64,000 nucleotides of DNA, taken from positions 1,674,001 to 1,738,000 of the forward strand of contig NZ_CP021731.1 in NCBI RefSeq assembly GCF_003628555.1, read 5' to 3'. Shown here one piece after another: positions 1 to 64,000 of this stretch (position 1 is the first letter of the stretch; every line of letters starts with the position of its first letter). Source of the DNA: Azoarcus sp. DN11 (lineage in GTDB: Bacteria; Pseudomonadota; Gammaproteobacteria; Burkholderiales; Rhodocyclaceae). The translations under genes and the position numbers were made by a program. Under the pieces are notes generated by a model. The model was not told where the DNA came from, did no database searches, and saw nothing but the letters and a program-made list of their open reading frames with translations.

Positions 1-1598
1 CCGCCGACGGCTTCGGCGACATAGCGGCGCATCTGTGGCGCCTCGGGGCCGACGTGGAAGGCGAGCCGGCGTTCGCGCAGGCCGAGATCGGCCGCGGTGA
101 AGCGCTCCAGGCGTCGCTGGTGCTCGACCCAGTTCTCGTCGAGGAAGTATTCGATGTAGCGCTCGGGCCGCGTCGTGTCGCGGAACAGGCCCCACGAAAG
201 GGCTCCCTGGCGCAGGCGGGCGCGGCGGGTTTCCTGCATCACGGCATTGAAGTCGGCCGCGCGCGCCGGATCGATCAGGTACTCGATGGTCACCATCACC
301 GGCCCCTTGTCGGGCGGGATCTCGATCACCGGCGGAGGTACGCGTACGGTGGGCCGGGCAGGGGTCAGATCCTCGTCATGCGCGCCGATGGTGACATGGC
401 GGCGCGTCAGCAGCAGCACCGCCGGGCCGACCACGGAAGCCACGACGATGCTGGTCGTGACCGACGTGAGGGTCGCGATGTAGCCCCACACGGCCGCGCC
501 GGCGGCGCTGCCGCCCATCAGCGCCATCTGGTAGATCGACATGCCGCGGGCGCGCACCCAGTTCGGGAGCCCCATCTGCGCGACGACGGTCAGCGAGTTC
601 GCGGCGGAGATCCAGGCCATGCCGGCCACGACCATGGCCGGGACGGCGATCCATAGCGTCGGCACGAGCACCACGATGACCGCGCACGCGGCATGCAGGA
701 GGGTGCTCCAGCGGACGAAGGCTTCGCGTTCGAGCCGTTTCCGCAGACGTGTGAGGTTCAGCGCCGCGATGATCGCGCCGCTGCCCATCGCTGCGAGCAG
801 CGTGGTGTAGGCGCCGGCGCCGCCGCCGTGCACGTCGCGCGCGACGAGCGGAAGCAGGGCGGTGAGGGACGTGGATTGCAGGAAGAAGAGGAAGATGCGC
901 GCGAGCACGGCGCGCATCGGTGGCGATTGCATGACGTGCTGCAGGCCGACGCGCATCGCGGCGACGAATCGCTCGCCGGGCAGGGTGCTGACTTTCGGTT
1001 CGGACCGCCAGCGCAGGATGAGCGTGAAGGCGACGATTGCCAGCAGCGAGTTGAGCAGGAACACGTAGGCACTGCCGGCGCTGGCGATCAAGGCCCCGGC
1101 GACGACCGGCCCGATGATGCGCGACATGTTCATCGCGACGCCGTTCAGCGCCAGCGCGGCCGGCAGCTCGTGGCGCGGCACGAGGTCCGGGATGATCGCG
1201 GCGAACACCGGCCAGCGCAGCGCGAGGCCGATGCCGTTGGCGAACGTGAGCGCGAGCAGCAGTTCGGCGGTGAGCCGACCGGTGAAAGCCAGCCCGCTCA
1301 GTACCACGGCGACGATCGCGACCCACAGCTGCGTCGCGGCGAAATATTTGCGCCGGTCGATGATGTCGGCGAGGGCGCCGCTCGGCAGGCCGAGCACGAA
1401 CACCGGCAGCGTCGACGCGGCCTGCACCATCGCCACCATGAAGGCGCTGCCGGACAATGAAGTCATGAGCCAGGCCGAGGCGACGTCGTTCATCCACATC
1501 GTGACGTTCGCCGCGAGCCAGGCGAGCCACAACATGCGGAACACGGGCTGGCGCAGCGGCGCGATGGCGGACGGACTGACGTCGGCGTCGTTGGGCAA
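1..1598 (-). CDS. MFS exporter (MFS_3 type), C-terminus cut by window edge
   Basis: Read on the minus strand, this is a major facilitator of the MFS_3 (EntS-like) type: about twelve hydrophobic helices over roughly 410 residues. A soluble C-terminal segment follows that resembles the antibiotic-monooxygenase-like (ABM) domain often attached to this family. It would be an inner-membrane proton-driven exporter; the substrate is unknown. I chose the TTG at 1598 because AGGGAG lies six bases upstream and the frame opens there with a short hydrophilic leader before helix 1; no ATG fits as well. The gene runs off the left edge, so its stop is not seen. It lies 188 bp downstream of the acyl-ligase fusion in the same direction and could be co-transcribed. 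Confidence 0.8.
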   Translation of the reverse strand, partial: MPNDADVSPSAIAPLRQPVFRMLWLAWLAANVTMWMNDVASAWLMTSLSGSAFMVAMVQAASTLPVFVLGLPSGALADIIDRRKYFAATQLWVAIVAVVLSGLAFTGRLTAELLLALTFANGIGLALRWPVFAAIIPDLVPRHELPAALALNGVAMNMSRIIGPVVAGALIASAGSAYVFLLNSLLAIVAFTLILRWRSEPKVSTLPGERFVAAMRVGLQHVMQSPPMRAVLARIFLFFLQSTSLTALLPLVARDVHGGGAGAYTTLLAAMGSGAIIAALNLTRLRKRLEREAFVRWSTLLHAACAVIVVLVPTLWIAVPAMVVAGMAWISAANSLTVVAQMGLPNWVRARGMSIYQMALMGGSAAGAAVWGYIATLTSVTTSIVVASVVGPAVLLLTRRHVTIGAHDEDLTPARPTVRVPPPVIEIPPDKGPVMVTIEYLIDPARAADFNAVMQETRRARLRQGALSWGLFRDTTRPERYIEYFLDENWVEHQRRLERFTAADLGLRERRLAFHVGPEAPQMRRYVAEAVG

Positions 1599-1786
1599 GG
1601 TTACTCCCTTCTTGTCTGCGCCAGACGATGAGCCTGGCCGGCCGGTTTGTCCGAGGAGTATAGCGGTCGCCGCGCGCGTGCATGAGGCGAGCCGCGATTT
1701 TGCCGCCGCGGGTGGCGGTTGCGCGTGGGGGTGTCCGGCGCCGGGCTGGATGTCGACCGGGGGGGTGTCGTGGAGTGCGTGCCTCC

Positions 1787-4573
1787 TCAGACCGCCACGT
1801 CCGGCTCGCCGCAATGCTCCAGGATGTCACGGCGGGCCGCATCGCGGAGTGCGAGCGCGGCGCTCCAGTCCTTGCCCTGGGGCAGGATCGGGCGGCCGAT
1901 CGTGACCGTGATCGGACCGCGGCGCGGGAGCCAGGTCCCGTCGGGCAGCACGGTGCGTGTGCCACGGATCGTCACCGGCACGACCGGCAGTTCCGCCGCG
2001 CAGGCGGCGAGGAAGGCGCCGAGGTGGAATTCCTGCAGGCCGGGGCGGCGCATGAACGTGCCTTCGGGAAAGTAGCACAGCGCAGCCCCCAGCCGTGCGC
2101 GTTCGGCGAGCCGCTGCGCGGCGTCCGCGCTGTCCTGGACGGCGAAGCGCTCGATGAATTCCGTCCCCAGGCCCCGCAGGAAGCGGCGCGCGATCGCGCT
2201 GTCGAGGAGCTCGCGCTTCGCGACGAAGACGAAGGGGCGGGGCAGGGCCGCCGCGGCGACCAGGCCGTCGAGATAGCTGGAGTGGTTGGCGACGACGATG
2301 CAGGGCGCCGCGGCCGGCAGGTTGGCCAGGCCGCGGACGTCGATGCGGATGCCGGTCAGCGCGGCCAGCAGGCGTGCGCCGATGTGGCTGAGATGCCAGC
2401 CGGCGGCCGGGCGGCGCAACGTCGCGACGGCGAGCCACACGGGGACGGCGAGAAGCACGAGGATCCCCCATGCCCACGCGGCCCACAGGGCGGCGCCGGC
2501 GCGCTGCAGGGCCTGCCGCGTGCTGCGGGCGGCGGCGAGTGCGGCGAGACGCAGCATCTGCACGCGCACGCTGTGCTGTCGGCCGAGCACGCCGCTCTGG
2601 TACAGCTCCCGCGTCGCGGCGCGCCGGATCTTGCCGCTGGAGGTCTTCAGCACGCTGTGCGGCGGTGCGAGCACGACGGCGTCGAGCGGCACGCCCAGCA
2701 GGTCGATGGCGAGCCGGCCGACCGCATGTTCGAGATCGCGGCGTTCGGTCTCGTCGGCCGTCCGCGTCTCGACCACGGCGACGAGGCGTTCGCTCGCCGT
2801 CGCGGGATCGGGGACGCCGAACACCGCGACGCAGCCGCGGCGCACGCCGGGGAGTGCGCCGATCGCGTCTTCCAGCTCGTAGGGGTACAGGTTGCGCCCG
2901 CCGCGGATGATCATGTCCTTGACGCGGCCGGTCACGAAGAGCTCGCCTTCCGCGAGGTAGCCGAGGTCGCCGGTATCCAGCCAGCCGCCGCGCAGCAGCT
3001 TGCGGGTTTCCCCGGTGTTGTGCAGGTAGCCGGCGGTCGCGGACGGGCCGCGGAATTCGATGCGCCCGACGCGGCGATCGGGGAGCTCGTCGCCAGTGGG
3101 CGCGACGATGTGCAGGTCGTGCCCCGGCAGCGGCTGGCCGCAGCCGACGAAGCGGATCGCGCTGGCGTCGTCGGCTGCCGCACGGGCCGCTTGGCCGCGG
3201 AAGAAGGCATCGCGCGCGACACGGTCGATGCGCGGGCCGCGTCCGATGGGTGGCACGGCGAGGCCGACGGTGTTCTCGGCGAGCCCGTAGGCGGGGGTCA
3301 TCGCTTCGCGGCGTAGGCCATACGGTGCCAGGCGTTCGCAGAAACGCTCGATGGTGTCGGGATTGACCGGTTCGGCGCCGTTCGCGGTGAAGCGCCAGCG
3401 CGACAGGTCGAGTCCGGCGAGTTCGCGCTCCTCGACGTGCTTCAGGACGAGCTCGTAGGCGAAATTCGGCGCGGCGGAGAGCGTGCCGTGGTAGCGGTGC
3501 AGGGTGCGCAGCCAGCGCGCGGGGCGGGACAGGAAGTCCAGCGGTGACATCAGCACCAGCGGGCAGCCGTTGTACAGGCTGCCGAGCCACGCCGCGATCA
3601 GGCCCATGTCGTGATAGAGGGGCAGCCAGCTCACGGTCACGTCGTCGGCGGTGATGGCGATCGAGCGGCTCCAGGCGCGGATGTTCGCCAGCAGGTTCGC
3701 GTGCGTGAGCATCACCCCCTTCGGGTTGCCGGTGCTGCCCGAGGTGTATTGCAGCAGCGCGAGGTCGTCCGCCCGCCGCGCGGCAGGCTCCGGATCGCAG
3801 GGGCGGTTGGCGAGTTCGTGCGCGGTGAGCGTGTACCTGAGGCTGCCCGAGGGCGTCGAGATCAGGCGGGCGACCTGCTGGACCTGCGCGTCGGTGACGA
3901 GCACCGGCGCGCGGCAACTTTCGAGGATGCCGGACTGGCGGCGCAGGTGATCCTCGAGCTGCGACGGGCGCGTCGGCGGATACATCGGCACCGGCACGCC
4001 GCCCGCGAGCAGTGCGCCGTAGAAGCTCGTGAAGAACTCCAGCGAGGTCGGCAGCATGATCGCGACCGCGTCGCCGGGCGCGACGCCCGCGTGCCGCAGG
4101 CCGGCGGCGATGCGCATCGCGCCGTCCAGCAGCTGCCGGTGCGTGAGCGTGCCGATTTCGGCGTCGTCGTGGAGCAGGCGGATGTGGATGTGCTGCGGCG
4201 AGCGTTCGGCGTGCCACTGCAGCACGTCGACGAGAGTGTCGGCAGCGGTGGGGGCCTCGATGCGCCCGGTCTCCGCGGCGGCAACGACGCCGGACGGATC
4301 CGTGACGGCTTCGGGCCGGGCGGCGCGCAGCGCGGCGAGCAGCTGGCGGGGCGTCTCCGCCGCTTCAAGGGTGCCGTCCGGCAGTTGCACGCGAGCGGCG
4401 TGTTCGATGCGCGCGAGCAGTTCGACCCGCGCGAGGCTGTCGAGCCCGAGGTCGCGTTCGAGGTGGCTGTCGAGCGTGGCGTCGGGCGGCTTGCCGGGGC
4501 GCAGCTCGCTGACGAGTGTGCGCACGATCTCGAGCAGTCCGGCCGCGTCGATCACTGGGAAGGATGACTCCAT
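1787..4573 (-). CDS. ACP - fatty acyl-AMP ligase - lysophospholipid-type acyltransferase fusion
   Basis: This is a 928-residue three-domain protein. Residues 1-85 look like an acyl carrier domain with the phosphopantetheine serine at about 46 in a GLDSL motif. Residues 110-640 are an ANL-superfamily adenylate-forming enzyme with the P-loop YTSGSTGNPKG at 276-286, and closest in style to fatty acyl-AMP ligases. A hydrophobic segment (about 690-715) leads to a PlsC-like acyltransferase with HX4D (NHSSYLD, His about 764) and PEGTF (about 836). The expected chemistry is activation of a fatty acid, loading on the built-in ACP and transfer to a membrane acceptor, analogous in logic to Aas but with its own carrier. 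The acceptor is not predictable. The start ATG has only weak ribosome-binding context. Confidence 0.85.
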   Translation of the reverse strand: MESSFPVIDAAGLLEIVRTLVSELRPGKPPDATLDSHLERDLGLDSLARVELLARIEHAARVQLPDGTLEAAETPRQLLAALRAARPEAVTDPSGVVAAAETGRIEAPTAADTLVDVLQWHAERSPQHIHIRLLHDDAEIGTLTHRQLLDGAMRIAAGLRHAGVAPGDAVAIMLPTSLEFFTSFYGALLAGGVPVPMYPPTRPSQLEDHLRRQSGILESCRAPVLVTDAQVQQVARLISTPSGSLRYTLTAHELANRPCDPEPAARRADDLALLQYTSGSTGNPKGVMLTHANLLANIRAWSRSIAITADDVTVSWLPLYHDMGLIAAWLGSLYNGCPLVLMSPLDFLSRPARWLRTLHRYHGTLSAAPNFAYELVLKHVEERELAGLDLSRWRFTANGAEPVNPDTIERFCERLAPYGLRREAMTPAYGLAENTVGLAVPPIGRGPRIDRVARDAFFRGQAARAAADDASAIRFVGCGQPLPGHDLHIVAPTGDELPDRRVGRIEFRGPSATAGYLHNTGETRKLLRGGWLDTGDLGYLAEGELFVTGRVKDMIIRGGRNLYPYELEDAIGALPGVRRGCVAVFGVPDPATASERLVAVVETRTADETERRDLEHAVGRLAIDLLGVPLDAVVLAPPHSVLKTSSGKIRRAATRELYQSGVLGRQHSVRVQMLRLAALAAARSTRQALQRAGAALWAAWAWGILVLLAVPVWLAVATLRRPAAGWHLSHIGARLLAALTGIRIDVRGLANLPAAAPCIVVANHSSYLDGLVAAAALPRPFVFVAKRELLDSAIARRFLRGLGTEFIERFAVQDSADAAQRLAERARLGAALCYFPEGTFMRRPGLQEFHLGAFLAACAAELPVVPVTIRGTRTVLPDGTWLPRRGPITVTIGRPILPQGKDWSAALALRDAARRDILEHCGEPDVAV

Positions 4574-4629
4574 CGTGAGGTTCCGACGCCAGGCCCGCCG
4601 CAGCGCCAGCGGACCGGGTCTCCCCCTTT

Positions 4630-5298
4630 TTAGCCCTTTGTCGCGAGTCCTGCCGTGACGGCCTCCCGTGCCGGCAGCTCACGCACGCTGCGGCAGTCCG
4701 TCGCGCGGATCCTCTGCAGCATGTAGTCGGCGGATGTGCCGGGCAGCATCGCGCGCAGGTAGCGTGCGAGGTTGAGGAGCTGGCGATTGTCGAGTTCGGT
4801 TTCGCAGCCGGTCTTGCCGAAATCCTCGTCGGGCGGAATCTGCGAGAAGCCGAGGCGCGCAGACGGGGCGCCGGCAGGAATCTCGCGTTCCGCACCCGCC
4901 GCGAAGACGAGCAGGCAGGGCGTGTGGCAGGCGCTTCCCGGCGCGATGCGCGTGTTGTAGCCGCGGTTGCGCAGCATCGAGCCCACCGTGATCGCCGCGC
5001 CGACGCTGCCGTCCGCGATGTCGAGCACGACCCATTTGCTGCGGCAGGAGCGCTTCGACAGCGCCTCGTGCGCGAGCGTCAGCGAGGAGACGGCCGCCGG
5101 CGCGAGCGTGCCGCGCAGCGTCAGTTCGCAATTGTCGCCGCGTGGCGCGACGGCGACTTCGCCGCCACGATAGGCGAAGCGCTCGCCTTCGCGTTCGGCA
5201 GTGGAGGCCGTCGGGGCCGTGGGCGCAACGCCGCAGGCGGAGACGAGCAGCGCAATGGCGACGGCCGGAAGGAGCGGCCACGGAAAACGGGTCTGCAT
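4630..5298 (-). CDS. Putative lipoprotein with ClpP-like fold (COG3904-like)
   Basis: A 222-residue exported protein. The start at 5298 has GAGG eight bases upstream and gives a signal peptide ending in a lipobox-like LLVSAC at about residue 20, so outer-membrane anchoring is likely. The mature part has a segment (VVLDIADGSVGAAITVGSML, then a CHTPC motif and a hydrophobic LLVFAAG stretch) resembling predicted periplasmic proteins of the COG3904 type, which have a ClpP/crotonase-like fold. In those proteins the second motif usually carries a Ser between the Cys residues; here it is Thr-Pro, so peptidase activity is doubtful. Six or more Cys suggest disulfides. It is read 56 bp upstream of the acyl-ligase fusion and is likely in the same transcript. 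Confidence 0.6.
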   Translation of the reverse strand: MQTRFPWPLLPAVAIALLVSACGVAPTAPTASTAEREGERFAYRGGEVAVAPRGDNCELTLRGTLAPAAVSSLTLAHEALSKRSCRSKWVVLDIADGSVGAAITVGSMLRNRGYNTRIAPGSACHTPCLLVFAAGAEREIPAGAPSARLGFSQIPPDEDFGKTGCETELDNRQLLNLARYLRAMLPGTSADYMLQRIRATDCRSVRELPAREAVTAGLATKG

Positions 5299-5530
5299 CG
5301 GGTCATCCTCGTGATGGGCGGCGATTAACATATCATGGGAACGGCACTGTGGCCGGTTCGCGGCACGGGCGCAGGCAGGCAGATCTTCGGCCACGACGCC
5401 GACCCCGGCGCGATCCGCGCCATGCTGCATCGACTCCTGTGGAGGTGTCATGCGAGGTGCTGTTAGCATAGGCAGGTCGAGCCGGGCGCGGCCGTGATCG
5501 GCCTGACGTGCCTGCGCCGGGGGCATTCGC

Positions 5531-6910
5531 ATGTTCCCGGCCGTTCGGTCATCCATACAGATCGATTTCGAATCATCCATGCCCGAAAATAATACCGTTA
5601 CGATGGATCAGTTGCGGGTCGGTTTATATGTCATGCTCGATCTCGACTGGTTTCAGCATCCCTTTGCTTTCAGCCAGTTCAAGATCAAGTCCGAAGAGCA
5701 GATCTGCGAGATCCGTAGTCTGGGCCTGAACAGCGTCCGGTATAACCCGGCGCTGAGCGACACGACGGCGCGGCAGCCGTCCGCGGTCGAGGCGCCGGTG
5801 ACGCCCCCGCCAGAATCCCCCGGCCCCGACGCGCCGGCGGATGCCGCCGCTGCAGCAGCCCCCCAGGTCGTCGAATCGGCTGTCGCGCCAGCGCTTGCGG
5901 CGAAACGTGCGCTCGTCGAGCGCATCCGGATTCAGCGCGAGGCTGCCGCGCGCGTGGAGCATGCATTCGTCAGTGCTGCGAAGGCCATCCACGACATCGA
6001 GAAGAACCTGTATTCGAGCCCGAAGGAAGCTGTCGAGCATGCGACGCAGCTCGTGACCCAGATTGCGGATTCAATTCTGTGCGCGCCGGAACTGGCCATC
6101 CACGTGATGGGCGATCGGACTGGCGGTGAGGAACTCTATTTTCATTCCCTCAATGTCACGATGCTGTCGATGATGATCGCCCGGGATATTCGCGTTCCTC
6201 AGGAGGCACTCGGGGCACTGGGTCTGGGGGCGTTGCTGCACGACATCGGACGCAAGGAGATCCCGGACAGGATCCTGCTGAAGACCGAGCCGCTTGCGCC
6301 GGCAGAGCGAAAGCTTTATGAGATGCACTGTCACTATGGCGTGGAACTCGGTCGGCGCTTGCAGCTTTCGAAATCGGCTTTGGGCATCATCCGTGAGCAC
6401 CACGAGCTTTTTGATGGCAGCGGTTACCCGTCCGGGCTCGAAGGTGACGCAATTGGAATACTTCCGCGCATTGTTTCCGTGGCGAATTACTACGATGAGT
6501 TGTGCAATCCGGTGGATGTCGCGGCGGCATTGACGCCGCATGAGGCGCTTTCGACAATGTTTGCAAGGTTGCGTGCGAAATTCGATCCGCGCATGCTGCA
6601 GGCGTTCATACGGTGCCTCGGGGTCTACCCGCCCGGAACCATCGTGCAGTTGTCCAACGGAGTGATCGCGATGGTGGCCACGGTCAATACCGCCAAGCCG
6701 ATGAAGCCTGTCATCGTGATCTACGACGCGAACATTCCCAAAGAGGAAGCGATGCTGGCGGATCTGGCGCGCGAGCAGGACCTGAATATTGCGAAGGCCA
6801 TCCGCCCGGCGCAGGTGCCGCTCGAAATCTACAACTACCTGAGCCCGCGCAGGCGCGTCAGCTACTATTTCGATGCAGGACAACCTGGACAGGATACGGT
6901 GGCCGGATGA
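5531..6910 (+). CDS. HD-GYP domain protein (DUF3391 N-terminus), probable c-di-GMP phosphodiesterase
   Basis: A 459-residue soluble protein. The N-terminal region (about 25-80) resembles the DUF3391 domain that precedes many HD-GYP domains. A Pro/Ala-rich linker (about 85-120) leads to an HD-GYP domain with HDIG at 237-240 and HHELFDGSGYP at 290-300, all catalytic-type residues kept. Family knowledge predicts hydrolysis of cyclic di-GMP to pGpG/GMP. The ATG at 5531 has a GGGGG stretch upstream. An in-frame ATG at 5579 is possible and lies closer to the conserved domain, but lacks a ribosome-binding site. The stop overlaps the next gene's start (ATGA), so the two are translationally coupled. 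The gene opens the long plus-strand signalling block. Confidence 0.88.
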   Translation: MFPAVRSSIQIDFESSMPENNTVTMDQLRVGLYVMLDLDWFQHPFAFSQFKIKSEEQICEIRSLGLNSVRYNPALSDTTARQPSAVEAPVTPPPESPGPDAPADAAAAAAPQVVESAVAPALAAKRALVERIRIQREAAARVEHAFVSAAKAIHDIEKNLYSSPKEAVEHATQLVTQIADSILCAPELAIHVMGDRTGGEELYFHSLNVTMLSMMIARDIRVPQEALGALGLGALLHDIGRKEIPDRILLKTEPLAPAERKLYEMHCHYGVELGRRLQLSKSALGIIREHHELFDGSGYPSGLEGDAIGILPRIVSVANYYDELCNPVDVAAALTPHEALSTMFARLRAKFDPRMLQAFIRCLGVYPPGTIVQLSNGVIAMVATVNTAKPMKPVIVIYDANIPKEEAMLADLAREQDLNIAKAIRPAQVPLEIYNYLSPRRRVSYYFDAGQPGQDTVAG

Positions 6911-8595
6911 GCAGCCTCGCCGAATTGATGCTGGACCACAGCGCGCAGATGAAGCTCCTGGTGGACCCGGACTCGCTGCGAATCATGATGGGCAACCAGC
7001 TCGTAACCCGGACGCTGGGCTATTCGCGCGCGGATCTTCTCGCCATGTCCATTACCGACATCGAAAGCTCATTGCCGGATGTCTTCTATTGGGAAGATGC
7101 ACACAACGGGCAGCATCAGGAGATCGAAGGACAGGAAGGGCTGTATCGCTGCGCGGACGGTACGATGTTGACGGTGGTGAAATCGGTTCGGATCGTCACC
7201 CACGAGGGGCGCCCCCTGATGCTGGTGCTCGCGCGCGACACGCGGTACGAACGCAAGGTCGAGGACACGCTCGAGCAGACGCTCGAGCAGACGCTATCCC
7301 AACTGCGGGCGACGCTCGAATCGACCGGTAACGGAATCCTCGTGATCGACTGGCAGGGAAGCATCACCAACATGAATCGGCTGTTTAGCGGCATGTGGGA
7401 AATTCCTGAAGAATTGCTGCTGGAGCGGAACGATGCGGCAATTCTCGAGTTCATTGCCGGACGGGTAGTGGAGCCGGACCTGTGTCGGGCTCGCCTGCGC
7501 GCAACCGTCGACACCGCCGAGACCGAGGATCTGCTGCGATTGACCGACGGCCGCGTGTTCGAGTGCAAATCCCATCCGCAATACATCGGTGAACGGATCG
7601 TGGGGCGGGTGTTCGGCTACAGCGACATCACGGAGCGCATTCGCTCAGAAGAGACCCTGCGCGAATCGCGCGACCGTCTGGAAGATCGCGTGCGCGAGCG
7701 CACTGCCCAGTTGGAGAATGCGAATGTCACCTTGCAGGCCGAGAAGCTGCACCAGCAGACCCTGATTCGCAAGCTCGAAGAGGCGCACAACCAGCTTCTT
7801 CAGTCCGAAAAGTTGGCATCGATCGGCCAGCTCGCAGCCGGCGTCGCCCATGAAATCAACAATCCGGTCGGGTTCGTGAATTCGAACCTCGGGACGCTGC
7901 AGCGCTACGCGGAAGACCTGCTCCGTTTGCTTTCCGCATACGAACAGATCGAGCCAGCCCTGACTGTCGAACAGCTCGACGAGATCTCACGCATCAAACG
8001 GGAAATCGATGCAGGGTACCTGCGCGACGACATTGGCGACCTCCTGAACGAATCGCTCGACGGACTGCAGCGCGTCAAGCGCATCGTGCAGGACCTCAAG
8101 GACTTCTCGCATGTCGACAAGGCCGAACGCGAATTGGCGAATCTGGAAGCCGGCCTGGAGAGCACGCTGAATGTCGTCTGGAACGAGATCAAGTACAAGG
8201 CCGATGTGGTCAAGGAATACGCGCAGCTTCCCCGGATCGAATGCTTCCCTTCGCAACTCAACCAGGTCTTCATGAACCTCCTGGTGAATGCAGCTCATGC
8301 CATCGAGGACCACGGGCGGATCGCGCTGCGCACCGGATACGATGAAACCCATGTCTGGGTGGAAGTCGAAGATACCGGCAAGGGAATCCGGCCGGAGCAT
8401 CTCAGCCGGATTTTCGAACCGTTTTTCACCACCAAGGCCGTGGGCAAGGGCACGGGCCTTGGTTTGTCCGTGTCATACGGGATCGTCAGCCGCCACCACG
8501 GACACATCGACGTCAAGAGCGAACTTGGCAAGGGAACCGTGTTTCGCGTGGTCCTGCCGCGTGCTTTCACCGATGAGCCGTGCGAGGTGAAGTGA
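6907..8595 (+). CDS. Soluble PAS sensor histidine kinase
   Basis: A 562-residue protein without a membrane segment. Two PAS-like regions (about 10-115 and 130-245) are followed by a coiled coil (about 245-300) and a kinase core with phospho-acceptor His about 315 in GVAHEINNPVGF. The N box and the G boxes (DTGKG, GKGTGLGLS) are all intact. The stretch before the second PAS contains a short in-frame repeat (LEQT LEQT). The start overlaps the stop of the HD-GYP gene by four bases. The kinase core closely resembles that of the soluble kinase at 14938, including the unusual insert between the H box and the helix ending in LKDFS, suggesting duplication. Likely partners are the receivers encoded just downstream. 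Confidence 0.88.
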   Translation: MSSLAELMLDHSAQMKLLVDPDSLRIMMGNQLVTRTLGYSRADLLAMSITDIESSLPDVFYWEDAHNGQHQEIEGQEGLYRCADGTMLTVVKSVRIVTHEGRPLMLVLARDTRYERKVEDTLEQTLEQTLSQLRATLESTGNGILVIDWQGSITNMNRLFSGMWEIPEELLLERNDAAILEFIAGRVVEPDLCRARLRATVDTAETEDLLRLTDGRVFECKSHPQYIGERIVGRVFGYSDITERIRSEETLRESRDRLEDRVRERTAQLENANVTLQAEKLHQQTLIRKLEEAHNQLLQSEKLASIGQLAAGVAHEINNPVGFVNSNLGTLQRYAEDLLRLLSAYEQIEPALTVEQLDEISRIKREIDAGYLRDDIGDLLNESLDGLQRVKRIVQDLKDFSHVDKAERELANLEAGLESTLNVVWNEIKYKADVVKEYAQLPRIECFPSQLNQVFMNLLVNAAHAIEDHGRIALRTGYDETHVWVEVEDTGKGIRPEHLSRIFEPFFTTKAVGKGTGLGLSVSYGIVSRHHGHIDVKSELGKGTVFRVVLPRAFTDEPCEVK

Positions 8596-8881
8596 GTGCC
8601 CGGGCAGACGACGGTTCGGACCCTGTCGCCGGGCGGGACCGCCCGCAGGTGCCACCGTCCCCTCCGCACTCGACCAGCAGCACGTTCGGCGCGAGAATAC
8701 AGAATCCATACGAGCACGCAAGTCTGCTACCGTAGACGCCCGTCCGGTGCGGTTCTCCGCCTGGGTGTGGCGTGCAGCAGGGGGATTCCGGTAATGTGCG
8801 AAATGGGTGATGGGAGCATCCCCGGGTTACGTGTGCGGTGGGTTCCGGTCTAGCCGGAAGTCCTGGCTTTCCCTGTGCATC
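8596..8881. other. Intergenic gap within signalling block
   Basis: These 286 bases separate the kinase from the REC-HD-GYP gene. I see no convincing conserved reading frame, hairpin terminator or -24/-12 promoter. An open stretch at 8596-8853 has no coding character. The gap is long compared with the overlaps on both sides, so a promoter for the downstream genes probably lies here. Confidence 0.4.
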
Positions 8882-10207
8882 ATGAACGATACGACAAAGA
8901 CGTCCGCTTCCCTCCTGCTGGTCGACGACGAGCCGAGCATCCTGTCTGCGTTGCGGCGGCTTCTGCGACCTGCCGGCTACACGATCCACTCGGCCGGAAG
9001 TGGTCGCGCCGGCCTCGAACTGCTGGAGCGCGAACCGGTCGATCTGGTCATTTCGGACATGCGGATGCCCGAAATGGATGGCGCGAAGTTCCTCGAGCAG
9101 GTACGGGCACGCTGGCCCGAGGTGACGCGGATGCTGCTTACCGGCTACGCCGACATGGACTCGACCATCGCCGCGATCAACCGCGGCGAAATCTACCGCT
9201 ACGTCGCGAAACCGTGGGATGACAACGAACTCACGCTGACCATCCGCGATGCTCTCGAGCGTCGTCGGCTGCAGCGCGAGAACGCCCACCTGCTCGCCCT
9301 GACGCAGCAGCAGAACGACGCGCTGCGGGAGCTCAACGCGAGCCTCGAACTGCGGGTGCGTGAACGCACCGCGGAACTCGAAGAGGCCAACGGCTCCCTC
9401 AAGATCGCAAACGACAAGCTGAAACAGAATTTCGTCGTCTCCATCAAGATGTTCACGGGCCTCATGGAGCTGCGTGGGGGCGCGATGGCGGGGCACTCCC
9501 GCCGGGTAGCCGACCTCGCGCGGCGCATCGCCCAGCACCTGGAGATCGAAGGGAAAGCGCTGCAGGACATCTTCCTCGCGGGCCTGTTGCATGATATCGG
9601 CAAGATCGGGTTTCCCGATGCGCTCCTTAACCGCCCCGTAGTGCGGATGAACGGCGAGGAACGCGCGCTGTATCGCAAGCACCCGGTCGCCGGCGAGTCG
9701 GCGCTGATGCCGCTCGACGAACTGAAGGAGGCCGCACGACTGGTCCGGCTCCACCACGAGCGCTTCGACGGGAAGGGCTTCCCTGACGGTCTGGCCGGTT
9801 TGGCGATACCCCTCGGTGCGCGCATTCTCGCGGTGGCCAGCGATTACGACGGGCTCCAGCAAGGCACCCTTGCCGACAGGCGGCTGAGCGCCGACGAGGC
9901 GAAGGCAATGCTCGTCCAGTCGCGCGGCAAACGCTATGACTCCCAGATTGTCGACGCATTGCTCGAAATGCTCGGCCGTCCGAAGGCGGATCCGAACCGG
10001 GGGCAGGAAGTGCGCCCCGCCGACCTGCGATCGGGTATGGTTCTCGCACGCGATCTCGTCGGCCGCGACGGGGTGCTGCTGCTGGCCGCGGACTACATAC
10101 TCGATGCCAACCTGATACGGCAGATTCAGGACTACGCGCGCCGGGACGCGCCGGCGCTGGTACTACAAATCCGTTTAGACACGCGCGTCGTGCCCGAAGG
10201 GACATGA
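8882..10207 (+). CDS. Response regulator with HD-GYP output
   Basis: A 441-residue two-domain regulator. The receiver (about 10-125) keeps the acidic pair (VDDE at about 14-17), the phospho-acceptor Asp about 59 in SDMRMPEMDG and the conserved Lys in AKPWDD. A coiled coil (about 140-190) connects to an HD-GYP domain with HDIGK and HHERFDGKGFP, so the GYP tripeptide reads GFP. The RpfG-type architecture predicts phosphorylation-controlled c-di-GMP hydrolysis. A C-terminal extension of about 60 residues follows. I chose the ATG at 8882 because it directly precedes the receiver; upstream in-frame codons lack family-like sequence. It ends 29 bases before the next regulator's start. Confidence 0.85.
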   Translation: MNDTTKTSASLLLVDDEPSILSALRRLLRPAGYTIHSAGSGRAGLELLEREPVDLVISDMRMPEMDGAKFLEQVRARWPEVTRMLLTGYADMDSTIAAINRGEIYRYVAKPWDDNELTLTIRDALERRRLQRENAHLLALTQQQNDALRELNASLELRVRERTAELEEANGSLKIANDKLKQNFVVSIKMFTGLMELRGGAMAGHSRRVADLARRIAQHLEIEGKALQDIFLAGLLHDIGKIGFPDALLNRPVVRMNGEERALYRKHPVAGESALMPLDELKEAARLVRLHHERFDGKGFPDGLAGLAIPLGARILAVASDYDGLQQGTLADRRLSADEAKAMLVQSRGKRYDSQIVDALLEMLGRPKADPNRGQEVRPADLRSGMVLARDLVGRDGVLLLAADYILDANLIRQIQDYARRDAPALVLQIRLDTRVVPEGT

Positions 10208-10236
10208 CGCCGATTGCGCAGATATCGGAGGACCCC

Positions 10237-10833
10237 ATGAGCCGTATTCTGATCGTCGATGACGAAGAGTCCATCCTCAAGGCCTTGCGCCGCTTGCTGA
10301 TGCTCACGCCCTGCGTGGTCGGGGACAAGCATTTCAAGATCGTCGTGGATTGCTTCAGCGTGCCGAAACAGGCACTCGAGAAGGCCCGCCACACCGCCTA
10401 CGATCTGGTTCTTTCGGACTACCGCATGCCCGACATGGATGGCGTGCAGTTCCTGAAGGCGTTCCGCGAGTTGCAACCGCATTGCGCCCGCCTGATCCTG
10501 TCCGGCTACGCCGACCTCAATGGACTCATCGGCGCCATCAATGACGCGGGGATCAGCCGTTTCCTCTCGAAACCGTGGAACGACTACGAATTGGTCGCGG
10601 CCATCGCGCAGGCCCTCGCGCTGCGCGATCTCACGCTGGAAAACCAGCGGCTCGCGGATGAGGCGCGCCTGGCGCTGGGCGCGCTTTCGCCACAGCAGCT
10701 GGAACGCAACCGCCTCGAGGCCGAGGAGCCCGGCATCACCGACGTGAAATGGGGGCCGGATGGATCGGTCCTTCTCGACGAATCGCTGCTTGACGAACCG
10801 ATTCCCGACGACTGGAAGCCGGGGGGGCGTTGA
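10237..10833 (+). CDS. Response regulator, receiver plus short C-terminal extension
   Basis: A 198-residue protein. The receiver occupies about 1-130, with VDDEE, phospho-acceptor Asp61 in LSDYRMPDMDG and the SKPWND lysine. No DNA-binding or enzymatic output domain is visible in the remaining 70 residues. The receiver has an insertion of several residues after helix 1 (around CVVGDKHFK) compared with its neighbours. The ATG at 10237 is preceded by a strong GGAGGA at optimal distance, which decides against an earlier ATG that overlaps the previous stop. Its stop overlaps the start of the GTPase gene (TGATG), indicating coupling. Its role is probably phospho-relay or protein-protein control of the GTPase or secretion ATPase encoded next. 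Confidence 0.85.
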   Translation: MSRILIVDDEESILKALRRLLMLTPCVVGDKHFKIVVDCFSVPKQALEKARHTAYDLVLSDYRMPDMDGVQFLKAFRELQPHCARLILSGYADLNGLIGAINDAGISRFLSKPWNDYELVAAIAQALALRDLTLENQRLADEARLALGALSPQQLERNRLEAEEPGITDVKWGPDGSVLLDESLLDEPIPDDWKPGGR

Positions 10834-11486
10834 TGCCGGAATTCGAGCGCGAGGCGAATCGCGTCACCTTCAAGCTTGTGTATTACGGGCCGGCGCAGGG
10901 CGGCAAGACGACCAACCTGATGCAACTGCACGACCTCGCCGGCGCACAAATGAAGGGCGAACTGATGACTCTCGAAACACAGCATGACCGCACGCTGTTT
11001 TTCGACCTCCTTCCCCTGGGGTTCCGCACCGCGTCGGGACTCACCATCCGGTTGCGCCTCTTCACCGTTCCCGGACAGGTCGCTCACGACGGTACGCGCA
11101 AGGCCGTCTTGTCGCGTGCGGACGGGGTGGTGTTCGTCGCCGACTCGCAGCGCACGCAGGCGACCAACAATGGCGAATCGTTCCAGAACCTCGCAGAGAA
11201 CGTCGCGCGGGTCGGCCTGGATTTCGAGCACCTGCCGCTGGTGGTGCAATTCAACAAGCGCGATCTTCCGGACATCCTGTCCGAGGAGGAGATCGGGGAA
11301 CGCTACGCCGGCGCGCCCTGGCCGCTGCAGCTCGCGTCTGCGATCGACGGGCGCGGTGTCCGCGAGACCTTCACCGAACTGCTGCACGGCGTCTGGCGGC
11401 GCTATGCCGATGAACTCGAACTGGAGAGCCGGCACGGACTCGACGAGCAGTCCTTCGTCACGGCAGCGGGAGGCGGACAGGCATGA
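10833..11486 (+). CDS. MglA-like small GTPase
   Basis: A 217-residue Ras-superfamily GTPase of the bacterial MglA/gliding type. Visible motifs are P-loop GPAQGGKT (19-26), the MglA-typical DRTLFFDLLP (52-61), a TVPGQ switch (78-82) in place of DxxG, and NKRDL (141-145) for guanine recognition. MglA proteins mark a cell pole and direct type IV pilus or gliding machinery. No MglB-like roadblock protein is encoded next to it here, so its GAP is unknown. It overlaps the receiver gene upstream by one base, and its stop overlaps the next kinase start (ATGA). Its position between a receiver and a receiver-GspE fusion suggests a link between phosphorelay and a traffic ATPase. Confidence 0.85.
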   Translation: MPEFEREANRVTFKLVYYGPAQGGKTTNLMQLHDLAGAQMKGELMTLETQHDRTLFFDLLPLGFRTASGLTIRLRLFTVPGQVAHDGTRKAVLSRADGVVFVADSQRTQATNNGESFQNLAENVARVGLDFEHLPLVVQFNKRDLPDILSEEEIGERYAGAPWPLQLASAIDGRGVRETFTELLHGVWRRYADELELESRHGLDEQSFVTAAGGGQA

Positions 11487-12670
11487 CAGAAGCGGCCGGT
11501 TTTGACCGTGACTTCTCGCTCGGCGAACTTCTCGGCACGCGCGACGCCGACGACCTGTGCCGCACGCTTTCGGGATTGCTTGGAACGCCCGTGGCGATCC
11601 TCGATGAGCGGGGAGAGCCGTTCGGGGCCATGGCGCCGCCTCCCGGCGGCGAACGCGTGCCGCTCGTTCTCGAACTGGAGCCCGTCGGGTTTCTCGCCGC
11701 GGCCTGCCCCGCAGCCGCGCTCGCGGATGCCGCGCGCATGGTGCGCTGGGGGTTGTTGTCGCGCGCCCGGCTGCGCATGGTTTCCGATCTGCATCTCGAG
11801 GCGGTGCGCGCCGATTACGCCAAGCTGCAGCAGCAGAACGAAGCACTGAAGGCGTCCGAGGCCAAGTATCGCGATCTTGCCGCCACGCTCGACGCCAAGG
11901 TCAAGGAGCAGATCAAGGTCATCGACGAACGCCAGCTCCAGCTCTACCAGGCCGAACGTCTCGCCTCGATCGGACAACTCGCTGCCGGGGTCGCGCACGA
12001 GATCAACAATCCACTCGGCTTCATCGGCAGCAACCTGTCTGCGGCCGAACGTTATCTGAAAGGTCTGGAGGATTTGCGTGCCGTCGTCCCGTCGACTGTC
12101 TGGGAAGCGCGTGATCTCGATTTCGTGTTCACGGATTTTGCCGAACTGCTGACCGATTCACGGGTCGGCATCGACCGCATTGCGAGAATCGTGAAGGATC
12201 TGAAGGGTTTTTCGAGCGTAGACCAGCCCGAAGAGCAGGTGGTGAACCTTAATGCGCAGCTCGAAACCCTGATGTCGGTGCTGGTGGGCCAGAAGCCCGA
12301 CGCAGTAACCTTGAGCACGGATTTTTCGCCCTTGCCGCCGTTGTTATGCCTGCCCGGACACCTCAATCAGGCCTTCCTCAACATTCTCCAGAACGCCCTG
12401 CAGGCGGTGGCGGCGGGCGGCATCGTAACCGTGCATACCCGAACGGAGGAGGGGGTGATCTCGGTGGAGATCTCGGACTCGGGGCCGGGGATCCCACCGG
12501 AGATCCGGGCGCGCATTTTCGATCCCTTTTTCACGACCCGCGGTGTTGGCAGCGGTACGGGGCTTGGCCTGACCGTTGCTCGTGACATAATACTCGCGCA
12601 TAGCGGAACGGTATCGGTGATCTGCCCGCCGCAGGGCGGAACCCGCGTTACCGTCAATCTCCCGGTGTGA
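11483..12670 (+). CDS. Soluble histidine kinase with small N-terminal sensor region
   Basis: A 395-residue cytosolic kinase. The first 110 residues form a compact, unrecognised input region. A coiled coil (about 110-158) leads to the core, with acceptor His about 172 in GVAHEINNPLGF. The catalytic domain (about 260-395) has DSGPG and a GSGTGLGLT G box. It belongs to the same subfamily as the kinases at 6907 and 14938 but is more divergent. Its ATG overlaps the GTPase stop by four bases, and the receiver-ATPase gene begins six bases after its stop. That organisation suggests it phosphorylates the receiver of that ATPase or the lone receiver upstream. Confidence 0.85.
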   Translation: MTEAAGFDRDFSLGELLGTRDADDLCRTLSGLLGTPVAILDERGEPFGAMAPPPGGERVPLVLELEPVGFLAAACPAAALADAARMVRWGLLSRARLRMVSDLHLEAVRADYAKLQQQNEALKASEAKYRDLAATLDAKVKEQIKVIDERQLQLYQAERLASIGQLAAGVAHEINNPLGFIGSNLSAAERYLKGLEDLRAVVPSTVWEARDLDFVFTDFAELLTDSRVGIDRIARIVKDLKGFSSVDQPEEQVVNLNAQLETLMSVLVGQKPDAVTLSTDFSPLPPLLCLPGHLNQAFLNILQNALQAVAAGGIVTVHTRTEEGVISVEISDSGPGIPPEIRARIFDPFFTTRGVGSGTGLGLTVARDIILAHSGTVSVICPPQGGTRVTVNLPV

Positions 12671-12676
12671 CCGCAC

Positions 12677-14917
12677 ATGACCAATTACGCCGCCTACTTC
12701 ACCGGCAAGAGCGAGGCCCCCGCGAGTAGCGGGGCGGCACCTGCGGCGCGTTACCGCCTGTTGATCGTGGATGATGAACCCGCGATCCTGAAGGCGCTCG
12801 CGCGCACGTTCCGCGCCGAGGCGTATGAAATCGTCACGGCGAGCAACGGCAGCGAGGCGTTGGCACAGATGCGCGACGCACCCGTTCAGGTGGTCATCAG
12901 TGACTACATGATGCCGGGCATGAACGGTGCGGAACTGCTCAAACAGGTCAAGACGCTCTATCCCGATGCGATCCGCATCATGCTTACCGGCCATGCGGAT
13001 ACGGGCGCGGTCATGGGCGCCATCAACGAGGGGGCCGTCTACAAGTTCATCCTCAAGCCGTGGAATGACGATGACCTGCGTGTCACCGTCTCGCTTGCGC
13101 TCGAGCAGTTCGATCTCGTTCAGAAGAACCGTGCATTAACCCAGGAAAACGCCAAGAAATCGAAGGAGATCTCGGCCCTCTCGCGCCTGGCGGTGTCAAA
13201 CCGCAGCCAGCTGGGGATGATGCTGCACAAAAAGAACCTGCTCACCAGTGCGCAGGTGCAGGAACTCACGCGCCAGCAGGGGCTGCAGAAGGAACCGCTG
13301 ATCAAGCTTCTCCTGGATCGCGGATGGGTGAGCGAGAAGAGCCTGCGCAAGATCCTCCGCGAGGATCTGCTCGTCGAGGAGGTTTCGCTCGGCGAATTCC
13401 GCGTCGATGCGGCGGTCGCCGAGTTGATCCCGCGAGGGTTCTGCGAAAAGCAGCTGGTGGTGCCGCTCAAGCTCGAAGGACGGAGGCTGCTGCTGGCGGT
13501 GGCAGACCCGATGGATTCCGGCCTCATCGACGACGTCCGGTTTACGGCCGGGCTCGACCTCAAGGTCGTGATGGCCGACACTGCTGCGATCCGCGCAAAG
13601 ATTGCCGAGTTGTACGGGGATCGCGGCGAAGGCGTGGATATCCGCGATCTGGCGACGATGGTGGGCAGCGTCGATCCCTACGAGGGAATCGAGGTCGTGA
13701 TCGACGACGTCGAGGACGTTCCGTTGGACGAGCTGCTGGCGTCAACCAACGATCCGCCTGCGATTCGCCTGGTCAATGCGATCATTCTCGAAGCCATGCG
13801 GCTCGGCGCCTCGGATATCCACATCCAGCCGCGAACCAAGAACGTCGTCGTGCGCTTGCGGATCGACGGTGTCCTGCAGGACAAGATCCAGATCCCGCAT
13901 GCGTTGCACGGTCCCCTGGTGTCACGCCTCAAGATCATGGCGGAGCTCGACATCTCGGAGCGTCGCCGCCCGCAGGACGGGCGGCTGACGGTGAAATCGC
14001 CCCTGCGCATCGTCGATCTGCGGATCTCCACTTTGCCGACCATCAACGGCGAAAAGGTGGTCATGCGGATTCTCGATCGCAACTCGGCGGTGCTGAGTCT
14101 TGCCGGATTGGGATTTGGCGAAAGCGGGCTGGCCAAGGTGCGCGTCATGGTCGATAAACCCCAGGGCCTGCTCCTGGCAACCGGACCGACCGGCAGTGGC
14201 AAGACCACGACGCTGTATTCGCTTCTGCAGGCCAATGCATCGCCTGCCAAGAACTACATCACGATCGAGGATCCGGTCGAGTACTACCTCGACAATGCCG
14301 GGCAAGTCCTCGTGAAGGAAAAGATCGGGCTCACCTTCCCCGTGGTCTTGCGCTCGATCCTGCGCCAGGACCCCGATGTTCTCCTGATCGGCGAGATCCG
14401 CGACCTCGAGACCGCCGAAGTCGCCTTCCATGCGGCGCTGACCGGCCATCAGGTGCTATCGACCCTCCACACCAATTCGGCGATGGCCACGATTGCACGG
14501 CTGCTCGACGTCGGACTCAAGCCGTTCATCATCGCGAGCGCACTCGAAGGGGTCATCGCCCAGCGCCTGGTGCGGCGGATCTGCCGTCACTGCCGCCGTG
14601 ATCTCGCGCCCGACACGGCGACGCTGGCCCGGCTCGGTCCGCGTTTCCGCGACACTCCGCCGCCGACTTATATCGGTGCCGGGTGTGCCGAGTGCGACGG
14701 AACCGGCTATCGAGGCCGGTTGGGGCTTTATGAAATTCTGCTGCCTGACGAAGTGATGCGCGACCTGATCGCCCGCGGCGCCAGTACGAAAGAGCTCGCC
14801 GCGCATGCCCGTGCAGGTGGGCACGAGTCGCTCTGGGACGATGCCTGGAGCAAGGTGGCCCGCGGCGACACCACGATCGCGGAAGTGCTGCGGGTGCTCG
14901 GCCCGGAACCCGAATAG
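12677..14917 (+). CDS. Receiver - MshEN - GspE/PilB-like secretion ATPase fusion
   Basis: A 746-residue fusion. Residues 26-145 are a receiver with Asp76 in SDYMMPGMNG and Lys127 in LKPWND. Residues 178-230 contain two tandem 24-residue MshEN-like motifs separated by five residues, the arrangement known to bind c-di-GMP in MshE. A T2SSE N-terminal domain follows to about 315. The ATPase then shows Walker A GPTGSGKTT (503-511), Asp box ITIEDPVEY, Walker B LLIGEIRD (569-576), His box STLHTN, and a CRHC/CAEC zinc tetracysteine (636-673). Family members power type IV pilus extension or type II secretion from the inner membrane. None of the other pilus or secretion parts is encoded nearby. The ATG follows the kinase stop by six bases. 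Confidence 0.9.
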   Translation: MTNYAAYFTGKSEAPASSGAAPAARYRLLIVDDEPAILKALARTFRAEAYEIVTASNGSEALAQMRDAPVQVVISDYMMPGMNGAELLKQVKTLYPDAIRIMLTGHADTGAVMGAINEGAVYKFILKPWNDDDLRVTVSLALEQFDLVQKNRALTQENAKKSKEISALSRLAVSNRSQLGMMLHKKNLLTSAQVQELTRQQGLQKEPLIKLLLDRGWVSEKSLRKILREDLLVEEVSLGEFRVDAAVAELIPRGFCEKQLVVPLKLEGRRLLLAVADPMDSGLIDDVRFTAGLDLKVVMADTAAIRAKIAELYGDRGEGVDIRDLATMVGSVDPYEGIEVVIDDVEDVPLDELLASTNDPPAIRLVNAIILEAMRLGASDIHIQPRTKNVVVRLRIDGVLQDKIQIPHALHGPLVSRLKIMAELDISERRRPQDGRLTVKSPLRIVDLRISTLPTINGEKVVMRILDRNSAVLSLAGLGFGESGLAKVRVMVDKPQGLLLATGPTGSGKTTTLYSLLQANASPAKNYITIEDPVEYYLDNAGQVLVKEKIGLTFPVVLRSILRQDPDVLLIGEIRDLETAEVAFHAALTGHQVLSTLHTNSAMATIARLLDVGLKPFIIASALEGVIAQRLVRRICRHCRRDLAPDTATLARLGPRFRDTPPPTYIGAGCAECDGTGYRGRLGLYEILLPDEVMRDLIARGASTKELAAHARAGGHESLWDDAWSKVARGDTTIAEVLRVLGPEPE

Positions 14918-14937
14918 CGAATAGGAGACGTCGCAAA

Positions 14938-15846
14938 ATGAATGTTGGGAGCGCGCAGACCTTGCAGTCATCGAGCGGTAACGCCCTCGACGAGCGGCAG
15001 TTGCTCGAGCGGCTCAGGCAGACGGAGGGGCAGCTTCTCCAGTCCGAGAAGCTGGCGGCGGTGGGGCAGCTTGCGGCCGGAATCGCTCACGAGATCAACA
15101 ATCCGGTCGGTTTCGTGAGTTCGAACCTGGGCTCCCTGCAAAACTACATCGAACGGCTGTTCGCGATCCTCGATGCGTACGAGAGGCTGGAGCGGGAACT
15201 GCCCGCGGAACATCCCGCCCGGCTCGAGGTGGCCGCGCTTTGCCGGGATGCCGAACTGGGATATCTCCGGCAGGACATTCCCGATCTTCTGAGCGAATCG
15301 ATCGAGGGGCTTGCGCGCGTCAAGGGGATCATCAATGACCTCAAGGACTTTTCGCGTATCGATGACGGGCAGCGCGAAGTGACGGACCTGCATCGCTGTC
15401 TGGAGAGCACCCTCAACGTCATACGCAACGAGATCAAGTACAAGGCGGAAATCGTCCGTGAGTTCGGTGAGCTTCCGCTCGTCAGCTGCGTTCCGGCCCA
15501 GATCAGCCAGGTGTTCATGAACCTGCTCGTCAATGCCGCCCAGGCCATCGACGCGGCCGGAATCATTACCTTGCGAACCGGTGCGAAGGCGGACCATGTG
15601 TGGGTCGAAATTTGCGACACCGGCAAGGGGATTCCCCCCGAGATCCAGGCCCGCGTCTTCGAACCCTTCTTTACCACCAAGCCGATCGGCAAGGGAACGG
15701 GGCTCGGACTATCCATTTCGCATGATATCGTCCAGCGCCACGGCGGCAATCTGATTCTGACCAGCACCGTCGGAGAAGGAACGACGTTCCGCATGACTCT
15801 CCCCACCGGAGACGCGTCCGAGCAAGGCGGGCATTTGACGCAATGA
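14938..15846 (+). CDS. Minimal soluble histidine kinase without sensor domain
   Basis: A 302-residue kinase consisting almost only of a short helical leader (1-38), the H box with His about 51 in GIAHEINNPVGF, a dimerisation region, and an ATPase domain with DTGKG and GKGTGLGLS. It resembles the kinase at 6907 along its whole length from the H box onward, so the pair looks like a duplication with loss or gain of PAS domains. AGGAG lies upstream of the ATG at 14938. Its stop overlaps the start of the next gene (ATGA). Having no sensor of its own, it probably takes input from a partner protein. Confidence 0.85.
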   Translation: MNVGSAQTLQSSSGNALDERQLLERLRQTEGQLLQSEKLAAVGQLAAGIAHEINNPVGFVSSNLGSLQNYIERLFAILDAYERLERELPAEHPARLEVAALCRDAELGYLRQDIPDLLSESIEGLARVKGIINDLKDFSRIDDGQREVTDLHRCLESTLNVIRNEIKYKAEIVREFGELPLVSCVPAQISQVFMNLLVNAAQAIDAAGIITLRTGAKADHVWVEICDTGKGIPPEIQARVFEPFFTTKPIGKGTGLGLSISHDIVQRHGGNLILTSTVGEGTTFRMTLPTGDASEQGGHLTQ

Positions 15847-18422
15847 CGCCTGAGTGGACGCCGGAAAGTCCCGAAAAAAACCGCCCAAAGACGCCGCTAC
15901 AGCGCGATCCGGTTCTTGAAGGGGCGTTGACCGACCGCTTGGCGCACATGCTCGCGGCCAGTCCGGCAGTCGTATATACGCTGCGCGCGGAAGGCGAGAG
16001 ATTCGTGCCGACCTGGGTCAGCGAAAATATCGTTCGGCTGATGGGGTATCCGCTGGAGGAATGCCTCCAGCCGGATTGGTGGCCATCACATGTCCATCCG
16101 GACGATCTTGGTCGGGTGCTCGCACTTGTGCCCCGCCTGCTCTCCGAAGGCAGCCTTGTCACCGAGTACCGGTTTCGTGACCGGAGCGGCGCGATTCGCT
16201 GGATACGCGATCAGCAGCGCGTGCTCGCCCCTGCCGGCGAGGACTCGCCGTTGCAGATCATAGGCTCCTGGAACGACATCACCGCCGAGCACGACGCACA
16301 GGAGCGCCTGCGTCTTTACGGTGTCGCCCTCGAGAACAGTTGCGAGGCGGTGCTGATTTCCGATCCCGGCCCTCGAATCCTCGCCGTCAACCCCGCCTTT
16401 ACCCGCATGAGCGGATACACCGAGGCGGAGGTTCTCGGACGGAATCCCAACGTCCTGCGTTCCGGACGCCACGATCAGGCCTTCTTTCGGGCGATGTGGG
16501 ATTCGGTCGCCAGGACCGGTTGCTGGGAGGGGGAAATATGGAACCGGCGCAAGGATGGGGAGGTGTTTCCGCAGTGGTTGTCCATCAGCACCGTGCGTGA
16601 CGCGGCCGGCCGGCCGGCACACTATGTCGCGGTGGCCAGCGACCTGTCCGAACTCAAGCGCAGCGAGGAAAAGTTGCGTTGGCTGGCCCACTTCGATGTG
16701 CTCACCGAGTTGCCCAACCGGGTCTTGCTCGAGTTGCGCCTCGAGCACGCGCTCGAACGGGCGAAGCGTCATGGGTTCTGCCTGGCGGTTCTTGTCCTCG
16801 ATCTCGACCGGTTCAAGAACGTGAATGACAGCCTGGGCCATGCCGCCGGCGACCAGTTGCTGCAGGAAGTAGCGCGGCGCCTGCGCAAACGTTTACGCAG
16901 TGAGGATACCCTCGCGCGCCTGGCCGGCGATCAGTTTGCCATTGCGATGGAGGGGCTGGCTGATTTCCGTGACGCCGAGCGGATGGCGCGTGAGATGCAG
17001 TCGCTTCTGGAGCCTCCATTCACCCTCGTCGACGGGGCCGAAATTTACGTTACCGCGTGTATCGGTATCAGCGTATGCCCCGAGGACGGCGCCGCGGCGG
17101 CGGCGTTGCTGGATAAGGCGAACACGGCGGTACATCAGGCGAAGGCGCTCGGGGGAAACCATTTCAGCTATTACACCAGTGAGCTGAATACCCAGGCATT
17201 GAACGCGCTGGAACTCGAGGGTGCGCTGCGGCGCGCCCTCGAGCGCGGCGAATTCGTGCTGCATTATCAGCCCAAGGTCGACATCTTCAGCGGCCGCGTG
17301 TGCGGCGCGGAAGCGCTCGTGCGGTGGCAGCGCCCCGACCACGGTCTGGTGCCCCCGTTGCAGTTCATTCCCCAGGCCGAGCGCAGCGGTCTGATCGTGC
17401 CGCTGGGGGCGTGGGTAATCGACGAGGCGTGTCGCCAGATGCGCGCGTGGGCGGATGCCGGACTCGGCGAGGTCGGCGTCGCGGTCAACGTTTCGCCGCG
17501 GCAGTTCCGCGGCGACGACCTCGAAGCGATTGTCGCGAGTGCGCTGTCTCGCCACGGCGTCCGGCCCGACCTGCTGATGCTCGAACTGACCGAGGGCATG
17601 CTGATGGAGCGTCCCGAGGAGACGGTGAAGCGCTTGACGAAATTGAAACGATTGGGCGTCAGACTGTCGCTCGATGATTTCGGCACGGGGTATTCGAGTC
17701 TCGGTTACCTGAGCCGCTTTCCCATCGATCAACTGAAAATCGACCGTTCCTTCGTCACCAACATCGTCTCCGATCCGAGTTCGGCCATCATTGCCACGTC
17801 GGTGATCGGGCTCGCGCACCGCATGGGTATCGATGTCGTTGCCGAAGGAGTAGAAACGGAGCCGCAACTGAGCTATTTGCGGAGAAACCGGTGCGACAAG
17901 ATGCAGGGCTATCTTTTCAGCAAACCGCTGCCGGCCGACGATTTTTGCGAACTCGTTCATCAGGAGATTTGTCTGCCCGCCATGACTCCGGTAACCGATA
18001 CGCGAACCCTTCTGCTCGTCGACGACGAGCCCAACATCCTTTCCTCGATCCGGCGATTGCTGCGGGGCGAGGGCTATCGCGTGCTGACGGCGGGTAGCGC
18101 ACGGGAGGCCCTGGAGATCCTCGCCGGGGAGCCCGTGCAGGTCATTCTGTCCGATCAGCGAATGCCCGAAATGAACGGGACCGAGTTTCTCGGCCGCGTC
18201 AAGGTGCTCCACCCGAGTACGGTGCGCATCGTGTTGTCCGGTTACACGGAGTTGGAATCGATCATGCAGGCGGTCAACACCGGCGCCTTGTACAAGTTCC
18301 TGACGAAGCCCTGGGACGACAATGCGTTGCGCGAGCACGTTCGCGATGCGTTCAGCTACTACGAGGCGGTATTGGCGCCGCGCGCTGCCGGCGTCACGAA
18401 CGGCCTCGCGCCGGGCCGCTAG
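15843..18422 (+). CDS. PAS-PAS-GGDEF(degenerate)-EAL-receiver protein
   Basis: An 859-residue cytosolic protein. Two PAS domains (about 35-150 and 155-270) precede a GGDEF domain whose active site reads AGDQF (361-365). Loss of the first Gly and Glu makes cyclase activity unlikely; it may be a regulatory GTP site. The EAL domain (about 455-710) keeps EAL (490-492) and the DDFGTGYSSL loop, so c-di-GMP hydrolysis is expected. A receiver closes the protein (about 720-840) with VDDE, SDQRMPEMNG and TKPWDD. A C-terminal receiver after EAL is an uncommon order. The start overlaps the stop of the minimal kinase by four bases, making that kinase the natural donor. This is the last plus-strand gene of the block. 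Confidence 0.88.
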   Translation: MTPEWTPESPEKNRPKTPLQRDPVLEGALTDRLAHMLAASPAVVYTLRAEGERFVPTWVSENIVRLMGYPLEECLQPDWWPSHVHPDDLGRVLALVPRLLSEGSLVTEYRFRDRSGAIRWIRDQQRVLAPAGEDSPLQIIGSWNDITAEHDAQERLRLYGVALENSCEAVLISDPGPRILAVNPAFTRMSGYTEAEVLGRNPNVLRSGRHDQAFFRAMWDSVARTGCWEGEIWNRRKDGEVFPQWLSISTVRDAAGRPAHYVAVASDLSELKRSEEKLRWLAHFDVLTELPNRVLLELRLEHALERAKRHGFCLAVLVLDLDRFKNVNDSLGHAAGDQLLQEVARRLRKRLRSEDTLARLAGDQFAIAMEGLADFRDAERMAREMQSLLEPPFTLVDGAEIYVTACIGISVCPEDGAAAAALLDKANTAVHQAKALGGNHFSYYTSELNTQALNALELEGALRRALERGEFVLHYQPKVDIFSGRVCGAEALVRWQRPDHGLVPPLQFIPQAERSGLIVPLGAWVIDEACRQMRAWADAGLGEVGVAVNVSPRQFRGDDLEAIVASALSRHGVRPDLLMLELTEGMLMERPEETVKRLTKLKRLGVRLSLDDFGTGYSSLGYLSRFPIDQLKIDRSFVTNIVSDPSSAIIATSVIGLAHRMGIDVVAEGVETEPQLSYLRRNRCDKMQGYLFSKPLPADDFCELVHQEICLPAMTPVTDTRTLLLVDDEPNILSSIRRLLRGEGYRVLTAGSAREALEILAGEPVQVILSDQRMPEMNGTEFLGRVKVLHPSTVRIVLSGYTELESIMQAVNTGALYKFLTKPWDDNALREHVRDAFSYYEAVLAPRAAGVTNGLAPGR

Positions 18423-18457
18423 ACGCGCCTCCGCAGTGCGCGGCAACCGGATGCGTG

Positions 18458-20545
18458 TCAGGTTGAACGCGGGACGGAACGTTCGCCTGACGCTGGGTGC
18501 GTGTCATCGACCGGGAGCCACAATCGGACGGACGTGCCCTGTCCCTGGGTGCTATCCACCTCGAAGCGCCCGCCGTGCTTCTGCGCAATGTTGTATGCCA
18601 CCGACAGTCCGAGCCCGGTTCCCTGTCCGACGGGCCGCGTCGTGTAGAAGGGGTCGAACATGTGATCGCTGACGTCGGACGGCATGCCGCAGCCGGTATC
18701 GGCAATCTCGACACATACCTCGTCGAGCCCGCGCGACGTGCGCAAGGTGATCGTTCCACGATGGTCGATGGCATGGACGGCGTTGAGCAGCAGGTTCAGG
18801 AAGATCTGGTTGAGTTGGACGGCATTGCCGCGTACTGGTGGTAGGGCCGCGTAATCGCGCACCACCTCAGCCTTCTCGTCAATCGCCGCGGCCACCATCT
18901 TGAGGGTGGCGTCGAGGCAATGGTTGATGTCCACGTTCCCCCATTCGGCGGGTGAGCTGTCGATTCGGGAGAAGTCCTTCAGATCGGTCACGATGCGGCC
19001 GACGCGTTGCAGACCCTGGCGGCTTTCGCCTATCAGGTCGCGAAGATCGTTGCGGAGGAAGTCGAGATCGGCCGCTTCGCGCATCCGCTTGACCGTCGCA
19101 TGCGCCGATGCGTCCGCTGTCGCCGCGATCACCCCCTCGTAGCCGTCGATCAGGTTCAGGAGATTGTTTACGTAGGTTTCGAGTGTCGCAAAATTCGAGT
19201 TGACGAAAGCCAGGGGGTTATTCATCTCGTGCGCAACCCCGGCGGCCAGTTGCCCCAGGCCGGCGAGTTTCTCGGCCTGGATCAGCTGGACCTGCGTCTC
19301 GGCGAGGCGCGCGTTCGTGTCCTGCAGCTCGGTTACGGTTTCGTTCAGCAGCTGCTCGTGCTGCCGGCGTTTGGTGATATCGTGGAAAATGACCACGCCG
19401 CCCGGCGCGCGACTGCTGTCCATGTGAAGCGGGGCACTCGCGTACTCGACCGGGAAGCTGCTGCCGTCCTTGCGGAAGAAGACCTCGTCGTCCCGATGTT
19501 CAATGTGCGCGTGTTGACGCGAGCGTGCGATCGGACAGTCTGCAAACGCGTAAGGGCGCCCGTCCGCATGATGGTGGTGCACCAGCGCGTGGGCAGCCTG
19601 GCCGATCACCTCGGTCTCCTGATAGCCGAGCATCGTCAACGCAGCAGGGTTCACGAACATGATCCGGCCTTCCCCGTCGACGCCGTAGATCCCGTCCGCG
19701 ACCGAATTCAATACGGTCTGCAACTGACGCATCAAGGCCGTGAGCGCGAGGCGGTCGTCGGCCATCTGCGTGATCGTCCGATTGATCGCCGACGCGATCC
19801 GGGCCATTTCCGACTCCCCCTCGAGGTAAGGGATCCCAACGGATTGCTCCCCACGCGCGATCGCGTCCAGGGCCTCCTCGATGCCGCCGATGCGCTGCAT
19901 GATGTGACGACCGAGGTGCACGGAAAAGAGGACGAGGCAGAACAGTCCGGCACCCAGCACGGCCGAGACGGCAAGCCGGGTGTGCCGAATCGAGCTTTTC
20001 AGATTCTGCGTTGCCGTAAGGCCATGTTGTTCCTGCAGCGTGGTCAGGATCTGCAGATTTTCGACGAGGGCTTGCTGGAGCTGGTACCAGCCCGTCTCGC
20101 TCAGGTACGACAACTGCGCCCGGTCGCGCTGCTCGTATGCCTGCTCGGTTCCGTCGAGAAAGGTTTGAAGGATCGGCAAGGAGGTCGCGATGTCTTCAAT
20201 CAGGGCATCTTCGGCAGGATCGTCGACCTCGCTGCGGTGATCCCGACGAAAGGTTTGCCACGCCGTCAGCAAGAGCGGCCGCTCCTTCCGCAGCATCTCC
20301 AGAGCACCGCGCGGGGTCGACTGGCCCAGGAGGACGGATTGCATCCTGGTATGAATCGATTGGAGCCGTGCCCCGAGTGCATGCAATTCCATTGCGGGGA
20401 GCATTTCGCCCCGGATCACGCGAAGAAAGGCGCGGTCCGTCACCTGCTGGGCCCACACGGACGCCAAGGCGAGGCCAAGCATCACCGCGCCTGCGAAGAT
20501 GGCCTGAAGGCCGAGGCGTCTGCGAATGCTCAAGTGTCGGATCAT
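18458..20545 (-). CDS. Membrane sensor histidine kinase (4HB-like sensor, HAMP, PAS)
   Basis: A 695-residue kinase with an N-terminal membrane helix (about 10-32), an all-helical periplasmic region (about 33-185), a second helix (about 190-212) and a HAMP-like linker. A PAS domain (about 265-390) is followed by a coiled coil. The H box has GVAHEMNNPLAF, and the catalytic domain shows DTGCG and GQGTGLGLS. The DHp/ATPase part resembles the soluble kinases of the adjacent block. I placed the start at 20545, directly before the positively charged end of helix 1; an in-frame ATG at 20596 is possible, and neither has a clear ribosome-binding site. It converges with the PAS-GGDEF-EAL-REC gene. The FixJ-like regulator 181 bp upstream is a likely partner. 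Confidence 0.85.
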   Translation of the reverse strand: MIRHLSIRRRLGLQAIFAGAVMLGLALASVWAQQVTDRAFLRVIRGEMLPAMELHALGARLQSIHTRMQSVLLGQSTPRGALEMLRKERPLLLTAWQTFRRDHRSEVDDPAEDALIEDIATSLPILQTFLDGTEQAYEQRDRAQLSYLSETGWYQLQQALVENLQILTTLQEQHGLTATQNLKSSIRHTRLAVSAVLGAGLFCLVLFSVHLGRHIMQRIGGIEEALDAIARGEQSVGIPYLEGESEMARIASAINRTITQMADDRLALTALMRQLQTVLNSVADGIYGVDGEGRIMFVNPAALTMLGYQETEVIGQAAHALVHHHHADGRPYAFADCPIARSRQHAHIEHRDDEVFFRKDGSSFPVEYASAPLHMDSSRAPGGVVIFHDITKRRQHEQLLNETVTELQDTNARLAETQVQLIQAEKLAGLGQLAAGVAHEMNNPLAFVNSNFATLETYVNNLLNLIDGYEGVIAATADASAHATVKRMREAADLDFLRNDLRDLIGESRQGLQRVGRIVTDLKDFSRIDSSPAEWGNVDINHCLDATLKMVAAAIDEKAEVVRDYAALPPVRGNAVQLNQIFLNLLLNAVHAIDHRGTITLRTSRGLDEVCVEIADTGCGMPSDVSDHMFDPFYTTRPVGQGTGLGLSVAYNIAQKHGGRFEVDSTQGQGTSVRLWLPVDDTHPASGERSVPRST

Positions 20546-20726
20546 GGTGCGTGCAAACGGGCCAAGGTCAGGAATGGTAAGGCATTCCCCCCGCATTGAC
20601 TACGACCAATTGTGTATTCTCGATGTCATTCAGGCACACGCCTGTCGTCGCCTGGAAGTCTCTGCCGTGTGATATTGGCTTCGGCGCACCCTCATGAAAT
20701 CCGGGGTTCGCTCGTGGAGTCCCGGC

Positions 20727-21344
20727 CTACGAGTCGCCAAGTTCGGTCAGCACGAAGAGCCGCGCCAGCGCGGCGATCGATCTGATTTCGAGCTTGCGCA
20801 ACAGGTTGGCCCGATGGGCATCGACCGTCCGCGGACTTATCCCGAGGAGATCGGCCATCTCGGGAGACGACAGCCCTTCGGTCAGATGTCGTGCGACCTC
20901 GATTTCCCTTTCGGTCAGGAGTTTCAGTTTGGCGCGTGCCGACGCGCTCTGGTTGCGCCGGGTTCGCCTGGCTCGGGCATCGGTAATCGCCGCTCGTACG
21001 CGCGTGATCAACAGTTCGCTGCTGAGAGGTTTCTCTACGACGGCGTAGGCACCCGCTTGCATCGCCTGGACGGTGACGGGAACGTCCGCATTGCCCGTGT
21101 AGATGATCACCGGAACGTCGATGCCACGCTCCTTGAGGCGGTCGAGGAGTTCGAGCCCCCCGAGTCTCGGCATCCGCAGGTCAAGGATGATGCAAGCCTC
21201 ATCCTTCGGGATGTAGCTGGCGAGAAATGCTTCGGCAGCGGCAAAGCTTTCGGTGCGAAAGCCGGCGGAGTGGAAGACTCGTTCGAGTGCTTTTCGAAAA
21301 AAATCGTCGTCATCAACGATCGCTACCGACTGGTCGGCACTCAT
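20727..21344 (-). CDS. FixJ/NarL-type response regulator (REC-LuxR HTH)
   Basis: A 205-residue regulator. The receiver (1-120) has VDDDD, Asp55 in LDLRMPR, a Thr/Lys pair and a PLSSE segment typical of FixJ relatives. A LuxR-type helix-turn-helix (about 140-200) has LTEREIEVARHLTEG and SPRTVDAHRANLLRK. It should bind DNA as a phosphorylated dimer. The ATG at 21344 follows GGGGAAA; an in-frame codon 30 bases upstream would add an unrelated leader. It is transcribed in the same direction as, and 181 bp before, the membrane kinase at 18458, forming a plausible two-component pair. Confidence 0.9.
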   Translation of the reverse strand: MSADQSVAIVDDDDFFRKALERVFHSAGFRTESFAAAEAFLASYIPKDEACIILDLRMPRLGGLELLDRLKERGIDVPVIIYTGNADVPVTVQAMQAGAYAVVEKPLSSELLITRVRAAITDARARRTRRNQSASARAKLKLLTEREIEVARHLTEGLSSPEMADLLGISPRTVDAHRANLLRKLEIRSIAALARLFVLTELGDS

Positions 21345-21520
21345 CAACGTTTCCCCGTGTTTTCGTGTGCGCATCTGCCGGCGAAGCGGCGCCTCGCGCT
21401 GGCAAGTGAAGGCAATAGGGCCTTACTCTACCGCCTCTGGTGTGCGCCCTCCAAGGCTGACAAGCGTCGTGGCCCTGCTCCGGGACGAGAGAAGGGAAGG
21501 GGAGCGATCGCCGGCTGATG

Positions 21521-21560
21521 CCGGCCCGTCCCGGGCGACTGCTCGCTCGGGACGGGCCGG
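21521..21560 (-). terminator. Strong GC hairpin after hsp20 genes
   Basis: A perfect 13-bp inverted repeat (CCGGCCCGTCCCG and its complement, 21521-21533 and 21548-21560) with a 14-base loop lies 37 bases past the end of the distal hsp20 gene. Read on the minus strand there is no long T-run after it. It fits a transcript 3' end or a stabilising stem, but is not a textbook intrinsic terminator. Confidence 0.5.
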
Positions 21561-21596
21561 TGTTGTGTGGGGAGCCGTCTTCGCGGGCGGAATGCC

Positions 21597-21977
21597 TTAC
21601 GCCACGGCGATCTCGATCTTGCGCGGCTGGGCGTGTTCGGCCTTCGGGATGCGCAGTTTGAGTGCGCCCTGGTTGAATTCGGCCGAGACCTTGTGCGCGT
21701 CGAGTTCCTTCGACAGCGTGAACACGCGGCGATAGCGCGGCAGGCTGACTTCGGCATGTACCGATTCCATGCCCTCGGGCGCAACGAGGCTCACTTCGCC
21801 TTCGATGGTCAGCGTGTCGCCTTCGACCAGCAGGCTCAGCCGGTCCTTCGGCACACCCGGCAGGTCGGCGTACAGCGTGATCCCGCCGGCATCCTCGATG
21901 ACATCCACCGGCGGCATCAGCGCCATGTCGCTGGCCGGGGTTTCGGGCTTGCGGGTGACGTTGGTGTTGTCGCTCAT
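21597..21977 (-). CDS. Hsp20 small heat-shock protein
   Basis: A 126-residue small heat-shock protein: a short N-terminal arm, an alpha-crystallin domain (about 22-115) with the ITLYADLPGV strand and the conserved A-x-x-x-(N/G)-G-x-L motif (AEFNQGALKLRIPK), and a short tail. It holds unfolding proteins in a refolding-competent state in the cytoplasm. GAGGAGGAACC before the ATG is a very strong ribosome-binding site. It lies 13 bases downstream of a second hsp20 gene and is clearly in the same operon, driven by the sigma-32-like promoter upstream of that gene. Confidence 0.93.
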   Translation of the reverse strand: MSDNTNVTRKPETPASDMALMPPVDVIEDAGGITLYADLPGVPKDRLSLLVEGDTLTIEGEVSLVAPEGMESVHAEVSLPRYRRVFTLSKELDAHKVSAEFNQGALKLRIPKAEHAQPRKIEIAVA

Positions 21978-21990
21978 GTCCGGTTCCTCC

Positions 21991-22431
21991 TCATTCGATG
22001 CTGATGCGGCGCGGCTGGGCGGCCTGCCGGCGCTGGATGCTGACGTGCAGCACGCCGTCGCGGTACTTCGCCGACACGGCGTTCGGGTCGGCGTCGTCGG
22101 GCAGCGTCACGACGCGGCGGAAGCGGCCGCTGAAGCGCTCGTCGATATGGACAGTCGCGTTCGCGTCCTTCGGGGGGAGAAGGCTCGCCCGTTCGCCGGC
22201 GATCGTCAGCACGCCCTTTTCGAGCTGCACGTCGATCGTCGCCGGGTCGATGCCGGGCGCGAAGGCGTAGATCTCGACCGAATGCGGCGTGTTGCCGACA
22301 TTCATCGCCGGAAAGCCGCCGCGTGCGAGGCCGCGGATGCTGGGGGAGAACTCGTAGGCCTGCTGCATCTCGCGCTGCAGGCGATCCAGTTCGGACACCA
22401 GGTCGCGGGGAAACAGTGATCGGTAGAACAT
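21991..22431 (-). CDS. Hsp20 small heat-shock protein (first of pair)
   Basis: A 146-residue IbpA-like small heat-shock protein. Residues 1-40 form an N-terminal arm, starting MFYRSLFPRDL. An alpha-crystallin domain (about 40-130) has VEIYAFAPGIDPATIDV and the AKYRDGVLHV motif, and a short tail contains an ISIE end resembling the IXI anchor. GGAGG sits eight bases before the ATG. Paired Hsp20 proteins often form hetero-oligomers. A CTTGAA-N14-CTCTATAT element 56-83 bases upstream of the start fits a heat-shock (sigma-32) promoter. Confidence 0.93.
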   Translation of the reverse strand: MFYRSLFPRDLVSELDRLQREMQQAYEFSPSIRGLARGGFPAMNVGNTPHSVEIYAFAPGIDPATIDVQLEKGVLTIAGERASLLPPKDANATVHIDERFSGRFRRVVTLPDDADPNAVSAKYRDGVLHVSIQRRQAAQPRRISIE

Positions 22432-22486
22432 GATGATCCTCCATCGGACAGGGACGGGTGTCCGCCTGCAACACCCATGATTCCGG

Positions 22487-22514
22487 ATATAGAGGCGGTT
22501 GTCCGGAGTTCAAG
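22487..22514 (-). promoter_or_regulatory. Sigma-32-like heat-shock promoter for hsp20 pair
   Basis: On the minus strand, CTTGAA (22514-22509) is followed after 14 bases by CTCTATAT (22494-22487). The sigma-32 consensus is CTTGAA-N13-15-CCCCATNT, so the -35 is perfect and the -10 is a partial match. Its position directly upstream of two hsp20 genes supports the call. It overlaps the end of the truncated Tat-leader frame. Confidence 0.7.
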
Positions 22515-22678
22515 TCCACGTCCTGCGACGCGCCGGCGAGCGCGGGGCGGCTCGGCGCGACGGCGCCGAGCAGGGTCACACCGGCCGCGAGCGTGGCGCG
22601 CGTGAGGAAGTTGCGACGGGCCCCGGAGTGATCGGGGGTCGGGGTGTGCGGGCAGTTGCAGTGGTCGTGAGTGTCCAT
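22510..22678 (-). pseudogene. Truncated Tat-leader gene remnant
   Basis: A minus-strand frame beginning at the ATG at 22678 encodes a His/Cys-rich start (MDTHDHCNCPHTP) and a convincing twin-arginine signal peptide (RRNFLTRATLAAGVTLLGA, ending around ALAGA). The coding character stops about 55 residues in, at the hsp20 promoter; the frame then runs on as noncoding sequence through the hsp20 gene. The mature protein is missing. His/Cys-rich leaders before Tat signals occur on some periplasmic metalloenzymes, but the original identity cannot be told. It looks like a gene cut by a rearrangement that placed the hsp20 operon here. No strong ribosome-binding site is seen. Confidence 0.6.
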
Positions 22679-22751
22679 TGTTCGAAGTGTTATTGATGGA
22701 TATCGGTATGAAGGCGGCCGGAATGGTATGCCGGCGGAATTGAATGATAAA

Positions 22752-22773
22752 TGCATTAACGATATTTAATGCA
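22752..22773. promoter_or_regulatory. Perfect inverted repeat TGCATTAA-N6-TTAATGCA
   Basis: Two perfect 8-bp arms (22752-22759 and 22766-22773) separated by CGATAT lie in an AT-rich island about 75 bases upstream of the truncated Tat-leader start. The shape fits a dimeric repressor or activator site. No regulator gene for it is adjacent. Confidence 0.5.
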
Positions 22774-22891
22774 ATTTGGATTAATTGGCCAGAACCAGCG
22801 CGGACGTGGGTGCCGTGCTTTCGTGTGAGTGACAAACGGTTTGATGGGCGTCGGCTCGTTGCCGACCGGCGATTGCCTGCGGGGGCGCAGG

Positions 22892-25800
22892 TCATGTCCT
22901 CGATCTGCTGCGCCGGCGCTTGTGGGCCGGGGGCAGCAGGACGTGCCGCTCCAGCATGCCGTCGAACTCCGCGGCGGGAAGCGGTTTGCCGATCAGGTAG
23001 CCCTGCAGGAGGTCGCAGCCCAGCCCGCGCAGGAAGTCGACCTGCTCCCAGGTTTCCACCCCTTCCGCGGTGACCTGCAGGCCCAGGCTGTGCGCCATGT
23101 TGATGATCGCCTCGACCAGGTGCGCGTCGTTGCGGTCGTCCGGGCAGCCGGCGACGAAGCTGCGGTCGATCTTGACGATGTCGACGGGGAAGCGCTTGAG
23201 GTAGGACAGCGAGGAAAAGCCGGTACCGAAGTCGTCGAGCGCGTAGCCGATGCCCAGCGCCTTGATCTCACGCATGCGCGATTCCATCGATTCGCTGCCG
23301 CCCATCAGCACCGACTCGGTGATCTCGACCATCAGCCCGCCGCGGTCGATGCCGAATTCGGCGAGGACTTCGCCGACGAGATCGGGCAGGCCGGCTTCGC
23401 GGAATTGCACGCCGGACATGTTCACCGCGAGGCGCGGCGAGGCACGGCCGCCATCGCGCCATTGCCGCGACTGCCGTGCCGCTTCGCGCAGCGCCCATTC
23501 GCCGATGCCGATGATGAGCCCGCTGTCCTCGGCGACCGGGATGAACTCCAGCGGCGAAACCGGGCCGCGTTCGGGATGGATCCAGCGGATCAGCGCCTCG
23601 GCGCCGACCAGTTCGCCGCTGTCGGCATCGACGATGGGCTGGTAGTGCAGCGAGAAGGCCTGCCGTTCGAGCGCGATGCGCAGGTCCGCTTCGAGCTGCA
23701 AGCGGGCGAGGGCGTCGCTTTGCATGTCGCGAGCATAGAACTGGAAGCGGTTCTTGCCCGCCTGCTTGGATTTGTACATCGCAATGTCGGCGTTGCGGAA
23801 CAGCGCCTGCACGTTTTCGCCGTCGTCCGGATACACGGTGATACCCACGCTGCCCGACATGCGATGCTGGATCCCGCCGAGAAAGAATGGATCGCGCAGC
23901 ACCGCGACGATCTTTTCGGCGATGGCGTTGAGGTCGTCCGGCTCGGCGAGGTCCTGCACGATGATCGTGAACTCGTCGCCGCCGAAGCGTGCCACGGTGT
24001 CCTGCTCGCGCACGCAGAAGGTCAGGCGGCGCGCCACCTCGACCAGCAGCTCGTCGCCGATGTCGTGGCCCAGTGTGTCGTTGATCCACTTGAAGCCGTC
24101 GAGATCGAGGAACAGCAGGCCCACGCGCGCGCGGTTGCGGCGGGCGTGGGTCAGGGCCTGGTCGAGGCGGTCCTGCAGCAGGCTGCGGTTGGCGAGGTTC
24201 GTGAGCGGGTCGAAGTTCGCCTGCCGCCAGATCGCCTCTTCCTGCTGCTTGCGCTGGGTGATGTCGTTGAACAGCGAGATGTAGCCGGTGAGGTGGCCGT
24301 GCTGGTCATGGACGGCCGAGATCGTCTGCCACTGCGGGTAGATTTCGCCGTTCTTGCGCCGGTTCCAGATCTCGGATTCCCACTGCCCGTGGCGGGCAAG
24401 CGAATCCCACATGTTGTCGTAGAAGGCCACGTCGTGGCGCCCGGAACCGAGCATCGACGGCTTGTGCCCCAGCACCTCTTCGGCGGTGTAGCCGGTGATC
24501 GCGGTGAAGGCCGGGTTGACGGCGGTGATCACGGAGTGCGCGTCCGTCGTCATGATGCCCTGGCTGGAGGCGTTGAACACGACCATCGCCTGGTTCATCC
24601 GCGCCTCGATGCGCTTGCGCTCGGTGACGTCGTTCATCAGGCCGACGAATTGTTGCGGCTCCCCGCGGGGCGACAGGATCGGCGCGATGCGCAAGTCGCT
24701 CCAGTACAGCTCCCCGCCCTTGCGGCGGTTGAGCAGTTCGCCCTGCCAGCTTTCGCCGCTCAGGATCACTTTCCACAGTTCGGCATAGACCTCGCGCGGC
24801 ATGCGGCCGGAGCGGAACAGCGCCGGCGTCCTGCCCAGCGCCTCGGCGGGGGGATAGCCGGTGATGCGTGAAAAGGCGGGGTTCGTGTATTCGATCACCG
24901 ACGAGCGGTCGGTGATGACGATGCCCGAGGTGCTCGCATCGACCGCCACCTTGAAGAGGCGCAGCCGGTGCGCCGCGCGGCGGCGCTGTTCCAGCAGCAC
25001 GATGGACAGCACGATCAGCAGCAGCGCGATGAGCTCGACGTGCATGTGCAGCAGCGTCGCCCAGCCGAGGGCGGTGCGATCGACGACGTGATAGACCGTC
25101 CACGGCGCGTTCTTCAGATGCAATCCCTTGAGCAGCCAGCCGTCGTGCTCGTCGTAACCCGGCGTCATTGTCCCGGATCCAGGCAGGCGGCCGACGAGTT
25201 CGAGCGGCAGGCTGCCGTCGACCAGGCGCACTTCTGTATCGCCCGGCGCCACGACGCCCGGATCGGCGAGAAGCTGGCCCCGGTCGTTGGCGACGAATAC
25301 GCGGCCGATCTCCAGTCCGGGGCCCGTGAGGTAGCCGTTCAGGGTCGCGAGCGTGATGTCGAGGGCGACGACGGCGCGGAAGCGTCCCGCCGCGTCGAAG
25401 ACGGGCGCCGTCAGCGAGCTCATCATGCCCTTGCCGGCTTCATCGACGTAGGCCTCGCTCCAGCGCAGCTTGTGTTCGGGGTTGTTCTCCGGTGCAGCGT
25501 CCGCGACGATCGGGTGGTTGAGCATCTCGTCGCGCCACGACAGGTATTTCCATTGTGCATCGAGCGGATAGACGCTGATGAAGCCCGAGCGTGACATGTA
25601 ATACACCCACGCCGCCTGCGGGACATTTTCGCGGACGCGCTGGAACACCGGTATCAGGTGCAGCGCGACCTCGATTTCGCGGTCCATCTCGCGGGGAAAC
25701 GCGGCGGGGTCGCCGCGGCCGAAGACGTAGGCGCCCAGCTCGGGCGGCACCTCGTCGGGCAGCCGCGCCGTCGCAAACAGGCCCGGTCCGGGGAACACGG

Positions 25801-26065
25801 CGAAACCCTTGCGCAGCGGATTGGGTGCGTGGACCAACTCGTCGCGCAGCGCGCGTTCGGCTTCGACGCGGAGGATGGCCACGTGGTCGGTGGCGGATTT
25901 CGCAGTGGCGTCGAGGGAGTTGCTCATCGCGTGCAGGCTCTCGCCCGAGAGGCGCAGCGCCGCGGCGACGCGGAACGACCACAACTCGTAGAAGCCGAAG
26001 CCCGCGAGGCCGATCACCGCGGCGTACGCGATCAGGACGACCCGGTTGAGCTGCGGAGCTTTCAC
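22892..26065 (-). CDS. Membrane Cache-PAS-PAS-GGDEF-EAL protein
   Basis: A 1057-residue integral membrane protein. A helix near 10-30 and another near 330-355 flank a large periplasmic region resembling a double Cache sensor. Two PAS domains follow (about 375-490 and 500-620), then a GGDEF domain with an intact RFGGDEF site and an EAL domain with AEALIRW and DDFGTGFSSL. Both synthesis and hydrolysis of c-di-GMP are therefore possible. I chose the GTG at 26065 because AGGTGG precedes it by six bases; a GTG 11 codons upstream has no ribosome-binding site. It is a single gene, with a 460-bp complex intergenic stretch at its 3' side. Confidence 0.88.
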   Translation of the reverse strand: MKAPQLNRVVLIAYAAVIGLAGFGFYELWSFRVAAALRLSGESLHAMSNSLDATAKSATDHVAILRVEAERALRDELVHAPNPLRKGFAVFPGPGLFATARLPDEVPPELGAYVFGRGDPAAFPREMDREIEVALHLIPVFQRVRENVPQAAWVYYMSRSGFISVYPLDAQWKYLSWRDEMLNHPIVADAAPENNPEHKLRWSEAYVDEAGKGMMSSLTAPVFDAAGRFRAVVALDITLATLNGYLTGPGLEIGRVFVANDRGQLLADPGVVAPGDTEVRLVDGSLPLELVGRLPGSGTMTPGYDEHDGWLLKGLHLKNAPWTVYHVVDRTALGWATLLHMHVELIALLLIVLSIVLLEQRRRAAHRLRLFKVAVDASTSGIVITDRSSVIEYTNPAFSRITGYPPAEALGRTPALFRSGRMPREVYAELWKVILSGESWQGELLNRRKGGELYWSDLRIAPILSPRGEPQQFVGLMNDVTERKRIEARMNQAMVVFNASSQGIMTTDAHSVITAVNPAFTAITGYTAEEVLGHKPSMLGSGRHDVAFYDNMWDSLARHGQWESEIWNRRKNGEIYPQWQTISAVHDQHGHLTGYISLFNDITQRKQQEEAIWRQANFDPLTNLANRSLLQDRLDQALTHARRNRARVGLLFLDLDGFKWINDTLGHDIGDELLVEVARRLTFCVREQDTVARFGGDEFTIIVQDLAEPDDLNAIAEKIVAVLRDPFFLGGIQHRMSGSVGITVYPDDGENVQALFRNADIAMYKSKQAGKNRFQFYARDMQSDALARLQLEADLRIALERQAFSLHYQPIVDADSGELVGAEALIRWIHPERGPVSPLEFIPVAEDSGLIIGIGEWALREAARQSRQWRDGGRASPRLAVNMSGVQFREAGLPDLVGEVLAEFGIDRGGLMVEITESVLMGGSESMESRMREIKALGIGYALDDFGTGFSSLSYLKRFPVDIVKIDRSFVAGCPDDRNDAHLVEAIINMAHSLGLQVTAEGVETWEQVDFLRGLGCDLLQGYLIGKPLPAAEFDGMLERHVLLPPAHKRRRSRSRT

Positions 26066-26194
26066 ACACCACCTGCTTCGTTGGGAACGAGCGAACACTG
26101 CAATCTAGCGCATTGGCGACCGAAATGGCGCTGAACTAGTGCGCGGGTGCCAATTTCCCGGGAATGCGCTGTGCAGGTGCGCGGTGGATGATCC

Positions 26195-26716
26195 TCAGCG
26201 GCGCAGGCCGGCGTTGTCAAGCACGCGTTCGACGATGCGGCGCAGCAGGGCGCGCGCGAACTCTCCGCCCGGCGTCTGCAGCGCCGGCGGGCGCGACACC
26301 AGGAATACCGTGCGCGGGCGGCCCGGCAGGGTATACAGCGCAATCGTCATCGGACACAGCGCGATGTGGCGGACGTCCTCGGCGACCATGCGCCCGGACA
26401 CCTGCGCGCTGCAGAAGGAGAAGATCTCCGCCTGATCGTAGAAATCCGCGCGGTGGCCGAGGTCGCGCGCGGTGCGGGCCAGCATTTCGCCGAACTGGCT
26501 CACCGCGGGGGGCGCGAGGCCCTCTTCGACGAAGGCGTCGAGCAGCGCCGTGCGGGCGTCGGCATAGGCGAGCGGTTGCAGTTCGCGCTCGATGAGTTCG
26601 CCGTCGGCCGCGCGTGCCACGCCAAGGCATGACAGCAGGGTCGCGAGCCAAAAAACGAGCCCCGCCCGTACGAGCCGGGCAGGGCGAAGACGGTCACCGC
26701 GAAGGAGGAGGAGCAC
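26195..26716 (-). CDS. Exported DUF302-like protein
   Basis: A 173-residue protein with a signal peptide (about 1-36, ending VARA) and a mature domain. The segments EIFSFCSAQVSGRMV and IALCPMTIALYTL match my recollection of the DUF302 pattern (two Cys flanking a core strand, then a hydrophobic strand before a Pro). The function of DUF302 proteins is not established. The GTG start lies nine bases after the stop of the TonB receptor gene in the same direction, so it is co-transcribed with it. That neighbourhood suggests an envelope role connected with receptor-mediated uptake. Confidence 0.6.
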   Translation of the reverse strand: MLLLLRGDRLRPARLVRAGLVFWLATLLSCLGVARAADGELIERELQPLAYADARTALLDAFVEEGLAPPAVSQFGEMLARTARDLGHRADFYDQAEIFSFCSAQVSGRMVAEDVRHIALCPMTIALYTLPGRPRTVFLVSRPPALQTPGGEFARALLRRIVERVLDNAGLRR

Positions 26717-26725
26717 GGGCCGATG

Positions 26726-28888
26726 TCAGAATCGATAGCTGGCCCTCACGCCCGCGAACAGGCTGCGGGTCGGGCCGGGTTCATAGAAACGGTCGTTGCC
26801 GTCGCCGACGATCACGGAGGCAATGTGTTCCTTGTCGAACAGGTTGTCCACGCGCAGCATCTCGCGGAGGGTCCAGCCGCCGGAACGCTGCTCGGCGGTC
26901 AGGCGCAGGTTCGCCAGCGTGTAGCGGGGCGCGGCGCGCTTCGCGTTGGTGTCTTCCACGAACACCTTGCTCCGGTGCACCGCCTCCACCGCGGCCGAGA
27001 GGCCTTCCTGCGGTTTCCATTCGAGTTCCGCATAGGCCGAGAGCGCGGGGATGCCGGGGATGCGCTTGCCGTCGTCGATGGTCTTCGCGTTCGCCCCGGT
27101 GCCGGTGACAAAAGCCTCGTCGTACACGGCGCGCAGCTGCGTCACCGCCAGCTTGCCCCGCCAGTTGCGGGAAAACTCGCTCTCGGCGGCGAGCTCGATG
27201 CCCTGGCGCAGCGTCGATCCGGCGTTCTTGAACACCGTGCGCCCGCCGACCGCGTTGTCGACGACCAACTCGTCCTCCGTGCGGATCTCGAACACCGCGA
27301 GGTTCACACGGGTGTTCTCGCCGACGAAAGCCTTGGCGCCGAGTTCATATTGCTTGCTGGTCGCGGGTTTCAGGCCGAAGTTGAAGCCCTTGGTCGCCCC
27401 GGTGCCCGAGTACGACAGTTCCGCCAGCGTCGGGGTCTCGAAGCCGCGCGCGGCGCTGGCGTAAAGGTTCATGATCGGGCTCAGCTGGTAGACGATGCCC
27501 ACCGCGGGGGTCGTCTTGCGGAAGCTGAGGTCGCCGCTGTCGTCCGGGTTGCCCGCCGCGATGAACTTGTCGTTCACCTCGAACTTCACGTCGCTGTGGC
27601 GCAAGCCGGCCTGCAGCGTCCATTTGTCGAGTTTCCAGCTCGCCTGCAAGTAGGGATCGACGCTGGTGACGGTGTCGGTCTCGTCCCGGCGCAGCCGCCC
27701 CTTCACCCCCAGCGCGGTCGGGGCGTTGGCGCGGCCGACGAAGTTCTCGAAACCCTTGCGCGCGTCTTCCGAGCGGTCGTAGTCGACGCCGCCGGTCAGC
27801 GTCAGCTCGCCGGGGCCGGCGGCGAGCGTGTGGATCCAGCGTGCGCCCAGTCCGTGGAAGCTGCGGTCGAAGTCGATGACTCCGCCGGAGTGCCGCGGGT
27901 TGAGCTGCGGGCCGGTCGGAATCGCCTGGAACTGCGTCACGCTGCGTTCGCCCGCGTACGCCGAGAGCTGCAGCCTGCCGGGGCCGAAGCGCCGTTCGTA
28001 GGTCGCACCCGCCTGGCTGTGATCGATGCTCTTGCGGGTGTCAAAAGTCTCGGCCACGCTCTCGACGGCGCGCGGATTGCGCTTGAAGGTCTCCCAGGTG
28101 AGGCCCAGCGGGTCCTGGGTGTCGTCCTGGCGCAGCGCGTTGGCGACCAGCGTGAGCTTGCTGTCCTGGTCTGGGTGGAAGACGAGCTTGCCGAACAGCT
28201 GGTCGCGCGTCGCGGTGCTGTGGGCGCGGTAGCCGTCGGTGTCGAAGCGCGACGCGTCGATGAGGTAGCCGACGCCGTTCTTCTCGCCTTCGGCGCCGAT
28301 GTCGACCTTGCTCGTGCCCCACGAGCCGCCGAGCACGCCGCCATATACGCTCGGCGCCCCCTTCGGGTCGCGCGAGAAGAGCTGGATCACCCCCCCGGCA
28401 TCGTTGCCATACACGGTGGAGAAGGGGCCGCGCATCACCTCGATGCGATCGGCGGTGTCGAGGTTGAAGGTCGCCGCCTGGCCCTGTCCGTCGGGCGTGC
28501 TGGCGGGGATGCCGTCCGCGATGAGCTTCACGCCGCGCACGCCGAAGGCGGCCCGGCTGCCGAAGCCGCGTACGGAAATCTGCAGGTCCTGCGCGTAGTT
28601 CTGGCGGTTCTGCACGACCAGCCCCGGCACCCCGGCGAGCGCCTCCGAGGCGTTCACGCCGAGGTTGCCCGCTTGCACCGGCCGCATGTCGACCGAATCC
28701 ACCGAGAAGGGCAGGTCGAAGCTCGGCGTCTCGACGCGGCTGCCCGTCACGACGATCGGGTTGAGTGTCGGCACCGGATCGGCGGCGAAGGCGGGGACGG
28801 CGCCAAGGCCCGCGATCAGCGCGGCATGCAGCGGCCGGAGCCGGGGGGGCGGGAGAGGCGGGAGCGAACTGCAGGGCGATGCGAACAT
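26726..28888 (-). CDS. TonB-dependent outer-membrane receptor
   Basis: A 720-residue receptor. A signal peptide (about 1-36, ending AFAA) is followed by a TonB box-like PIVVTGSRVE, a plug domain (about 45-160) with VRGFGSRAAFGVRG and IEVMRGPFSTVYG, and a C-terminal barrel ending in an aromatic SYRF. It imports a scarce ligand with TonB/ExbBD energy; the substrate cannot be told. The start at 28888 has GGAAAC upstream; a longer in-frame frame would place a charged extension before the signal peptide. It forms an operon with the DUF302-like gene downstream and probably with the small winged-helix-like gene 147 bp upstream. Confidence 0.92.
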   Translation of the reverse strand: MFASPCSSLPPLPPPRLRPLHAALIAGLGAVPAFAADPVPTLNPIVVTGSRVETPSFDLPFSVDSVDMRPVQAGNLGVNASEALAGVPGLVVQNRQNYAQDLQISVRGFGSRAAFGVRGVKLIADGIPASTPDGQGQAATFNLDTADRIEVMRGPFSTVYGNDAGGVIQLFSRDPKGAPSVYGGVLGGSWGTSKVDIGAEGEKNGVGYLIDASRFDTDGYRAHSTATRDQLFGKLVFHPDQDSKLTLVANALRQDDTQDPLGLTWETFKRNPRAVESVAETFDTRKSIDHSQAGATYERRFGPGRLQLSAYAGERSVTQFQAIPTGPQLNPRHSGGVIDFDRSFHGLGARWIHTLAAGPGELTLTGGVDYDRSEDARKGFENFVGRANAPTALGVKGRLRRDETDTVTSVDPYLQASWKLDKWTLQAGLRHSDVKFEVNDKFIAAGNPDDSGDLSFRKTTPAVGIVYQLSPIMNLYASAARGFETPTLAELSYSGTGATKGFNFGLKPATSKQYELGAKAFVGENTRVNLAVFEIRTEDELVVDNAVGGRTVFKNAGSTLRQGIELAAESEFSRNWRGKLAVTQLRAVYDEAFVTGTGANAKTIDDGKRIPGIPALSAYAELEWKPQEGLSAAVEAVHRSKVFVEDTNAKRAAPRYTLANLRLTAEQRSGGWTLREMLRVDNLFDKEHIASVIVGDGNDRFYEPGPTRSLFAGVRASYRF

Positions 28889-29035
28889 GTTTCCGGGTCC
28901 TGTCGATGGGCGTGCGCCGCGTCTGGCGTTTGTACCCACTTTACGGTCGCGCGCACAGTCCCGCGTCCATGACTCCACGGAATGGCACTACAGAAAATCA
29001 TGAGATCGGCCGGAGAGGGCCGACTGGCGGGCGTC

Positions 29036-29365
29036 TCAGCCGTACCAGATGACGAAGTACTTTTGCGGCCAGCGCAGCGAGCGCCACCATCGCTCGCCGG
29101 CCTCATACAGCGCAACGCCGTCGGACGACAGGGTGTAGAAGTGCGCGCGTGGCCCTTCCTTCGCGCAGGGCACGATGTAGCCGTTGCGTTCGAGAAAACC
29201 GAAGTAATGCACCGCCATCGGTGCGCCGTCGAGGTGCGTGAGGCAGGACAGATCCCACAGGTGTATGAAGGGATGCCCGGCGTGCATGGAGCGCAGCATC
29301 TGCAGCACGTGCCAGCGATGCGGCAGGGGTTCGCGGCGGGGGGCGACGTCGGCGCGCGCAAGCAT
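29036..29365 (-). CDS. Small winged-helix-like protein
   Basis: A 109-residue basic protein whose central part (HVLQMLRSM, then ...WDLSCLTHLDGAPMAVHYFGFLERNGYI and a strand pair FYTLSSDGVALYEAGERWW) has the helix-turn-helix-wing pattern of small transcriptional regulators. I do not recognise a specific family. AGGAGA lies six bases before the ATG at 29365. It sits between two TonB receptor genes, all on the minus strand, so local regulation of receptor expression is a reasonable guess. Confidence 0.55.
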   Translation of the reverse strand: MLARADVAPRREPLPHRWHVLQMLRSMHAGHPFIHLWDLSCLTHLDGAPMAVHYFGFLERNGYIVPCAKEGPRAHFYTLSSDGVALYEAGERWWRSLRWPQKYFVIWYG

Positions 29366-29501
29366 CACGGTCTCCTGGAGCTGCGCAGTCAGGGCAGCCC
29401 GGCAAGGTATCCATTCGTTCCATGCGCCAGCGTCGGCAGGGTAGCTTGCCGGCGCGGGCCATCCCGAATCCCGGGATGGCGCACCCGCGGCGAGGAACGG
29501 A

Positions 29502-31799
29502 TCAGATGCCCTTCCAGGCGTAACGCACGCCAACCCATGCGCTGCGTGGCGCGCCCGGGGCGATGAACTGTTCATGGCGCCATTCGCCGGGATCCGCCAC
29601 AAACGCGTTGTCGGGGCCGACGAAGGGGTTCGCCGCCAGCGCCCCGGCACTCGCGTAGCGCTTGTCGAACAGGTTGTCGATGCGGCCGAAAAGGGTCCAG
29701 CCGCGCGCCAACTGGTAGTCCGCGCGAAGATTGACCACCCCGTATCCGGGAAGTTTCCCGCGCCCTTCGAACCTGCCCTGGGGCTCGTGGCGGTTGTTTT
29801 CGTTGCCGCGCACGTAGCGGTCGGAATATGCAACGAGGTCGGCCCCCACGCGCAACACGTCGGTGGCGTGCCAGCCGAGACCGAGCTTGAGGCTGTGCTT
29901 GGACAGTCCGGGCAGCCGGTCGCCGCGCGCAACGCGGATCTCGTCGTCGGGGCAGCCGCCCTGGCCTTCGGTGCTGTTGTTCTCGGCGAGCAGGCAGGCC
30001 GAGGACTGGAAGGTCGCGTCGAGGTAGCTGTAGTTGGCCTGCCAGTCGAAGGCGCCGATTTCCCCGCTCAGGCCCAGCTCGATGCCCTGGCGGCGGGTCT
30101 GTCCGAAGTTGGTGAAGAAACCGAGGCTGCCGGCGGTGCCGACGAAGAGGATGTCGTCGTGGTTGGTGCTGCGGAATGCGGTGGCGTTCCACTGGGTGTT
30201 GCCGGCGAGTTTGCCGCGCACGCCGAATTCGAGCGTGCGGGTGACGACCTGTCCGAGGAACGGGTCGGCGGCCATCGCATTCGGCAGGCTGCAGGCGTTG
30301 CCGGGATCGGCGCAGCCCAGCTCGATCGGCGTCGGCGCGCGGTTGCCCTGGGTGAAGCCGCCGTAAACGGTGAGGGCAGGCGTCACCTCCCAGGTGAGAC
30401 CCAGCGCCGGATTGAGCTTGTGGTAAGTGAAGTCGCCGTTGAGTGCGTCGCCCATGCGATCGCTGTTGAGCACGCTCGTGCGGTTGTAACGCAGCGAGCC
30501 CGTGAGATGCACGGTCGGGGCCAGCGCGACGGTGTCGGTCGCATACACGCTGGTGGTGCGCGTGCGGCCGAGCAGGCTGTTCACCGGCTCTTCGTCGCCG
30601 GTGGCGGAAATGCCGCGATTTGCGGTCAGCTCGCCCGCTTGCTGGCTCTGGCGGAAGCCGGCGTGGCTGCGGTCGTGGGACACGCCGACCGAGAATTGGT
30701 GGGCGCCGGCGATGCGGCTCCACTGCAGCGCGATGCCCGCAGCGGTCTGGCCGGTGCGGGCGCGGTTGAGTGCGCCGGCTTCCGGTTCCGCTCCGACGGG
30801 AAAGCCGGCAGCGGCCCATTGCGCGAACTCGCTCGCGAACTTGTCGTTCAGGTCGCCGTTCAGCGTGCGGGTGAGGGTGCGCCGCGCGTAGACGGTGCCC
30901 GAGATCTGGTCCTGATCGTTGAGCCAGTGGCTGCCCGAGAGTGCCAGCAGGGTGCTGCGGTTCCGTGTCTCGTCGGGATGGGTGAAGGTCGCTGCGCGCC
31001 GTTGGCGTTCGATGCTCTCCGGTACGAGGGCGTTGCCGATCAGGTCGGTGTCGGCGTGGGCGAGCGTGAGCGCCAGATCGGTTTCGCCCCTCGTCCACGC
31101 GAGCTTGCCGAACAGCTGGCCCACTTCGGACGGGGAATGGTCGCGCCAGCCGTCTTCCTTCATGCCCTCGGCCGCGACGTACCAGGAAAGCTCCCCGCGC
31201 TTGCCGCCGTGCTCGACGGAGCCGCCGCGGCGGTTGAAGGAGCCGCCGTATACCTCCAGCGCGCCGCCGGGGTGCGTGTCGCCGCGCTTCGTCTGCAGCG
31301 CCAGTGCGCCACCCAGGGTGTTGAGGCCGTACAGGGGGTTGGAGCCCGGCACGAGCGTCATCGTGGCAATCGCCGTCTGCGGGATCAGGTCCCAGTTCAC
31401 GACGTCGCCAAAGGGTTCGTTGACGCGCACGCCGTCGAGGAAGACGGACAGGCCCTGCGGCGTACCGAGCAGCGGCGAGGCGGAAAAGCCGCGGTAATTG
31501 AGGTCGGCCTGGTAGGGATTGCCCTGGATCTCGTTCACGTTGACGCTCGGCAGCTTGCGCTGCAGCTTCTCGGTCAGCGCTGGCCCGCCCGCGTCGCGCA
31601 GTTGCTGGCTGTTCATCAGCTGGACGTTGGCGGGAACCTGGTCCTTCGGGAGGTTGATGCCCGGCAAGGGCGTGGTGCCGACGACCTCCACCGGCGCGAG
31701 TTCGACCGTTTCGGCTGCGCTGGCGGCGGTAACGGATCCCAGGAGGGCGGTCAGGATCGCGAGCGGTTTGCGGATCGGTGCCGGGGGGGCGTGCTGCAT
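29502..31799 (-). CDS. TonB-dependent outer-membrane receptor
   Basis: A 765-residue receptor with a signal peptide (about 1-29), a VELAPVEVVGTT TonB-box region, a plug (about 50-180) with NYRGFSASPLLGTPQGLSV and TLVPGSNPLYGLNTLGGA, and a barrel finishing GVRYAWKGI. The plug pattern (DGVRVNEPFGDVVNWDLIP) is that of FecA/CirA-like receptors annotated without a known ligand. Extracellular loops contain paired Cys (CADPGNACS; CLLAENN...GCPDD). It is only distantly related to the receptor at 26726. A 281-bp upstream region separates it from the divergent aldo/keto reductase and should hold both promoters. Confidence 0.92.
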   Translation of the reverse strand: MQHAPPAPIRKPLAILTALLGSVTAASAAETVELAPVEVVGTTPLPGINLPKDQVPANVQLMNSQQLRDAGGPALTEKLQRKLPSVNVNEIQGNPYQADLNYRGFSASPLLGTPQGLSVFLDGVRVNEPFGDVVNWDLIPQTAIATMTLVPGSNPLYGLNTLGGALALQTKRGDTHPGGALEVYGGSFNRRGGSVEHGGKRGELSWYVAAEGMKEDGWRDHSPSEVGQLFGKLAWTRGETDLALTLAHADTDLIGNALVPESIERQRRAATFTHPDETRNRSTLLALSGSHWLNDQDQISGTVYARRTLTRTLNGDLNDKFASEFAQWAAAGFPVGAEPEAGALNRARTGQTAAGIALQWSRIAGAHQFSVGVSHDRSHAGFRQSQQAGELTANRGISATGDEEPVNSLLGRTRTTSVYATDTVALAPTVHLTGSLRYNRTSVLNSDRMGDALNGDFTYHKLNPALGLTWEVTPALTVYGGFTQGNRAPTPIELGCADPGNACSLPNAMAADPFLGQVVTRTLEFGVRGKLAGNTQWNATAFRSTNHDDILFVGTAGSLGFFTNFGQTRRQGIELGLSGEIGAFDWQANYSYLDATFQSSACLLAENNSTEGQGGCPDDEIRVARGDRLPGLSKHSLKLGLGWHATDVLRVGADLVAYSDRYVRGNENNRHEPQGRFEGRGKLPGYGVVNLRADYQLARGWTLFGRIDNLFDKRYASAGALAANPFVGPDNAFVADPGEWRHEQFIAPGAPRSAWVGVRYAWKGI

Positions 31800-32080
31800 G
31801 AGCTTGCTCTTGTTGGCTGAAATGATTGGCCGGCCGGCGCGATGCTCCGTGAGCCCTGCCGGATGCAGGCGTCAGCGTACATATACCGCGTGGCGCTTTC
31901 CATAGGAAAAACTCTGATTGCCGACGTCCTCACGCGCTGCTGGAGTGAATGTCGGCGGGGCGCAAACGGATCGGCCGTGAGCCGGGGCGGAAATTTCCAT
32001 GCATCGCGGCACTCGACAGGCGTCCCCGCGGTCTGAACTTGCGGAGGCCGGCGACGGCCGTTCTCGAGGAGGCGAGGCAT

Positions 32081-33046
32081 ATGCGCAGTCCGGCGGCATC
32101 ACGGCTTCCTGCCTGCAGCATGACGCGGGCGCAGTTCCTGCGGCTCGCGGCAGGGGCTGTCGTATCGTTGGTCGCGGGCCGGTGGGGGCGTGCGCAGGCG
32201 CCGGCCGGATCTTCGGGAGGTGCGATGTTGACGCGACCGATTCCTTCGACGGGGGAGAGGCTGCCCGTGATCGGCCTGGGCACCTACGTGGGTTTCGATG
32301 TCGAGCGCGATTCGGAGCAGTATCGCAGGCTGCCTGAAGTGTTGAGGGTCATGTTCGAGGCGGGCGGGTCGGTGATCGACTCGTCGCCGATGTACGGGCG
32401 CGCCGAGGCAGTGACGGGCGAACTGCTCGCCGCCGAGGGCGTGCGCAGCAAGGCTTTCGTCGCGACCAAGGTGTGGATTCGCGGGCGCGCCGAGGGCATC
32501 CGGCAGATGCAGGAGTCGATGCGGCTGCTGCAGGTGGAGCGTCTGGATCTGATGCAGGTGCACAACCTGGTCGACTGGCGCGTGCATCTGGCGACGTTGC
32601 GCGACTGGAAGGCGGCGGGCCGGGTCCGTTACATCGGCATCACGCATTACACGAACGGCGCCTACGCCGAACTCGAAGCGGTGATGCGCGAGGCGCAGTT
32701 CGACTTCGTGCAGGTGAATTATTCGGTCGCCGAGCCCGAAGCGGAACGGCGCATCCTGCCGCTGGCGGTCGATCGCGGCATGGCGGTGCTGATCAACCGG
32801 CCGTTCGGCGGCGGCCGCGTGCTGCGGCGGCTGAGTGACCGGCCGTTGCCGCCGTGGGCGGCAGAGATCGGGGCGACGAGCTGGGCGCAGGTGCTGCTGA
32901 AATTCGTGCTGAGTCATCCGGCGGTGAGCTGCGCGATCCCGGGCACGGGGCGGCCCGAGCACGTGACGGATAACGTCCGCGCCGGCATGGGGATGATCCC
33001 CGACGTGGCGTTCTGGAAGCGCCGTCTGGATTCGATCAGTGCCTGA
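32081..33046 (+). CDS. Exported aldo/keto reductase
   Basis: A 321-residue protein with an N-terminal Tat/Sec-like leader (SMTRAQFLRLAAGAVVSLVAG) followed by an aldo/keto reductase barrel. Visible landmarks are IGLGTYVGFD, the catalytic-type DSSPMYG, KVWIRG, the VHN strand, QVNYSV, and a C-terminal AIPGTGRPEHV cofactor loop. The Tyr in the SPMYG motif and the Lys of TKVW are kept. Exported members of this family are known, but their substrates are not. The ATG at 32081 follows a GAGGAGG...GAGG run. It is 56 bp upstream of the NAD(P)-binding protein gene, probably in one operon. Confidence 0.85.
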   Translation: MRSPAASRLPACSMTRAQFLRLAAGAVVSLVAGRWGRAQAPAGSSGGAMLTRPIPSTGERLPVIGLGTYVGFDVERDSEQYRRLPEVLRVMFEAGGSVIDSSPMYGRAEAVTGELLAAEGVRSKAFVATKVWIRGRAEGIRQMQESMRLLQVERLDLMQVHNLVDWRVHLATLRDWKAAGRVRYIGITHYTNGAYAELEAVMREAQFDFVQVNYSVAEPEAERRILPLAVDRGMAVLINRPFGGGRVLRRLSDRPLPPWAAEIGATSWAQVLLKFVLSHPAVSCAIPGTGRPEHVTDNVRAGMGMIPDVAFWKRRLDSISA

Positions 33047-33102
33047 GCGTCCAGCCAGGCCGCGTTGGGCCGCAGGGCCCGGACCATGAAGAGGAGGCAA
33101 GG

Positions 33103-33882
33103 GTGATCGCGCAATCCCGGCGCCAGTCCGGGCTCCATTTCCTGCTCCAGTCGCCCGTCAATCGCCGGCGCCGTGCGCTGCTGGCGGCCAGCGCGGCGAC
33201 TGCGGTACTTGGCGCGCTGCCCGGATGGGCCGTCGCGTCATCCGACGGTTTCAGGATCGGCGTCATCGGCGCCGGACGGATCGGCGGCACGCTCGCGGAG
33301 CTGTGGGCGAAGGCCGGCCACGAACTCCTCATTTCCTCGCGCCACCCCGACGAGCTGAAGCCCCTCGCGGCGCGCCTGGGCTCGAACGTGCGCGTGGGGA
33401 CGCCCCGCGAGGCGGCGACCTTCGGCGACGTCGTGCTGATCGCGGTGCCGTATGGGGCGCTGCCGCAGTTGGGGCGCGACTACGCGGGGCTGATGGCGGG
33501 CAAGGTGGTGCTTGAAACCGGCAATCCGCGCCCCGAGCGCGACGGCCCGATGGCGACACCGACGCTGAACCGCGGCACCGGGCTCGCGTCGGCCGACTAC
33601 CTGCCGGGCGTGCGGCTGGTGCGGGCGTTCACGTCGGTGCCGTATCTTGCGCTGCGCAGCGAGGCGCATCGCAGCGGCGAGCGCATCGGTGTGCCGCTGG
33701 CGGCGGACGATCGCGACGCGCTGGCGGTGGCGGCACGGCTGGTCGAGGATGCGGGCTTCGAGGCGGTGCCGGTGGGCGGGTTGACGCGGGCCAGGGACTT
33801 CGACGTCGGTTCGCCGGTGTTCGGCCGCGCGCTGACGGCGCGCGAGCTGCGGCAGGCGCTGGGCCTGGTGCCGAACCTGTGA
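33103..33882 (+). CDS. NAD(P)-binding oxidoreductase (F420-reductase-like), exported
   Basis: A 259-residue protein. An N-terminal Tat-like leader (NRRRRALLAASAATAVLGA) is followed by a Rossmann domain with GVIGAGRIGGTLAELW, then ISSRHPDE, and VVLIAVPYGALP. This matches the NADP oxidoreductase coenzyme F420-dependent family, whose members in bacteria often use NADPH only. The GTG at 33103 is preceded by GAGGAGG. The stop overlaps the GTG that could start the broken transporter gene. The pairing with an exported aldo/keto reductase suggests one periplasmic redox function, of unknown substrate. Confidence 0.8.
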   Translation: MIAQSRRQSGLHFLLQSPVNRRRRALLAASAATAVLGALPGWAVASSDGFRIGVIGAGRIGGTLAELWAKAGHELLISSRHPDELKPLAARLGSNVRVGTPREAATFGDVVLIAVPYGALPQLGRDYAGLMAGKVVLETGNPRPERDGPMATPTLNRGTGLASADYLPGVRLVRAFTSVPYLALRSEAHRSGERIGVPLAADDRDALAVAARLVEDAGFEAVPVGGLTRARDFDVGSPVFGRALTARELRQALGLVPNL

Positions 33883-34590
33883 TCGGCGCCGCCGGCGGGT
33901 CAGCGATGTTCGCCGCACTCATCCGGCGGGTGGTCCCGGTTCGCGAAGGCGAGACCCTGCCGCTGCTGCTCGCCACCGCCTACGGTTTCGCGATCCTGTA
34001 TGCCTACTATCTGCTGCGGCCCGTGCGCGACGAGATCGGCGCGGCGGATCGCGGCAACCTGCAGATCCTGTGGACCGCGGTGTTCCTCGTGATGCTGCTG
34101 GCGGTCCCGCTGTATTCCGTGGCCGTCGCCCGCTGGCCGCGGGCGGTGTTCGTGCCGTTGGCGAACCGCTTCTTCGCGGCCAACCTCGGCGCGTTCTATG
34201 CCGCGCTCCACCTGCTGCCCGCGGTCGCGCTCGTCGGCTTCGTCGCCCGCGGTCGCGCTCGTCGGCTTCGTCGCCCTCGGCGCGGCACCGGCGCTGGCTG
34301 CGTTGGTCGCCGTGCGCGTGCTCTACGACAGCAGCCGCCATGCGTTGGCGAAGCCCGCGCGCGAGGTGCTGTTCACGCTGGTGAGCCGCGAGGAGCGTTA
34401 CAAGGCCAAGGCCTTCATTGACGCGGCGGTGTATCGTGGCGGGGACCTCGCGAGCGGCTGGATCTACGCGGGGCTCGCCGCGCTGGGCCTGTCGGCGGGC
34501 GCGATCGCGCTGGCGGCGGTGCCGGTCGCGGGCGGCTGGATCGTGGTCGCGCGCCAGTTGGGACGCTGGGAGGAGCGCGATCGTACCTGA
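33879..34590 (+). pseudogene. Degraded ADP/ATP-translocase-like transporter
   Basis: The first frame (33879-34247) encodes the start of a membrane protein with YAYYLLRPVRDEIG, typical of bacterial NTP/NDP-exchange (TlcA-like) transporters. The last part (ending 34590) is in another frame and encodes the family C-terminus (KPAREVLFTLVSREERYKAK). A 28-bp tandem duplication at 34218-34273 shifts the frame. Removing one copy rejoins the frames into about 227 residues, still roughly half the usual 430 or so, so a central segment of several helices is also missing. Both lesions make this a nonfunctional remnant. An internal ATG at 33906 could be the original start. Confidence 0.75.
34218..34273. 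repeat. 28-bp tandem duplication
   Basis: Two adjacent 28-base copies (34218-34245 and 34246-34273), starting CCCGCGGTCGCGCTCG, are identical and the match continues a few bases into a third unit. 28 is not a multiple of three, and the copy causes the frameshift of the transporter remnant. Confidence 0.9.
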
Positions 34591-34632
34591 GCCGCGCCGC
34601 GGGGCGTAGTGCCGCTCACTTCCGGACCTATT

Positions 34633-34649
34633 CGTGGTAAATTACCACG
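34633..34649. promoter_or_regulatory. 17-bp perfect palindrome CGTGGTAA-A-TTACCACG
   Basis: Eight-base arms with one central base lie 130 bp upstream of the dCache-GGDEF gene. A second smaller palindrome (GTAA-ATA-TTAC, 34649-34659) abuts it, so GTAA..TTAC occurs twice in tandem. The arms are too close for an RNA hairpin, so a protein-binding operator is the better reading. Confidence 0.6.
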
Positions 34650-34778
34650 TAAATATTACAAAACTGCGTTGGGCGTGCGGAGGATCGACTCTCTGCACAC
34701 GCGCCGATCCCCCTGTCCCGAAGCAGAACTTCCCCATCCGAATATTTTGGATCGACCACGTCATTTACGGATGAACGG

Positions 34779-37616
34779 ATGAAGCTGCCTGACTTTCGGT
34801 GGCGCAAGCTCAACACGCGAATCGCCCTCGTCACGCTGTGCATCTTCCTGGTCGGCATCTGGTCGCTGGCCTGGTACGCCAGCCATGTCCTGCACAGGGA
34901 TATGCAGCGCCTGGTAGGCGAGCAGCAGTTCTCGACGGCCACCATCCTGGCTGCGGGCGTCAACGAAGATCTCGCACAACGTCTGCACGCACTGGAGGTT
35001 GTCGCCGGGACGATTGCCGCGGCCTCCGCGCGGACCCCGTCCGGGCTGCAGATGCTTCTGGAACGGAATCCGGTCCTCCTGGATCTGTTCAACGGCGGTG
35101 TGATGGCCCTCGACGCCGATGGCACCGCGATCGCCGACATGCCGCGTTCGGTCGGGCGGATCGGCCTCAATTACATGGAACGGGATCACGTCGCCGCTGC
35201 GCTCCGGGAAGGCCGGGCAATGGTCGGTCGGCCGGTCATCGGCAAGAAGCTGTCGGTGCCCGTGTTGGGCATGGCCGCGCCGCTTCGCGACGCTCAGGGG
35301 AAGGTGGTTGGTGCCCTATACGGCGTGACCAACCTGTCGACGTTGAATTTCATCGACAAGGTCGCCGGAAACGGCTACGGGCGCACCGGCGGTTACGTGC
35401 TTGTTGCGCCGCAATATCACCTCGTGCTCGCGGCGTCGGACAAACGCCGCATCATGGAGGTGCTGCCGGCCCGCGGCACCATCCCTGCGATCGACCGCTT
35501 TGCGGACGGCTACGAAGGATCCGTCATCTTCCATAACCCCCCCGGCGTCGAGATCCTCGCCTCGGCGAAGGGCATTCCGCTGGCGGGCTGGTACGCGGCC
35601 GTTGCGCTGCCGATCGAAGAGGCTTTCGCTCCCATTCGCGACGTGCAGCGGCGTGTGCTGGTTGCCGCGCTCCTGATCAGCCTGCTGGCTGCGGGGCTCA
35701 CCTGGGTGCTCGTCAAGCGTCAGCTCGCGCCGGTGCTCGATACCGTCAAGTCGCTGGCCGCGTTTTCGGATTCGGAGCAGTTCTTGCACCCCCTGCCCAT
35801 CGTTCGCGACGATGAAGTCGGAGAGCTGATCGGTGGGTTCAACCGCCTTCTGGAGACGCTGTCGCAGCGCAAGCGCGCGGTGAAGGAAAACGAACGGAAG
35901 CTTTCCTTGATCCTCGACAGCGTCGACGCCTTCATTTACATGAAGGACGCGGCGGGCGTGTATCTGTTTGCCAATCGCAAGGCGTGCGAACTGTTCGGCC
36001 TGGCCGAATCGGAAATCGTCGGGCATGGCGACGAGAAGTTCTTCGATGCCGAGACCGTGGCGCGGATTCGCATGGACGACGCGCAGGTTCTGGAGAAAGG
36101 GGACTCGGTCAGGACGGAGGAAACCCTCCGCAATCGCAAGGACGGCGGCACGTCGACCTACCTCACCTTCAAGCTCCCGCTGCGCGATGGAAGGGGTGAG
36201 GTCTACGCACTGTGCGGTATCTCGACGGACATCACGGAGCGCAAGCAGGTCGAGGAGACTTTGCGCGAAAGCCGGGTATTCGTGCAGGGGGTACTGGACT
36301 CCGTGCCAAGTCAGATCGCCGTTCTCGATGGTGACGGGATGATCATCGCCGTCAATGAACCGTGGCGGCGATTTGCCATCGAGAACGGGCTCGAGCCCGG
36401 GAAAGCCGCGCCCAACACCGATATTGGAACGTCTTACCTGGCGATCTGCGGTACGAGTGACAATGGCGCCACGGGCGGGGCCGCCGAGGGGATCCGCGCA
36501 GTGCTCGCAGGTCGGCTGCCCAGTTTCAGTCTCGAATATCCCTGTCACGCCCCGCATGCGCAGCGCTGGTTCACGATGACCGTCAATCCGCTGGGGCCCG
36601 AGCGCCAGGGCGTGGTGGTCATGCACAGTGACATCACGGCCCGCAAACTGGCCGAGGACGGCTTGCGCCTTGCCGCCAGTGTTTTCACCCATGCCTATGA
36701 GGGGATCGTACTCACGACTGCGACGGGTGAGATCATGGACGTGAACGAAGCCTTCTGCCGCATCACCGGCTACAGCCGGGAGGAGGTGCTGGGCAGGAAC
36801 CCGCGGATACTGAAATCGGAGCAGCATGACGAGACGTTCTACGCGGCGCTGTGGCAGCGGCTTGCCGAGAAGGGCCACTGGCAGGGGGAAATATGGAACC
36901 GCCGCAAGAGCGGGGAAATCTATCCGGAACAAAAGACCATCACGGTCGTGCGCGATGAGCATGGCCGGGTTCAGCATTATGTCGCGTTGGGCTCGGATAT
37001 CACCGAGCGGAAGAACATGGAGGAGCAGATCCGCCAGCTCGCTTTTTACGACGCGCTGACGAATCTGCCGAATCGCCGACTGTTCCACGACCGCATGCGG
37101 CAGACGCTTGCCGCCTGCCGGCGCACGGGCCGGCAGGCCGCCCTGCTGTTCGTCGACCTGGACAATTTCAAGCCGCTGAACGACACCCACGGGCACGACG
37201 TGGGCGATCTGCTGCTGGTGGAAGTGGCCGGGCGGCTGCAGAAATGCGTGCGCGAGGTGGACACCGTGGCACGCTTTGGCGGCGACGAATTCGTGGTGAT
37301 GCTCGGCGACCTTCAGGCCGATCACGTGGAGTCGCGCCGCCAGGCCGAGCGGGTGGCGCAGAAGATCCTGGCGCGCGTTTCCGAGCCCTATGTGCTGACA
37401 GTCGAACACGCCGGCCAGCCCGCGCGCACCGTCAGGCACCACTGTTCGGCGAGCATCGGCGTGGCAATGTTCCTGGACACCGAGGGGAGCGAAGAGCTCA
37501 TCCTCAAGCGCGCGGATGCCGCGATGTATCAGGCCAAGGAGGCCGGCCGCGGAGCCATCCGCGTGGTCGATTCCGGTGCCGGGGCGTCGCCTGTGGAACC
37601 GGAAGCACTCGACTGA
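34779..37616 (+). CDS. dCache-HAMP-PAS-PAS-PAS-GGDEF diguanylate cyclase
   Basis: A 945-residue membrane protein. One helix at about 15-36 and a second at about 290-312 flank a double Cache-type periplasmic sensor (YGRTGGYVLV and GVTNLSTL elements). A HAMP follows (about 310-365), then three PAS-like domains (about 375-490, 500-625, 630-745) and a GGDEF domain (about 755-925) with intact RFGGDEF. No EAL domain follows, so c-di-GMP synthesis is predicted. The inhibitory site (RxxD before GGDEF) is not evident. A palindromic operator candidate lies upstream. Its third PAS and linker resemble those of the 859-residue protein at 15843 (GEIWNRRKxGE), a shared PAS subtype. Confidence 0.88.
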   Translation: MKLPDFRWRKLNTRIALVTLCIFLVGIWSLAWYASHVLHRDMQRLVGEQQFSTATILAAGVNEDLAQRLHALEVVAGTIAAASARTPSGLQMLLERNPVLLDLFNGGVMALDADGTAIADMPRSVGRIGLNYMERDHVAAALREGRAMVGRPVIGKKLSVPVLGMAAPLRDAQGKVVGALYGVTNLSTLNFIDKVAGNGYGRTGGYVLVAPQYHLVLAASDKRRIMEVLPARGTIPAIDRFADGYEGSVIFHNPPGVEILASAKGIPLAGWYAAVALPIEEAFAPIRDVQRRVLVAALLISLLAAGLTWVLVKRQLAPVLDTVKSLAAFSDSEQFLHPLPIVRDDEVGELIGGFNRLLETLSQRKRAVKENERKLSLILDSVDAFIYMKDAAGVYLFANRKACELFGLAESEIVGHGDEKFFDAETVARIRMDDAQVLEKGDSVRTEETLRNRKDGGTSTYLTFKLPLRDGRGEVYALCGISTDITERKQVEETLRESRVFVQGVLDSVPSQIAVLDGDGMIIAVNEPWRRFAIENGLEPGKAAPNTDIGTSYLAICGTSDNGATGGAAEGIRAVLAGRLPSFSLEYPCHAPHAQRWFTMTVNPLGPERQGVVVMHSDITARKLAEDGLRLAASVFTHAYEGIVLTTATGEIMDVNEAFCRITGYSREEVLGRNPRILKSEQHDETFYAALWQRLAEKGHWQGEIWNRRKSGEIYPEQKTITVVRDEHGRVQHYVALGSDITERKNMEEQIRQLAFYDALTNLPNRRLFHDRMRQTLAACRRTGRQAALLFVDLDNFKPLNDTHGHDVGDLLLVEVAGRLQKCVREVDTVARFGGDEFVVMLGDLQADHVESRRQAERVAQKILARVSEPYVLTVEHAGQPARTVRHHCSASIGVAMFLDTEGSEELILKRADAAMYQAKEAGRGAIRVVDSGAGASPVEPEALD

Positions 37617-37666
37617 CCGTCAAGCGCGCGGTCCCGCCGCAAGGGCTGCGCCGGCATCCGGGGCGG

Positions 37667-38032
37667 TCACTTTCCCTGCGACAGCCTTGCCTTCAGATCG
37701 GCAAACGGGTTGTGCGTCGCCACGGCGCCGTTGTCCGTCCGGATCGAGCTGCCCGCCTGTGCTTCGAGCTGCCGCTGGTGTTCGTTGTCGTGGCAGTAGA
37801 TGCACAACAGCTCCCAGTTGCTGCCGTCGGGCGGGTTGTTGTCGTGGTTGTGGTCCCGGTGATGCACGGTCAGTTCGCGCAGATTGGCGAGGGTGAATTC
37901 GCGTCCGCAGCGGCCGCAGATCCACGGGTAGATCTTCAGTGCGCGTTCGCGGTAGCCGTCGCTGCGCGCGTCGGCGGCGCGCCGGGCATTGGCGACGATA
38001 CGGTCGAGCTTGTCGTGGTCGAAGGCCTTCAT
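37667..38032 (-). CDS. yajD: HNH nuclease family protein YajD
   Basis: A 121-residue YajD-type protein. The N-terminal helix DHDKLDRIVANARR is followed by a CGRCG knuckle and an HNH core (HHRDHNHDNN, LLCIYCHDNEH) with the second CxxC-like zinc ligands. HNH proteins cut DNA, but YajD's cellular role is unclear. The gene converges with the GGDEF gene and lies 91 bp downstream of the glutathione peroxidase gene. A decayed N-terminal copy of the same protein is visible at 54945-54998. Confidence 0.88.
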   Translation of the reverse strand: MKAFDHDKLDRIVANARRAADARSDGYRERALKIYPWICGRCGREFTLANLRELTVHHRDHNHDNNPPDGSNWELLCIYCHDNEHQRQLEAQAGSSIRTDNGAVATHNPFADLKARLSQGK

Positions 38033-38123
38033 GGCGGGACGATTCGCTTGTGGCTCGTGGACGTTTCGATCGCGGCGGAATTGCGCCGGTTCATCGGGAC
38101 CTGAGGGCGCGGTGCGGGCGCGC

Positions 38124-38606
38124 TCAGAGCAGCGCTTCGATGTCGTTCGCGATGGACTGGGGCGACGTCATCGGGGCATAGCGTTCGACCTGCGTGCCGC
38201 TGCGATCGACGAGGAACTTCGTGAAGTTCCACTTGATCGCCTCCGTACCGAGCACGCCCCGGGCGTGCGCCTTGAGCCAGGCGTACAACGGGTGGGTGGC
38301 GTCGCCGTTGACGTCGATCTTCGCGAACATCGGGAAGCTGACGCCGTAGTTCTGCTCGCAGAACGCGGCGATCTCGGCGGCGTTGCCGGGTTCCTGCTCG
38401 CCGAACTGGTTGCACGGGAAGCCCAGCACGACCAGCCCGCGGTCGCGGTACGTTCGGTAAAGCTGTTCCAGGCCCGCATAGTGCGGGGTGAAGCCGCATT
38501 GGCTCGCGGTATTCACGATCAGCAGCACTTTCCCGGCGTATTCGCCCATCGTCGTGCTGCCGCCGGCAAGGCGCTCGACCTCGATGTCGCCTAGTTGCGT
38601 GTCCAT
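38124..38606 (-). CDS. Glutathione peroxidase
   Basis: A 160-residue peroxidase of the GPx family. The tetrad is visible: peroxidatic Cys about 37 in NTASQCGFT, Gln in FPCNQFGEQEPG, and Trp-Asn in KWNFTKFLVD. It reduces hydrogen and organic peroxides in the cytoplasm; bacterial members with Cys usually use thioredoxin. GGAGGG lies ten bases before the ATG at 38606; an upstream in-frame codon would add only six residues. A glutathione S-transferase gene follows upstream on the same strand, giving a small oxidative-stress pair. Confidence 0.93.
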   Translation of the reverse strand: MDTQLGDIEVERLAGGSTTMGEYAGKVLLIVNTASQCGFTPHYAGLEQLYRTYRDRGLVVLGFPCNQFGEQEPGNAAEIAAFCEQNYGVSFPMFAKIDVNGDATHPLYAWLKAHARGVLGTEAIKWNFTKFLVDRSGTQVERYAPMTSPQSIANDIEALL

Positions 38607-38683
38607 GTGCCTGTCCCTCCACATCCTGCCTGCCGCATTACGGCGATACCCCCGGCCGGGCCGGGGGGCAAAGCGTCACGCCG

Positions 38684-39289
38684 TCACAGCAATCCTTCGG
38701 CCTTCATGGCCGCGGTGACCGACGGGCGGGCGGCGACGCGGGCCTGGTAGGCGGCCAGTGCGGGCCATTTCGCCAGGTCGATGTCGATGTACTTCGCCCA
38801 GCCGAGCACAGTGAACAGGTAGGCGTCGGCGACGCTGAAATCGGCGCCCAGCAGGTAGTCCTTGCCCGTGAGCTGTTCGGCGATGTAGCCGAGGCGGCGG
38901 TCGAGGTTAGCGCGGCAGATCGTCTTCCACGCATCCGGGGTGGCCGGATTGAAGAACGGGCTGAAGGTCTTGTGCAGTTCGGTGCCGATGAAGGTGAGCC
39001 AGCTCTGCAGGCGGTAGCGCTCGGGCGTGCCGTTGGGGGGCGCCAGCTTCTTCTCCGGGACCTGGTCGGCAAGGTACTGGACGATCGCCGGCCCTTCGGT
39101 GAGCAGTTCGCCGTTGTCGAGCAGCAGCGCGGGGACGTAGCCCTTCGGGTTGGTCTTCGTGTAGTCCTGCCCCGATCCGGTGACCTTGGTCTGCAGGTCG
39201 ACGGTTTCGGTTTCGTACTTGAGGCCCGCTTCTTCGAGCACGATGTGCGGGGAGAGCGAGCATGCACCGGGTTTCAAGAACAGCTTCAT
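38684..39289 (-). CDS. Glutathione S-transferase
   Basis: A 201-residue GST of the bacterial beta class. The N-terminal thioredoxin fold has the conserved LFLKPGACSLSPHIVLEE, with Cys10 as the beta-class catalytic residue and a cis-Pro at YVPALLL. The Glu-Gly of LLTEGPAIVQYLAD binds glutathione. An all-helical C-terminal domain has the N-capping box (ADFSVADAYLFTVLGW). AAGGAG precedes the ATG. It conjugates glutathione to electrophiles in the cytoplasm. The 317-bp region upstream presumably carries the promoter. Confidence 0.93.
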   Translation of the reverse strand: MKLFLKPGACSLSPHIVLEEAGLKYETETVDLQTKVTGSGQDYTKTNPKGYVPALLLDNGELLTEGPAIVQYLADQVPEKKLAPPNGTPERYRLQSWLTFIGTELHKTFSPFFNPATPDAWKTICRANLDRRLGYIAEQLTGKDYLLGADFSVADAYLFTVLGWAKYIDIDLAKWPALAAYQARVAARPSVTAAMKAEGLL

Positions 39290-39606
39290 CGATAGGCTCC
39301 TTGGCCGGGTTATTGGTGGGTGCGATCGGAAAGCAACTCCTTGCGTGCGCGGGGCCCGAGCGGGCGAACCGCGGCGCTGCGGGCGGCCTTCCGTGATGGG
39401 GGTGCCCGGGAACGTTCCTGCCGTGGCAACGATTGCACGTCCGGGCACACCGCAAAGACTCCCGGATCGTGCCGGGGTTCCGCAGAGCCTACGCGCGGGG
39501 CGCGCACAAGGCAATGCGGATCGCCGCGCGCACGTTCAGCGTGTGCTCACGCTGCGCAACCTGACGATGTCGGCGCAACGCGCCGATTGACGGGCGCCAC
39601 CGCCGC
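39290..39606. other. Intergenic region upstream of gst
   Basis: 317 bases between the glutathione S-transferase start and the end of the MshEN-like gene, both on minus. I see no conserved coding frame, no clear terminator and no strong promoter match; the base composition is GC-rich throughout. Confidence 0.4.
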
Positions 39607-39912
39607 TCAACCGGCACCCGTCTGGGGGTAGTCCGCACGTGGGTGGGAGAACTGGTGCAGGGTGGCCTGTTCGCTGCGCAGGCGCCGGAACAATTCCGTC
39701 ATCACCGCGTCGATCTGGGGTGCCGACAGGATGTCCATGTCGAAAAGAATCGCACCGAGCAGCCGGTGGCCGTTCCCGCTCAGTTCCCCGCGAACCTGGC
39801 AGGCGAGCGCTTCAGTGAGCTGCGATTCCGTGAGGAATCCGAGTTCGACGGCGATTTGCCCGAAGCGCGGGCCGTATTTCTCCGAAAGACTCTTGCGTAT
39901 GGAATTGAACAT
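39607..39912 (-). CDS. Stand-alone MshEN-like protein, candidate c-di-GMP receptor
   Basis: A 101-residue cytosolic protein made of two related halves. RFGQIAVELGFLTESQLTEA...Q (about 16-39) and RLLGAILFDMDILSAPQIDA (about 50-69) both follow the 24-residue MshEN pattern (R-L-G-x-x-L-x-x-x-G-x-(I/L)-x-x-x-x-L) known from the c-di-GMP-binding domain of MshE/PilB ATPases. The spacer between halves is about ten residues rather than five. No ATPase domain is attached. The pattern match is my own reading. The gene has its own 240-bp leader with an AT-rich palindrome and lies downstream of the NarL-type regulator. Confidence 0.6.
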   Translation of the reverse strand: MFNSIRKSLSEKYGPRFGQIAVELGFLTESQLTEALACQVRGELSGNGHRLLGAILFDMDILSAPQIDAVMTELFRRLRSEQATLHQFSHPRADYPQTGAG

Positions 39913-40084
39913 GATCCGGGGCTGGCGACAGTGTCCTGAGCGCGGTCCGATGCCACCACGCCCCCACGGCCGGACTGCGCCGCGCGTGCCGGTGTATCGT
40001 AAGTGTCTGTTCCGAACCTCTCATGCCGATGCGGCTGCGATTGACGCAGTCGGCACGAAAACGAGGCGGACAACATATTACACC

Positions 40085-40096
40085 GGCAATATTGCC
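40085..40096. promoter_or_regulatory. 12-bp perfect palindrome GGCAATATTGCC
   Basis: A perfect palindrome in an AT-rich patch of the leader before the MshEN-like gene, 173 bp upstream of its start. It has the size and symmetry of a dimer binding site. Function is unproven. Confidence 0.4.
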
Positions 40097-40152
40097 ATTG
40101 CATGTCATTTCGTGGGGTGCGGCGTCGGGCCGTCGCCCTGGAGCGGAGCTGC

Positions 40153-40800
40153 TCAGGCTTCAATCAGCCCCGATCGCACCGCGATCAGCGCGAGTTCGGC
40201 GGCGTTCGCCGCGTTGAGCTTCTGCTTGATGTGGTACAGGTGCGTGCCGACCGTGCTCGGGCTGAGCTTGTGCGTGTCGGCGACCTGGTTCACCGAGCTG
40301 CCTTTGGCGAGCTGCAGGAACACCGCGAACTCCTTGTCGGTGAGCGCATCGGCGGGATCGTTGCTGCCGCCGAACTGCGCGAGCGCGAGCTGCGGGGCGA
40401 GTTCGGGGTCGACGTAGCGCTGGCCGCGCGCCACCTGCGCGACGGCGCGCACGAGCTCCTGCGGCTGGGCGCGCTTCGACAGGTAGCCGGTGGCACCCGA
40501 GCGCAGCGCACGCATCGGGATCTGCGAATCCTCGTGCGCGGAGAGCATCAGCACGCGCGCGCCGGGGTGGCGGGCAAGGAGGCGCTCCAGCGCGCCGAGG
40601 CCGCCGATGCCCGGCATCGTCACGTCCATCACGAGGACGTCGGGCTGATGCTCGGCGAAGGCGGACAGTGCGCCCTCGCCGCTGTCCGTTTCGGCGACGA
40701 TGCACGCACCGGCCCCTTCGAGCAGCATGCGGAAGCCCATGCGGACGATGGTGTGATCGTCGGCGAGGATGAGGCGGAGGTTTTCAAGAACGCTGGCCAT
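40153..40800 (-). CDS. NarL-type response regulator
   Basis: A 215-residue regulator. The receiver (1-125) has ADDH, phospho-acceptor Asp59 in VMDVTMPG and Lys in YLSKRA. A LuxR-type helix-turn-helix (about 150-212) follows, with LTDKEFAVFLQLAKG and SPSTVGTHLYHIKQK. GAGGAGA precedes the ATG at 40800. The first 17 bases overlap the end of the kinase gene, so the two are coupled. As the last gene of an operon with quinoprotein accessory genes, it probably controls the PQQ dehydrogenase island, like AgmR/ExaE-type regulators of quinoprotein ethanol oxidation. Confidence 0.9.
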   Translation of the reverse strand: MASVLENLRLILADDHTIVRMGFRMLLEGAGACIVAETDSGEGALSAFAEHQPDVLVMDVTMPGIGGLGALERLLARHPGARVLMLSAHEDSQIPMRALRSGATGYLSKRAQPQELVRAVAQVARGQRYVDPELAPQLALAQFGGSNDPADALTDKEFAVFLQLAKGSSVNQVADTHKLSPSTVGTHLYHIKQKLNAANAAELALIAVRSGLIEA

Positions 40801-42160
40801 GGAAGCTCTCCTCGGGTGAGTGGTGATGGGGCAGGCGGGCGCTGACGCGCAGTCCGCCGCCGGGGGGCGTGTCCAGATGCAGTTCACCGTGCAGCTCGGC
40901 GACGCGCTCGCGCATGCCGGTGAGGCCGTAGTGCCCGGGGAGCGTGTCGGCGGCGAGGCCGCGGCCGTTGTCGCAGACTTCCAGCGCGACGGCGTCCGGC
41001 GCGAATTCGAGGCGCACATCGACGTGCGAGGCGCCGGAGTGGCGGGCGACGTTGGTGAGGCTCTCCTGCAGCAGGCGCAGCACCGTGAGGCTCAGGGCGC
41101 CGTCGGTGGGGGTGCCCGCCGGGGCGGTGCGGCAGTCCACGCGAATGTGGGGGTGGTGGCCGGACCATAGGTGGCAGTAGTCGCTCACTGCCTGGTCGAG
41201 CCGGCCGCCGCCGTCGGTGCTGGCCGGGCGCAGACGTTGCAGGATCGCGCGCACGCCGTCCTGCATCTGGCCGGTCATCGCGAGGATCGCCTGCGCGCTG
41301 CCGTGGAGCTGCGGCTGGTTGTCGCAGCGCTGCAGGATCGCGCCGGAGATTGCGCGCACGGCGGTGATGGCCTGGCCCAGCTCGTCGTGCAGCTCGCGTG
41401 CGATCACGCGGCGCTCTTCCTCCAGCCGCGCCTGTACGGCGCGTGCGAAGGCCTGGTCTTCTTCGAGGCGCAGGTTCTGCGCGCGCGTGTCGTCGAGCGT
41501 GTCGGCGAGGCGGTTGTAGCTGGCGGCGACGCGGTCGAGCTCGGCGACGCGGTAACCGGGCAGACGTACGTCGAAGCGGCCGTCGGCGCCGCGGGCGAGC
41601 GCCGCGTCGATCTGCGCGAGCGGGGCGAGCGCGCGGTGCAGCGCGAGGCGGGCGCCGATCGCGACGATCAGCAGCAGCGCGAGCGCGGAGCCGAGGCCGG
41701 CGGCGAGATCGTCCCAGGCGTCGAGGACGGCGCGCGACGCATCCGGCCGCAGCACGATCTGGCGGTCGCCGACGTCGAAGTGGCGCACCGGCAGCGAGGG
41801 CGTGAGCCAGTCTGCAAACCAGTCCGGCGCGAAGCGGCCGGGCTTGTAAGTCGATTCGGGCGACACGTACAGGCGCGCGCCGTCCGGCCCGAGCACTTCG
41901 AGCTGGTTCGCGCGCAGTCGCCCGACCGCGCGCAGGTGGGTCATCAGGCGGTCGGGGCCGTCGGTGCGGTCGCGCAGGGTCTCGGACACCAGCACCGTGA
42001 CCCATTGCTGCGCGACGTGGCTCGCGGCGAGCACCTCCTCGTGGATGGACTTGCGCGTCTCGCTCACCCACCAGCCGACGCCGGCGAGCAGCACGAGCGC
42101 GAGGATGGCGGCGAGCACGAGGCCGATGCGGGTGCCGAGGGTGGTCGATCTAGCGCGCAT
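40784..42160 (-). CDS. NarX/UhpB-type membrane histidine kinase
   Basis: A 458-residue HisKA_3-type kinase. Helices at about 12-32 and 155-175 flank a periplasmic sensor of about 120 residues. A HAMP (about 175-225) leads to the phospho-acceptor motif ARELHDELGQ (His about 258) and a C-terminal ATPase domain with DNGRG and YGLTGMRERV. The C-terminal tail is overlapped by the regulator gene. The start overlaps the end of the metallo-hydrolase gene by 11 bases. The periplasmic location of its sensor fits detection of an alcohol or its oxidation state, but the ligand is unknown. Confidence 0.9.
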   Translation of the reverse strand: MRARSTTLGTRIGLVLAAILALVLLAGVGWWVSETRKSIHEEVLAASHVAQQWVTVLVSETLRDRTDGPDRLMTHLRAVGRLRANQLEVLGPDGARLYVSPESTYKPGRFAPDWFADWLTPSLPVRHFDVGDRQIVLRPDASRAVLDAWDDLAAGLGSALALLLIVAIGARLALHRALAPLAQIDAALARGADGRFDVRLPGYRVAELDRVAASYNRLADTLDDTRAQNLRLEEDQAFARAVQARLEEERRVIARELHDELGQAITAVRAISGAILQRCDNQPQLHGSAQAILAMTGQMQDGVRAILQRLRPASTDGGGRLDQAVSDYCHLWSGHHPHIRVDCRTAPAGTPTDGALSLTVLRLLQESLTNVARHSGASHVDVRLEFAPDAVALEVCDNGRGLAADTLPGHYGLTGMRERVAELHGELHLDTPPGGGLRVSARLPHHHSPEESFHGQRS

Positions 42161-43115
42161 GGGCTTTCTCCAGCACCGCCTGTTCGGCGGCAGGGAAGAG
42201 GTGGACGACGGAGCGGCGGTATTCGCGCTCGACTTCGGCGAGGCCGCGAAAGCGCGCGGGAATGGGGCGGGCGAGCATCTCGGTCATGTCGAGGCCCGAC
42301 TCGGCGCCTTCGCGCATCGTTGCGGCCACCCATTCAAGATAGTCGCGCGTCTGGGTGATTGCAGCCGCGTCGCGGACGACGTCGCCGTGGCCCGGCACCC
42401 ACTGCCGCGCGGGGAGCGCCTCAAGGCGCTTCAGCGTGGAGAGCCAGTGCGCGAGGTCGGCGTGCGGCGTGGTGGCGGCGCGGTCGTGGAACAGCAGGTC
42501 GCCCGCGAACACGGTGCCGCTCGCGTGATCGATCAGGACGAGGTCGGCCGGTGTGTGGCCGTCCAGCGCGACGATCTCGATGTCGCGCCCGCCCACCGTG
42601 CGCCGCCCTGCGGCGAGGGGCTGCGTCGGCACGACGCGCTCGGTGCCTTCCATCCAGTCGCCGGCCATGCGGTACAAGTTCTCGTTGAAGGCCTCGCCAT
42701 CCTTCTGGATGCCGCGCTGCGTTTCGGGCAGTGCGGCGAGGGTCGCCGCGGGGAAGGCCTGGTTGCCGAGGAAGTGGTCGGGGTGGAGGTGCGTGTTGAT
42801 CGTCAGCACGACCGGCAGCGGCGTGACGCGCCGGATCGCGGCGAGCATCTGTTCGCCGTAGCGGCGCGAGGGGCCGGTGTCGATGACGATGACGCCGGTG
42901 CTGCCGACGAGGAAGCCGGTGTTGACGATGTTGCCGCCGTTGGCGGGTGAGAAGTCCTCGCGCCGGCCGGTGAAGACATGCACGCCCGGGGCAATCTCCT
43001 GCGGCGCAAGGTGGTAGTCGAAGCGCGCGGCTTCAGCCGCGGCCGGCGCGGGCGCCGGGAGCAGCGCCAGTGCGCCGGCGAGCAGGACGGGGAAAGCCAC
43101 ACGCCGCGCGTTCAT
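42150..43115 (-). CDS. Quinoprotein relay-type metallo-beta-lactamase-fold hydrolase
   Basis: A 321-residue exported protein. A signal peptide (about 1-28) is followed by a metallo-beta-lactamase fold with the zinc motif NTHLHPDHFLGN, later ligands in GHTPADLV, FAGDLLFHD and PGHGD. This and the neighbouring SoxYZ-like carrier match the pair repeatedly found beside PQQ alcohol dehydrogenases and described as a quinoprotein relay system; the relay chemistry itself is not established. The ATG at 43115 overlaps the upstream stop by four bases. It is the second gene of the four-gene minus-strand operon. Confidence 0.85.
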   Translation of the reverse strand: MNARRVAFPVLLAGALALLPAPAPAAAEAARFDYHLAPQEIAPGVHVFTGRREDFSPANGGNIVNTGFLVGSTGVIVIDTGPSRRYGEQMLAAIRRVTPLPVVLTINTHLHPDHFLGNQAFPAATLAALPETQRGIQKDGEAFNENLYRMAGDWMEGTERVVPTQPLAAGRRTVGGRDIEIVALDGHTPADLVLIDHASGTVFAGDLLFHDRAATTPHADLAHWLSTLKRLEALPARQWVPGHGDVVRDAAAITQTRDYLEWVAATMREGAESGLDMTEMLARPIPARFRGLAEVEREYRRSVVHLFPAAEQAVLEKAHAR

Positions 43116-43894
43116 TGCGTCACCCACGCATCGATGCGGTTGCCGTCGTTGTCCCGCCCGCGGGCGCGGACGCGCGCGCCGGCGGCGGGCATGTCGATCG
43201 TGAACAGCGGGTTCTCGGACACCGGCTCGTAGGTCTGGATGCGCATCAGCTCGGCGCCCGATTCGTCCGAGAGGGTCAGCTCCTCGATGTGGAACGCCGG
43301 GATGCCGGGTGCGAATCCCGTGTCCATAGGATGGATCACGCGCATGCGCAGGCGCTCGCTGCCGTCGCTGCGGGAAAAGATCTTCCCGCTGACCTCGTTC
43401 AGGCGCTCCTGCCATTCGGGCGAACCCGAGCCCGTCGACGGCGCCGTGCAGCCGCCGCCCGTCGCGGTGACCCACGTGCCGCCGACGTGCCACACGCCGT
43501 CGGCAGTGCGGGCGGCGGCGCGCACCGGCGAGGATTGCTGCAGCTTGAGGCGGAAGCCGAGGGCGGGCTTCGCCTTCACGGGGTGGAAGCGCAGCGCCGC
43601 GAGGATCGGGTTGAAGTCGGCGAACACCAGCACTTCCTCGATGCCGGCGAGTTCGCTCGCATCGACGAACACGGGGACGTTGAGCGAATCTTCGGCGATC
43701 GCCGGCGCAGTGACTTGTACGCGCGCATCGAACACCACCGTGCGGCCGGCGAAGAAGGTCGTCGCCATGTCGCCCCAACGGGCCGAATCCAGCGGATCGG
43801 TGCTCGCGGGCATGGCGACAGGCGCCACGGCGCTTGCATCCGCAACGGAACACAGCCACAGCGTCGCCAGGGCGAGCACGGTCGTACGGCGCAT
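43112..43894 (-). CDS. Quinoprotein-associated SoxYZ-like carrier protein
   Basis: A 260-residue exported protein. A short signal peptide (about 1-20) is followed by a SoxY-like part and a SoxZ-like part. A conserved Gly-rich Cys segment (TATGGGCTAPS, about residue 147) lies between the two and is the likely carrier site. The second half has MRVIHPMDTGF and ends with the SoxZ-like strand FTIDMPAAGARVRARG. GGAGGAGA precedes the ATG at 43894. It opens the operon with the metallo-hydrolase, kinase and regulator, divergently from the PQQ dehydrogenase. Confidence 0.85.
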   Translation of the reverse strand: MRRTTVLALATLWLCSVADASAVAPVAMPASTDPLDSARWGDMATTFFAGRTVVFDARVQVTAPAIAEDSLNVPVFVDASELAGIEEVLVFADFNPILAALRFHPVKAKPALGFRLKLQQSSPVRAAARTADGVWHVGGTWVTATGGGCTAPSTGSGSPEWQERLNEVSGKIFSRSDGSERLRMRVIHPMDTGFAPGIPAFHIEELTLSDESGAELMRIQTYEPVSENPLFTIDMPAAGARVRARGRDNDGNRIDAWVTQ

Positions 43895-44000
43895 CGAGTC
43901 TCCTCCGCGGGCGGTCGATGCCGCCCTTGTTTGTTCCCTCAATTTAGCAAGGAATGTTCCATGCGAATGAGGGACACATCTGTGCGGAGCGCAACGAGCG

Positions 44001-44040
44001 ACTGCTCCGAAACGGAACAGGTGCTGTCAATCAGAGCAGT
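44001..44040. promoter_or_regulatory. Inverted repeat ACTGCTC-N26-GAGCAGT
   Basis: Perfect 7-bp arms at 44001-44007 and 44034-44040 in the divergent region between the SoxYZ-like gene and the PQQ dehydrogenase. A further 6-bp pair (CCCTCA/TGAGGG, 43936-43941 and 43968-43973) lies nearer the SoxYZ-like gene. They are candidates for regulator sites of either promoter. Confidence 0.4.
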
Positions 44041-44070
44041 GAAAATCGCCAGATGGCATCGTCGAACCTT

Positions 44071-44118
44071 GAAAAATGCCCCTTCTGAGCCATGTTTCAG
44101 GGAACCGCGGCATTTTTC
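44071..44118. promoter_or_regulatory. Upstream activator-like inverted repeat GAAAAATGCC/GGCATTTTTC
   Basis: Perfect 10-bp arms (44071-44080 and 44109-44118) separated by 28 bases. The inner arm ends 17 bases before the -24 element of the sigma-54 promoter. A partial third copy (GAAAATCGCC) lies at 44041-44050. Arrangement and position suggest binding sites for an activator of the PQQ dehydrogenase promoter; the protein is not identified. Confidence 0.55.
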
Positions 44119-44134
44119 GCGGTGCGCGGACCGG

Positions 44135-44149
44135 TGGCACGCCCTTTGC
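44135..44149 (+). promoter_or_regulatory. Sigma-54 (-24/-12) promoter of PQQ dehydrogenase
   Basis: TGGCACG (44135-44141) and TTGC (44146-44149) match the RpoN consensus with the required ten bases between GG and GC. The start of transcription is expected near 44160, 70 bases before the ATG. Such promoters need an enhancer-binding activator; none is encoded next to it, and the NarL-type regulator here lacks an AAA+ domain. Confidence 0.85.
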
Positions 44150-44229
44150 GAAACCGTTGCCGAATCCGGTCGCCCGGTCAGGGAGGCGGTTTCCAACAAA
44201 TACGACGAGATTCCACAAGGAGGATTCAA

Positions 44230-46026
44230 ATGGAGCAGATCCGCAAACGCGCAGGGCTGTCCGTCGCGGCATCCGTCCTCGCGCTGTCCCTGGCAGGCCT
44301 GGGCAGCGTGCAGGCCAAGGAGGTCACCGACGCGGACATCCTCGCCGACGGCACGGGCAACACCACGCAGGTCGTCACGCACGGTCTCGGCACCAAGGGC
44401 CAGCGCTTCAGCCCGCTCGCGCAGATCGACCCGCAGACGGTGAAGGACCTCGTTCCCCAGTGGTCCTTCTCGTTCGGCGGCGAGAAGCAGCGTGGCCAGC
44501 AGTCCCAGCCGCTGGTGTTCGACGGCAAGATGTACGTGACCGCCTCCTACAGCCGCATCTTCGCGCTGGACGCGAAGACCGGGGCGAAGCTGTGGAAGTA
44601 CGAGCACCGCCTGCCCGACGGCATCATGCCGTGTTGCGACGTGATCAACCGCGGCGCGGCGATCTACGGCAACCTGGTGATCTTCGGCACCCTCGACGCG
44701 CAGCTCGTCGCGCTCGACAAGGACACCGGCAAGGTCGTGTGGAAGGAGAAGATCGCCGACTACAAGGCCGGCTACTCCTTCACCGCCGCGCCGCAGATCG
44801 TCAAGGGCATGGTCATCACCGGCAACTCCGGCGGCGAGTTCGGCATCGTCGGGCGTGTCGATGCGCGCGATGCGAAGACCGGCAAGATGGTGTGGACCCG
44901 CCCGGTCGTCGAAGGCCACATGGGCTTCAAGTACGACAAGGACGGCAAGCAGGTCGAGAACGGCATCTCGGGCACGACCAACGCAACCTGGCCGGGCGAC
45001 CTGTGGAAGACCGGCGGCGCGGCGCCGTGGCTGTCCGCCTACTACGACCCCGACGTCAACCTGATCTTCATCGGCACGGGTAACCCGTCACCGTGGAACA
45101 GCTGGTTGCGTCCGGGTGACAACCTGTACTCGTCCTCGACCGTCGCGATCGATCCCGACACCGGCAAGATCGTGTGGCACTACCAGACCACCCCGCACGA
45201 CGGCTGGGACTTCGACGGCGTGAACGAGTTCGTGTCCTTCGAGTACAAGGATCCGAAGTCCGGCAAGCTGGTCAAGGCCGGCGGCAAGGCGGACCGCAAC
45301 GGCTTCTTCTTCGTGCTCGACCGCACCAACGGCAAGCTGATGAACGCCTTCCCGTTCGTGAAGCGCATCGACTGGGCCAAGGGCATCGATCTCAACACCG
45401 GCCGGCCGATCTACAACGACGACAAGCGTCCGGGCAACCCCTTCACGGAAGGCGGTGGCGACGGCAAGAAGGGCGCGGTGGTGTTCAATGCGCCGTCCTT
45501 CCTCGGCGGCAAGAACCAGATGCCGATGGCGTTCAGCCCGAAGACCGGCTACTTCTACGTGCCGGCCAACGAGTGGGGCATGGACATCTGGAACGAGCCG
45601 GTCTCGTACAAGCGCGGCGCGGCCTACCTGGGCGCCGGCTTCACGATCAAGCCGCTCAACGACGACTACATCGGCGCGCTGCGCGCGATCGATCCGGTCA
45701 GCGGCAAGATCGTGTGGGAGGTCAAGAACAACGCGCCGCTGTGGGGTGGTGTCCTGACCACCGGTGGCAACCTCGTGTTCTACGGCACCCCCGAGGGCTA
45801 CCTGAAGGCGATCGATGCGACCAACGGCAAGGAACTGTGGAAGTTCCAGACCGGCTCCGGGATCATCGCGCCCCCGATCACCTGGGAAGACAACGGCGAG
45901 CAGTTCGTCGCCGTGGTGTCGGGGTGGGGCGGCGCAGTGCCGCTGTGGGGCGGCGACGTCGCCAAGCGCGTGAATATGCTCGAGCAGGGCGGTTCGGTGT
46001 GGGTGTTCAAGCTGCACAAGTCGTGA
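44230..46026 (+). CDS. PQQ-dependent alcohol dehydrogenase, lanthanide-type signature
   Basis: A 598-residue periplasmic quinoprotein. A signal peptide (about 1-29) is followed by an eight-bladed propeller with tryptophan-docking motifs ([23 protein letters not shown]), the vicinal disulfide Cys135-Cys136 over PQQ, and metal ligands Glu203 (GGEFG) and Asn285 (GTGNPSPWN). The catalytic loop is [11 protein letters not shown]: Asp327 is catalytic and Asp329 is the extra acidic residue that marks lanthanide enzymes (XoxF, PedH), where calcium enzymes have Ala or Ser. It oxidises alcohols and passes electrons to a cytochrome c that is not encoded adjacent. AAGGAGG precedes the ATG. A sigma-54 promoter drives it. 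Confidence 0.93.
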
Positions 46027-46328
46027 GAGGCCGCGAATAAATCTACTGCGCGACCCGATTTCGTCCCTGTGATGCTCGCCGTACCACTTGTACGGCTGCG
46101 CTTCTCGGAACGAACTCGGGCCGCTCGCTACGATTTCTTCGCAACCTCTGATAGAAAGAGAAGCGGCTGAATGCCAACCGCATCTCGTCCCCCCGGTTCG
46201 CCGGGGTGGTCCGCTGAGCCTGCCTGGGCCTGCCCCATGGCGCCCGGGCGGGTTCAGCCGACCATCCCCCAACCGTCGCGAGTATTTCGCTGCCCGCTTT
46301 TTCCATCTTCGCCTGAGAGGATCCGTAC
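46027..46328 (+). other. Structured leader between PQQ dehydrogenase and Cache gene
   Basis: No gene is seen in these 302 bases, but three RNA-type stems are: CCGTAC-CACTT-GTACGG (46079-46095), CCCCGG-TTCG-CCGGGG (46191-46206, UUCG tetraloop), and a 16-bp stem with three G-U pairs (46213-46228 with 46243-46258). None is followed by a T-run, so they look more like processing or stabilising stems than terminators. Confidence 0.55.
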
Positions 46329-47183
46329 GTGAAACGTCTCCCCATGAAATCGCTGATTGGTGCGACCCTGCTTGCCGTTGCGGCGCAGTCCGCGTTTGCC
46401 GTCGACCGCGGCACCCCGCGAGAAGCCCGCACGCTCTTCGACCAGGCCGTGAAGTACATCGAGGCCAACGGTCCCGAACGCGCCTTTGCGGCCTTCAATG
46501 ACCGCAAGGGCCGGTTCGTGCGCAAGGACCTGTACGTCTTCGTGATCGATGACAAGGGCGTCTACCAGGCGAGCGGTGCCGCGCCCGAGGCGCTCGTCGG
46601 CCTCACCGTGCTGAACACCACCGACGCCGCCGGCAATCCGCTGTTCCGCGAGATGATCGACAGCACGCGCGTGACGCCCGAAGCCACCGTGCGCTACATG
46701 TGGCTCAACCGCGTGACGAACAAGGTCGAACCCAAGGTCAGCTACGTGCGCAAGGTCGGCACCTACGTCGTCGGCGTGGGCTACTCTGCCCCGCGCGCGA
46801 GCGCCGACGATGCGCGCGCGATGCTCGGCCGCGCGGTCGCGCTGGCGAAGGCGGACGGCCCGGTGAAGGCTGCGGCGGCGTTCAACGACCGGCGCGGGGC
46901 CTTCGTGAAGGACGACCTGTACGTCTTCATGGTGAACCTCGACAGCGGCAAGTTCGAGGCGATGGGCATGAACCCGGCGCTGTCCGACACCGACGCGCGC
47001 GGCCTAGCCGATGCGGAAGGGCACAAGATCATCGCCGAGATGATCGAGAAGCTGAAGACCGCCGACGAAGCCACTGTCGACTACGTATGGCGCAATCCGG
47101 TCACCAACCGCGTGGAAAAGAAGCGCTCCTACGTGCGGCGCGAGGGTGGTTCGATGATCGGCGTCGGACACTACACGGAGTAG
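46329..47183 (+). CDS. Exported tandem Cache-domain protein
   Basis: A 284-residue exported protein. A signal peptide (about 1-25, ending SAFA) is followed by two copies of a single-Cache-like domain (about 30-155 and 160-284). Each has an F-N-D-R-(K/R)-G motif, a DLYVFV/DLYVFM strand and a closing K-x-S-Y-V-R segment. No membrane helix or signalling output follows, so it acts as a free periplasmic binder, perhaps presenting a small ligand to a kinase. The GTG at 46329 has GAGAGGAT upstream. It is read in the same direction as the PQQ dehydrogenase, 302 bp downstream. Confidence 0.75.
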   Translation: MKRLPMKSLIGATLLAVAAQSAFAVDRGTPREARTLFDQAVKYIEANGPERAFAAFNDRKGRFVRKDLYVFVIDDKGVYQASGAAPEALVGLTVLNTTDAAGNPLFREMIDSTRVTPEATVRYMWLNRVTNKVEPKVSYVRKVGTYVVGVGYSAPRASADDARAMLGRAVALAKADGPVKAAAAFNDRRGAFVKDDLYVFMVNLDSGKFEAMGMNPALSDTDARGLADAEGHKIIAEMIEKLKTADEATVDYVWRNPVTNRVEKKRSYVRREGGSMIGVGHYTE

Positions 47184-47233
47184 TCGGGTAAATTCGCGTG
47201 CGTGGCGGCGGCGCGGACCCGGTAGGAGATGGC

Positions 47234-48133
47234 GTGGTGGCGAGGATGCGCGGCACAGCGGCGGGGAAGTTCGTGTGGTCGCTGCTCCTCGTTGCGTCGC
47301 TCTCCGGGGGCGTGCCCGGGGCGGGCGCCGCCTGGGAGCCGGCGGCCATCTCCGGCCTGTCCGGGCTCACGATCCGCGTGGAAGGCGAGGGCTGGGGCAG
47401 CGCCGAACGTGACGAAATCGAAGCCCTGCTATACGCGGTTGCAGACGAACTCACGGGCGGCTCGGCGGCCGGCCCGGTCGATCCCATCGTCGTCACCCAC
47501 GCATCAGGCAGCCCCGTGACGCTGTTCGACAAAGGCCGGGAGGGCGAATACCGCGTGAGCCTCTCCGCGCGCGATCGTGGCTGGGCGCAGTATGCCTACC
47601 AGTTCGGCCACGAGTTGTGCCACATTCTGTCGAACTACGAAATGCGCGCGCACGATCCGGGCCGTCGCAAGACGCAATGGTTCGAAGAGGCCCTGTGCGA
47701 GACCGCGGGTCTCTATGTGCTGCGCAGCATGGCGCAGCACTGGCGGACCGATGCGCCGTATCCCGGCTGGGATGTCTATGCACCCAGTCTCGCTGCCTAC
47801 GCCGAGCATCTTGTCGCCGAGCCGCATCGCCAGCTTCCGCCGGGCATGTCGGTCGCGGGGTGGCTGGAGTCGAAGCTGCCAGGCCTGTCGGCCGATCCCT
47901 ATCGCCGCAGCGACAACGAAGTCGTCGCCAACCTGCTCCTTCCCCGATTCGAGCAGGAGCCGGGGAACTGGGTCTTGCTGCGGTATCTCAACCTCGCGCC
48001 CTCAGCGCCCGGCAGTCTTGCCGGTTACCTCGCGCAGTGGCGCGACAGCGCGCCCGCCGATCGTCGCGGCTTCATCTCTACGCTTGCGGGAACGCTCGGG
48101 CTGCGCCCGCCGGCGACGGTCGCCGGCTTGTAG
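47234..48133 (+). CDS. Exported putative zinc metallopeptidase (HExxH)
   Basis: A 299-residue exported protein. A signal peptide (about 1-32) precedes a domain with a zinc-binding HELCH (FGHELCHILSNY) and, about 30 residues later, WFEEALCETAGLY. The Glu there could be the third ligand as in gluzincins. I recognise no named family. The GTG at 47234 follows AGGAG by five bases. An upstream in-frame codon at 47198 would add 12 residues with no ribosome-binding site. It sits 50 bp after the Cache gene and converges with a small exported protein. Confidence 0.65.
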   Translation: MVARMRGTAAGKFVWSLLLVASLSGGVPGAGAAWEPAAISGLSGLTIRVEGEGWGSAERDEIEALLYAVADELTGGSAAGPVDPIVVTHASGSPVTLFDKGREGEYRVSLSARDRGWAQYAYQFGHELCHILSNYEMRAHDPGRRKTQWFEEALCETAGLYVLRSMAQHWRTDAPYPGWDVYAPSLAAYAEHLVAEPHRQLPPGMSVAGWLESKLPGLSADPYRRSDNEVVANLLLPRFEQEPGNWVLLRYLNLAPSAPGSLAGYLAQWRDSAPADRRGFISTLAGTLGLRPPATVAGL

Positions 48134-48157
48134 GAATCGCTGCCGGGCGCGTTTCCG

Positions 48158-48460
48158 TCAGTGGAACCCGTCCGGATCGCGGTCAGTGATGGCGTTGCGC
48201 AGGCGGATCTCGAGCGCGAGGCGTTGCACGTAGCGATTGAGTTCGCGATCCCCGACGGCGCTCGCCCGCGGTCCTTCTTCGCCGCCGAGCCCGGGGCGGC
48301 CGAATACCCCGGCGTCTTCCTTGAGCTTCATCCCTTCATCGAGCGCTCGCGTCTGCCGGTCGAAGGATACGCCACTGACCGTGTCGGCCGCGACGGCGGA
48401 CGGGAACGCCAGGATGAGCATGGCGCCGACCATTGCGAGAGCGGCTGGTTTCCCCATCAT
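48158..48460 (-). CDS. Small exported hypothetical protein
   Basis: A 100-residue protein with a clear signal peptide (about 1-25, ending AVAA) and a charged mature part without Cys (DRQTRALDEGMKLKEDAG, then DRELNRYVQRLALEIR). I recognise no family. GGGAGA precedes the tandem ATGs at 48460/48457. It converges with the metallopeptidase gene. It is likely periplasmic. Confidence 0.6.
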   Translation of the reverse strand: MMGKPAALAMVGAMLILAFPSAVAADTVSGVSFDRQTRALDEGMKLKEDAGVFGRPGLGGEEGPRASAVGDRELNRYVQRLALEIRLRNAITDRDPDGFH

Positions 48461-48767
48461 GAGACTCTCCCGAAAGCGTTGTTCCCTGAAACCATCAGGG
48501 ACTTGACGGACTGCTGTGCTGCACAGGTCCACTATAGGTCAGGGTGGGGGGAAACCCGCTGGACGCAACCGGCGGCGAGCGCCGATTGCATGTTTGCCCG
48601 CGCAGACATCTGCGTCGCAACAACGGCGGAGAACCCGGATTGAGGCCGAGAGCATTTTTTGCCACCATTCGCAGCGCTTCGTAAAGTTGTAACTTGCTGT
48701 AGTGGTCTTTTCCGCGCCCCGCACCGTGGACGCGAAATTGCTGCGAAAATCTCACAAGGAATACCGG
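48461..48767. other. Divergent intergenic region with small palindromes
   Basis: 307 bases between the small exported protein and the ABC binding-protein gene. Visible symmetric elements are CCCTGA-N5-TCAGGG (48484-48500), CTGTGC-T-GCACAG near 48515, and AAGTT-GT-AACTT near 48683-48694. No gene is seen. Both promoters should lie here; I cannot assign -35/-10 boxes with confidence. Confidence 0.45.
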
Positions 48768-49559
48768 ATGAAAAAGACTGCATTGCTGTGCGCGATGCTG
48801 GCCCTGACTGCGGGCAGCGCCTTCGCCAAAGACTGGACCGAGATCCGCCTGGCGTCCGAGGGCGCCTACCCCCCGTTCAACATCACCGCCGCAGACGGCT
48901 CGCTGCAGGGCTTCGACGTCGACATCGGCAACGCGCTGTGCGCCGAGATGAAGGCGAAGTGCACGTGGGTGAAGCAGGAGTGGGACGGCATGATCCCGGC
49001 GCTGGTCGCGCGCAAGTTCGACGCGATCATTGCCTCGATGTCGATCACCGACGAGCGCAAGGCCAAGGTCGATTTCACCGAGAAGTACTACGCGTCGCCC
49101 TTGGCGCTGATCGCCAAGGGCGGCTCGCCGCTGCGTCCCGACACCACCTCGCTGAAGGGCAAGAAGGTCGGCGTGCAGCGCGGCACCGTCTCCGACAACT
49201 ACGCCACCAGGTACTGGGACGGCAAGGGGCCGGAACTGGTCCGCTACGCCAAGCAGGATGAAGCCTACCTCGACCTGAAGTCCGGCCGTCTGGACGCTGT
49301 CTTCGCGGACTTCCTCGAAGCCTGGGGCGGCTTCCTCACCAAGCCGGAAGGCAAGGGCTACGAGGTCGCGGGCGACCGCCTGTTCGGCAAGAACGCCGAG
49401 GAGAAGGGCGTCATCGGCGAAGGCATCGGCATCGCCGTGCGCAAGAAGGACAAGGACCTCACCGCCCAGTTCAACAAGGCCCTCGCGGCCATTCGCGCCA
49501 GCGGCAAGTACGAGGAAATCCGCAAGAAGTACTTCCCGATGGACATCTACGGCAACTGA
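48768..49559 (+). CDS. Periplasmic polar amino acid binding protein (Lys/Arg/Orn-type)
   Basis: A 263-residue binding protein of the HisJ/ArgT family. A signal peptide (about 1-21, ending SAFA) is followed by EGAYPPFN, GFDVDIGNALC, the hinge motifs DAIIASMSIT and VDFTEKYY, and a C-terminal GIAVRKKD...YEEIRKKYFP. A Cys pair is in place as in HisJ (CAEMKAKC). It delivers basic amino acids to the permeases encoded next. AAGGA precedes the ATG at 48768. An intrinsic terminator follows the stop, so this gene should be made in excess over the permeases. Confidence 0.92.
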   Translation: MKKTALLCAMLALTAGSAFAKDWTEIRLASEGAYPPFNITAADGSLQGFDVDIGNALCAEMKAKCTWVKQEWDGMIPALVARKFDAIIASMSITDERKAKVDFTEKYYASPLALIAKGGSPLRPDTTSLKGKKVGVQRGTVSDNYATRYWDGKGPELVRYAKQDEAYLDLKSGRLDAVFADFLEAWGGFLTKPEGKGYEVAGDRLFGKNAEEKGVIGEGIGIAVRKKDKDLTAQFNKALAAIRASGKYEEIRKKYFPMDIYGN

Positions 49560-49575
49560 TCGCCACCAGGAAAGC

Positions 49576-49613
49576 AGCGCCGGACTGCACTCGCAAGCGG
49601 CGCTTTTTCTTTT
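49576..49613 (+). terminator. Intrinsic terminator/attenuator after binding-protein gene
   Basis: AGCGCCG (49576-49582) and CGGCGCT (49598-49604) form a 7-bp stem with a 15-base loop, followed directly by TTTTCTTTT. It lies 17 bases after the binding-protein stop and before the permease gene. Partial termination there is the usual way to obtain excess binding protein. Confidence 0.75.
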
Positions 49614-49633
49614 CCCGTTTTCCCGGAGCCGGC

Positions 49634-50326
49634 ATGGATGCCCTGATCGAATACTCGCCGAGCCTGCTGGGCGGCGCCTGGGTGACCCTCAAGGTCGCGC
49701 TGCTGTCGCTCGCGCTGGCGGTCGCGACCGGGCTGCTGGGCGCGGCCTTCAAGCTGTCGGACTTCCTGCCGCTGCGCCTGTGGACCATGCTCTACACGAC
49801 GATCGTGCGCGGCGTGCCCGACCTCGTGATGATGCTGCTGGTGTTCTACGGCGGCCAGCTGCTGCTCAACGAGGTGGTCGACTACTTCGAGTGGGAGTTC
49901 ATCGAGATCAACCCGTTCGCTGCCGGCGTGCTGACGATCGGCTTCATCTTCGGCGCCTATTTCACCGAGACCTTCCGCGGCGCCTTCCTGGCCGTGTCGA
50001 CGGGCCAGCTCGAAGCGGGCAGGGCCTACGGGATGACCGGGTGTCAAGTGTTCTGGCGAATCATGTTTCCGCAAATGTTGCGTTATGCGCTGCCCGGCAT
50101 CGGCAACAACTGGCTCGTGCTGCTGAAGAGCACCGCGATCGTGTCGTTGATCGGCCTCTCGGACATGACCTCGCTCGCCGACCAGGCGGGGCGCTCCACG
50201 CACCAGCCCTTCACCTTCTATCTCGCCGTCTGCGCGCTTTACCTCGTGATGACGGCGGTGTCGGGCTACGTCCTCAACCGGCTGACGGCGCGCTACAACG
50301 TCGGCGTTCGCGAAGCCCAGGTCTGA
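49634..50326 (+). CDS. hisQ: Polar amino acid ABC permease (HisQ-type)
   Basis: A 230-residue inner-membrane permease of the His/Glu/Gln/Arg family with about five helices. The EAA loop is visible as EAGRAYGMTGCQVFWRIMFP, the contact site for the ATPase. The N-terminus (GAWVTLKVALLSLALAV) is the typical TM1 entrance. CGGAG precedes the ATG. It is paired with the HisM-type permease 16 bases downstream and forms the heterodimeric channel. Confidence 0.9.
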   Translation: MDALIEYSPSLLGGAWVTLKVALLSLALAVATGLLGAAFKLSDFLPLRLWTMLYTTIVRGVPDLVMMLLVFYGGQLLLNEVVDYFEWEFIEINPFAAGVLTIGFIFGAYFTETFRGAFLAVSTGQLEAGRAYGMTGCQVFWRIMFPQMLRYALPGIGNNWLVLLKSTAIVSLIGLSDMTSLADQAGRSTHQPFTFYLAVCALYLVMTAVSGYVLNRLTARYNVGVREAQV

Positions 50327-50342
50327 GGGAGCCCGAACCGTC

Positions 50343-51068
50343 ATGGAACTGTTCGATTTCAATGTCATCACCACCAGCCTGCCGGAATTCTGGCGCGGCC
50401 TGTGGATGACGCTGCAGCTCACCGGCATCGCGCTGCTGTTCGGCTTCATCGCCGCCGTTCCGCTCGCCGTCGCGCGCGTGTCGAAGAATCGCTGGGTCAG
50501 CGGCCCGGTCGCCGCCTACACCTACTTCTTCCGCGGCACGCCCATGCTCGTGCAGCTGCTGCTGATCTACTACGGTGCGGGGCAGTGGCAATGGATGCAG
50601 GACGCGTGGGCGGAAGGGCAGCCGTTCTGGTCGCTGTTCCGCGAACCCTTCTTCTGCGCGCTGCTCGCCTTTGGCCTCAACACCTGCGCCTACACGATCG
50701 AGATCATCGCCGGCGCGATGCGCAACACCGCGCACGGCGAGATCGAGGCCGCCAGGGCGATGGGCATGAGCCGCTACAAGGCGCTGCAGCGCATCGTGCT
50801 GCCGTCGGCGCTGCGCCGCATGCTGCCTTCCTACAGCAACGAGGTCATCCTGATGCTGCAGGGCTCGGCGATCGCCAGCGCGGTGACGCTCGTGGATCTC
50901 ACCGGCGCCGCGCGCAACGTGTATTCGCGCCATTTCGCGCCCTTCGAGGCCTTCATCTTCGCGGGCCTCGTCTACCTCGTGCTCACCTTCATGCTGGTGG
51001 GTCTGTTCAAGTACGCCGAACGCCGCTGGCTCGCGCATCTCGCGCCGCGCAAGGCTGGCCGGCGCTAG
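50343..51068 (+). CDS. hisM: Polar amino acid ABC permease (HisM-type)
   Basis: A 241-residue permease, partner of HisQ. Landmarks are [14 protein letters not shown] in helix 1, [17 protein letters not shown], and the EAA loop [21 protein letters not shown]. It forms the second half of the channel for basic amino acids. It starts 16 bases after the HisQ stop with GAGGGAG upstream, and the ATPase gene starts eight bases after its stop. Confidence 0.9.
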
Positions 51069-51076
51069 GAGGCATA

Positions 51077-51964
51077 ATGAGCACCGCTGCGACTTTCGAT
51101 CGGCTCCGCGTCGACGACCCGCACACTTCCCGCGCCGTGCCCGACGACGCGCTGCCCGCCGTCAAGCAAGGAACTGCAATGAACCGGATGACCGCCATCG
51201 TCGAGCAGGTCCGCGTCGAGGATCTTCACAAGTCCTACGGCAACCACGAGGTGCTCAAGGGCGTCTCGCTGTCCGCGAGTTCCGGCGACGTCATCAGCAT
51301 CATCGGCTCGTCCGGCTCGGGCAAGAGTACCTGGCTGCGCTGCATCAACTTCCTCGAGAACCCCACCTCGGGCCGCGTCGTCGTCGGCGGCAAGGAAGTG
51401 GGCCTGAAGCGCGACCGCAAGGGCGACCTTGTCGTGGCCGACGCGAAGCAGCTGCAGCAGATCCGCACGCGCCTGTCGATGGTGTTCCAGCACTTCAACC
51501 TGTGGAGCCACATGACGGTGCTGGAGAACGTCATCGAGGCGCCGGTCCATGTGCTGGGCATCCCGAAGGCCGAGGCGCTGGAGCGTGCCGAGCGCTACCT
51601 CGAGCGCGTCGGCGTGTGGAAATTCCGCGACAGCTACCCGGCGCACATGTCCGGCGGCCAGCAGCAGCGCGTCGCGATCGCCCGCGCGCTGGCGATGGAG
51701 CCGTCGGTGCTGCTGTTCGACGAGCCGACCTCGGCGCTCGACCCGGAACTCGTCGGCGAAGTGCTGAAGGTGATGCGCTCGCTGGCGGAAGAGGGGCGCA
51801 CGATGCTGGTCGTGACGCACGAAATGGGCTTCGCGCGCGAAGTCTCCAACCATGTGATCTTCGTGCACCAGGGCCGCGTGGAGGAAGAGGGCAATCCGCG
51901 CGAAGTGCTGGTCCGCCCGCAGAGCGAGCGCCTGCGGCAGTTCCTCTCCGGCAACCTGAAGTAA
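51077..51964 (+). CDS. hisP: Polar amino acid ABC transporter ATPase (HisP-type)
   Basis: A 295-residue ATPase. Walker [10 protein letters not shown], the Q-loop segment [13 protein letters not shown], signature MSGGQQQR, Walker [13 protein letters not shown] and the switch His in VVTHEMGF are all present. AGGAGG precedes the ATG at 51077, giving an N-terminal extension of 34 residues before the usual family start. A second in-frame ATG at 51179 (AAGGA upstream) would give the standard length, so either or both may be used. It completes the operon of binding protein, two permeases and ATPase. Confidence 0.93.
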
Positions 51965-52059
51965 AGCGGGGCAGCGTCGGTCGGCCGCACACTGGCACTG
52001 CTCACCGTTGCTTCCCGAGGGAGCTGCCGTCCATTCCGCCGCTTGACCGGTCCGGGATC

Positions 52060-52980
52060 TCATCGTCCCGAGACGAGATCGAGCGTGCGCCGGTAGGTCG
52101 GCAGGCGCGGCCCGCCGGTGGCGACCGCGCGTGCCGCAGCGTCGCGTGCGGCCGAGTCCTGCCCGCGCTCGTGCAGGACCTGGGCGAGGTTGTTCCAGGC
52201 GTCGCCGGCTTCGGGATGATCGGCCGCCGCCTGGCGGAATGCGGCTTCCGCGGCGTCCCGGTCGCCGCGCCGATAAGCCGTGTTGCCGAGGCCGATGCGC
52301 GCGAGCAGATTGCGCGGCCAGGCCGCCAGGGCGGTGCGGTAAGCGGTTTCGGCCGCGGCGGGGGCAACCCGTTCCAGCGCCACGACTGCGGCGACGTACC
52401 CGGTCTCGTTGGCGGTCGCGGGCAGCCGGTCGGGCGACAGCGCGACGAAGGCCCAGCGGTCGGATTTCGCCCAACTGCGGTCGAACGCGTCGAAGTCCAT
52501 CACGAGGCGTTGCTCGCGCCCCGAGCGCAACACCACCTGCCGTGCCGGCATGTCGTAGCCCACCGCCACGGCGTAGTGCCACACCGGCACCCAGTCGAAG
52601 CGCAGGTTCTGCAGCACCACCACCGCATGTCCGGCCGCCAGTTCCTTCAGCAGCGCCTGCGGCTCGGGCGCGAGGCGATAGGCGACGGCGCCCGAGCGGC
52701 GCGCGGAGGCCAGCATTTCCGGCTGCAGGCTGCCCTGCCGCGCGGGCAGATATACCTCGTCGCGCAGTTCCTCGGGGCTGCGCCGCAAGCCTGCGCTCCC
52801 CAATGCGGTCGCCAGGGCTGCCGGGCCGCACTGATAGTCATCCTGCGGGTAGAAGGGCGCATTCGTCTGCTCGGCCCGCTCGGGAAGCGGGCCGGTTGCC
52901 GGAGTGCCCCATTGAACGGGCGGAAGGCTCGAACAGGCCGCCAGGGCGAGCGCCGCGAGGGCGCCCAGGCAGCGTTTCAC
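52060..52980 (-). CDS. PA2778-family C39-like cysteine peptidase lipoprotein with TPRs
   Basis: A 306-residue lipoprotein. The lipobox LAAC lies at about residue 15. A C39-like papain fold follows, with the catalytic-type Cys in DDYQCGPAALATAL and His in VWHYAVAVGYD. The C-terminal third has tetratricopeptide repeats (AETAYRTAL..., AEAAFRQAAADHPEAGDAWNNLAQ). It matches the PA2778 family, usually found next to a PA2779-family protein as here. The substrate is unknown. I placed the GTG at 52980; a TTG at 52992 overlapping the upstream stop is the alternative. It is translationally linked to the upstream gene. Confidence 0.82.
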   Translation of the reverse strand: MKRCLGALAALALAACSSLPPVQWGTPATGPLPERAEQTNAPFYPQDDYQCGPAALATALGSAGLRRSPEELRDEVYLPARQGSLQPEMLASARRSGAVAYRLAPEPQALLKELAAGHAVVVLQNLRFDWVPVWHYAVAVGYDMPARQVVLRSGREQRLVMDFDAFDRSWAKSDRWAFVALSPDRLPATANETGYVAAVVALERVAPAAAETAYRTALAAWPRNLLARIGLGNTAYRRGDRDAAEAAFRQAAADHPEAGDAWNNLAQVLHERGQDSAARDAAARAVATGGPRLPTYRRTLDLVSGR

Positions 52981-52981
52981 C

Positions 52982-53338
52982 TCAGAGGGCAACCACCACG
53001 AGGATGGCGATCAGGACGATCAGGATCCATTCCATCGTGGAGATCGCGCCGCCTGCCGGCATGGAATCGATGCGCTGTGCAAGGGCATGGATTTCCTGCT
53101 GATCGAGCGCGGCGACGCGCTCGCTGGCGGCAAGGCCGTCTACGCCCATGGCCTGGAGCCGTTCCTTCACGTTGGCCTGTTCCAGGAACTGAAGCACCTT
53201 TGCCCGCTCGGTATCTTCCGCGTTGTGGGTGGCAGCGTCGGGTGTCGTCACCAGTTCGGCGCGCGCGAGGGGCGCCTGGAAGCCGACAGCCAGAGCAAGC
53301 AGCGAGGTGGAGACAAGACGGAGGGCAGATTTTTTCAT
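52982..53338 (-). CDS. PA2779-family small membrane protein
   Basis: A 118-residue protein. A signal peptide (about 1-27, ending ARAE) precedes a charged helical part and a C-terminal membrane anchor (MEWILIVLIAILVVVAL) with no tail. This architecture and the adjacency to the PA2778-like peptidase identify the PA2779 family. It may be the substrate or membrane partner of that peptidase (inference). AAGGAAAAG precedes the ATG at 53338. The downstream gene begins almost on its stop. Confidence 0.8.
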   Translation of the reverse strand: MKKSALRLVSTSLLALAVGFQAPLARAELVTTPDAATHNAEDTERAKVLQFLEQANVKERLQAMGVDGLAASERVAALDQQEIHALAQRIDSMPAGGAISTMEWILIVLIAILVVVAL

Positions 53339-53517
53339 GGTCTTTTCCTTCTTGTGGGGCAAGTGTCCGTTCGACATTCAAACGGCGGAAAAGATTGTCG
53401 CCGATCAGGCGCGAAAGGTTCGTAAGGAAGTGCGTCCGGCCTTGACGCAGGCCCGTCCCAGCCGTTTCGCCGCGCCCCGCGCATCCGCCCGGCATTCTCC
53501 GGGGGACCGCTACGCCG

Positions 53518-53943
53518 TTACGACTTTGCTGCGCCGCGTGCCGCCTTTTCGCGTTCGACCCGTTCCGTCACGTCGCGGGCGATCGCGACCGAACCCGTGG
53601 CCGCCCCGGTTTCGTCGGTCACGAGCGCGAAGCTCATTTCGACGTAGATGCGGCTTCCCGAGCGGTGCTGTGCGCGGGTCAGCGTCGGTGTGCCGTGCAG
53701 GCGGGTCGCGCCGTTCTTCATCGCCGCTTCGAAACCGCGCCAATGCGCCGCCCGCAGGTTTTCGGGGATGATCAGGTCGAGCGACTGCCCGAGGGCTTGC
53801 GCAGCCGGGTGACCGAACATCGTTTCGGCGGCTCGGTTCCATCGCCGGATGATGCCTGCGCGGTCGGCATAGACGAGCGCTTCGGCCATCTCGTCGAGGA
53901 TCCGCTCCGCCAGTGGCGTCGCTTCCTGGGGCTTGTCTTCCAT
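53518..53943 (-). CDS. Stand-alone PAS domain protein
   Basis: A 141-residue cytosolic protein that is a single PAS domain (about 15-130). It has ALVYADRAGIIRRWNRAAETMFGH, the LGQSLDLIIPENLR helix and the closing SVAIARDVTERVERE that normally leads into an output domain. None follows. It may bind a small ligand or heme/flavin, or be a remnant sensor. CGGAGA precedes the ATG at 53943. It is read in the same direction as, and 179 bp upstream of, the PA2779-like gene. Confidence 0.8.
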   Translation of the reverse strand: MEDKPQEATPLAERILDEMAEALVYADRAGIIRRWNRAAETMFGHPAAQALGQSLDLIIPENLRAAHWRGFEAAMKNGATRLHGTPTLTRAQHRSGSRIYVEMSFALVTDETGAATGSVAIARDVTERVEREKAARGAAKS

Positions 53944-54293
53944 TCGGGGTCTCCGGTCGGTGGGGGGAATGCGACAGTCTTGCCCGCTTGCCGCCGCAGG
54001 GCAAGCGGGCGTCGGGATTTTCCCCCGATTGACGCGCCAATGGATCACCAGCCGTTCGGGCTGAGCCCGTCGTCAGGCTCAGCCCGAACGGTATCTGGTG
54101 GCCAGGTTGATAATGGGCTTCGCGACGTTTCCACGTCCGGTTATCCGCGCGTGAGTCCGAACTGAACCGGGGCGCGGCGGCCGACTGCAGCCACGACGAA
54201 ATTTCGGCCCGGATCGGGCGCGTCGGCCCGCGGTGAGGCCGCCAGCTGCTCTGGTACACTCGTCCGCCCGTGCTTTCCGGAGTCCGCCGCATC
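53944..54293. other. Intergenic region with REP-like hairpin
   Basis: 350 bases between the divergent PAS and HD-hydrolase genes. It holds one prominent long stem-loop (listed separately) and otherwise no conserved frame. Confidence 0.5.
54052..54091. repeat. REP-like perfect stem-loop
   Basis: A 16-bp perfect inverted repeat (CCGTTCGGGCTGAGCC at 54052-54067; its complement at 54076-54091) with the 8-base loop CGTCGTCA. The arm sequence resembles widespread proteobacterial intergenic palindromes of the CCGTTCG...CTGAGC type. Only one copy is seen in this window. Confidence 0.75.
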
Positions 54294-54887
54294 GTGAACC
54301 CGCCTGCCCTCGAACGCCAGCTCGCTTTTCTCAGGGAGATCGACCGGCTCAAGAGCATCGTCCGCCTGTCGCCGCTGATCGACCGCTCGCGGCGTGAGAA
54401 CAGCGCCGAGCACTCCTGGCATCTGGCGCTGTATGCGCTGGTGCTCGCCGAGCACGCGGCACGCCCGGTCGACGTGGTGCGGGTCGTGAAGATGCTGCTG
54501 ATCCACGACATCGTCGAGATCGACGCGGGCGACGTGCCTTTCCATGTGCCCGCGACCCATGCCGGGCAGGCCGAGCGCGAGCGGCTCGCCGCCGAGCGCA
54601 TCTTCGGCCTGCTGCCCGATGCCCAGGCTGCGGAGTTTCGCGCCTTGTGGTTCGAGTTCGAGGCGGCCGAGAGCGACGATGCGAAGTTCGCGAAGGCGCT
54701 CGACCGCTTCCAGCCGATGCTGCACAACGCCGCGACCGACGGCGGCACCTGGGTCGAATGCGAAGTCACGCTGGAGCAGGTCGTCGCGCGCTGCCGCCCG
54801 CCGATCGAAGGTGGGGCGCCGGCCTTGTGGGCGGTCGCAGCGCAGTTCGCCGAAGCGCATTTCCGCGAGCCGTCGCAGGAATCGTAG
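54294..54887 (+). CDS. HD-domain hydrolase (YfbR/HD3-type)
   Basis: A 197-residue HD-superfamily protein. The ligands are visible in SAEHSWHLALYALVLAEH, then LLIHDIVEIDAGD (the HD pair) and ALDRFQPMLHNA. Close relatives hydrolyse 5'-deoxynucleotides or related nucleotides; the exact substrate is unknown. The GTG at 54294 has GGAG upstream at a long spacing; another GTG at 54270 would add eight residues. It converges with a yajD-like remnant and the potassium transporter gene. Confidence 0.82.
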   Translation: MNPPALERQLAFLREIDRLKSIVRLSPLIDRSRRENSAEHSWHLALYALVLAEHAARPVDVVRVVKMLLIHDIVEIDAGDVPFHVPATHAGQAERERLAAERIFGLLPDAQAAEFRALWFEFEAAESDDAKFAKALDRFQPMLHNAATDGGTWVECEVTLEQVVARCRPPIEGGAPALWAVAAQFAEAHFREPSQES

Positions 54888-54944
54888 CGAAAGTGCCGCC
54901 GCCCCGCGCGGGGGTGCGGTCTCCTGCGCAAGGCTCGCGGTCAT

Positions 54945-54998
54945 GCGCCGCGCTTCTGCGACGATCCGGTCCAGCCTGTCGTGATCCGGTGTGTGCAT
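54945..54998 (-). pseudogene. Remnant of a second YajD-like N-terminus
   Basis: On the minus strand, the frame from the ATG at 54998 begins MHTPDHDRLDRIVAEARR. Twelve of fourteen residues in this core match the start of the YajD protein at 38032 (DHDKLDRIVANARR). The zinc-knuckle and HNH parts do not follow, and the frame runs into the antisense of the HD hydrolase. It appears to be the 5' end of a lost paralogue, immediately downstream of the kup gene. Confidence 0.55.
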
Positions 54999-55029
54999 CT
55001 GCCTTCACCTGCATCGCTGCGCCTGAACC

Positions 55030-56892
55030 TCAGATGATCAGCTGCGTGCCCAGTTCCACGACGCGGTTGTTCGGGATGCGGAAGAAATCCGTCGCGCTGG
55101 TGGCATTCTTCGACATGATCGCGAACAGGCGGCCGCGCCAGGTCGCTATGCGCCGGCGGCTCAGGCGCGGGATCACCGTTTCGCGCGACAGGTAGAAGGT
55201 CGTCTCCATCATGTCGAAGGATTCGCCGAAGCGGCTGCAGTGATCGAGCGCGCTCGGGATGTCGGGGTCTTCCATGAAACCGTAGCGCAGGATCACGCGG
55301 ATGAAACCCTGCTTCAGGTGGTGCAGGTAGATGCGGTCGAGTTCGCTCACGTAGGGCGAGTCGGTGGTCTGCACCGTCACCAGCACGACGCGTTCGTGCA
55401 GCACCTGGTTGTGCTTGAGGTTGTGCAGCAGCGCCGCGGGCACGCCGTCCTTCGCGCTGGTCATGAAGATGGCAGTGCCGTGTACGCGGTGCACGCCTTC
55501 GATCATGGTGGTGAACTCGGTTACCGACACACCCTGCCGGGCGATTTCCTCCTGCACGAGGCGACGGCCGTGGCGCCAGGTCGTCAGCACGGTGAAGGAC
55601 ACCAGCGCCATCGCGATCGGAAACCAGCCGCCCTGCGGAATCTTGATCGCGTTGGCGGCGAAGAAGGCGATGTCCACGGCCACCAGCGAGCCGGCGACGA
55701 GGGCGACCAGGAGTGCGTTCCAGCGCCACAGCAGCAGCATCACGAAGGCGACGAGGATCGTGTCGATCATCATCGTGCCGGTGACTGCGATGCCATACGC
55801 GGCCGCGAGGTTGGACGAGCTGCGGAAGCCGAGGACCAGCGCGATCACGGCGAGGTAGAGCGTCCAGTTCGTGAACGGGACGTAGATCTGCCCCTTTTCG
55901 TGACCGGAGGTGTGCACGATCAGCATGCGCGGCAGCAGGCCCATCTGCACGGCCTGTCGCGCCACGGAGAAGGCGCCGGAGATCACGGCCTGCGACGCGA
56001 TCACCGTGGCGAGCGTCGCGAGGATCAGCAGCGGGATCATCGCCCACGTCGGCCCGAGGTGGAAGAACGGACTTTCGATGGCGGCCGGCTCGTTCAGCAG
56101 CAGCGCGCCCTGGCCGAAATAGTTCAGCACCAGGGCTGGCATCACGAAGCCGAACCAGGCGAGGCGGATCGGGAAGGGGCCGAAGTGGCCCATGTCGGTA
56201 TAGAGCGCCTCGCCGCCGGTCACCGCGAGCACGACCGCGCCGAGCGCGAGGAAGGCGAGGGCGGTGTGGTGGGCGATGAATCCGGTCGCGTACAGCGGGT
56301 TGAGGGCCGCGAGGACTTCCGGATGGCGGATGATCTCCAGCAGGCCCAGCGCGGCCAGCACGGCGAACCAGCCCGCCATGACCGGCCCGAAGAAGAGGCC
56401 CACGGCGCCGGTGCCACGGCGCTGGATCATGAACAGCGCCGTGAGGATCACGACGGTGAGCGGCACCACCAGGGACTGGAGCTCGGGTGCGATGATGCCC
56501 AGGCCTTCGACCGCCGACAGCACCGAGATGGCCGGCGTGATCATGCTGTCGCCGTAGAACAGCGCCGCCGCGAACACGCCCAGCATCGACACCACCCAGG
56601 TGAGCCGCCGGCTCTTCGCCTTGTCGACGATCAGCGCGAGGAGCGCGAGCGATCCGCCTTCGCCGCGGTTGTCGGCCCGCATGATGATCAGCACGTACTT
56701 CAGCGTCACCAGCACCATGATCGACCAGAACACCATCGACAGGATACCGAGGATGTTTTCCGGGGTGACGGGAATGGGATGGTGCCCGTTGAAGATTTCC
56801 TTCAGGGCATACAGCGGGCTGGTGCCGATGTCGCCGAATACCACGCCGATTGCGCCAACCGTGAGGGCCGGCAATGCCTTGCGCGAATGCAT
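55030..56892 (-). CDS. kup: Kup potassium uptake permease
   Basis: A 620-residue low-affinity potassium/proton symporter. The N-terminus ([20 protein letters not shown]) and the [13 protein letters not shown] and FFALVP-like segments are diagnostic. Twelve helices are followed by a hydrophilic C-terminal domain of about 150 residues. The length is normal and no residue loss is seen. It acts in the inner membrane. It is a single gene, with the unknown Cys-containing membrane-protein gene 113 bp upstream on the same strand. Confidence 0.95.
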
Positions 56893-57005
56893 GCGCTACG
56901 TCCTGTGTTGTTGTTTTGGATGTTGCGCGCGCATTGTAAGGGCGACGCATGGGGCGTGCGAGAGTCGCGAGGTGGCACGCACCGGCGCGCTGCCGGCTGG
57001 GGGAC

Positions 57006-57614
57006 TCAGTCGGGCTTGCGCGCGGCGGGTGCCGGCTCCGGCAGATCGTCCTGATCGTACTGCCGCCTCAGGCGTTCGAGCCCGGCGCGGAAGGCCTCGC
57101 CGTCGCCGTAATCGAAGTAGTGCGGGTAACGTTCGTGGGCCTGATGGATACGGCGGGCGTGTTTGATCGGGCACCAGTACTGCTCGGTGCGGGCGGCGAC
57201 CTCCCGCGTGTAGGCGGCCACGCCGTTGCCGTACGAGCAGTACAGGCAGTTGAATTTCTCGATCAGGTTGAGGTAGGGCAGGCCGGCGCGATCGAACACG
57301 ATGTAGTCCGAGCGCCGTACCTTGCGGATGCGATACACGGGGAAGCAGATCGCCTGATAGATGGTGACGAACAGATCCATCAGCAGGAAGGGAATCCAGC
57401 CGATGTACACCACCGGCGCGGTCAGCGCGACCAGCAACCGGGTGCGCCGCAGGTAGCGGAACAGGCCGATCTTGTAGCGCTGCTGGTGTCGAAGGAAGTT
57501 GTCCGCAAGTTCCAGCCGCCTGCGTGCGAGATCCTCGCGACGTTCGCGGTACAAGGCTTCCAGCTCCTCCTGCAGCGCCTGGATTCGCGTGAGCAGGTCG
57601 TCGAGTTGCTTCAT
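57006..57614 (-). CDS. Conserved membrane-associated protein of unknown function
   Basis: A 202-residue protein I cannot assign. An N-terminal coiled coil (about 3-45) is followed by two hydrophobic stretches (about 60-95) that could form a hairpin in the membrane. The C-terminal part has NLIEKFNCLYCSYGNG and RTEQYWCPIKHARR, three Cys and a His that could bind metal. It ends in a Pro/Ala-rich tail. I think this Cys segment is conserved, because the whole stretch has strict codon bias and aromatic spacing. GGAG lies before the ATG at 57614. It is read toward kup. Confidence 0.55.
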   Translation of the reverse strand: MKQLDDLLTRIQALQEELEALYRERREDLARRRLELADNFLRHQQRYKIGLFRYLRRTRLLVALTAPVVYIGWIPFLLMDLFVTIYQAICFPVYRIRKVRRSDYIVFDRAGLPYLNLIEKFNCLYCSYGNGVAAYTREVAARTEQYWCPIKHARRIHQAHERYPHYFDYGDGEAFRAGLERLRRQYDQDDLPEPAPAARKPD

Positions 57615-57872
57615 TTGTTGGACTCCGTGCTTGTCGACCTCGTCGGTTCCGTTCGCAAAATGAAGGTGGCGTCCGCGCGCGGTGGAGACTGTGTCCACCT
57701 ATTTCGGAAGATCAGGAATAAGGCCGGCAAGTTCCGGCATCGCACCTGGATTTGCCCCGCTTTTGGCCCCGGCGAGTGGGGAATTTCACCCTCAGTCGGG
57801 GACGTTTCTTGAGCGCCGGCGTCGTTCCCTTGCCCCGATCCCGCCCCGTTCTGGGGCTGCATTCGCGTTTAC

Positions 57873-57929
57873 GTGACAAATTCCGCGTTTGCATGGCGGC
57901 GACCTTCGAATATCTGTGACAAATGTCAC
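57873..57929. promoter_or_regulatory. Operator-like palindrome GTGACA-AA-TGTCAC plus half site
   Basis: A perfect 14-bp palindrome lies at 57916-57929, and a half site GTGACAAA at 57873-57880, 43 bases upstream. Both lie 45-100 bp before the -24/-12 promoter of the multicopper oxidase, the position expected of an enhancer-binding activator. The regulator is not encoded beside it. Confidence 0.6.
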
Positions 57930-57973
57930 GATTTTGGTGGTTCGGTGCGGAACTTTGACCCAAAAATGGTGCT

Positions 57974-57989
57974 TGGCACGCAGGATGCT
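57974..57989 (+). promoter_or_regulatory. Sigma-54-like (-24/-12) promoter of multicopper oxidase
   Basis: TGGCACG (57974-57980) and ATGCT (57985-57989) with GG-N10-GC spacing match the RpoN consensus except that the -12 box reads ATGC instead of TTGC. Transcription would start near 58000, giving a leader of about 140 bases. Spacing and position are right. Confidence 0.65.
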
Positions 57990-58141
57990 GATCGGTGGGC
58001 GCGCCCCCACAAAATGTCGGGAAGGATGGAAACAGGATCGGGTTGGCGGATCGCCGGATTGCAGGCGCCGCGGAATCCTCTCTCTGCAAATGTCGGGACG
58101 TCCGCAGAAATTGTCCTTATTGGACGCTTGGGAGACCGATC

Positions 58142-60697
58142 ATGTTCTTTCTTTCACGGAACGCTTCGAAACAACGCCTGCTCGAGGCCGAGCGCGCGCG
58201 CAACAACCGTCTGGAAATCGTCGCCGCGCTCTCCCAGGGGCAGATCACGCGGCGCGACCTCATCAAGGCAGGGATCTTCACCGCCGGCGGGATGCTGGCG
58301 TGGAAACACGGCCTGAACCCCTTCGTCCGCAGCGCCTTCGCCAGCAGCGGCAGCGTTCCCACCGGCACGCCGCGCAGCCCCTATCCGTTGCCCACCGACC
58401 AGCCGTTCATCCAGCCGCTGCTGCGTTGCAATAACCTGACGCCGCACAAGCTCGCCTCGACCGGCGGGAGCGACGCCTGGCTGCTGTGGCCCAAGGAAAC
58501 GGGCGAGGGGCCGGCGATGCGCCGCGCCAACACCGAGATCATCCGCCATACGGTCAATCTCGCCAACGCGGACAACACCGGTTCGGTTGCCGTGAGCGGC
58601 ACGACGGGGCCGCGCGAAGGGCGTGCACCGGGTGAAGCCTTTGCGCACCAGCGTTGGAACGAACTGGTCAACAAGGCCGTGGGGCCCGATGGCCACGTGT
58701 CGCATCCGCTCGATCCGGTCGGCTTCGTGATGTCCCTCGGGCAGGTCGTCCCCAACACGAGCTTCTGCTTCGCCAATAACTGGCACGCGCAGGAGCCGAG
58801 CCGGATCTGGACCTTCTGCGAGGGCCGGTTCGACCGCGGGCACCTGCCGCCCTGTCTCATGCAGGCCCGTTATGGCGAATCGGTGATCAACCGCATCTAC
58901 AACAACATGCCGTTCTTCGATCCGCAATTCGGTTCGGCGAACTTCCCCAATGTCGCCAATACCACGAACGGCGGTTTCGGGCGGCAGGAGGCGGCAATCC
59001 ACAACCATAACGGTCACAACGGGTCCGAAAGCGACGGCGCCACCAACACCCACTTCTTCCCCGGCCAGTATTACGACTACAACTACAGCCTGATGATGGC
59101 CCGGCGCGATGGCGGGCTGAAGGATTCGCGCGGACGCGACCTGGACAAGCTGCTCGGCGTGCGGCGGGGCGATCTGCGCTGTTCCACCCCCACCAACGAC
59201 GGCGGCATCATCCCGGTGCCCGGCGATTTTCGCGAGATCCAGGGCACCCTGTGGTTCCACGATCATCGCATCTCGTTCACGTCGGAAAATGTCTACAAGG
59301 GGTTTGCCGCGCTGCTCGAGTACTTCAGCGGCCCGGACCGCGGCTACGAGCGGCCCCTCGACAACCCGGCGGCGAACAAGGTGAACCTGCGCCTGCCGAG
59401 CGGCTGGCGCAACGCCAAGACCTGGGGCAACCGCGACTTCGACGTTTACCTGCTGATCCAGGACGTCGCGATGAACCCCGACGCCCAGCTCTTCTTCGAC
59501 ATCTTCGATACCGACGGCTTCCTCGGTGACGTGATGCACGTGAACTACCAGTGGAAGCCGACCATGGCGGTGCTGCCGCGCAAATACCGCTTCCGCACGC
59601 TGTCGGCCGGCATGTCGCGCTGGATCAAGCTCGCGGTGTCCGACAGCCTCGATCCCGGCACGGCGAACCCAGTGCCGCTGACCATCATCTCCAACGACGG
59701 GAACCTGTTCCCGCAGTTCGTGCGCAACGCCCCGGAACTGGACCTCCAGGGGACGGCCGAGCGCTGCGACTTCGTGCTCGACTTCTCGAAGTTCAAGGTC
59801 GGCCAGAAGCTCTACCTCGTGAACATGCTCAAGTTCTCCAACGGCAAGGGGCCGGACAAGGTCCTCACGCTGCGCGATGCGCTGAGCGGCAGTGCGCAAA
59901 GCGACGATCCCTGCCTCGGTGCGATCATGGAATTCCGGATTGCCAGCGAGGTGCCGAGCATCGACGAGCCGGGCGCGATGAACACCATCGCGAATTCCTG
60001 CGGCGTCAACGACATGAGCCTGGTGAAGGATCCGGGCGCGGACTGGGAGATTCCGACCGTCGAACCGGTCAGGACGCGGGTGATCGAGCTGGTGCGCGGC
60101 GCGGACGGCGGCGGTCTGCCGTTCGATCATCCGAGCGGGTCGGAGCCGTGGGGGGTCAAGGTCAATGGTGGTGCCGCCTACAACGCCGACATGCGGCGGG
60201 TGTCGAACCTGCCGCGGCCGGGCGACGTCGAGCAGTGGACCATCATGGCCGGCGGCGGCTGGGGGCATCCGCTCCACCTCCACTTCGAGGAAGGCAAGAC
60301 CATCGGCCGGAGCACCGGCCTGCCCATCACCGAGCGCAACAAGCGCAAGGATGTCTGGCACGTCGGCAGCTTCGTCGGCAACGTCACGTTCCAGGTTGCC
60401 TTTGGCGAGTTCGGCGGGGCCTACGTGAACCACTGCCACAACACCGTGCATGAGGACAACGCCATGCTGCTGCGCTACGACATCATCCGCGGCAACAGCA
60501 ATGCGAACGGTATCGAGGCGGTGCATATCACGGTGCTGCCGACCCCGGACCCGCGGCCCGAGGGCGTGAGCTACGTGGATTCCTGCTACCTGCAGGAAGG
60601 CAACCCGCAGGGCTTCCAGACCGGCGTCGATGTGTGTCCGACCTCCAGCCCCGACATCGGACCGGTGGTGCCGTCCCACGACCCGCGCACGCTCTGA
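58142..60697 (+). CDS. Large Tat-exported multicopper oxidase
   Basis: An 851-residue oxidase. A Tat leader (ITRRDLIKAGIFTAGGML, about residues 36-53) leads to cupredoxin-type domains. All copper motifs are seen: HNHNGH (about 298-303), WFHDHR (about 376-381), HPLHLHFE (about 712-719) and HCHNTVHEDNAML (about 763-775), the last giving type 1, 2 and 3 ligands with an axial Met. The protein is much longer than laccases or CueO, with large insertions between domains. Substrate unknown; metal, phenol or nitrogen compounds are open. GGGAG precedes the ATG. A SCO-cytochrome fusion gene follows and would help copper insertion or electron supply. Confidence 0.9.
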   Translation: MFFLSRNASKQRLLEAERARNNRLEIVAALSQGQITRRDLIKAGIFTAGGMLAWKHGLNPFVRSAFASSGSVPTGTPRSPYPLPTDQPFIQPLLRCNNLTPHKLASTGGSDAWLLWPKETGEGPAMRRANTEIIRHTVNLANADNTGSVAVSGTTGPREGRAPGEAFAHQRWNELVNKAVGPDGHVSHPLDPVGFVMSLGQVVPNTSFCFANNWHAQEPSRIWTFCEGRFDRGHLPPCLMQARYGESVINRIYNNMPFFDPQFGSANFPNVANTTNGGFGRQEAAIHNHNGHNGSESDGATNTHFFPGQYYDYNYSLMMARRDGGLKDSRGRDLDKLLGVRRGDLRCSTPTNDGGIIPVPGDFREIQGTLWFHDHRISFTSENVYKGFAALLEYFSGPDRGYERPLDNPAANKVNLRLPSGWRNAKTWGNRDFDVYLLIQDVAMNPDAQLFFDIFDTDGFLGDVMHVNYQWKPTMAVLPRKYRFRTLSAGMSRWIKLAVSDSLDPGTANPVPLTIISNDGNLFPQFVRNAPELDLQGTAERCDFVLDFSKFKVGQKLYLVNMLKFSNGKGPDKVLTLRDALSGSAQSDDPCLGAIMEFRIASEVPSIDEPGAMNTIANSCGVNDMSLVKDPGADWEIPTVEPVRTRVIELVRGADGGGLPFDHPSGSEPWGVKVNGGAAYNADMRRVSNLPRPGDVEQWTIMAGGGWGHPLHLHFEEGKTIGRSTGLPITERNKRKDVWHVGSFVGNVTFQVAFGEFGGAYVNHCHNTVHEDNAMLLRYDIIRGNSNANGIEAVHITVLPTPDPRPEGVSYVDSCYLQEGNPQGFQTGVDVCPTSSPDIGPVVPSHDPRTL

Positions 60698-60704
60698 GTG
60701 GAGG

Positions 60705-60743
60705 GGCCGGCAGGCGACGCCTCGCAGGTGTCGTCCGCCGGCC
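60705..60743 (+). other. Long stem-loop between oxidase and SCO genes
   Basis: A 17-bp stem (60705-60721 with 60727-60743; one A-C mismatch, two G-U pairs) with loop TCGCA lies just after the oxidase stop. No T-run follows. It probably stabilises the upstream message or reduces read-through into the SCO gene. Confidence 0.6.
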
Positions 60744-60773
60744 TGGAGTAACGAAAGAAGGAGGGATGCAAGC

Positions 60774-61784
60774 ATGATCAAGCGCCTCATCACCGCCGCC
60801 GCGATGTGTGCGGCCTTTTCGCTGTCTGGGGCGCCGGGGGTTGCATACTCGGCGCCGGACGATACCTGGGGAGCGGACTACTTTCCCAACGTGCCGCTCG
60901 TGACCCAGGACGGCAAGACGGTGCGTTTTTACGATGACCTGCTCAAGGGCAAGAAGGTGCTGGTCAACTTCATCTTCAGCAACTGCGACCAAGTCTGCCC
61001 GCTCGACACCGCGAACATGGCGCGGGTGCAGAAGCTGCTCGGCGAGCAGGTGGGGCGCGACGTCTTCATGTATTCGATCAGCCTCGATCCGGAGCACGAC
61101 ACGCCCGAGGTGCTGAAAGCCTACGCGGAAAAATTCGGCGCAGGGCCGGGCTGGGTGTTCCTGACCGGCAAGCGGAAGGACGTCGATGCCGTCCGCTTGA
61201 AGCTCGGAGACCGGGGGAGCAAGGAGGAGCACGCGAACACCGTGCGCATCGGCGACGTGGCGCAGGGCCGCTGGATCAGGGTGCCGCTGACCGCCGATCC
61301 GCACTACATCATGGTCGAGGCGAACAGCACGCTGAACCCGGGCTGGTCCACGGGCAAGACGCTGAAGAGCATCGCGGATGCCCCGCGACCCGAGGTCTTC
61401 GGTCCGGGGCAGCTCCTGTTTCACAACCGCTGCGCCGCCTGTCATGCCTTCGGCAAGGGCGACCGGATCGGGCCGGATCTGCAGGGCGTGACCGCGCGCC
61501 GGGCGCGCGACTGGCTCGTGCGCTATCTCGCAGCCCCCGAGCGGATGCGCGCCGACAAGGACCCCATCGCGATGGAACTGGCGAGCCGCTACAAGGTGCT
61601 GATGCCGGACCTGTCCCTGACGCACAAGGAACTCGGCGAGCTCATCGAGTACCTGGAGGCCAAGAGCGTCCCGCAGCCGGCCGCCGCGACGTCGATGGCG
61701 CCGGAAGCGGCGGGCGAGGCACCGCCGGCGGCCCATTCCCATGATGACCACCATCATCACGATCACGTCGCCGACGGCAAATAG
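60774..61784 (+). CDS. SCO - cytochrome c fusion with His-rich tail
   Basis: A 336-residue exported protein. A signal peptide (about 1-27) is followed by a SCO1/SenC thioredoxin fold with the copper-binding NCDQVCP and SLDPEHDTP (about 30-200). A class I cytochrome c follows, with CAACH at about 221-225 and axial Met in LMPDLSL near 285. The C-terminus is HSHDDHHHHDH, a strong metal-binding tail. Such fusions deliver copper and could pass electrons to or from the oxidase encoded upstream. GGAGGG precedes the ATG, and the gene follows the oxidase by 76 bases in one operon. The usual SCO His is not obvious to me. Confidence 0.85.
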   Translation: MIKRLITAAAMCAAFSLSGAPGVAYSAPDDTWGADYFPNVPLVTQDGKTVRFYDDLLKGKKVLVNFIFSNCDQVCPLDTANMARVQKLLGEQVGRDVFMYSISLDPEHDTPEVLKAYAEKFGAGPGWVFLTGKRKDVDAVRLKLGDRGSKEEHANTVRIGDVAQGRWIRVPLTADPHYIMVEANSTLNPGWSTGKTLKSIADAPRPEVFGPGQLLFHNRCAACHAFGKGDRIGPDLQGVTARRARDWLVRYLAAPERMRADKDPIAMELASRYKVLMPDLSLTHKELGELIEYLEAKSVPQPAAATSMAPEAAGEAPPAAHSHDDHHHHDHVADGK

Positions 61785-61839
61785 CGCGGGTGGCGTGTAG
61801 CGGGCGGCCGCGCCGGACGGCGGCCCCGGCACGACCGGT

Positions 61840-62781
61840 TCAGCGGTGGCGGCGCGTCTGCCGGTACATGCGCATCAGCGTGCTCTTGCCGAACAGGCTT
61901 TCGACCAGGTCGACGGCCAGTTCGGCCGTCATGTTGCGGTTGTCCAGCGCAGGGTTGAGTTCCACGATGTCGAGCGAGGCGAACTGCTCGGTATCCGCGA
62001 TCATTTCCATGCACAGCTCGGCTTCGCGATAGGTCGGGCCGCCGCGCACGGTGGTGCCGACGCCCGGCGCGATAGTCGGGTCGAGGAAGTCGACATCCAG
62101 GCTGACGTGCAGGTGCGTGTGCTCATCGACGCCGGCGAGCGCTTCTTCCATGACCGCGCGCATGCCGACCTCGTCGATGTAGCGCATGTCGAAGACCTCG
62201 ACGCCGAGCTCGCACAGGAAGCGTTTTTCGCCTTCGTCCACGCTGCGGATGCCGATCTGGCGGATCTCGGACGGGAGCATCGCGGGGGTGTGGCCGCCGA
62301 TGCGCGTCAGCACTTCCGGCCCGTGTCCGCACAGGCAGGCGACCGGCATGCCGTGGATGTTGCCCGAAGGCGTCAGCGTCGCGGTGTTGAGGTCGGCGTG
62401 GGCGTCGAACCACAGCACGCGCAGCTTCTTGCCGACGCTGCGGCAGTGGCGCGCGACCGCGCTGATCGAGCCGATCGCGAGGCAGTGGTCGCCCCCCAGC
62501 ACGACCGGCAGGCGGCCGGCGCTGAGCTCGGCGTATACCGCGTTGTGCAGCGCCGTGTTCCACGCGGCGACCTCCTGCAGGTGACGGAAGCCGTTCACCG
62601 CCGGCAGGTCGGGGTTGGCCGGACCGGCGAGGTTGCCGCAGTCGCGCACGTCGGCGCCGAAGGCCGCGATGGCGCTCTCGATGCCGGCCACGCGCAGGGC
62701 CTCCGGGCCCATGCTGGCGCCGCGCGTGCCGGCGCCGACATCGGTGGGTACGCCGATCAGGCTGACGGTCAGGTTCATCAT
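61840..62781 (-). CDS. rocF: Arginase
   Basis: A 313-residue arginase/agmatinase-family enzyme. The dimanganese ligands are seen in GGDHCLAIG, WFDAHADLNT and SLDVDFLDPTIAPG. The opening SLIGVPTDVGAGTRGASMGP and the arginase-specific TPSGNIHGMP loop favour arginase over agmatinase. It splits arginine to ornithine and urea in the cytoplasm. Length is normal. ATG codons at 62781 and 62778 are tandem. It converges with the SCO-cytochrome gene. The basic amino acid ABC transporter at 48.8-52.0 kb could supply its substrate but is not linked by an operon. Confidence 0.93.
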   Translation of the reverse strand: MMNLTVSLIGVPTDVGAGTRGASMGPEALRVAGIESAIAAFGADVRDCGNLAGPANPDLPAVNGFRHLQEVAAWNTALHNAVYAELSAGRLPVVLGGDHCLAIGSISAVARHCRSVGKKLRVLWFDAHADLNTATLTPSGNIHGMPVACLCGHGPEVLTRIGGHTPAMLPSEIRQIGIRSVDEGEKRFLCELGVEVFDMRYIDEVGMRAVMEEALAGVDEHTHLHVSLDVDFLDPTIAPGVGTTVRGGPTYREAELCMEMIADTEQFASLDIVELNPALDNRNMTAELAVDLVESLFGKSTLMRMYRQTRRHR

Positions 62782-63099
62782 GATGCGTTGCCCCTTGTCA
62801 GGCGTCGTATGCCGCGGTTCGATGATTCGCTTCGACCCCGCTTGGCGCGGAGTGGTTCGTCCGGTGCCGTTTCACAGGGCCGAACTTTGAAGGATGCGGC
62901 CGCCAGACAGAATCGACAATTTTGTAGCGGAATGGCATTGGTCTGACAAAACGGCAGGGCGAGTTGCCGATCTGATCAAATCCGCCGTCCCCGTGCCGCC
63001 AGAGCTTGCCACAGTTGAGGTATAAAGGCGCCGCGGCAGGCCGGACCGCGGCCGTCGAAGAGTCCCGCAATCGCGGATTCCGATGAGGAGAGGCACGAC
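62782..63099. other. Divergent region between arginase and EamA genes
   Basis: 318 bases without a gene. A TATAAA at 63021-63026 could be a -10 box for the EamA gene, but no good -35 stands at the right distance. No palindrome or terminator stands out. Confidence 0.4.
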
Positions 63100-64000
63100 G
63101 TGAAGCGCGCGCAGGCCAACGGCCTCCTGCTGGTGGCGGCACTGATCTGGGGGACGGCCTTCGTCGCCCAGCAGACGGGCATGCGCGACGTCGGCCCCTT
63201 CACCTTCACCGGCGTGCGCTTCCTGTTCGGCGCGGTGGTGATCCTGCCGCTGGTTGCGCGCGAGTTGCGCCGGCTCGGGCGGCGGGGCGTGTGGCTCGAC
63301 CGAAGGGACCTGGCGGGCGGGCTGCTGCTCGGCGTGGTGTTGTTTCTCGGCGCCGCCTTCCAGCAGATCGGCATCGCCGGCACGACGGTGAGCAACGCCG
63401 GCTTCCTCACGGCCCTGTACGTGCCGCTGGTGCCGGTGGCGAGTGCACTGCTGCTGCGCGAGCGCATGCACTGGTCGGCGTGGCCGGCGAGCGCGGGCTG
63501 CCTGGGTGGCACCTATCTGCTCGGCGGCGGCAGCCTGTCGGCGCTGTCGACGGGCGACCTGTGGGTGATCGCGAGTGCGCTGTTCTGGGCCGCGCACGTG
63601 ATGATGGTCGGGCGCGTTGCGGCGAGGCACGGCGCGCCGATCACGATCGCGTGCCTGCAGTTCGTGATGTGCGGCATGCTGGGCGTGGCCAGCGGGTTTT
63701 CGCTCGAGGTCGTGAGCGTCGATGCGCTGGCGCGCGCGCTGCCGTCGCTCGCCTACGCGGGCATCCTGTCGGTGGGGATCGGCTTCACGCTGCAGGTGGT
63801 CGCGCAGCGCCATACGCTGGCGGCGGATGCGGCGATCCTGCTGAGCTGCGAGACGCTGTTCGCAGCGATCGCGGCACGGATCTTCGTCGGCGAGGTGCTC
63901 ACGCCGATGCAGCTCGTGGGCGGCGCGCTGATCTTCGCCTGCGTGATGGCGATCCAGCTCTTGCCGCTGACGAGCTCGCGCGCGGAGGCGGCGCAGCCGG
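63100..64000 (+). CDS. EamA/DMT-family exporter, cut by window edge
   Basis: A drug/metabolite-transporter protein with two EamA repeats and about ten helices (LLLVAALIWGTAFVAQQTG in helix 1; ALYVPLVPVASALLL; ILSVGIGFTLQVVAQRH). It is an inner-membrane exporter, often of amino acids or metabolites; the substrate is unknown. The GTG at 63100 is chosen because GAGGAGAGG lies before it. The frame is open to the right window edge, near the expected end, so only a short C-terminal part is missing. Confidence 0.85.
   Translation, partial: MKRAQANGLLLVAALIWGTAFVAQQTGMRDVGPFTFTGVRFLFGAVVILPLVARELRRLGRRGVWLDRRDLAGGLLLGVVLFLGAAFQQIGIAGTTVSNAGFLTALYVPLVPVASALLLRERMHWSAWPASAGCLGGTYLLGGGSLSALSTGDLWVIASALFWAAHVMMVGRVAARHGAPITIACLQFVMCGMLGVASGFSLEVVSVDALARALPSLAYAGILSVGIGFTLQVVAQRHTLAADAAILLSCETLFAAIAARIFVGEVLTPMQLVGGALIFACVMAIQLLPLTSSRAEAAQP

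Follow-up and report, generated by a model that had tools for sequence, protein, structure and literature searches.

A conserved GTPase, histidine kinase and receiver-ATPase operon core as a candidate switch for type IV pilus extension

Three consecutive genes of Azoarcus sp. DN11 encode an MglA-type small GTPase (g5), a soluble histidine kinase (g6) and an ATPase composed of receiver, MshEN and T2SSE domains (g7). This set is shared by distantly related bacteria and is likely to be a switch, operated jointly by the kinase and the GTPase, that determines when and where a pilus is built. In the reading that we favor, to which we assign a probability of about 0.48, the core is an alternative motor for type IV pilus extension, switched by phosphorylation of its receiver and by the GTP state of the MglA-type GTPase, with no detectable MglB. 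Control of PilB by MglA is already known; what is new is a single operon combining these parts, without MglB. The core thereby bears on how MglA-GTP reaches the extension ATPase and on how MglA-type GTPases are used by bacteria that lack MglB.

A conserved core in a variable gene string

The core lies among nine plus-strand open reading frames (ORFs) spanning positions 5531-18422 of the window, by which we mean the whole stretch of 64,000 nucleotides analyzed [Table 1]. Pfam and NCBIfam searches of all nine confirmed the inventory of domains drawn up in an earlier sequence-only reading of this DNA, namely two HD-GYP proteins, one EAL protein with a receiver, three kinases, four receivers, one GTPase and one ATPase; g3 scored above the cut-off of NCBIfam NF053512 (574.7 vs 400), and in g9 the cyclase motif AGDQF is degenerate while the EAL motifs are present. 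The same reading considered many of the gene junctions to be translationally coupled. This holds for g1/g2, g5/g6 and g8/g9, which overlap by ATGA, and for g4/g5, joined by TGATG; g6/g7 and g7/g8 are separated by 6 and 20 bp. It does not extend to g2/g3, which lie 286 bp apart, and the ATGA at g3/g4 probably does not mark the true start of g4, since orthologue alignments begin near Met12 (position 10237), a codon preceded by GGAGG. Because the 286-bp gap divides g1-g2 from g3-g9, and a 3.2-kb gene occupies its position in the close relative L004, two transcription units are more likely than one. A scan found no consensus promoter in this gap; promoter and terminator sites numbered 3 and 4, respectively, vs 2.4 and 9.1 in shuffled sequences.

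Table 1. Features of the Azoarcus sp. DN11 locus, in window coordinates.
Feature	Position	Strand	Assignment	Basis
g1	5531..6910	+	DUF3391-HD-GYP c-di-GMP phosphodiesterase, accessory	Pfam DUF3391, HD_5; HD and GYP motifs present
g2	6907..8595	+	PAS-containing soluble histidine kinase, accessory	Pfam PAS, HisKA, HATPase_c
g2/g3 gap	8596..8881	+	286 bp, likely boundary between two transcription units	
g3	8882..10207	+	REC-HD-GYP phosphodiesterase, often an upstream core member	Pfam REC, HD_5
g4	10204..10833 (likely start 10237)	+	Receiver with conserved C-terminal tail	Pfam REC only
g5	10833..11486	+	Small GTPase of MglA type with Group 1 signature; no MglB found	
g6	11483..12670	+	Core soluble histidine kinase with its own N-terminal domain	Pfam HisKA, HATPase_c
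g7	12677..14917	+	Core REC-MshEN-T2SSE motor ATPase	Pfam REC, MshEN, T2SSE
g8	14938..15846	+	Short soluble histidine kinase, accessory	Pfam
g9	15843..18422	+	PAS-PAS-GGDEF-EAL-REC protein, accessory	Pfam and motif check
Fourth sister kinase	18458..20596	-	HAMP-PAS-histidine kinase, convergent, probably membrane-bound	

The order GTPase, histidine kinase, REC-MshEN-T2SSE ATPase on one strand was found at 82 of the 84 distinct module-type loci with enough downstream DNA. It is kept at all 81 of the loci L004-L099 with more than 3.7 kb downstream (76 distinct, five having been fetched twice) and at six of eight further distinct loci; the two exceptions, L116 and L117, hold damaged GTPases, and L116, fetched with a GTPase, is nonetheless scored as an exception and not as a module. 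Two genomes (G096 and G395) count against the favored reading, in that they retain the shell genes although their GTPase is damaged and the triad incomplete. The wider locus set consists of the best 80 of 578 confirmed stretches, ranked by similarity to the GTPase; a weak GTPase match in genome G025 (E = 2.4e-4) was left out, and lower-scoring GTPases are represented by five sister-group and three canonical loci only. Repeated loci are L020, L022, L023, L030, L041 and L045 among L004-L099, all six of which enter the residue counts given below (97 GTPase rows, six of them duplicates), and L114, a duplicate of L080. Carriers of the core among the fetched loci belong to the Beta- and Gammaproteobacteria, the Thermodesulfobacteriota and, in the case of one metagenome-assembled genome, the Acidobacteriota; a check for plasmid carriage gave only one Deinococcus match, 41% identical. 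The sequence-only reading had proposed a comparison of gene order in relatives and took a lack of conserved order to speak against a module; no such lack was found, the GTPase-kinase-receiver-ATPase core being conserved beyond the Rhodocyclales.

Co-occurrence points the same way. Of the 61 genomes in the relatives set, the same 16 have both the GTPase and a full-length ATPase; among 369 genomes drawn from the class, the two coincide in the same seven, and two more genomes hold partial GTPases. ATPases were scored on the best candidates per genome only (17 in the 61-genome set, two in the 369-genome draw). By conserved order and co-occurrence together, the association of the core exceeds chance. 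The patchiness of its presence counts against the favored reading, as it suggests that ordinary pili do not require the core. Pairwise distances are strongly correlated between REC-HD-GYP and ATPase (r = 0.93) and between kinase and ATPase (0.90), less so between GTPase and kinase (0.66), with permutation maxima below 0.2; less favorable to our reading are the weaker correlations of the GTPase with the ATPase (0.58) and with the REC-HD-GYP protein (0.56), which come, however, from loci that had been picked by GTPase similarity.

That the nine-gene string as a whole is one module, as earlier proposed, was not supported by this comparison. Upstream of the GTPase, a REC-HD-GYP protein of at least 70% of the length of g3 is present at 55 and a lone receiver at 54 of 87 loci, while g1, g2, g8 and g9 vary from locus to locus. 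A full-length g1 precedes the core in L004 and L005, the closest relatives. A kinase follows the ATPase at 13 of 16 relative loci (its best match being g8 in 11 and g2 in two), and the fourth kinase stands convergent at the same place in eight of the 16 (L006-L013), the DNA fetched for L004 and L005 stopping within g9. An all-against-all search of 4125 ORFs from 80 loci returned signalling families and further clusters, which, from their strand and from the letters of the four inspected, we took for genuine genes read out of frame; the conserved neighbors open to identification are signalling proteins. The variability of the four accessory genes, together with the degenerate c-di-GMP motif of the ATPase described below, would suit an explanation in which nothing beyond the triad is a module and ordinary two-component and c-di-GMP genes have merely gathered there, the nine genes having no shared function. 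We regard this as very improbable given the frequency of the two upstream genes at the 87 loci and the fact that the receivers form one subfamily and the kinases another.

The ATPase: motor residues and no platform gene nearby

The motor residues of a T2SSE ATPase are conserved in the g7 family. Walker A, the Asp box, Walker B, the His box and the four cysteines are found in all rows with a letter there (86 or 87), the sole departure being Asp532, replaced by Glu in 4 of 87; Walker A and B, His box, cysteines and the phospho-accepting Asp of the receiver occur in every row with a letter, of 87. The best solved relatives of g7 are PilB structures (6olj, 5tsg), and the AlphaFold model, of medium confidence (mean pLDDT 74.8, pTM 0.44), has PilB, PilF, GspE, BfpD, PilT and PilU as the 50 matches listed. 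Against the favored reading, g7 falls below the NCBI cut-offs for both PilB (TIGR02538, 540.9 vs 675.65) and GspE (TIGR02533, 537.5 vs 630.25), so that the profiles assign it to neither machine.

The sequence-only reading had proposed a check for co-occurrence with pil or gsp loci; no platform gene of either machine lies nearby. All T2SSF genes of the DN11 genome lie outside the neighborhood of the window, at 227, 658, 3828 and 4313 kb. With a profile built from two T2SSF sequences, no platform gene (PilC/GspF) was detected at any fetched module locus. This absence is compatible with g7 having become a signalling ATPase that is no longer a motor, its nucleotide state being set by phosphorylation and the GTPase and read by other proteins, for instance in polysaccharide control. 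The signalling nature of the identifiable conserved neighbors accords with such a role, and PilB of Myxococcus xanthus is reported to play an intermediary part in the regulation of exopolysaccharide (PMC5544727). Walker A and B, both His-box histidines and the four cysteines are, however, conserved in every row that reaches them, which a protein devoted to signalling would not require, and we consider this explanation unlikely. Alternatively, the module may drive a type II-like or minor pilus or pseudopilus system encoded elsewhere, such as the T2SSF-T2SSE locus at 658-661 kb, and not the main type IV pilus. The T2SSE ATPase of that locus is 44% identical to g7 and so closer to it than the ATPase encoded next to pilC at 3826 kb (39%), and the PilB and GspE profile scores of g7 are nearly equal. 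Yet the 658-661 kb locus already owns an ATPase, and four congeners (G005, G007, G009 and G012) have a 44%-identical ATPase and no module GTPase, making this possibility quite unlikely. We retain the view that g7 is most likely a signal-gated extension motor, which would dock on a pilus machine encoded elsewhere.

Control of the ATPase by c-di-GMP by way of MshEN was not supported. The consensus of MshEN c-di-GMP receptors consists of two 24-residue RLG...Q motifs (PMC5013675). In motif 1 of the g7 family, Arg is replaced by Gln in 70 of 87 rows (Arg in 17) and Gly by Ala in 45, the final Gln being kept in 79; in motif 2 neither Arg nor Gly is present, and the last residue is Glu or Asp in 86 of 87 rows. 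Binding of c-di-GMP by this domain is accordingly rated lower, the consensus being degenerate, although such a domain could still bind the nucleotide.

GTPase, kinases and receivers

The profile of g5 matches solved MglA structures (6h17, 1.2e-52; 3t12, 3.6e-52) far ahead of the next best, an ARF protein (1.9e-6). Group 1 MglA proteins are marked by TVPGQ in G3 and by an Arg adjoining the G2 Thr, according to passages of PMC4316618. Arg54, Thr55, Thr79, Gly82 and Gln83 are present in 95 of the 95 rows with a letter, of 97; the P-loop and TVPGQ are likewise complete wherever a letter is available, and the NKxD Lys is found in 94 of 95. Whole ORFs served for the comparison of GTPase C-terminal tails.

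A search of the 16 genomes in the relatives set that carry the module (DN11 and 15 others, two of the 16 being only 79-84% complete) detected no MglB (Roadblock, PF03259). Roadblock genes occur in six of 13 wider module genomes, none of them at the module; in G428-G430 their neighbor is a second MglA of the canonical kind. Where such genes are present, an MglB encoded away from the module could fill the role, which tells against the favored reading. A built-in MglB, in the form of a Roadblock-like domain in the N-terminus of the core kinase, was rejected on sequence: when profiles of the kinase N-termini (95 sequences, 86 of them left after filtering) and of nine Roadblock sequences were compared, the probability was 0.1%. 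The earlier linking of an MglA-type GTPase with a pilus or secretion ATPase gained a second instance in a sister group, in the class of Desulfogranum: a differently built operon (Roadblock, MglA, a protein of unknown function, T2SSE ATPase, receiver protein) found at all five fetched loci, two of which were run against Pfam.

The three kinases described earlier as related and soluble match that description. The nearest relatives of g8 within the genome are g2 (58%), the minus-strand kinase at the end of the string (47%) and g6 (41%), followed by two kinases elsewhere, after which the score falls from 157 to 97 bits. The set of three sisters thus stands, and a fourth sister, the convergent kinase, had been left out of it. 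"Soluble" fits, because no 19-residue stretch exceeds a Kyte-Doolittle value of 1.6 in any of g1-g9, compared with 2.5 in the HAMP kinase. A g6-type kinase directly follows the GTPase at all 81 loci with room for it, and every one of its 95 rows has the H and N boxes. Modelled with AlphaFold (mean pLDDT 86.4, pTM 0.49), g6 gave 865 PDB matches, of which the 50 listed are kinases or kinase constructs. Response-regulator residues (phospho-Asp, Thr/Ser and Lys) are kept in 87 of 87 rows for g7, in 59 of 59 for g3 (Asp and Lys only) and, among the 60 rows for g4, in all 58 that have a letter there; the tail of g4 carries the motif PGIT.V.WG.DGSV; the g9 receiver was identified by Pfam only. In the DN11 genome, the eight receivers of the g7 kind and the six kinases of the g8 kind (each count including the query) are confined to three loci, and the locus described here holds four of each. 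The two subfamilies thus co-segregate.

Proposed mechanism and known systems

In the mechanism that we propose, the core kinase and its sisters would phosphorylate the four related receivers, that of the ATPase included, and the GTP form of the GTPase would recruit or activate the ATPase, much as Myxococcus MglA acts on PilB by way of SgmX. The ATPase would then dock on a pilus machine encoded at another site, for which the chromosomal pilB-pilC system is the likeliest candidate, and the attached HD-GYP and EAL enzymes would lower c-di-GMP in the same response, by a route other than the MshEN domain. It is possible, if doubtful, that an MglA-type GTPase without MglB has the receiver-fused motor as its direct effector and that the adjacent kinase is both phosphate donor and the missing regulator of the GTPase, a two-key lock plugged into the host's pilus machine in several phyla. 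Because GTPase, kinase and motor share one operon and the motor itself carries the control domain, three purified proteins could serve to study binding, phosphotransfer and motor activity, and the core provides a simple genomic marker of signal-gated, platform-less pilus motors.

A search of titles, abstract openings and passages, in literature outside subscription journals and preprints, returned no description of such a module. A 2024 review of PilB gave no hit to the terms GTPase, receiver or MglA (PMC11656802), and the available passages of a Ramlibacter genome paper that matched our terms contain no such module (PMC3164672).

The nearest known system is that of M. xanthus, in which MglA and SgmX are described as recruiting PilB to the pilus machine (PMC11580455). 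Its MglA/MglB-RomR-SgmX-PilB pathway resembles the DN11 core in having a Group 1 MglA with TVPGQ and the intrinsic Arg, receiver proteins, and an extension ATPase at its end (PMC4316618, PMC11580455). It differs in that its mglA sits away from the genes of the receiver partners, going by passages of PMC4316618, whereas GTPase, kinase and ATPase form one operon in DN11, where the receiver is moreover fused to the ATPase and MglB was found neither at the locus nor in any of the 16 genomes with the module in the relatives set. The cyanobacterial PATAN-REC regulators (PixE and its kin) likewise include a receiver protein thought to act on a motor, PilB1, but the receiver is a separate protein and the passages mention no GTPase (PMC7690835). 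The actinobacterial conservons CvnA-D share with the core an operon holding a histidine kinase and an MglA-family GTPase; as described in passages of PMC4316618, however, they have a Group 2 GTPase and an MglB homologue, their four proteins including neither a response regulator nor a motor ATPase. Finally, g7 has the MshEN and T2SSE domains of the c-di-GMP-regulated MshE/PilB-type ATPases, from which it is set apart by its degenerate RLG...Q motifs and its N-terminal receiver.

Conservation of the GTPase-kinase-ATPase core

The window occupies positions 1,674,001-1,738,000 of a 4.96-Mb, single-contig genome, and ORF and domain searches recovered its nine-gene string (g1-g9) with the domains described by the sequence-only reading, whose observation of the string was right; all nine products look soluble. 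Its interpretation of the string as one circuit holds for the GTPase (g5), kinase (g6) and REC-MshEN-T2SSE ATPase (g7) but was too wide for the whole. We read this core as a putative alternative, signal-gated motor for extension, with an MglA switch that lacks MglB.

Co-occurrence and gene order of the core are established. Among 61 genomes (the window's own and 60 relatives), the GTPase was present in 16, one of which holds an additional weak match (E 2.4e-4), and full-length REC-ATPase orthologues (E = 0), which share 66-96% identity with the copy in the window, were found in the identical 16 and in none of the remaining 45; one genome (G010) carries each gene in two copies. A class draw of 369 genomes yielded nine with a GTPase match at E <= 1e-20, seven of which encode the REC-ATPase at E <= 1e-150, while none of the other 360 does. 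The GTPases of the two ATPase-negative genomes, G395 and G096, are partial. The G395 locus (L117) keeps the upstream shell genes (REC-HD-GYP and lone REC); the short ORF after them matches fragments of the GTPase as well as of the ATPase, and the triad looks as if it had been lost together. At the G096 locus (L116) the shell genes and the GTPase gene lie on opposite strands; this GTPase diverges from the family at its C-terminal end, and neither kinase nor ATPase follows it.

Genome contigs were further scanned with a 17-sequence GTPase alignment and the best 80 of 578 confirmed matches taken. Together with 16 loci from the relatives, these showed GTPase, kinase and ATPase in this order on the same strand in all 81 loci with more than 3.7 kb downstream (76 distinct loci). 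The same order recurs in six further distinct loci (L100, L110-L113, L115), bringing the core order to 82 of 84 distinct loci, with L116 and L117 counted as the exceptions. Upstream, among the 87 loci of the same set (best 80 of 578 plus relatives) with more than 2.3 kb, the lone REC was found in 54, and a REC-HD-GYP match covering 70% or more of the protein in 55 (62 when receiver-only matches count). Carriers among the loci listed include Dechloromonas, Azonexus, Zoogloea, Sulfuricella, Janthinobacterium, Methylomonas and Halovibrio; the core also occurs in Desulfogranum (Thermodesulfobacteriota) and in a Polarisedimenticolaceae MAG (Acidobacteriota), for which a binning error is possible. 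A protein of ~275 aa recurs near the module in 19 loci (e.g. L031, L043, L053, L070, L072); its receiver resembles the g9 receiver closely, and its unnamed C-terminal part gave a weak PAS match in two of three proteins scanned.

Coordinates of individual features
Feature	Locus	Position	Strand
Conserved C-terminal tail of lone receiver g4, PGIT.V.WG.DGSV, just 5' of the GTPase	window	10729-10779	
Shell genes with GTPase/ATPase-scrap ORF	L117	8926-10236	
Roadblock, GTPase, unknown 538-aa protein, TPR-MshEN-T2SSE ATPase, REC-DUF4388	L105	2906-9503	
GAF-MshEN-T2SSE ATPase	L119	9573-11981	-
Chemosensory operon	L120	1263-16072	
Same-subfamily kinase and tandem-receiver protein	L121	7600-10402	

GTPase and motor ATPase

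The top structure matches of the GTPase profile are MglA structures from Myxococcus and Thermus. MglB makes contact with the switch II region. A Roadblock protein (MglB) was found in none of the 16 genomes that carry the module among the window's own and its 60 relatives, and in six of 13 wider module genomes, at the module in none. The GTPase has the Group 1 signature (TVPGQ and an Arg next to the G2 Thr) defined by Wuichet and Sogaard-Andersen, the accessible portion of whose paper reports widely varying Group 1 gene neighbourhoods and describes no GTPase-kinase-ATPase operon among them (PMC4316618). A tree built from 111 GTPases placed all 103 that belong to modules in one group with modest support (0.63), against an outgroup of only eight rows, from which they differ, among other sites, at His86-Asp87, Ala92 and Ser95-Arg96, shortly after the catalytic Gln. 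An HGL....F tail ends the window's GTPase and the two module ORFs checked; three canonical ORFs stop short of it and five from a sister group stop inside it. Across 144 genomes of the class of Desulfogranum, GTPase scores split cleanly, five genomes exceeding 290 bits, 115 having a best match of 143-181 bits and 24 having none; three of the five also hold a canonical MglA adjoining a Roadblock gene.

The anatomy of g7 (a complete T2SSE motor joined to a receiver and an MshEN region) and the conservation of its residues are likewise established: motor residues and phospho-acceptor set are retained apart from a conservative exchange of Asp532 for Glu in 4 of 87 rows, and receiver residues 100-140 are among the protein's most conserved. 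The protein falls below both the PilB and GspE cut-offs; among solved structures, PilB entries are closest to it in sequence, ahead of PilF and GspE. Its MshEN motifs do not match the published c-di-GMP consensus (PMC5013675). No T2SSF platform gene was found near g7 in the window's genome or in the fetched module loci, and the motor would dock on a type IV pilus. The genome has 12 T2SSE matches, 11 above the family cut-off; another of its ATPases, a GAF-MshEN-T2SSE protein whose closest T2SSF gene is 68 kb away, is perhaps a second sensor-fused orphan motor.

Kinases, receivers and c-di-GMP enzymes

The window's genome has 107 receiver matches. Eight receivers, including g7's own, are of g7's kind before scores drop from 75 to 50 bits: the cluster contributes four, a chemosensory locus at 366-378 kb another three, carried by two GGDEF-EAL-REC proteins, and a locus at 4.47 Mb the remaining one. 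Kinases of g8's kind number six including g8 (the score then drops from 157 to 97 bits), with four at the cluster and one at each of the other two loci. This sharing of three loci is the pattern expected of a cognate set, in which the core kinase would phosphorylate the receiver of the motor ATPase. The chemosensory operon (L120) encodes CheR, MCP, CheA-REC, CheB and two GGDEF-EAL-REC proteins with receivers resembling that of g7; the kinase and tandem-receiver genes of L121 come after genes for an OmpA-family protein, a TolA-binding TPR protein and QueC.

With a pair of HD-GYP proteins and an EAL protein in which the cyclase motif reads AGDQF, the cluster would lower c-di-GMP, probably locally. 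In a few orthologues of the REC-HD-GYP protein g3 (L004-L099) catalytic HD residues are lost: of 59 rows, seven have an altered H237 and five an altered D238, hinting at a binding instead of an enzymatic role in these proteins.

A second GTPase-motor operon

In all five fetched loci of the sister GTPase group (L102-L106), from the class of Desulfogranum, a Roadblock gene lies directly upstream of the MglA gene, and an unknown protein of ~500 aa, a T2SSE ATPase and a receiver protein are encoded downstream. Pfam was run on two of these loci; it resolved the ATPase of L105 as TPR-MshEN-T2SSE and its receiver protein as REC-DUF4388, and in L103 it confirmed the Roadblock, unknown and REC-DUF4388 proteins. 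DUF4388 is presumably the PATAN domain. This operon lends independent support to a GTPase-motor link, in which the module GTPase would bind the motor ATPase. In M. xanthus, PilB is recruited by MglA and its effector SgmX (PMC11580455), and SgmX is a TPR protein (PMC7519303).
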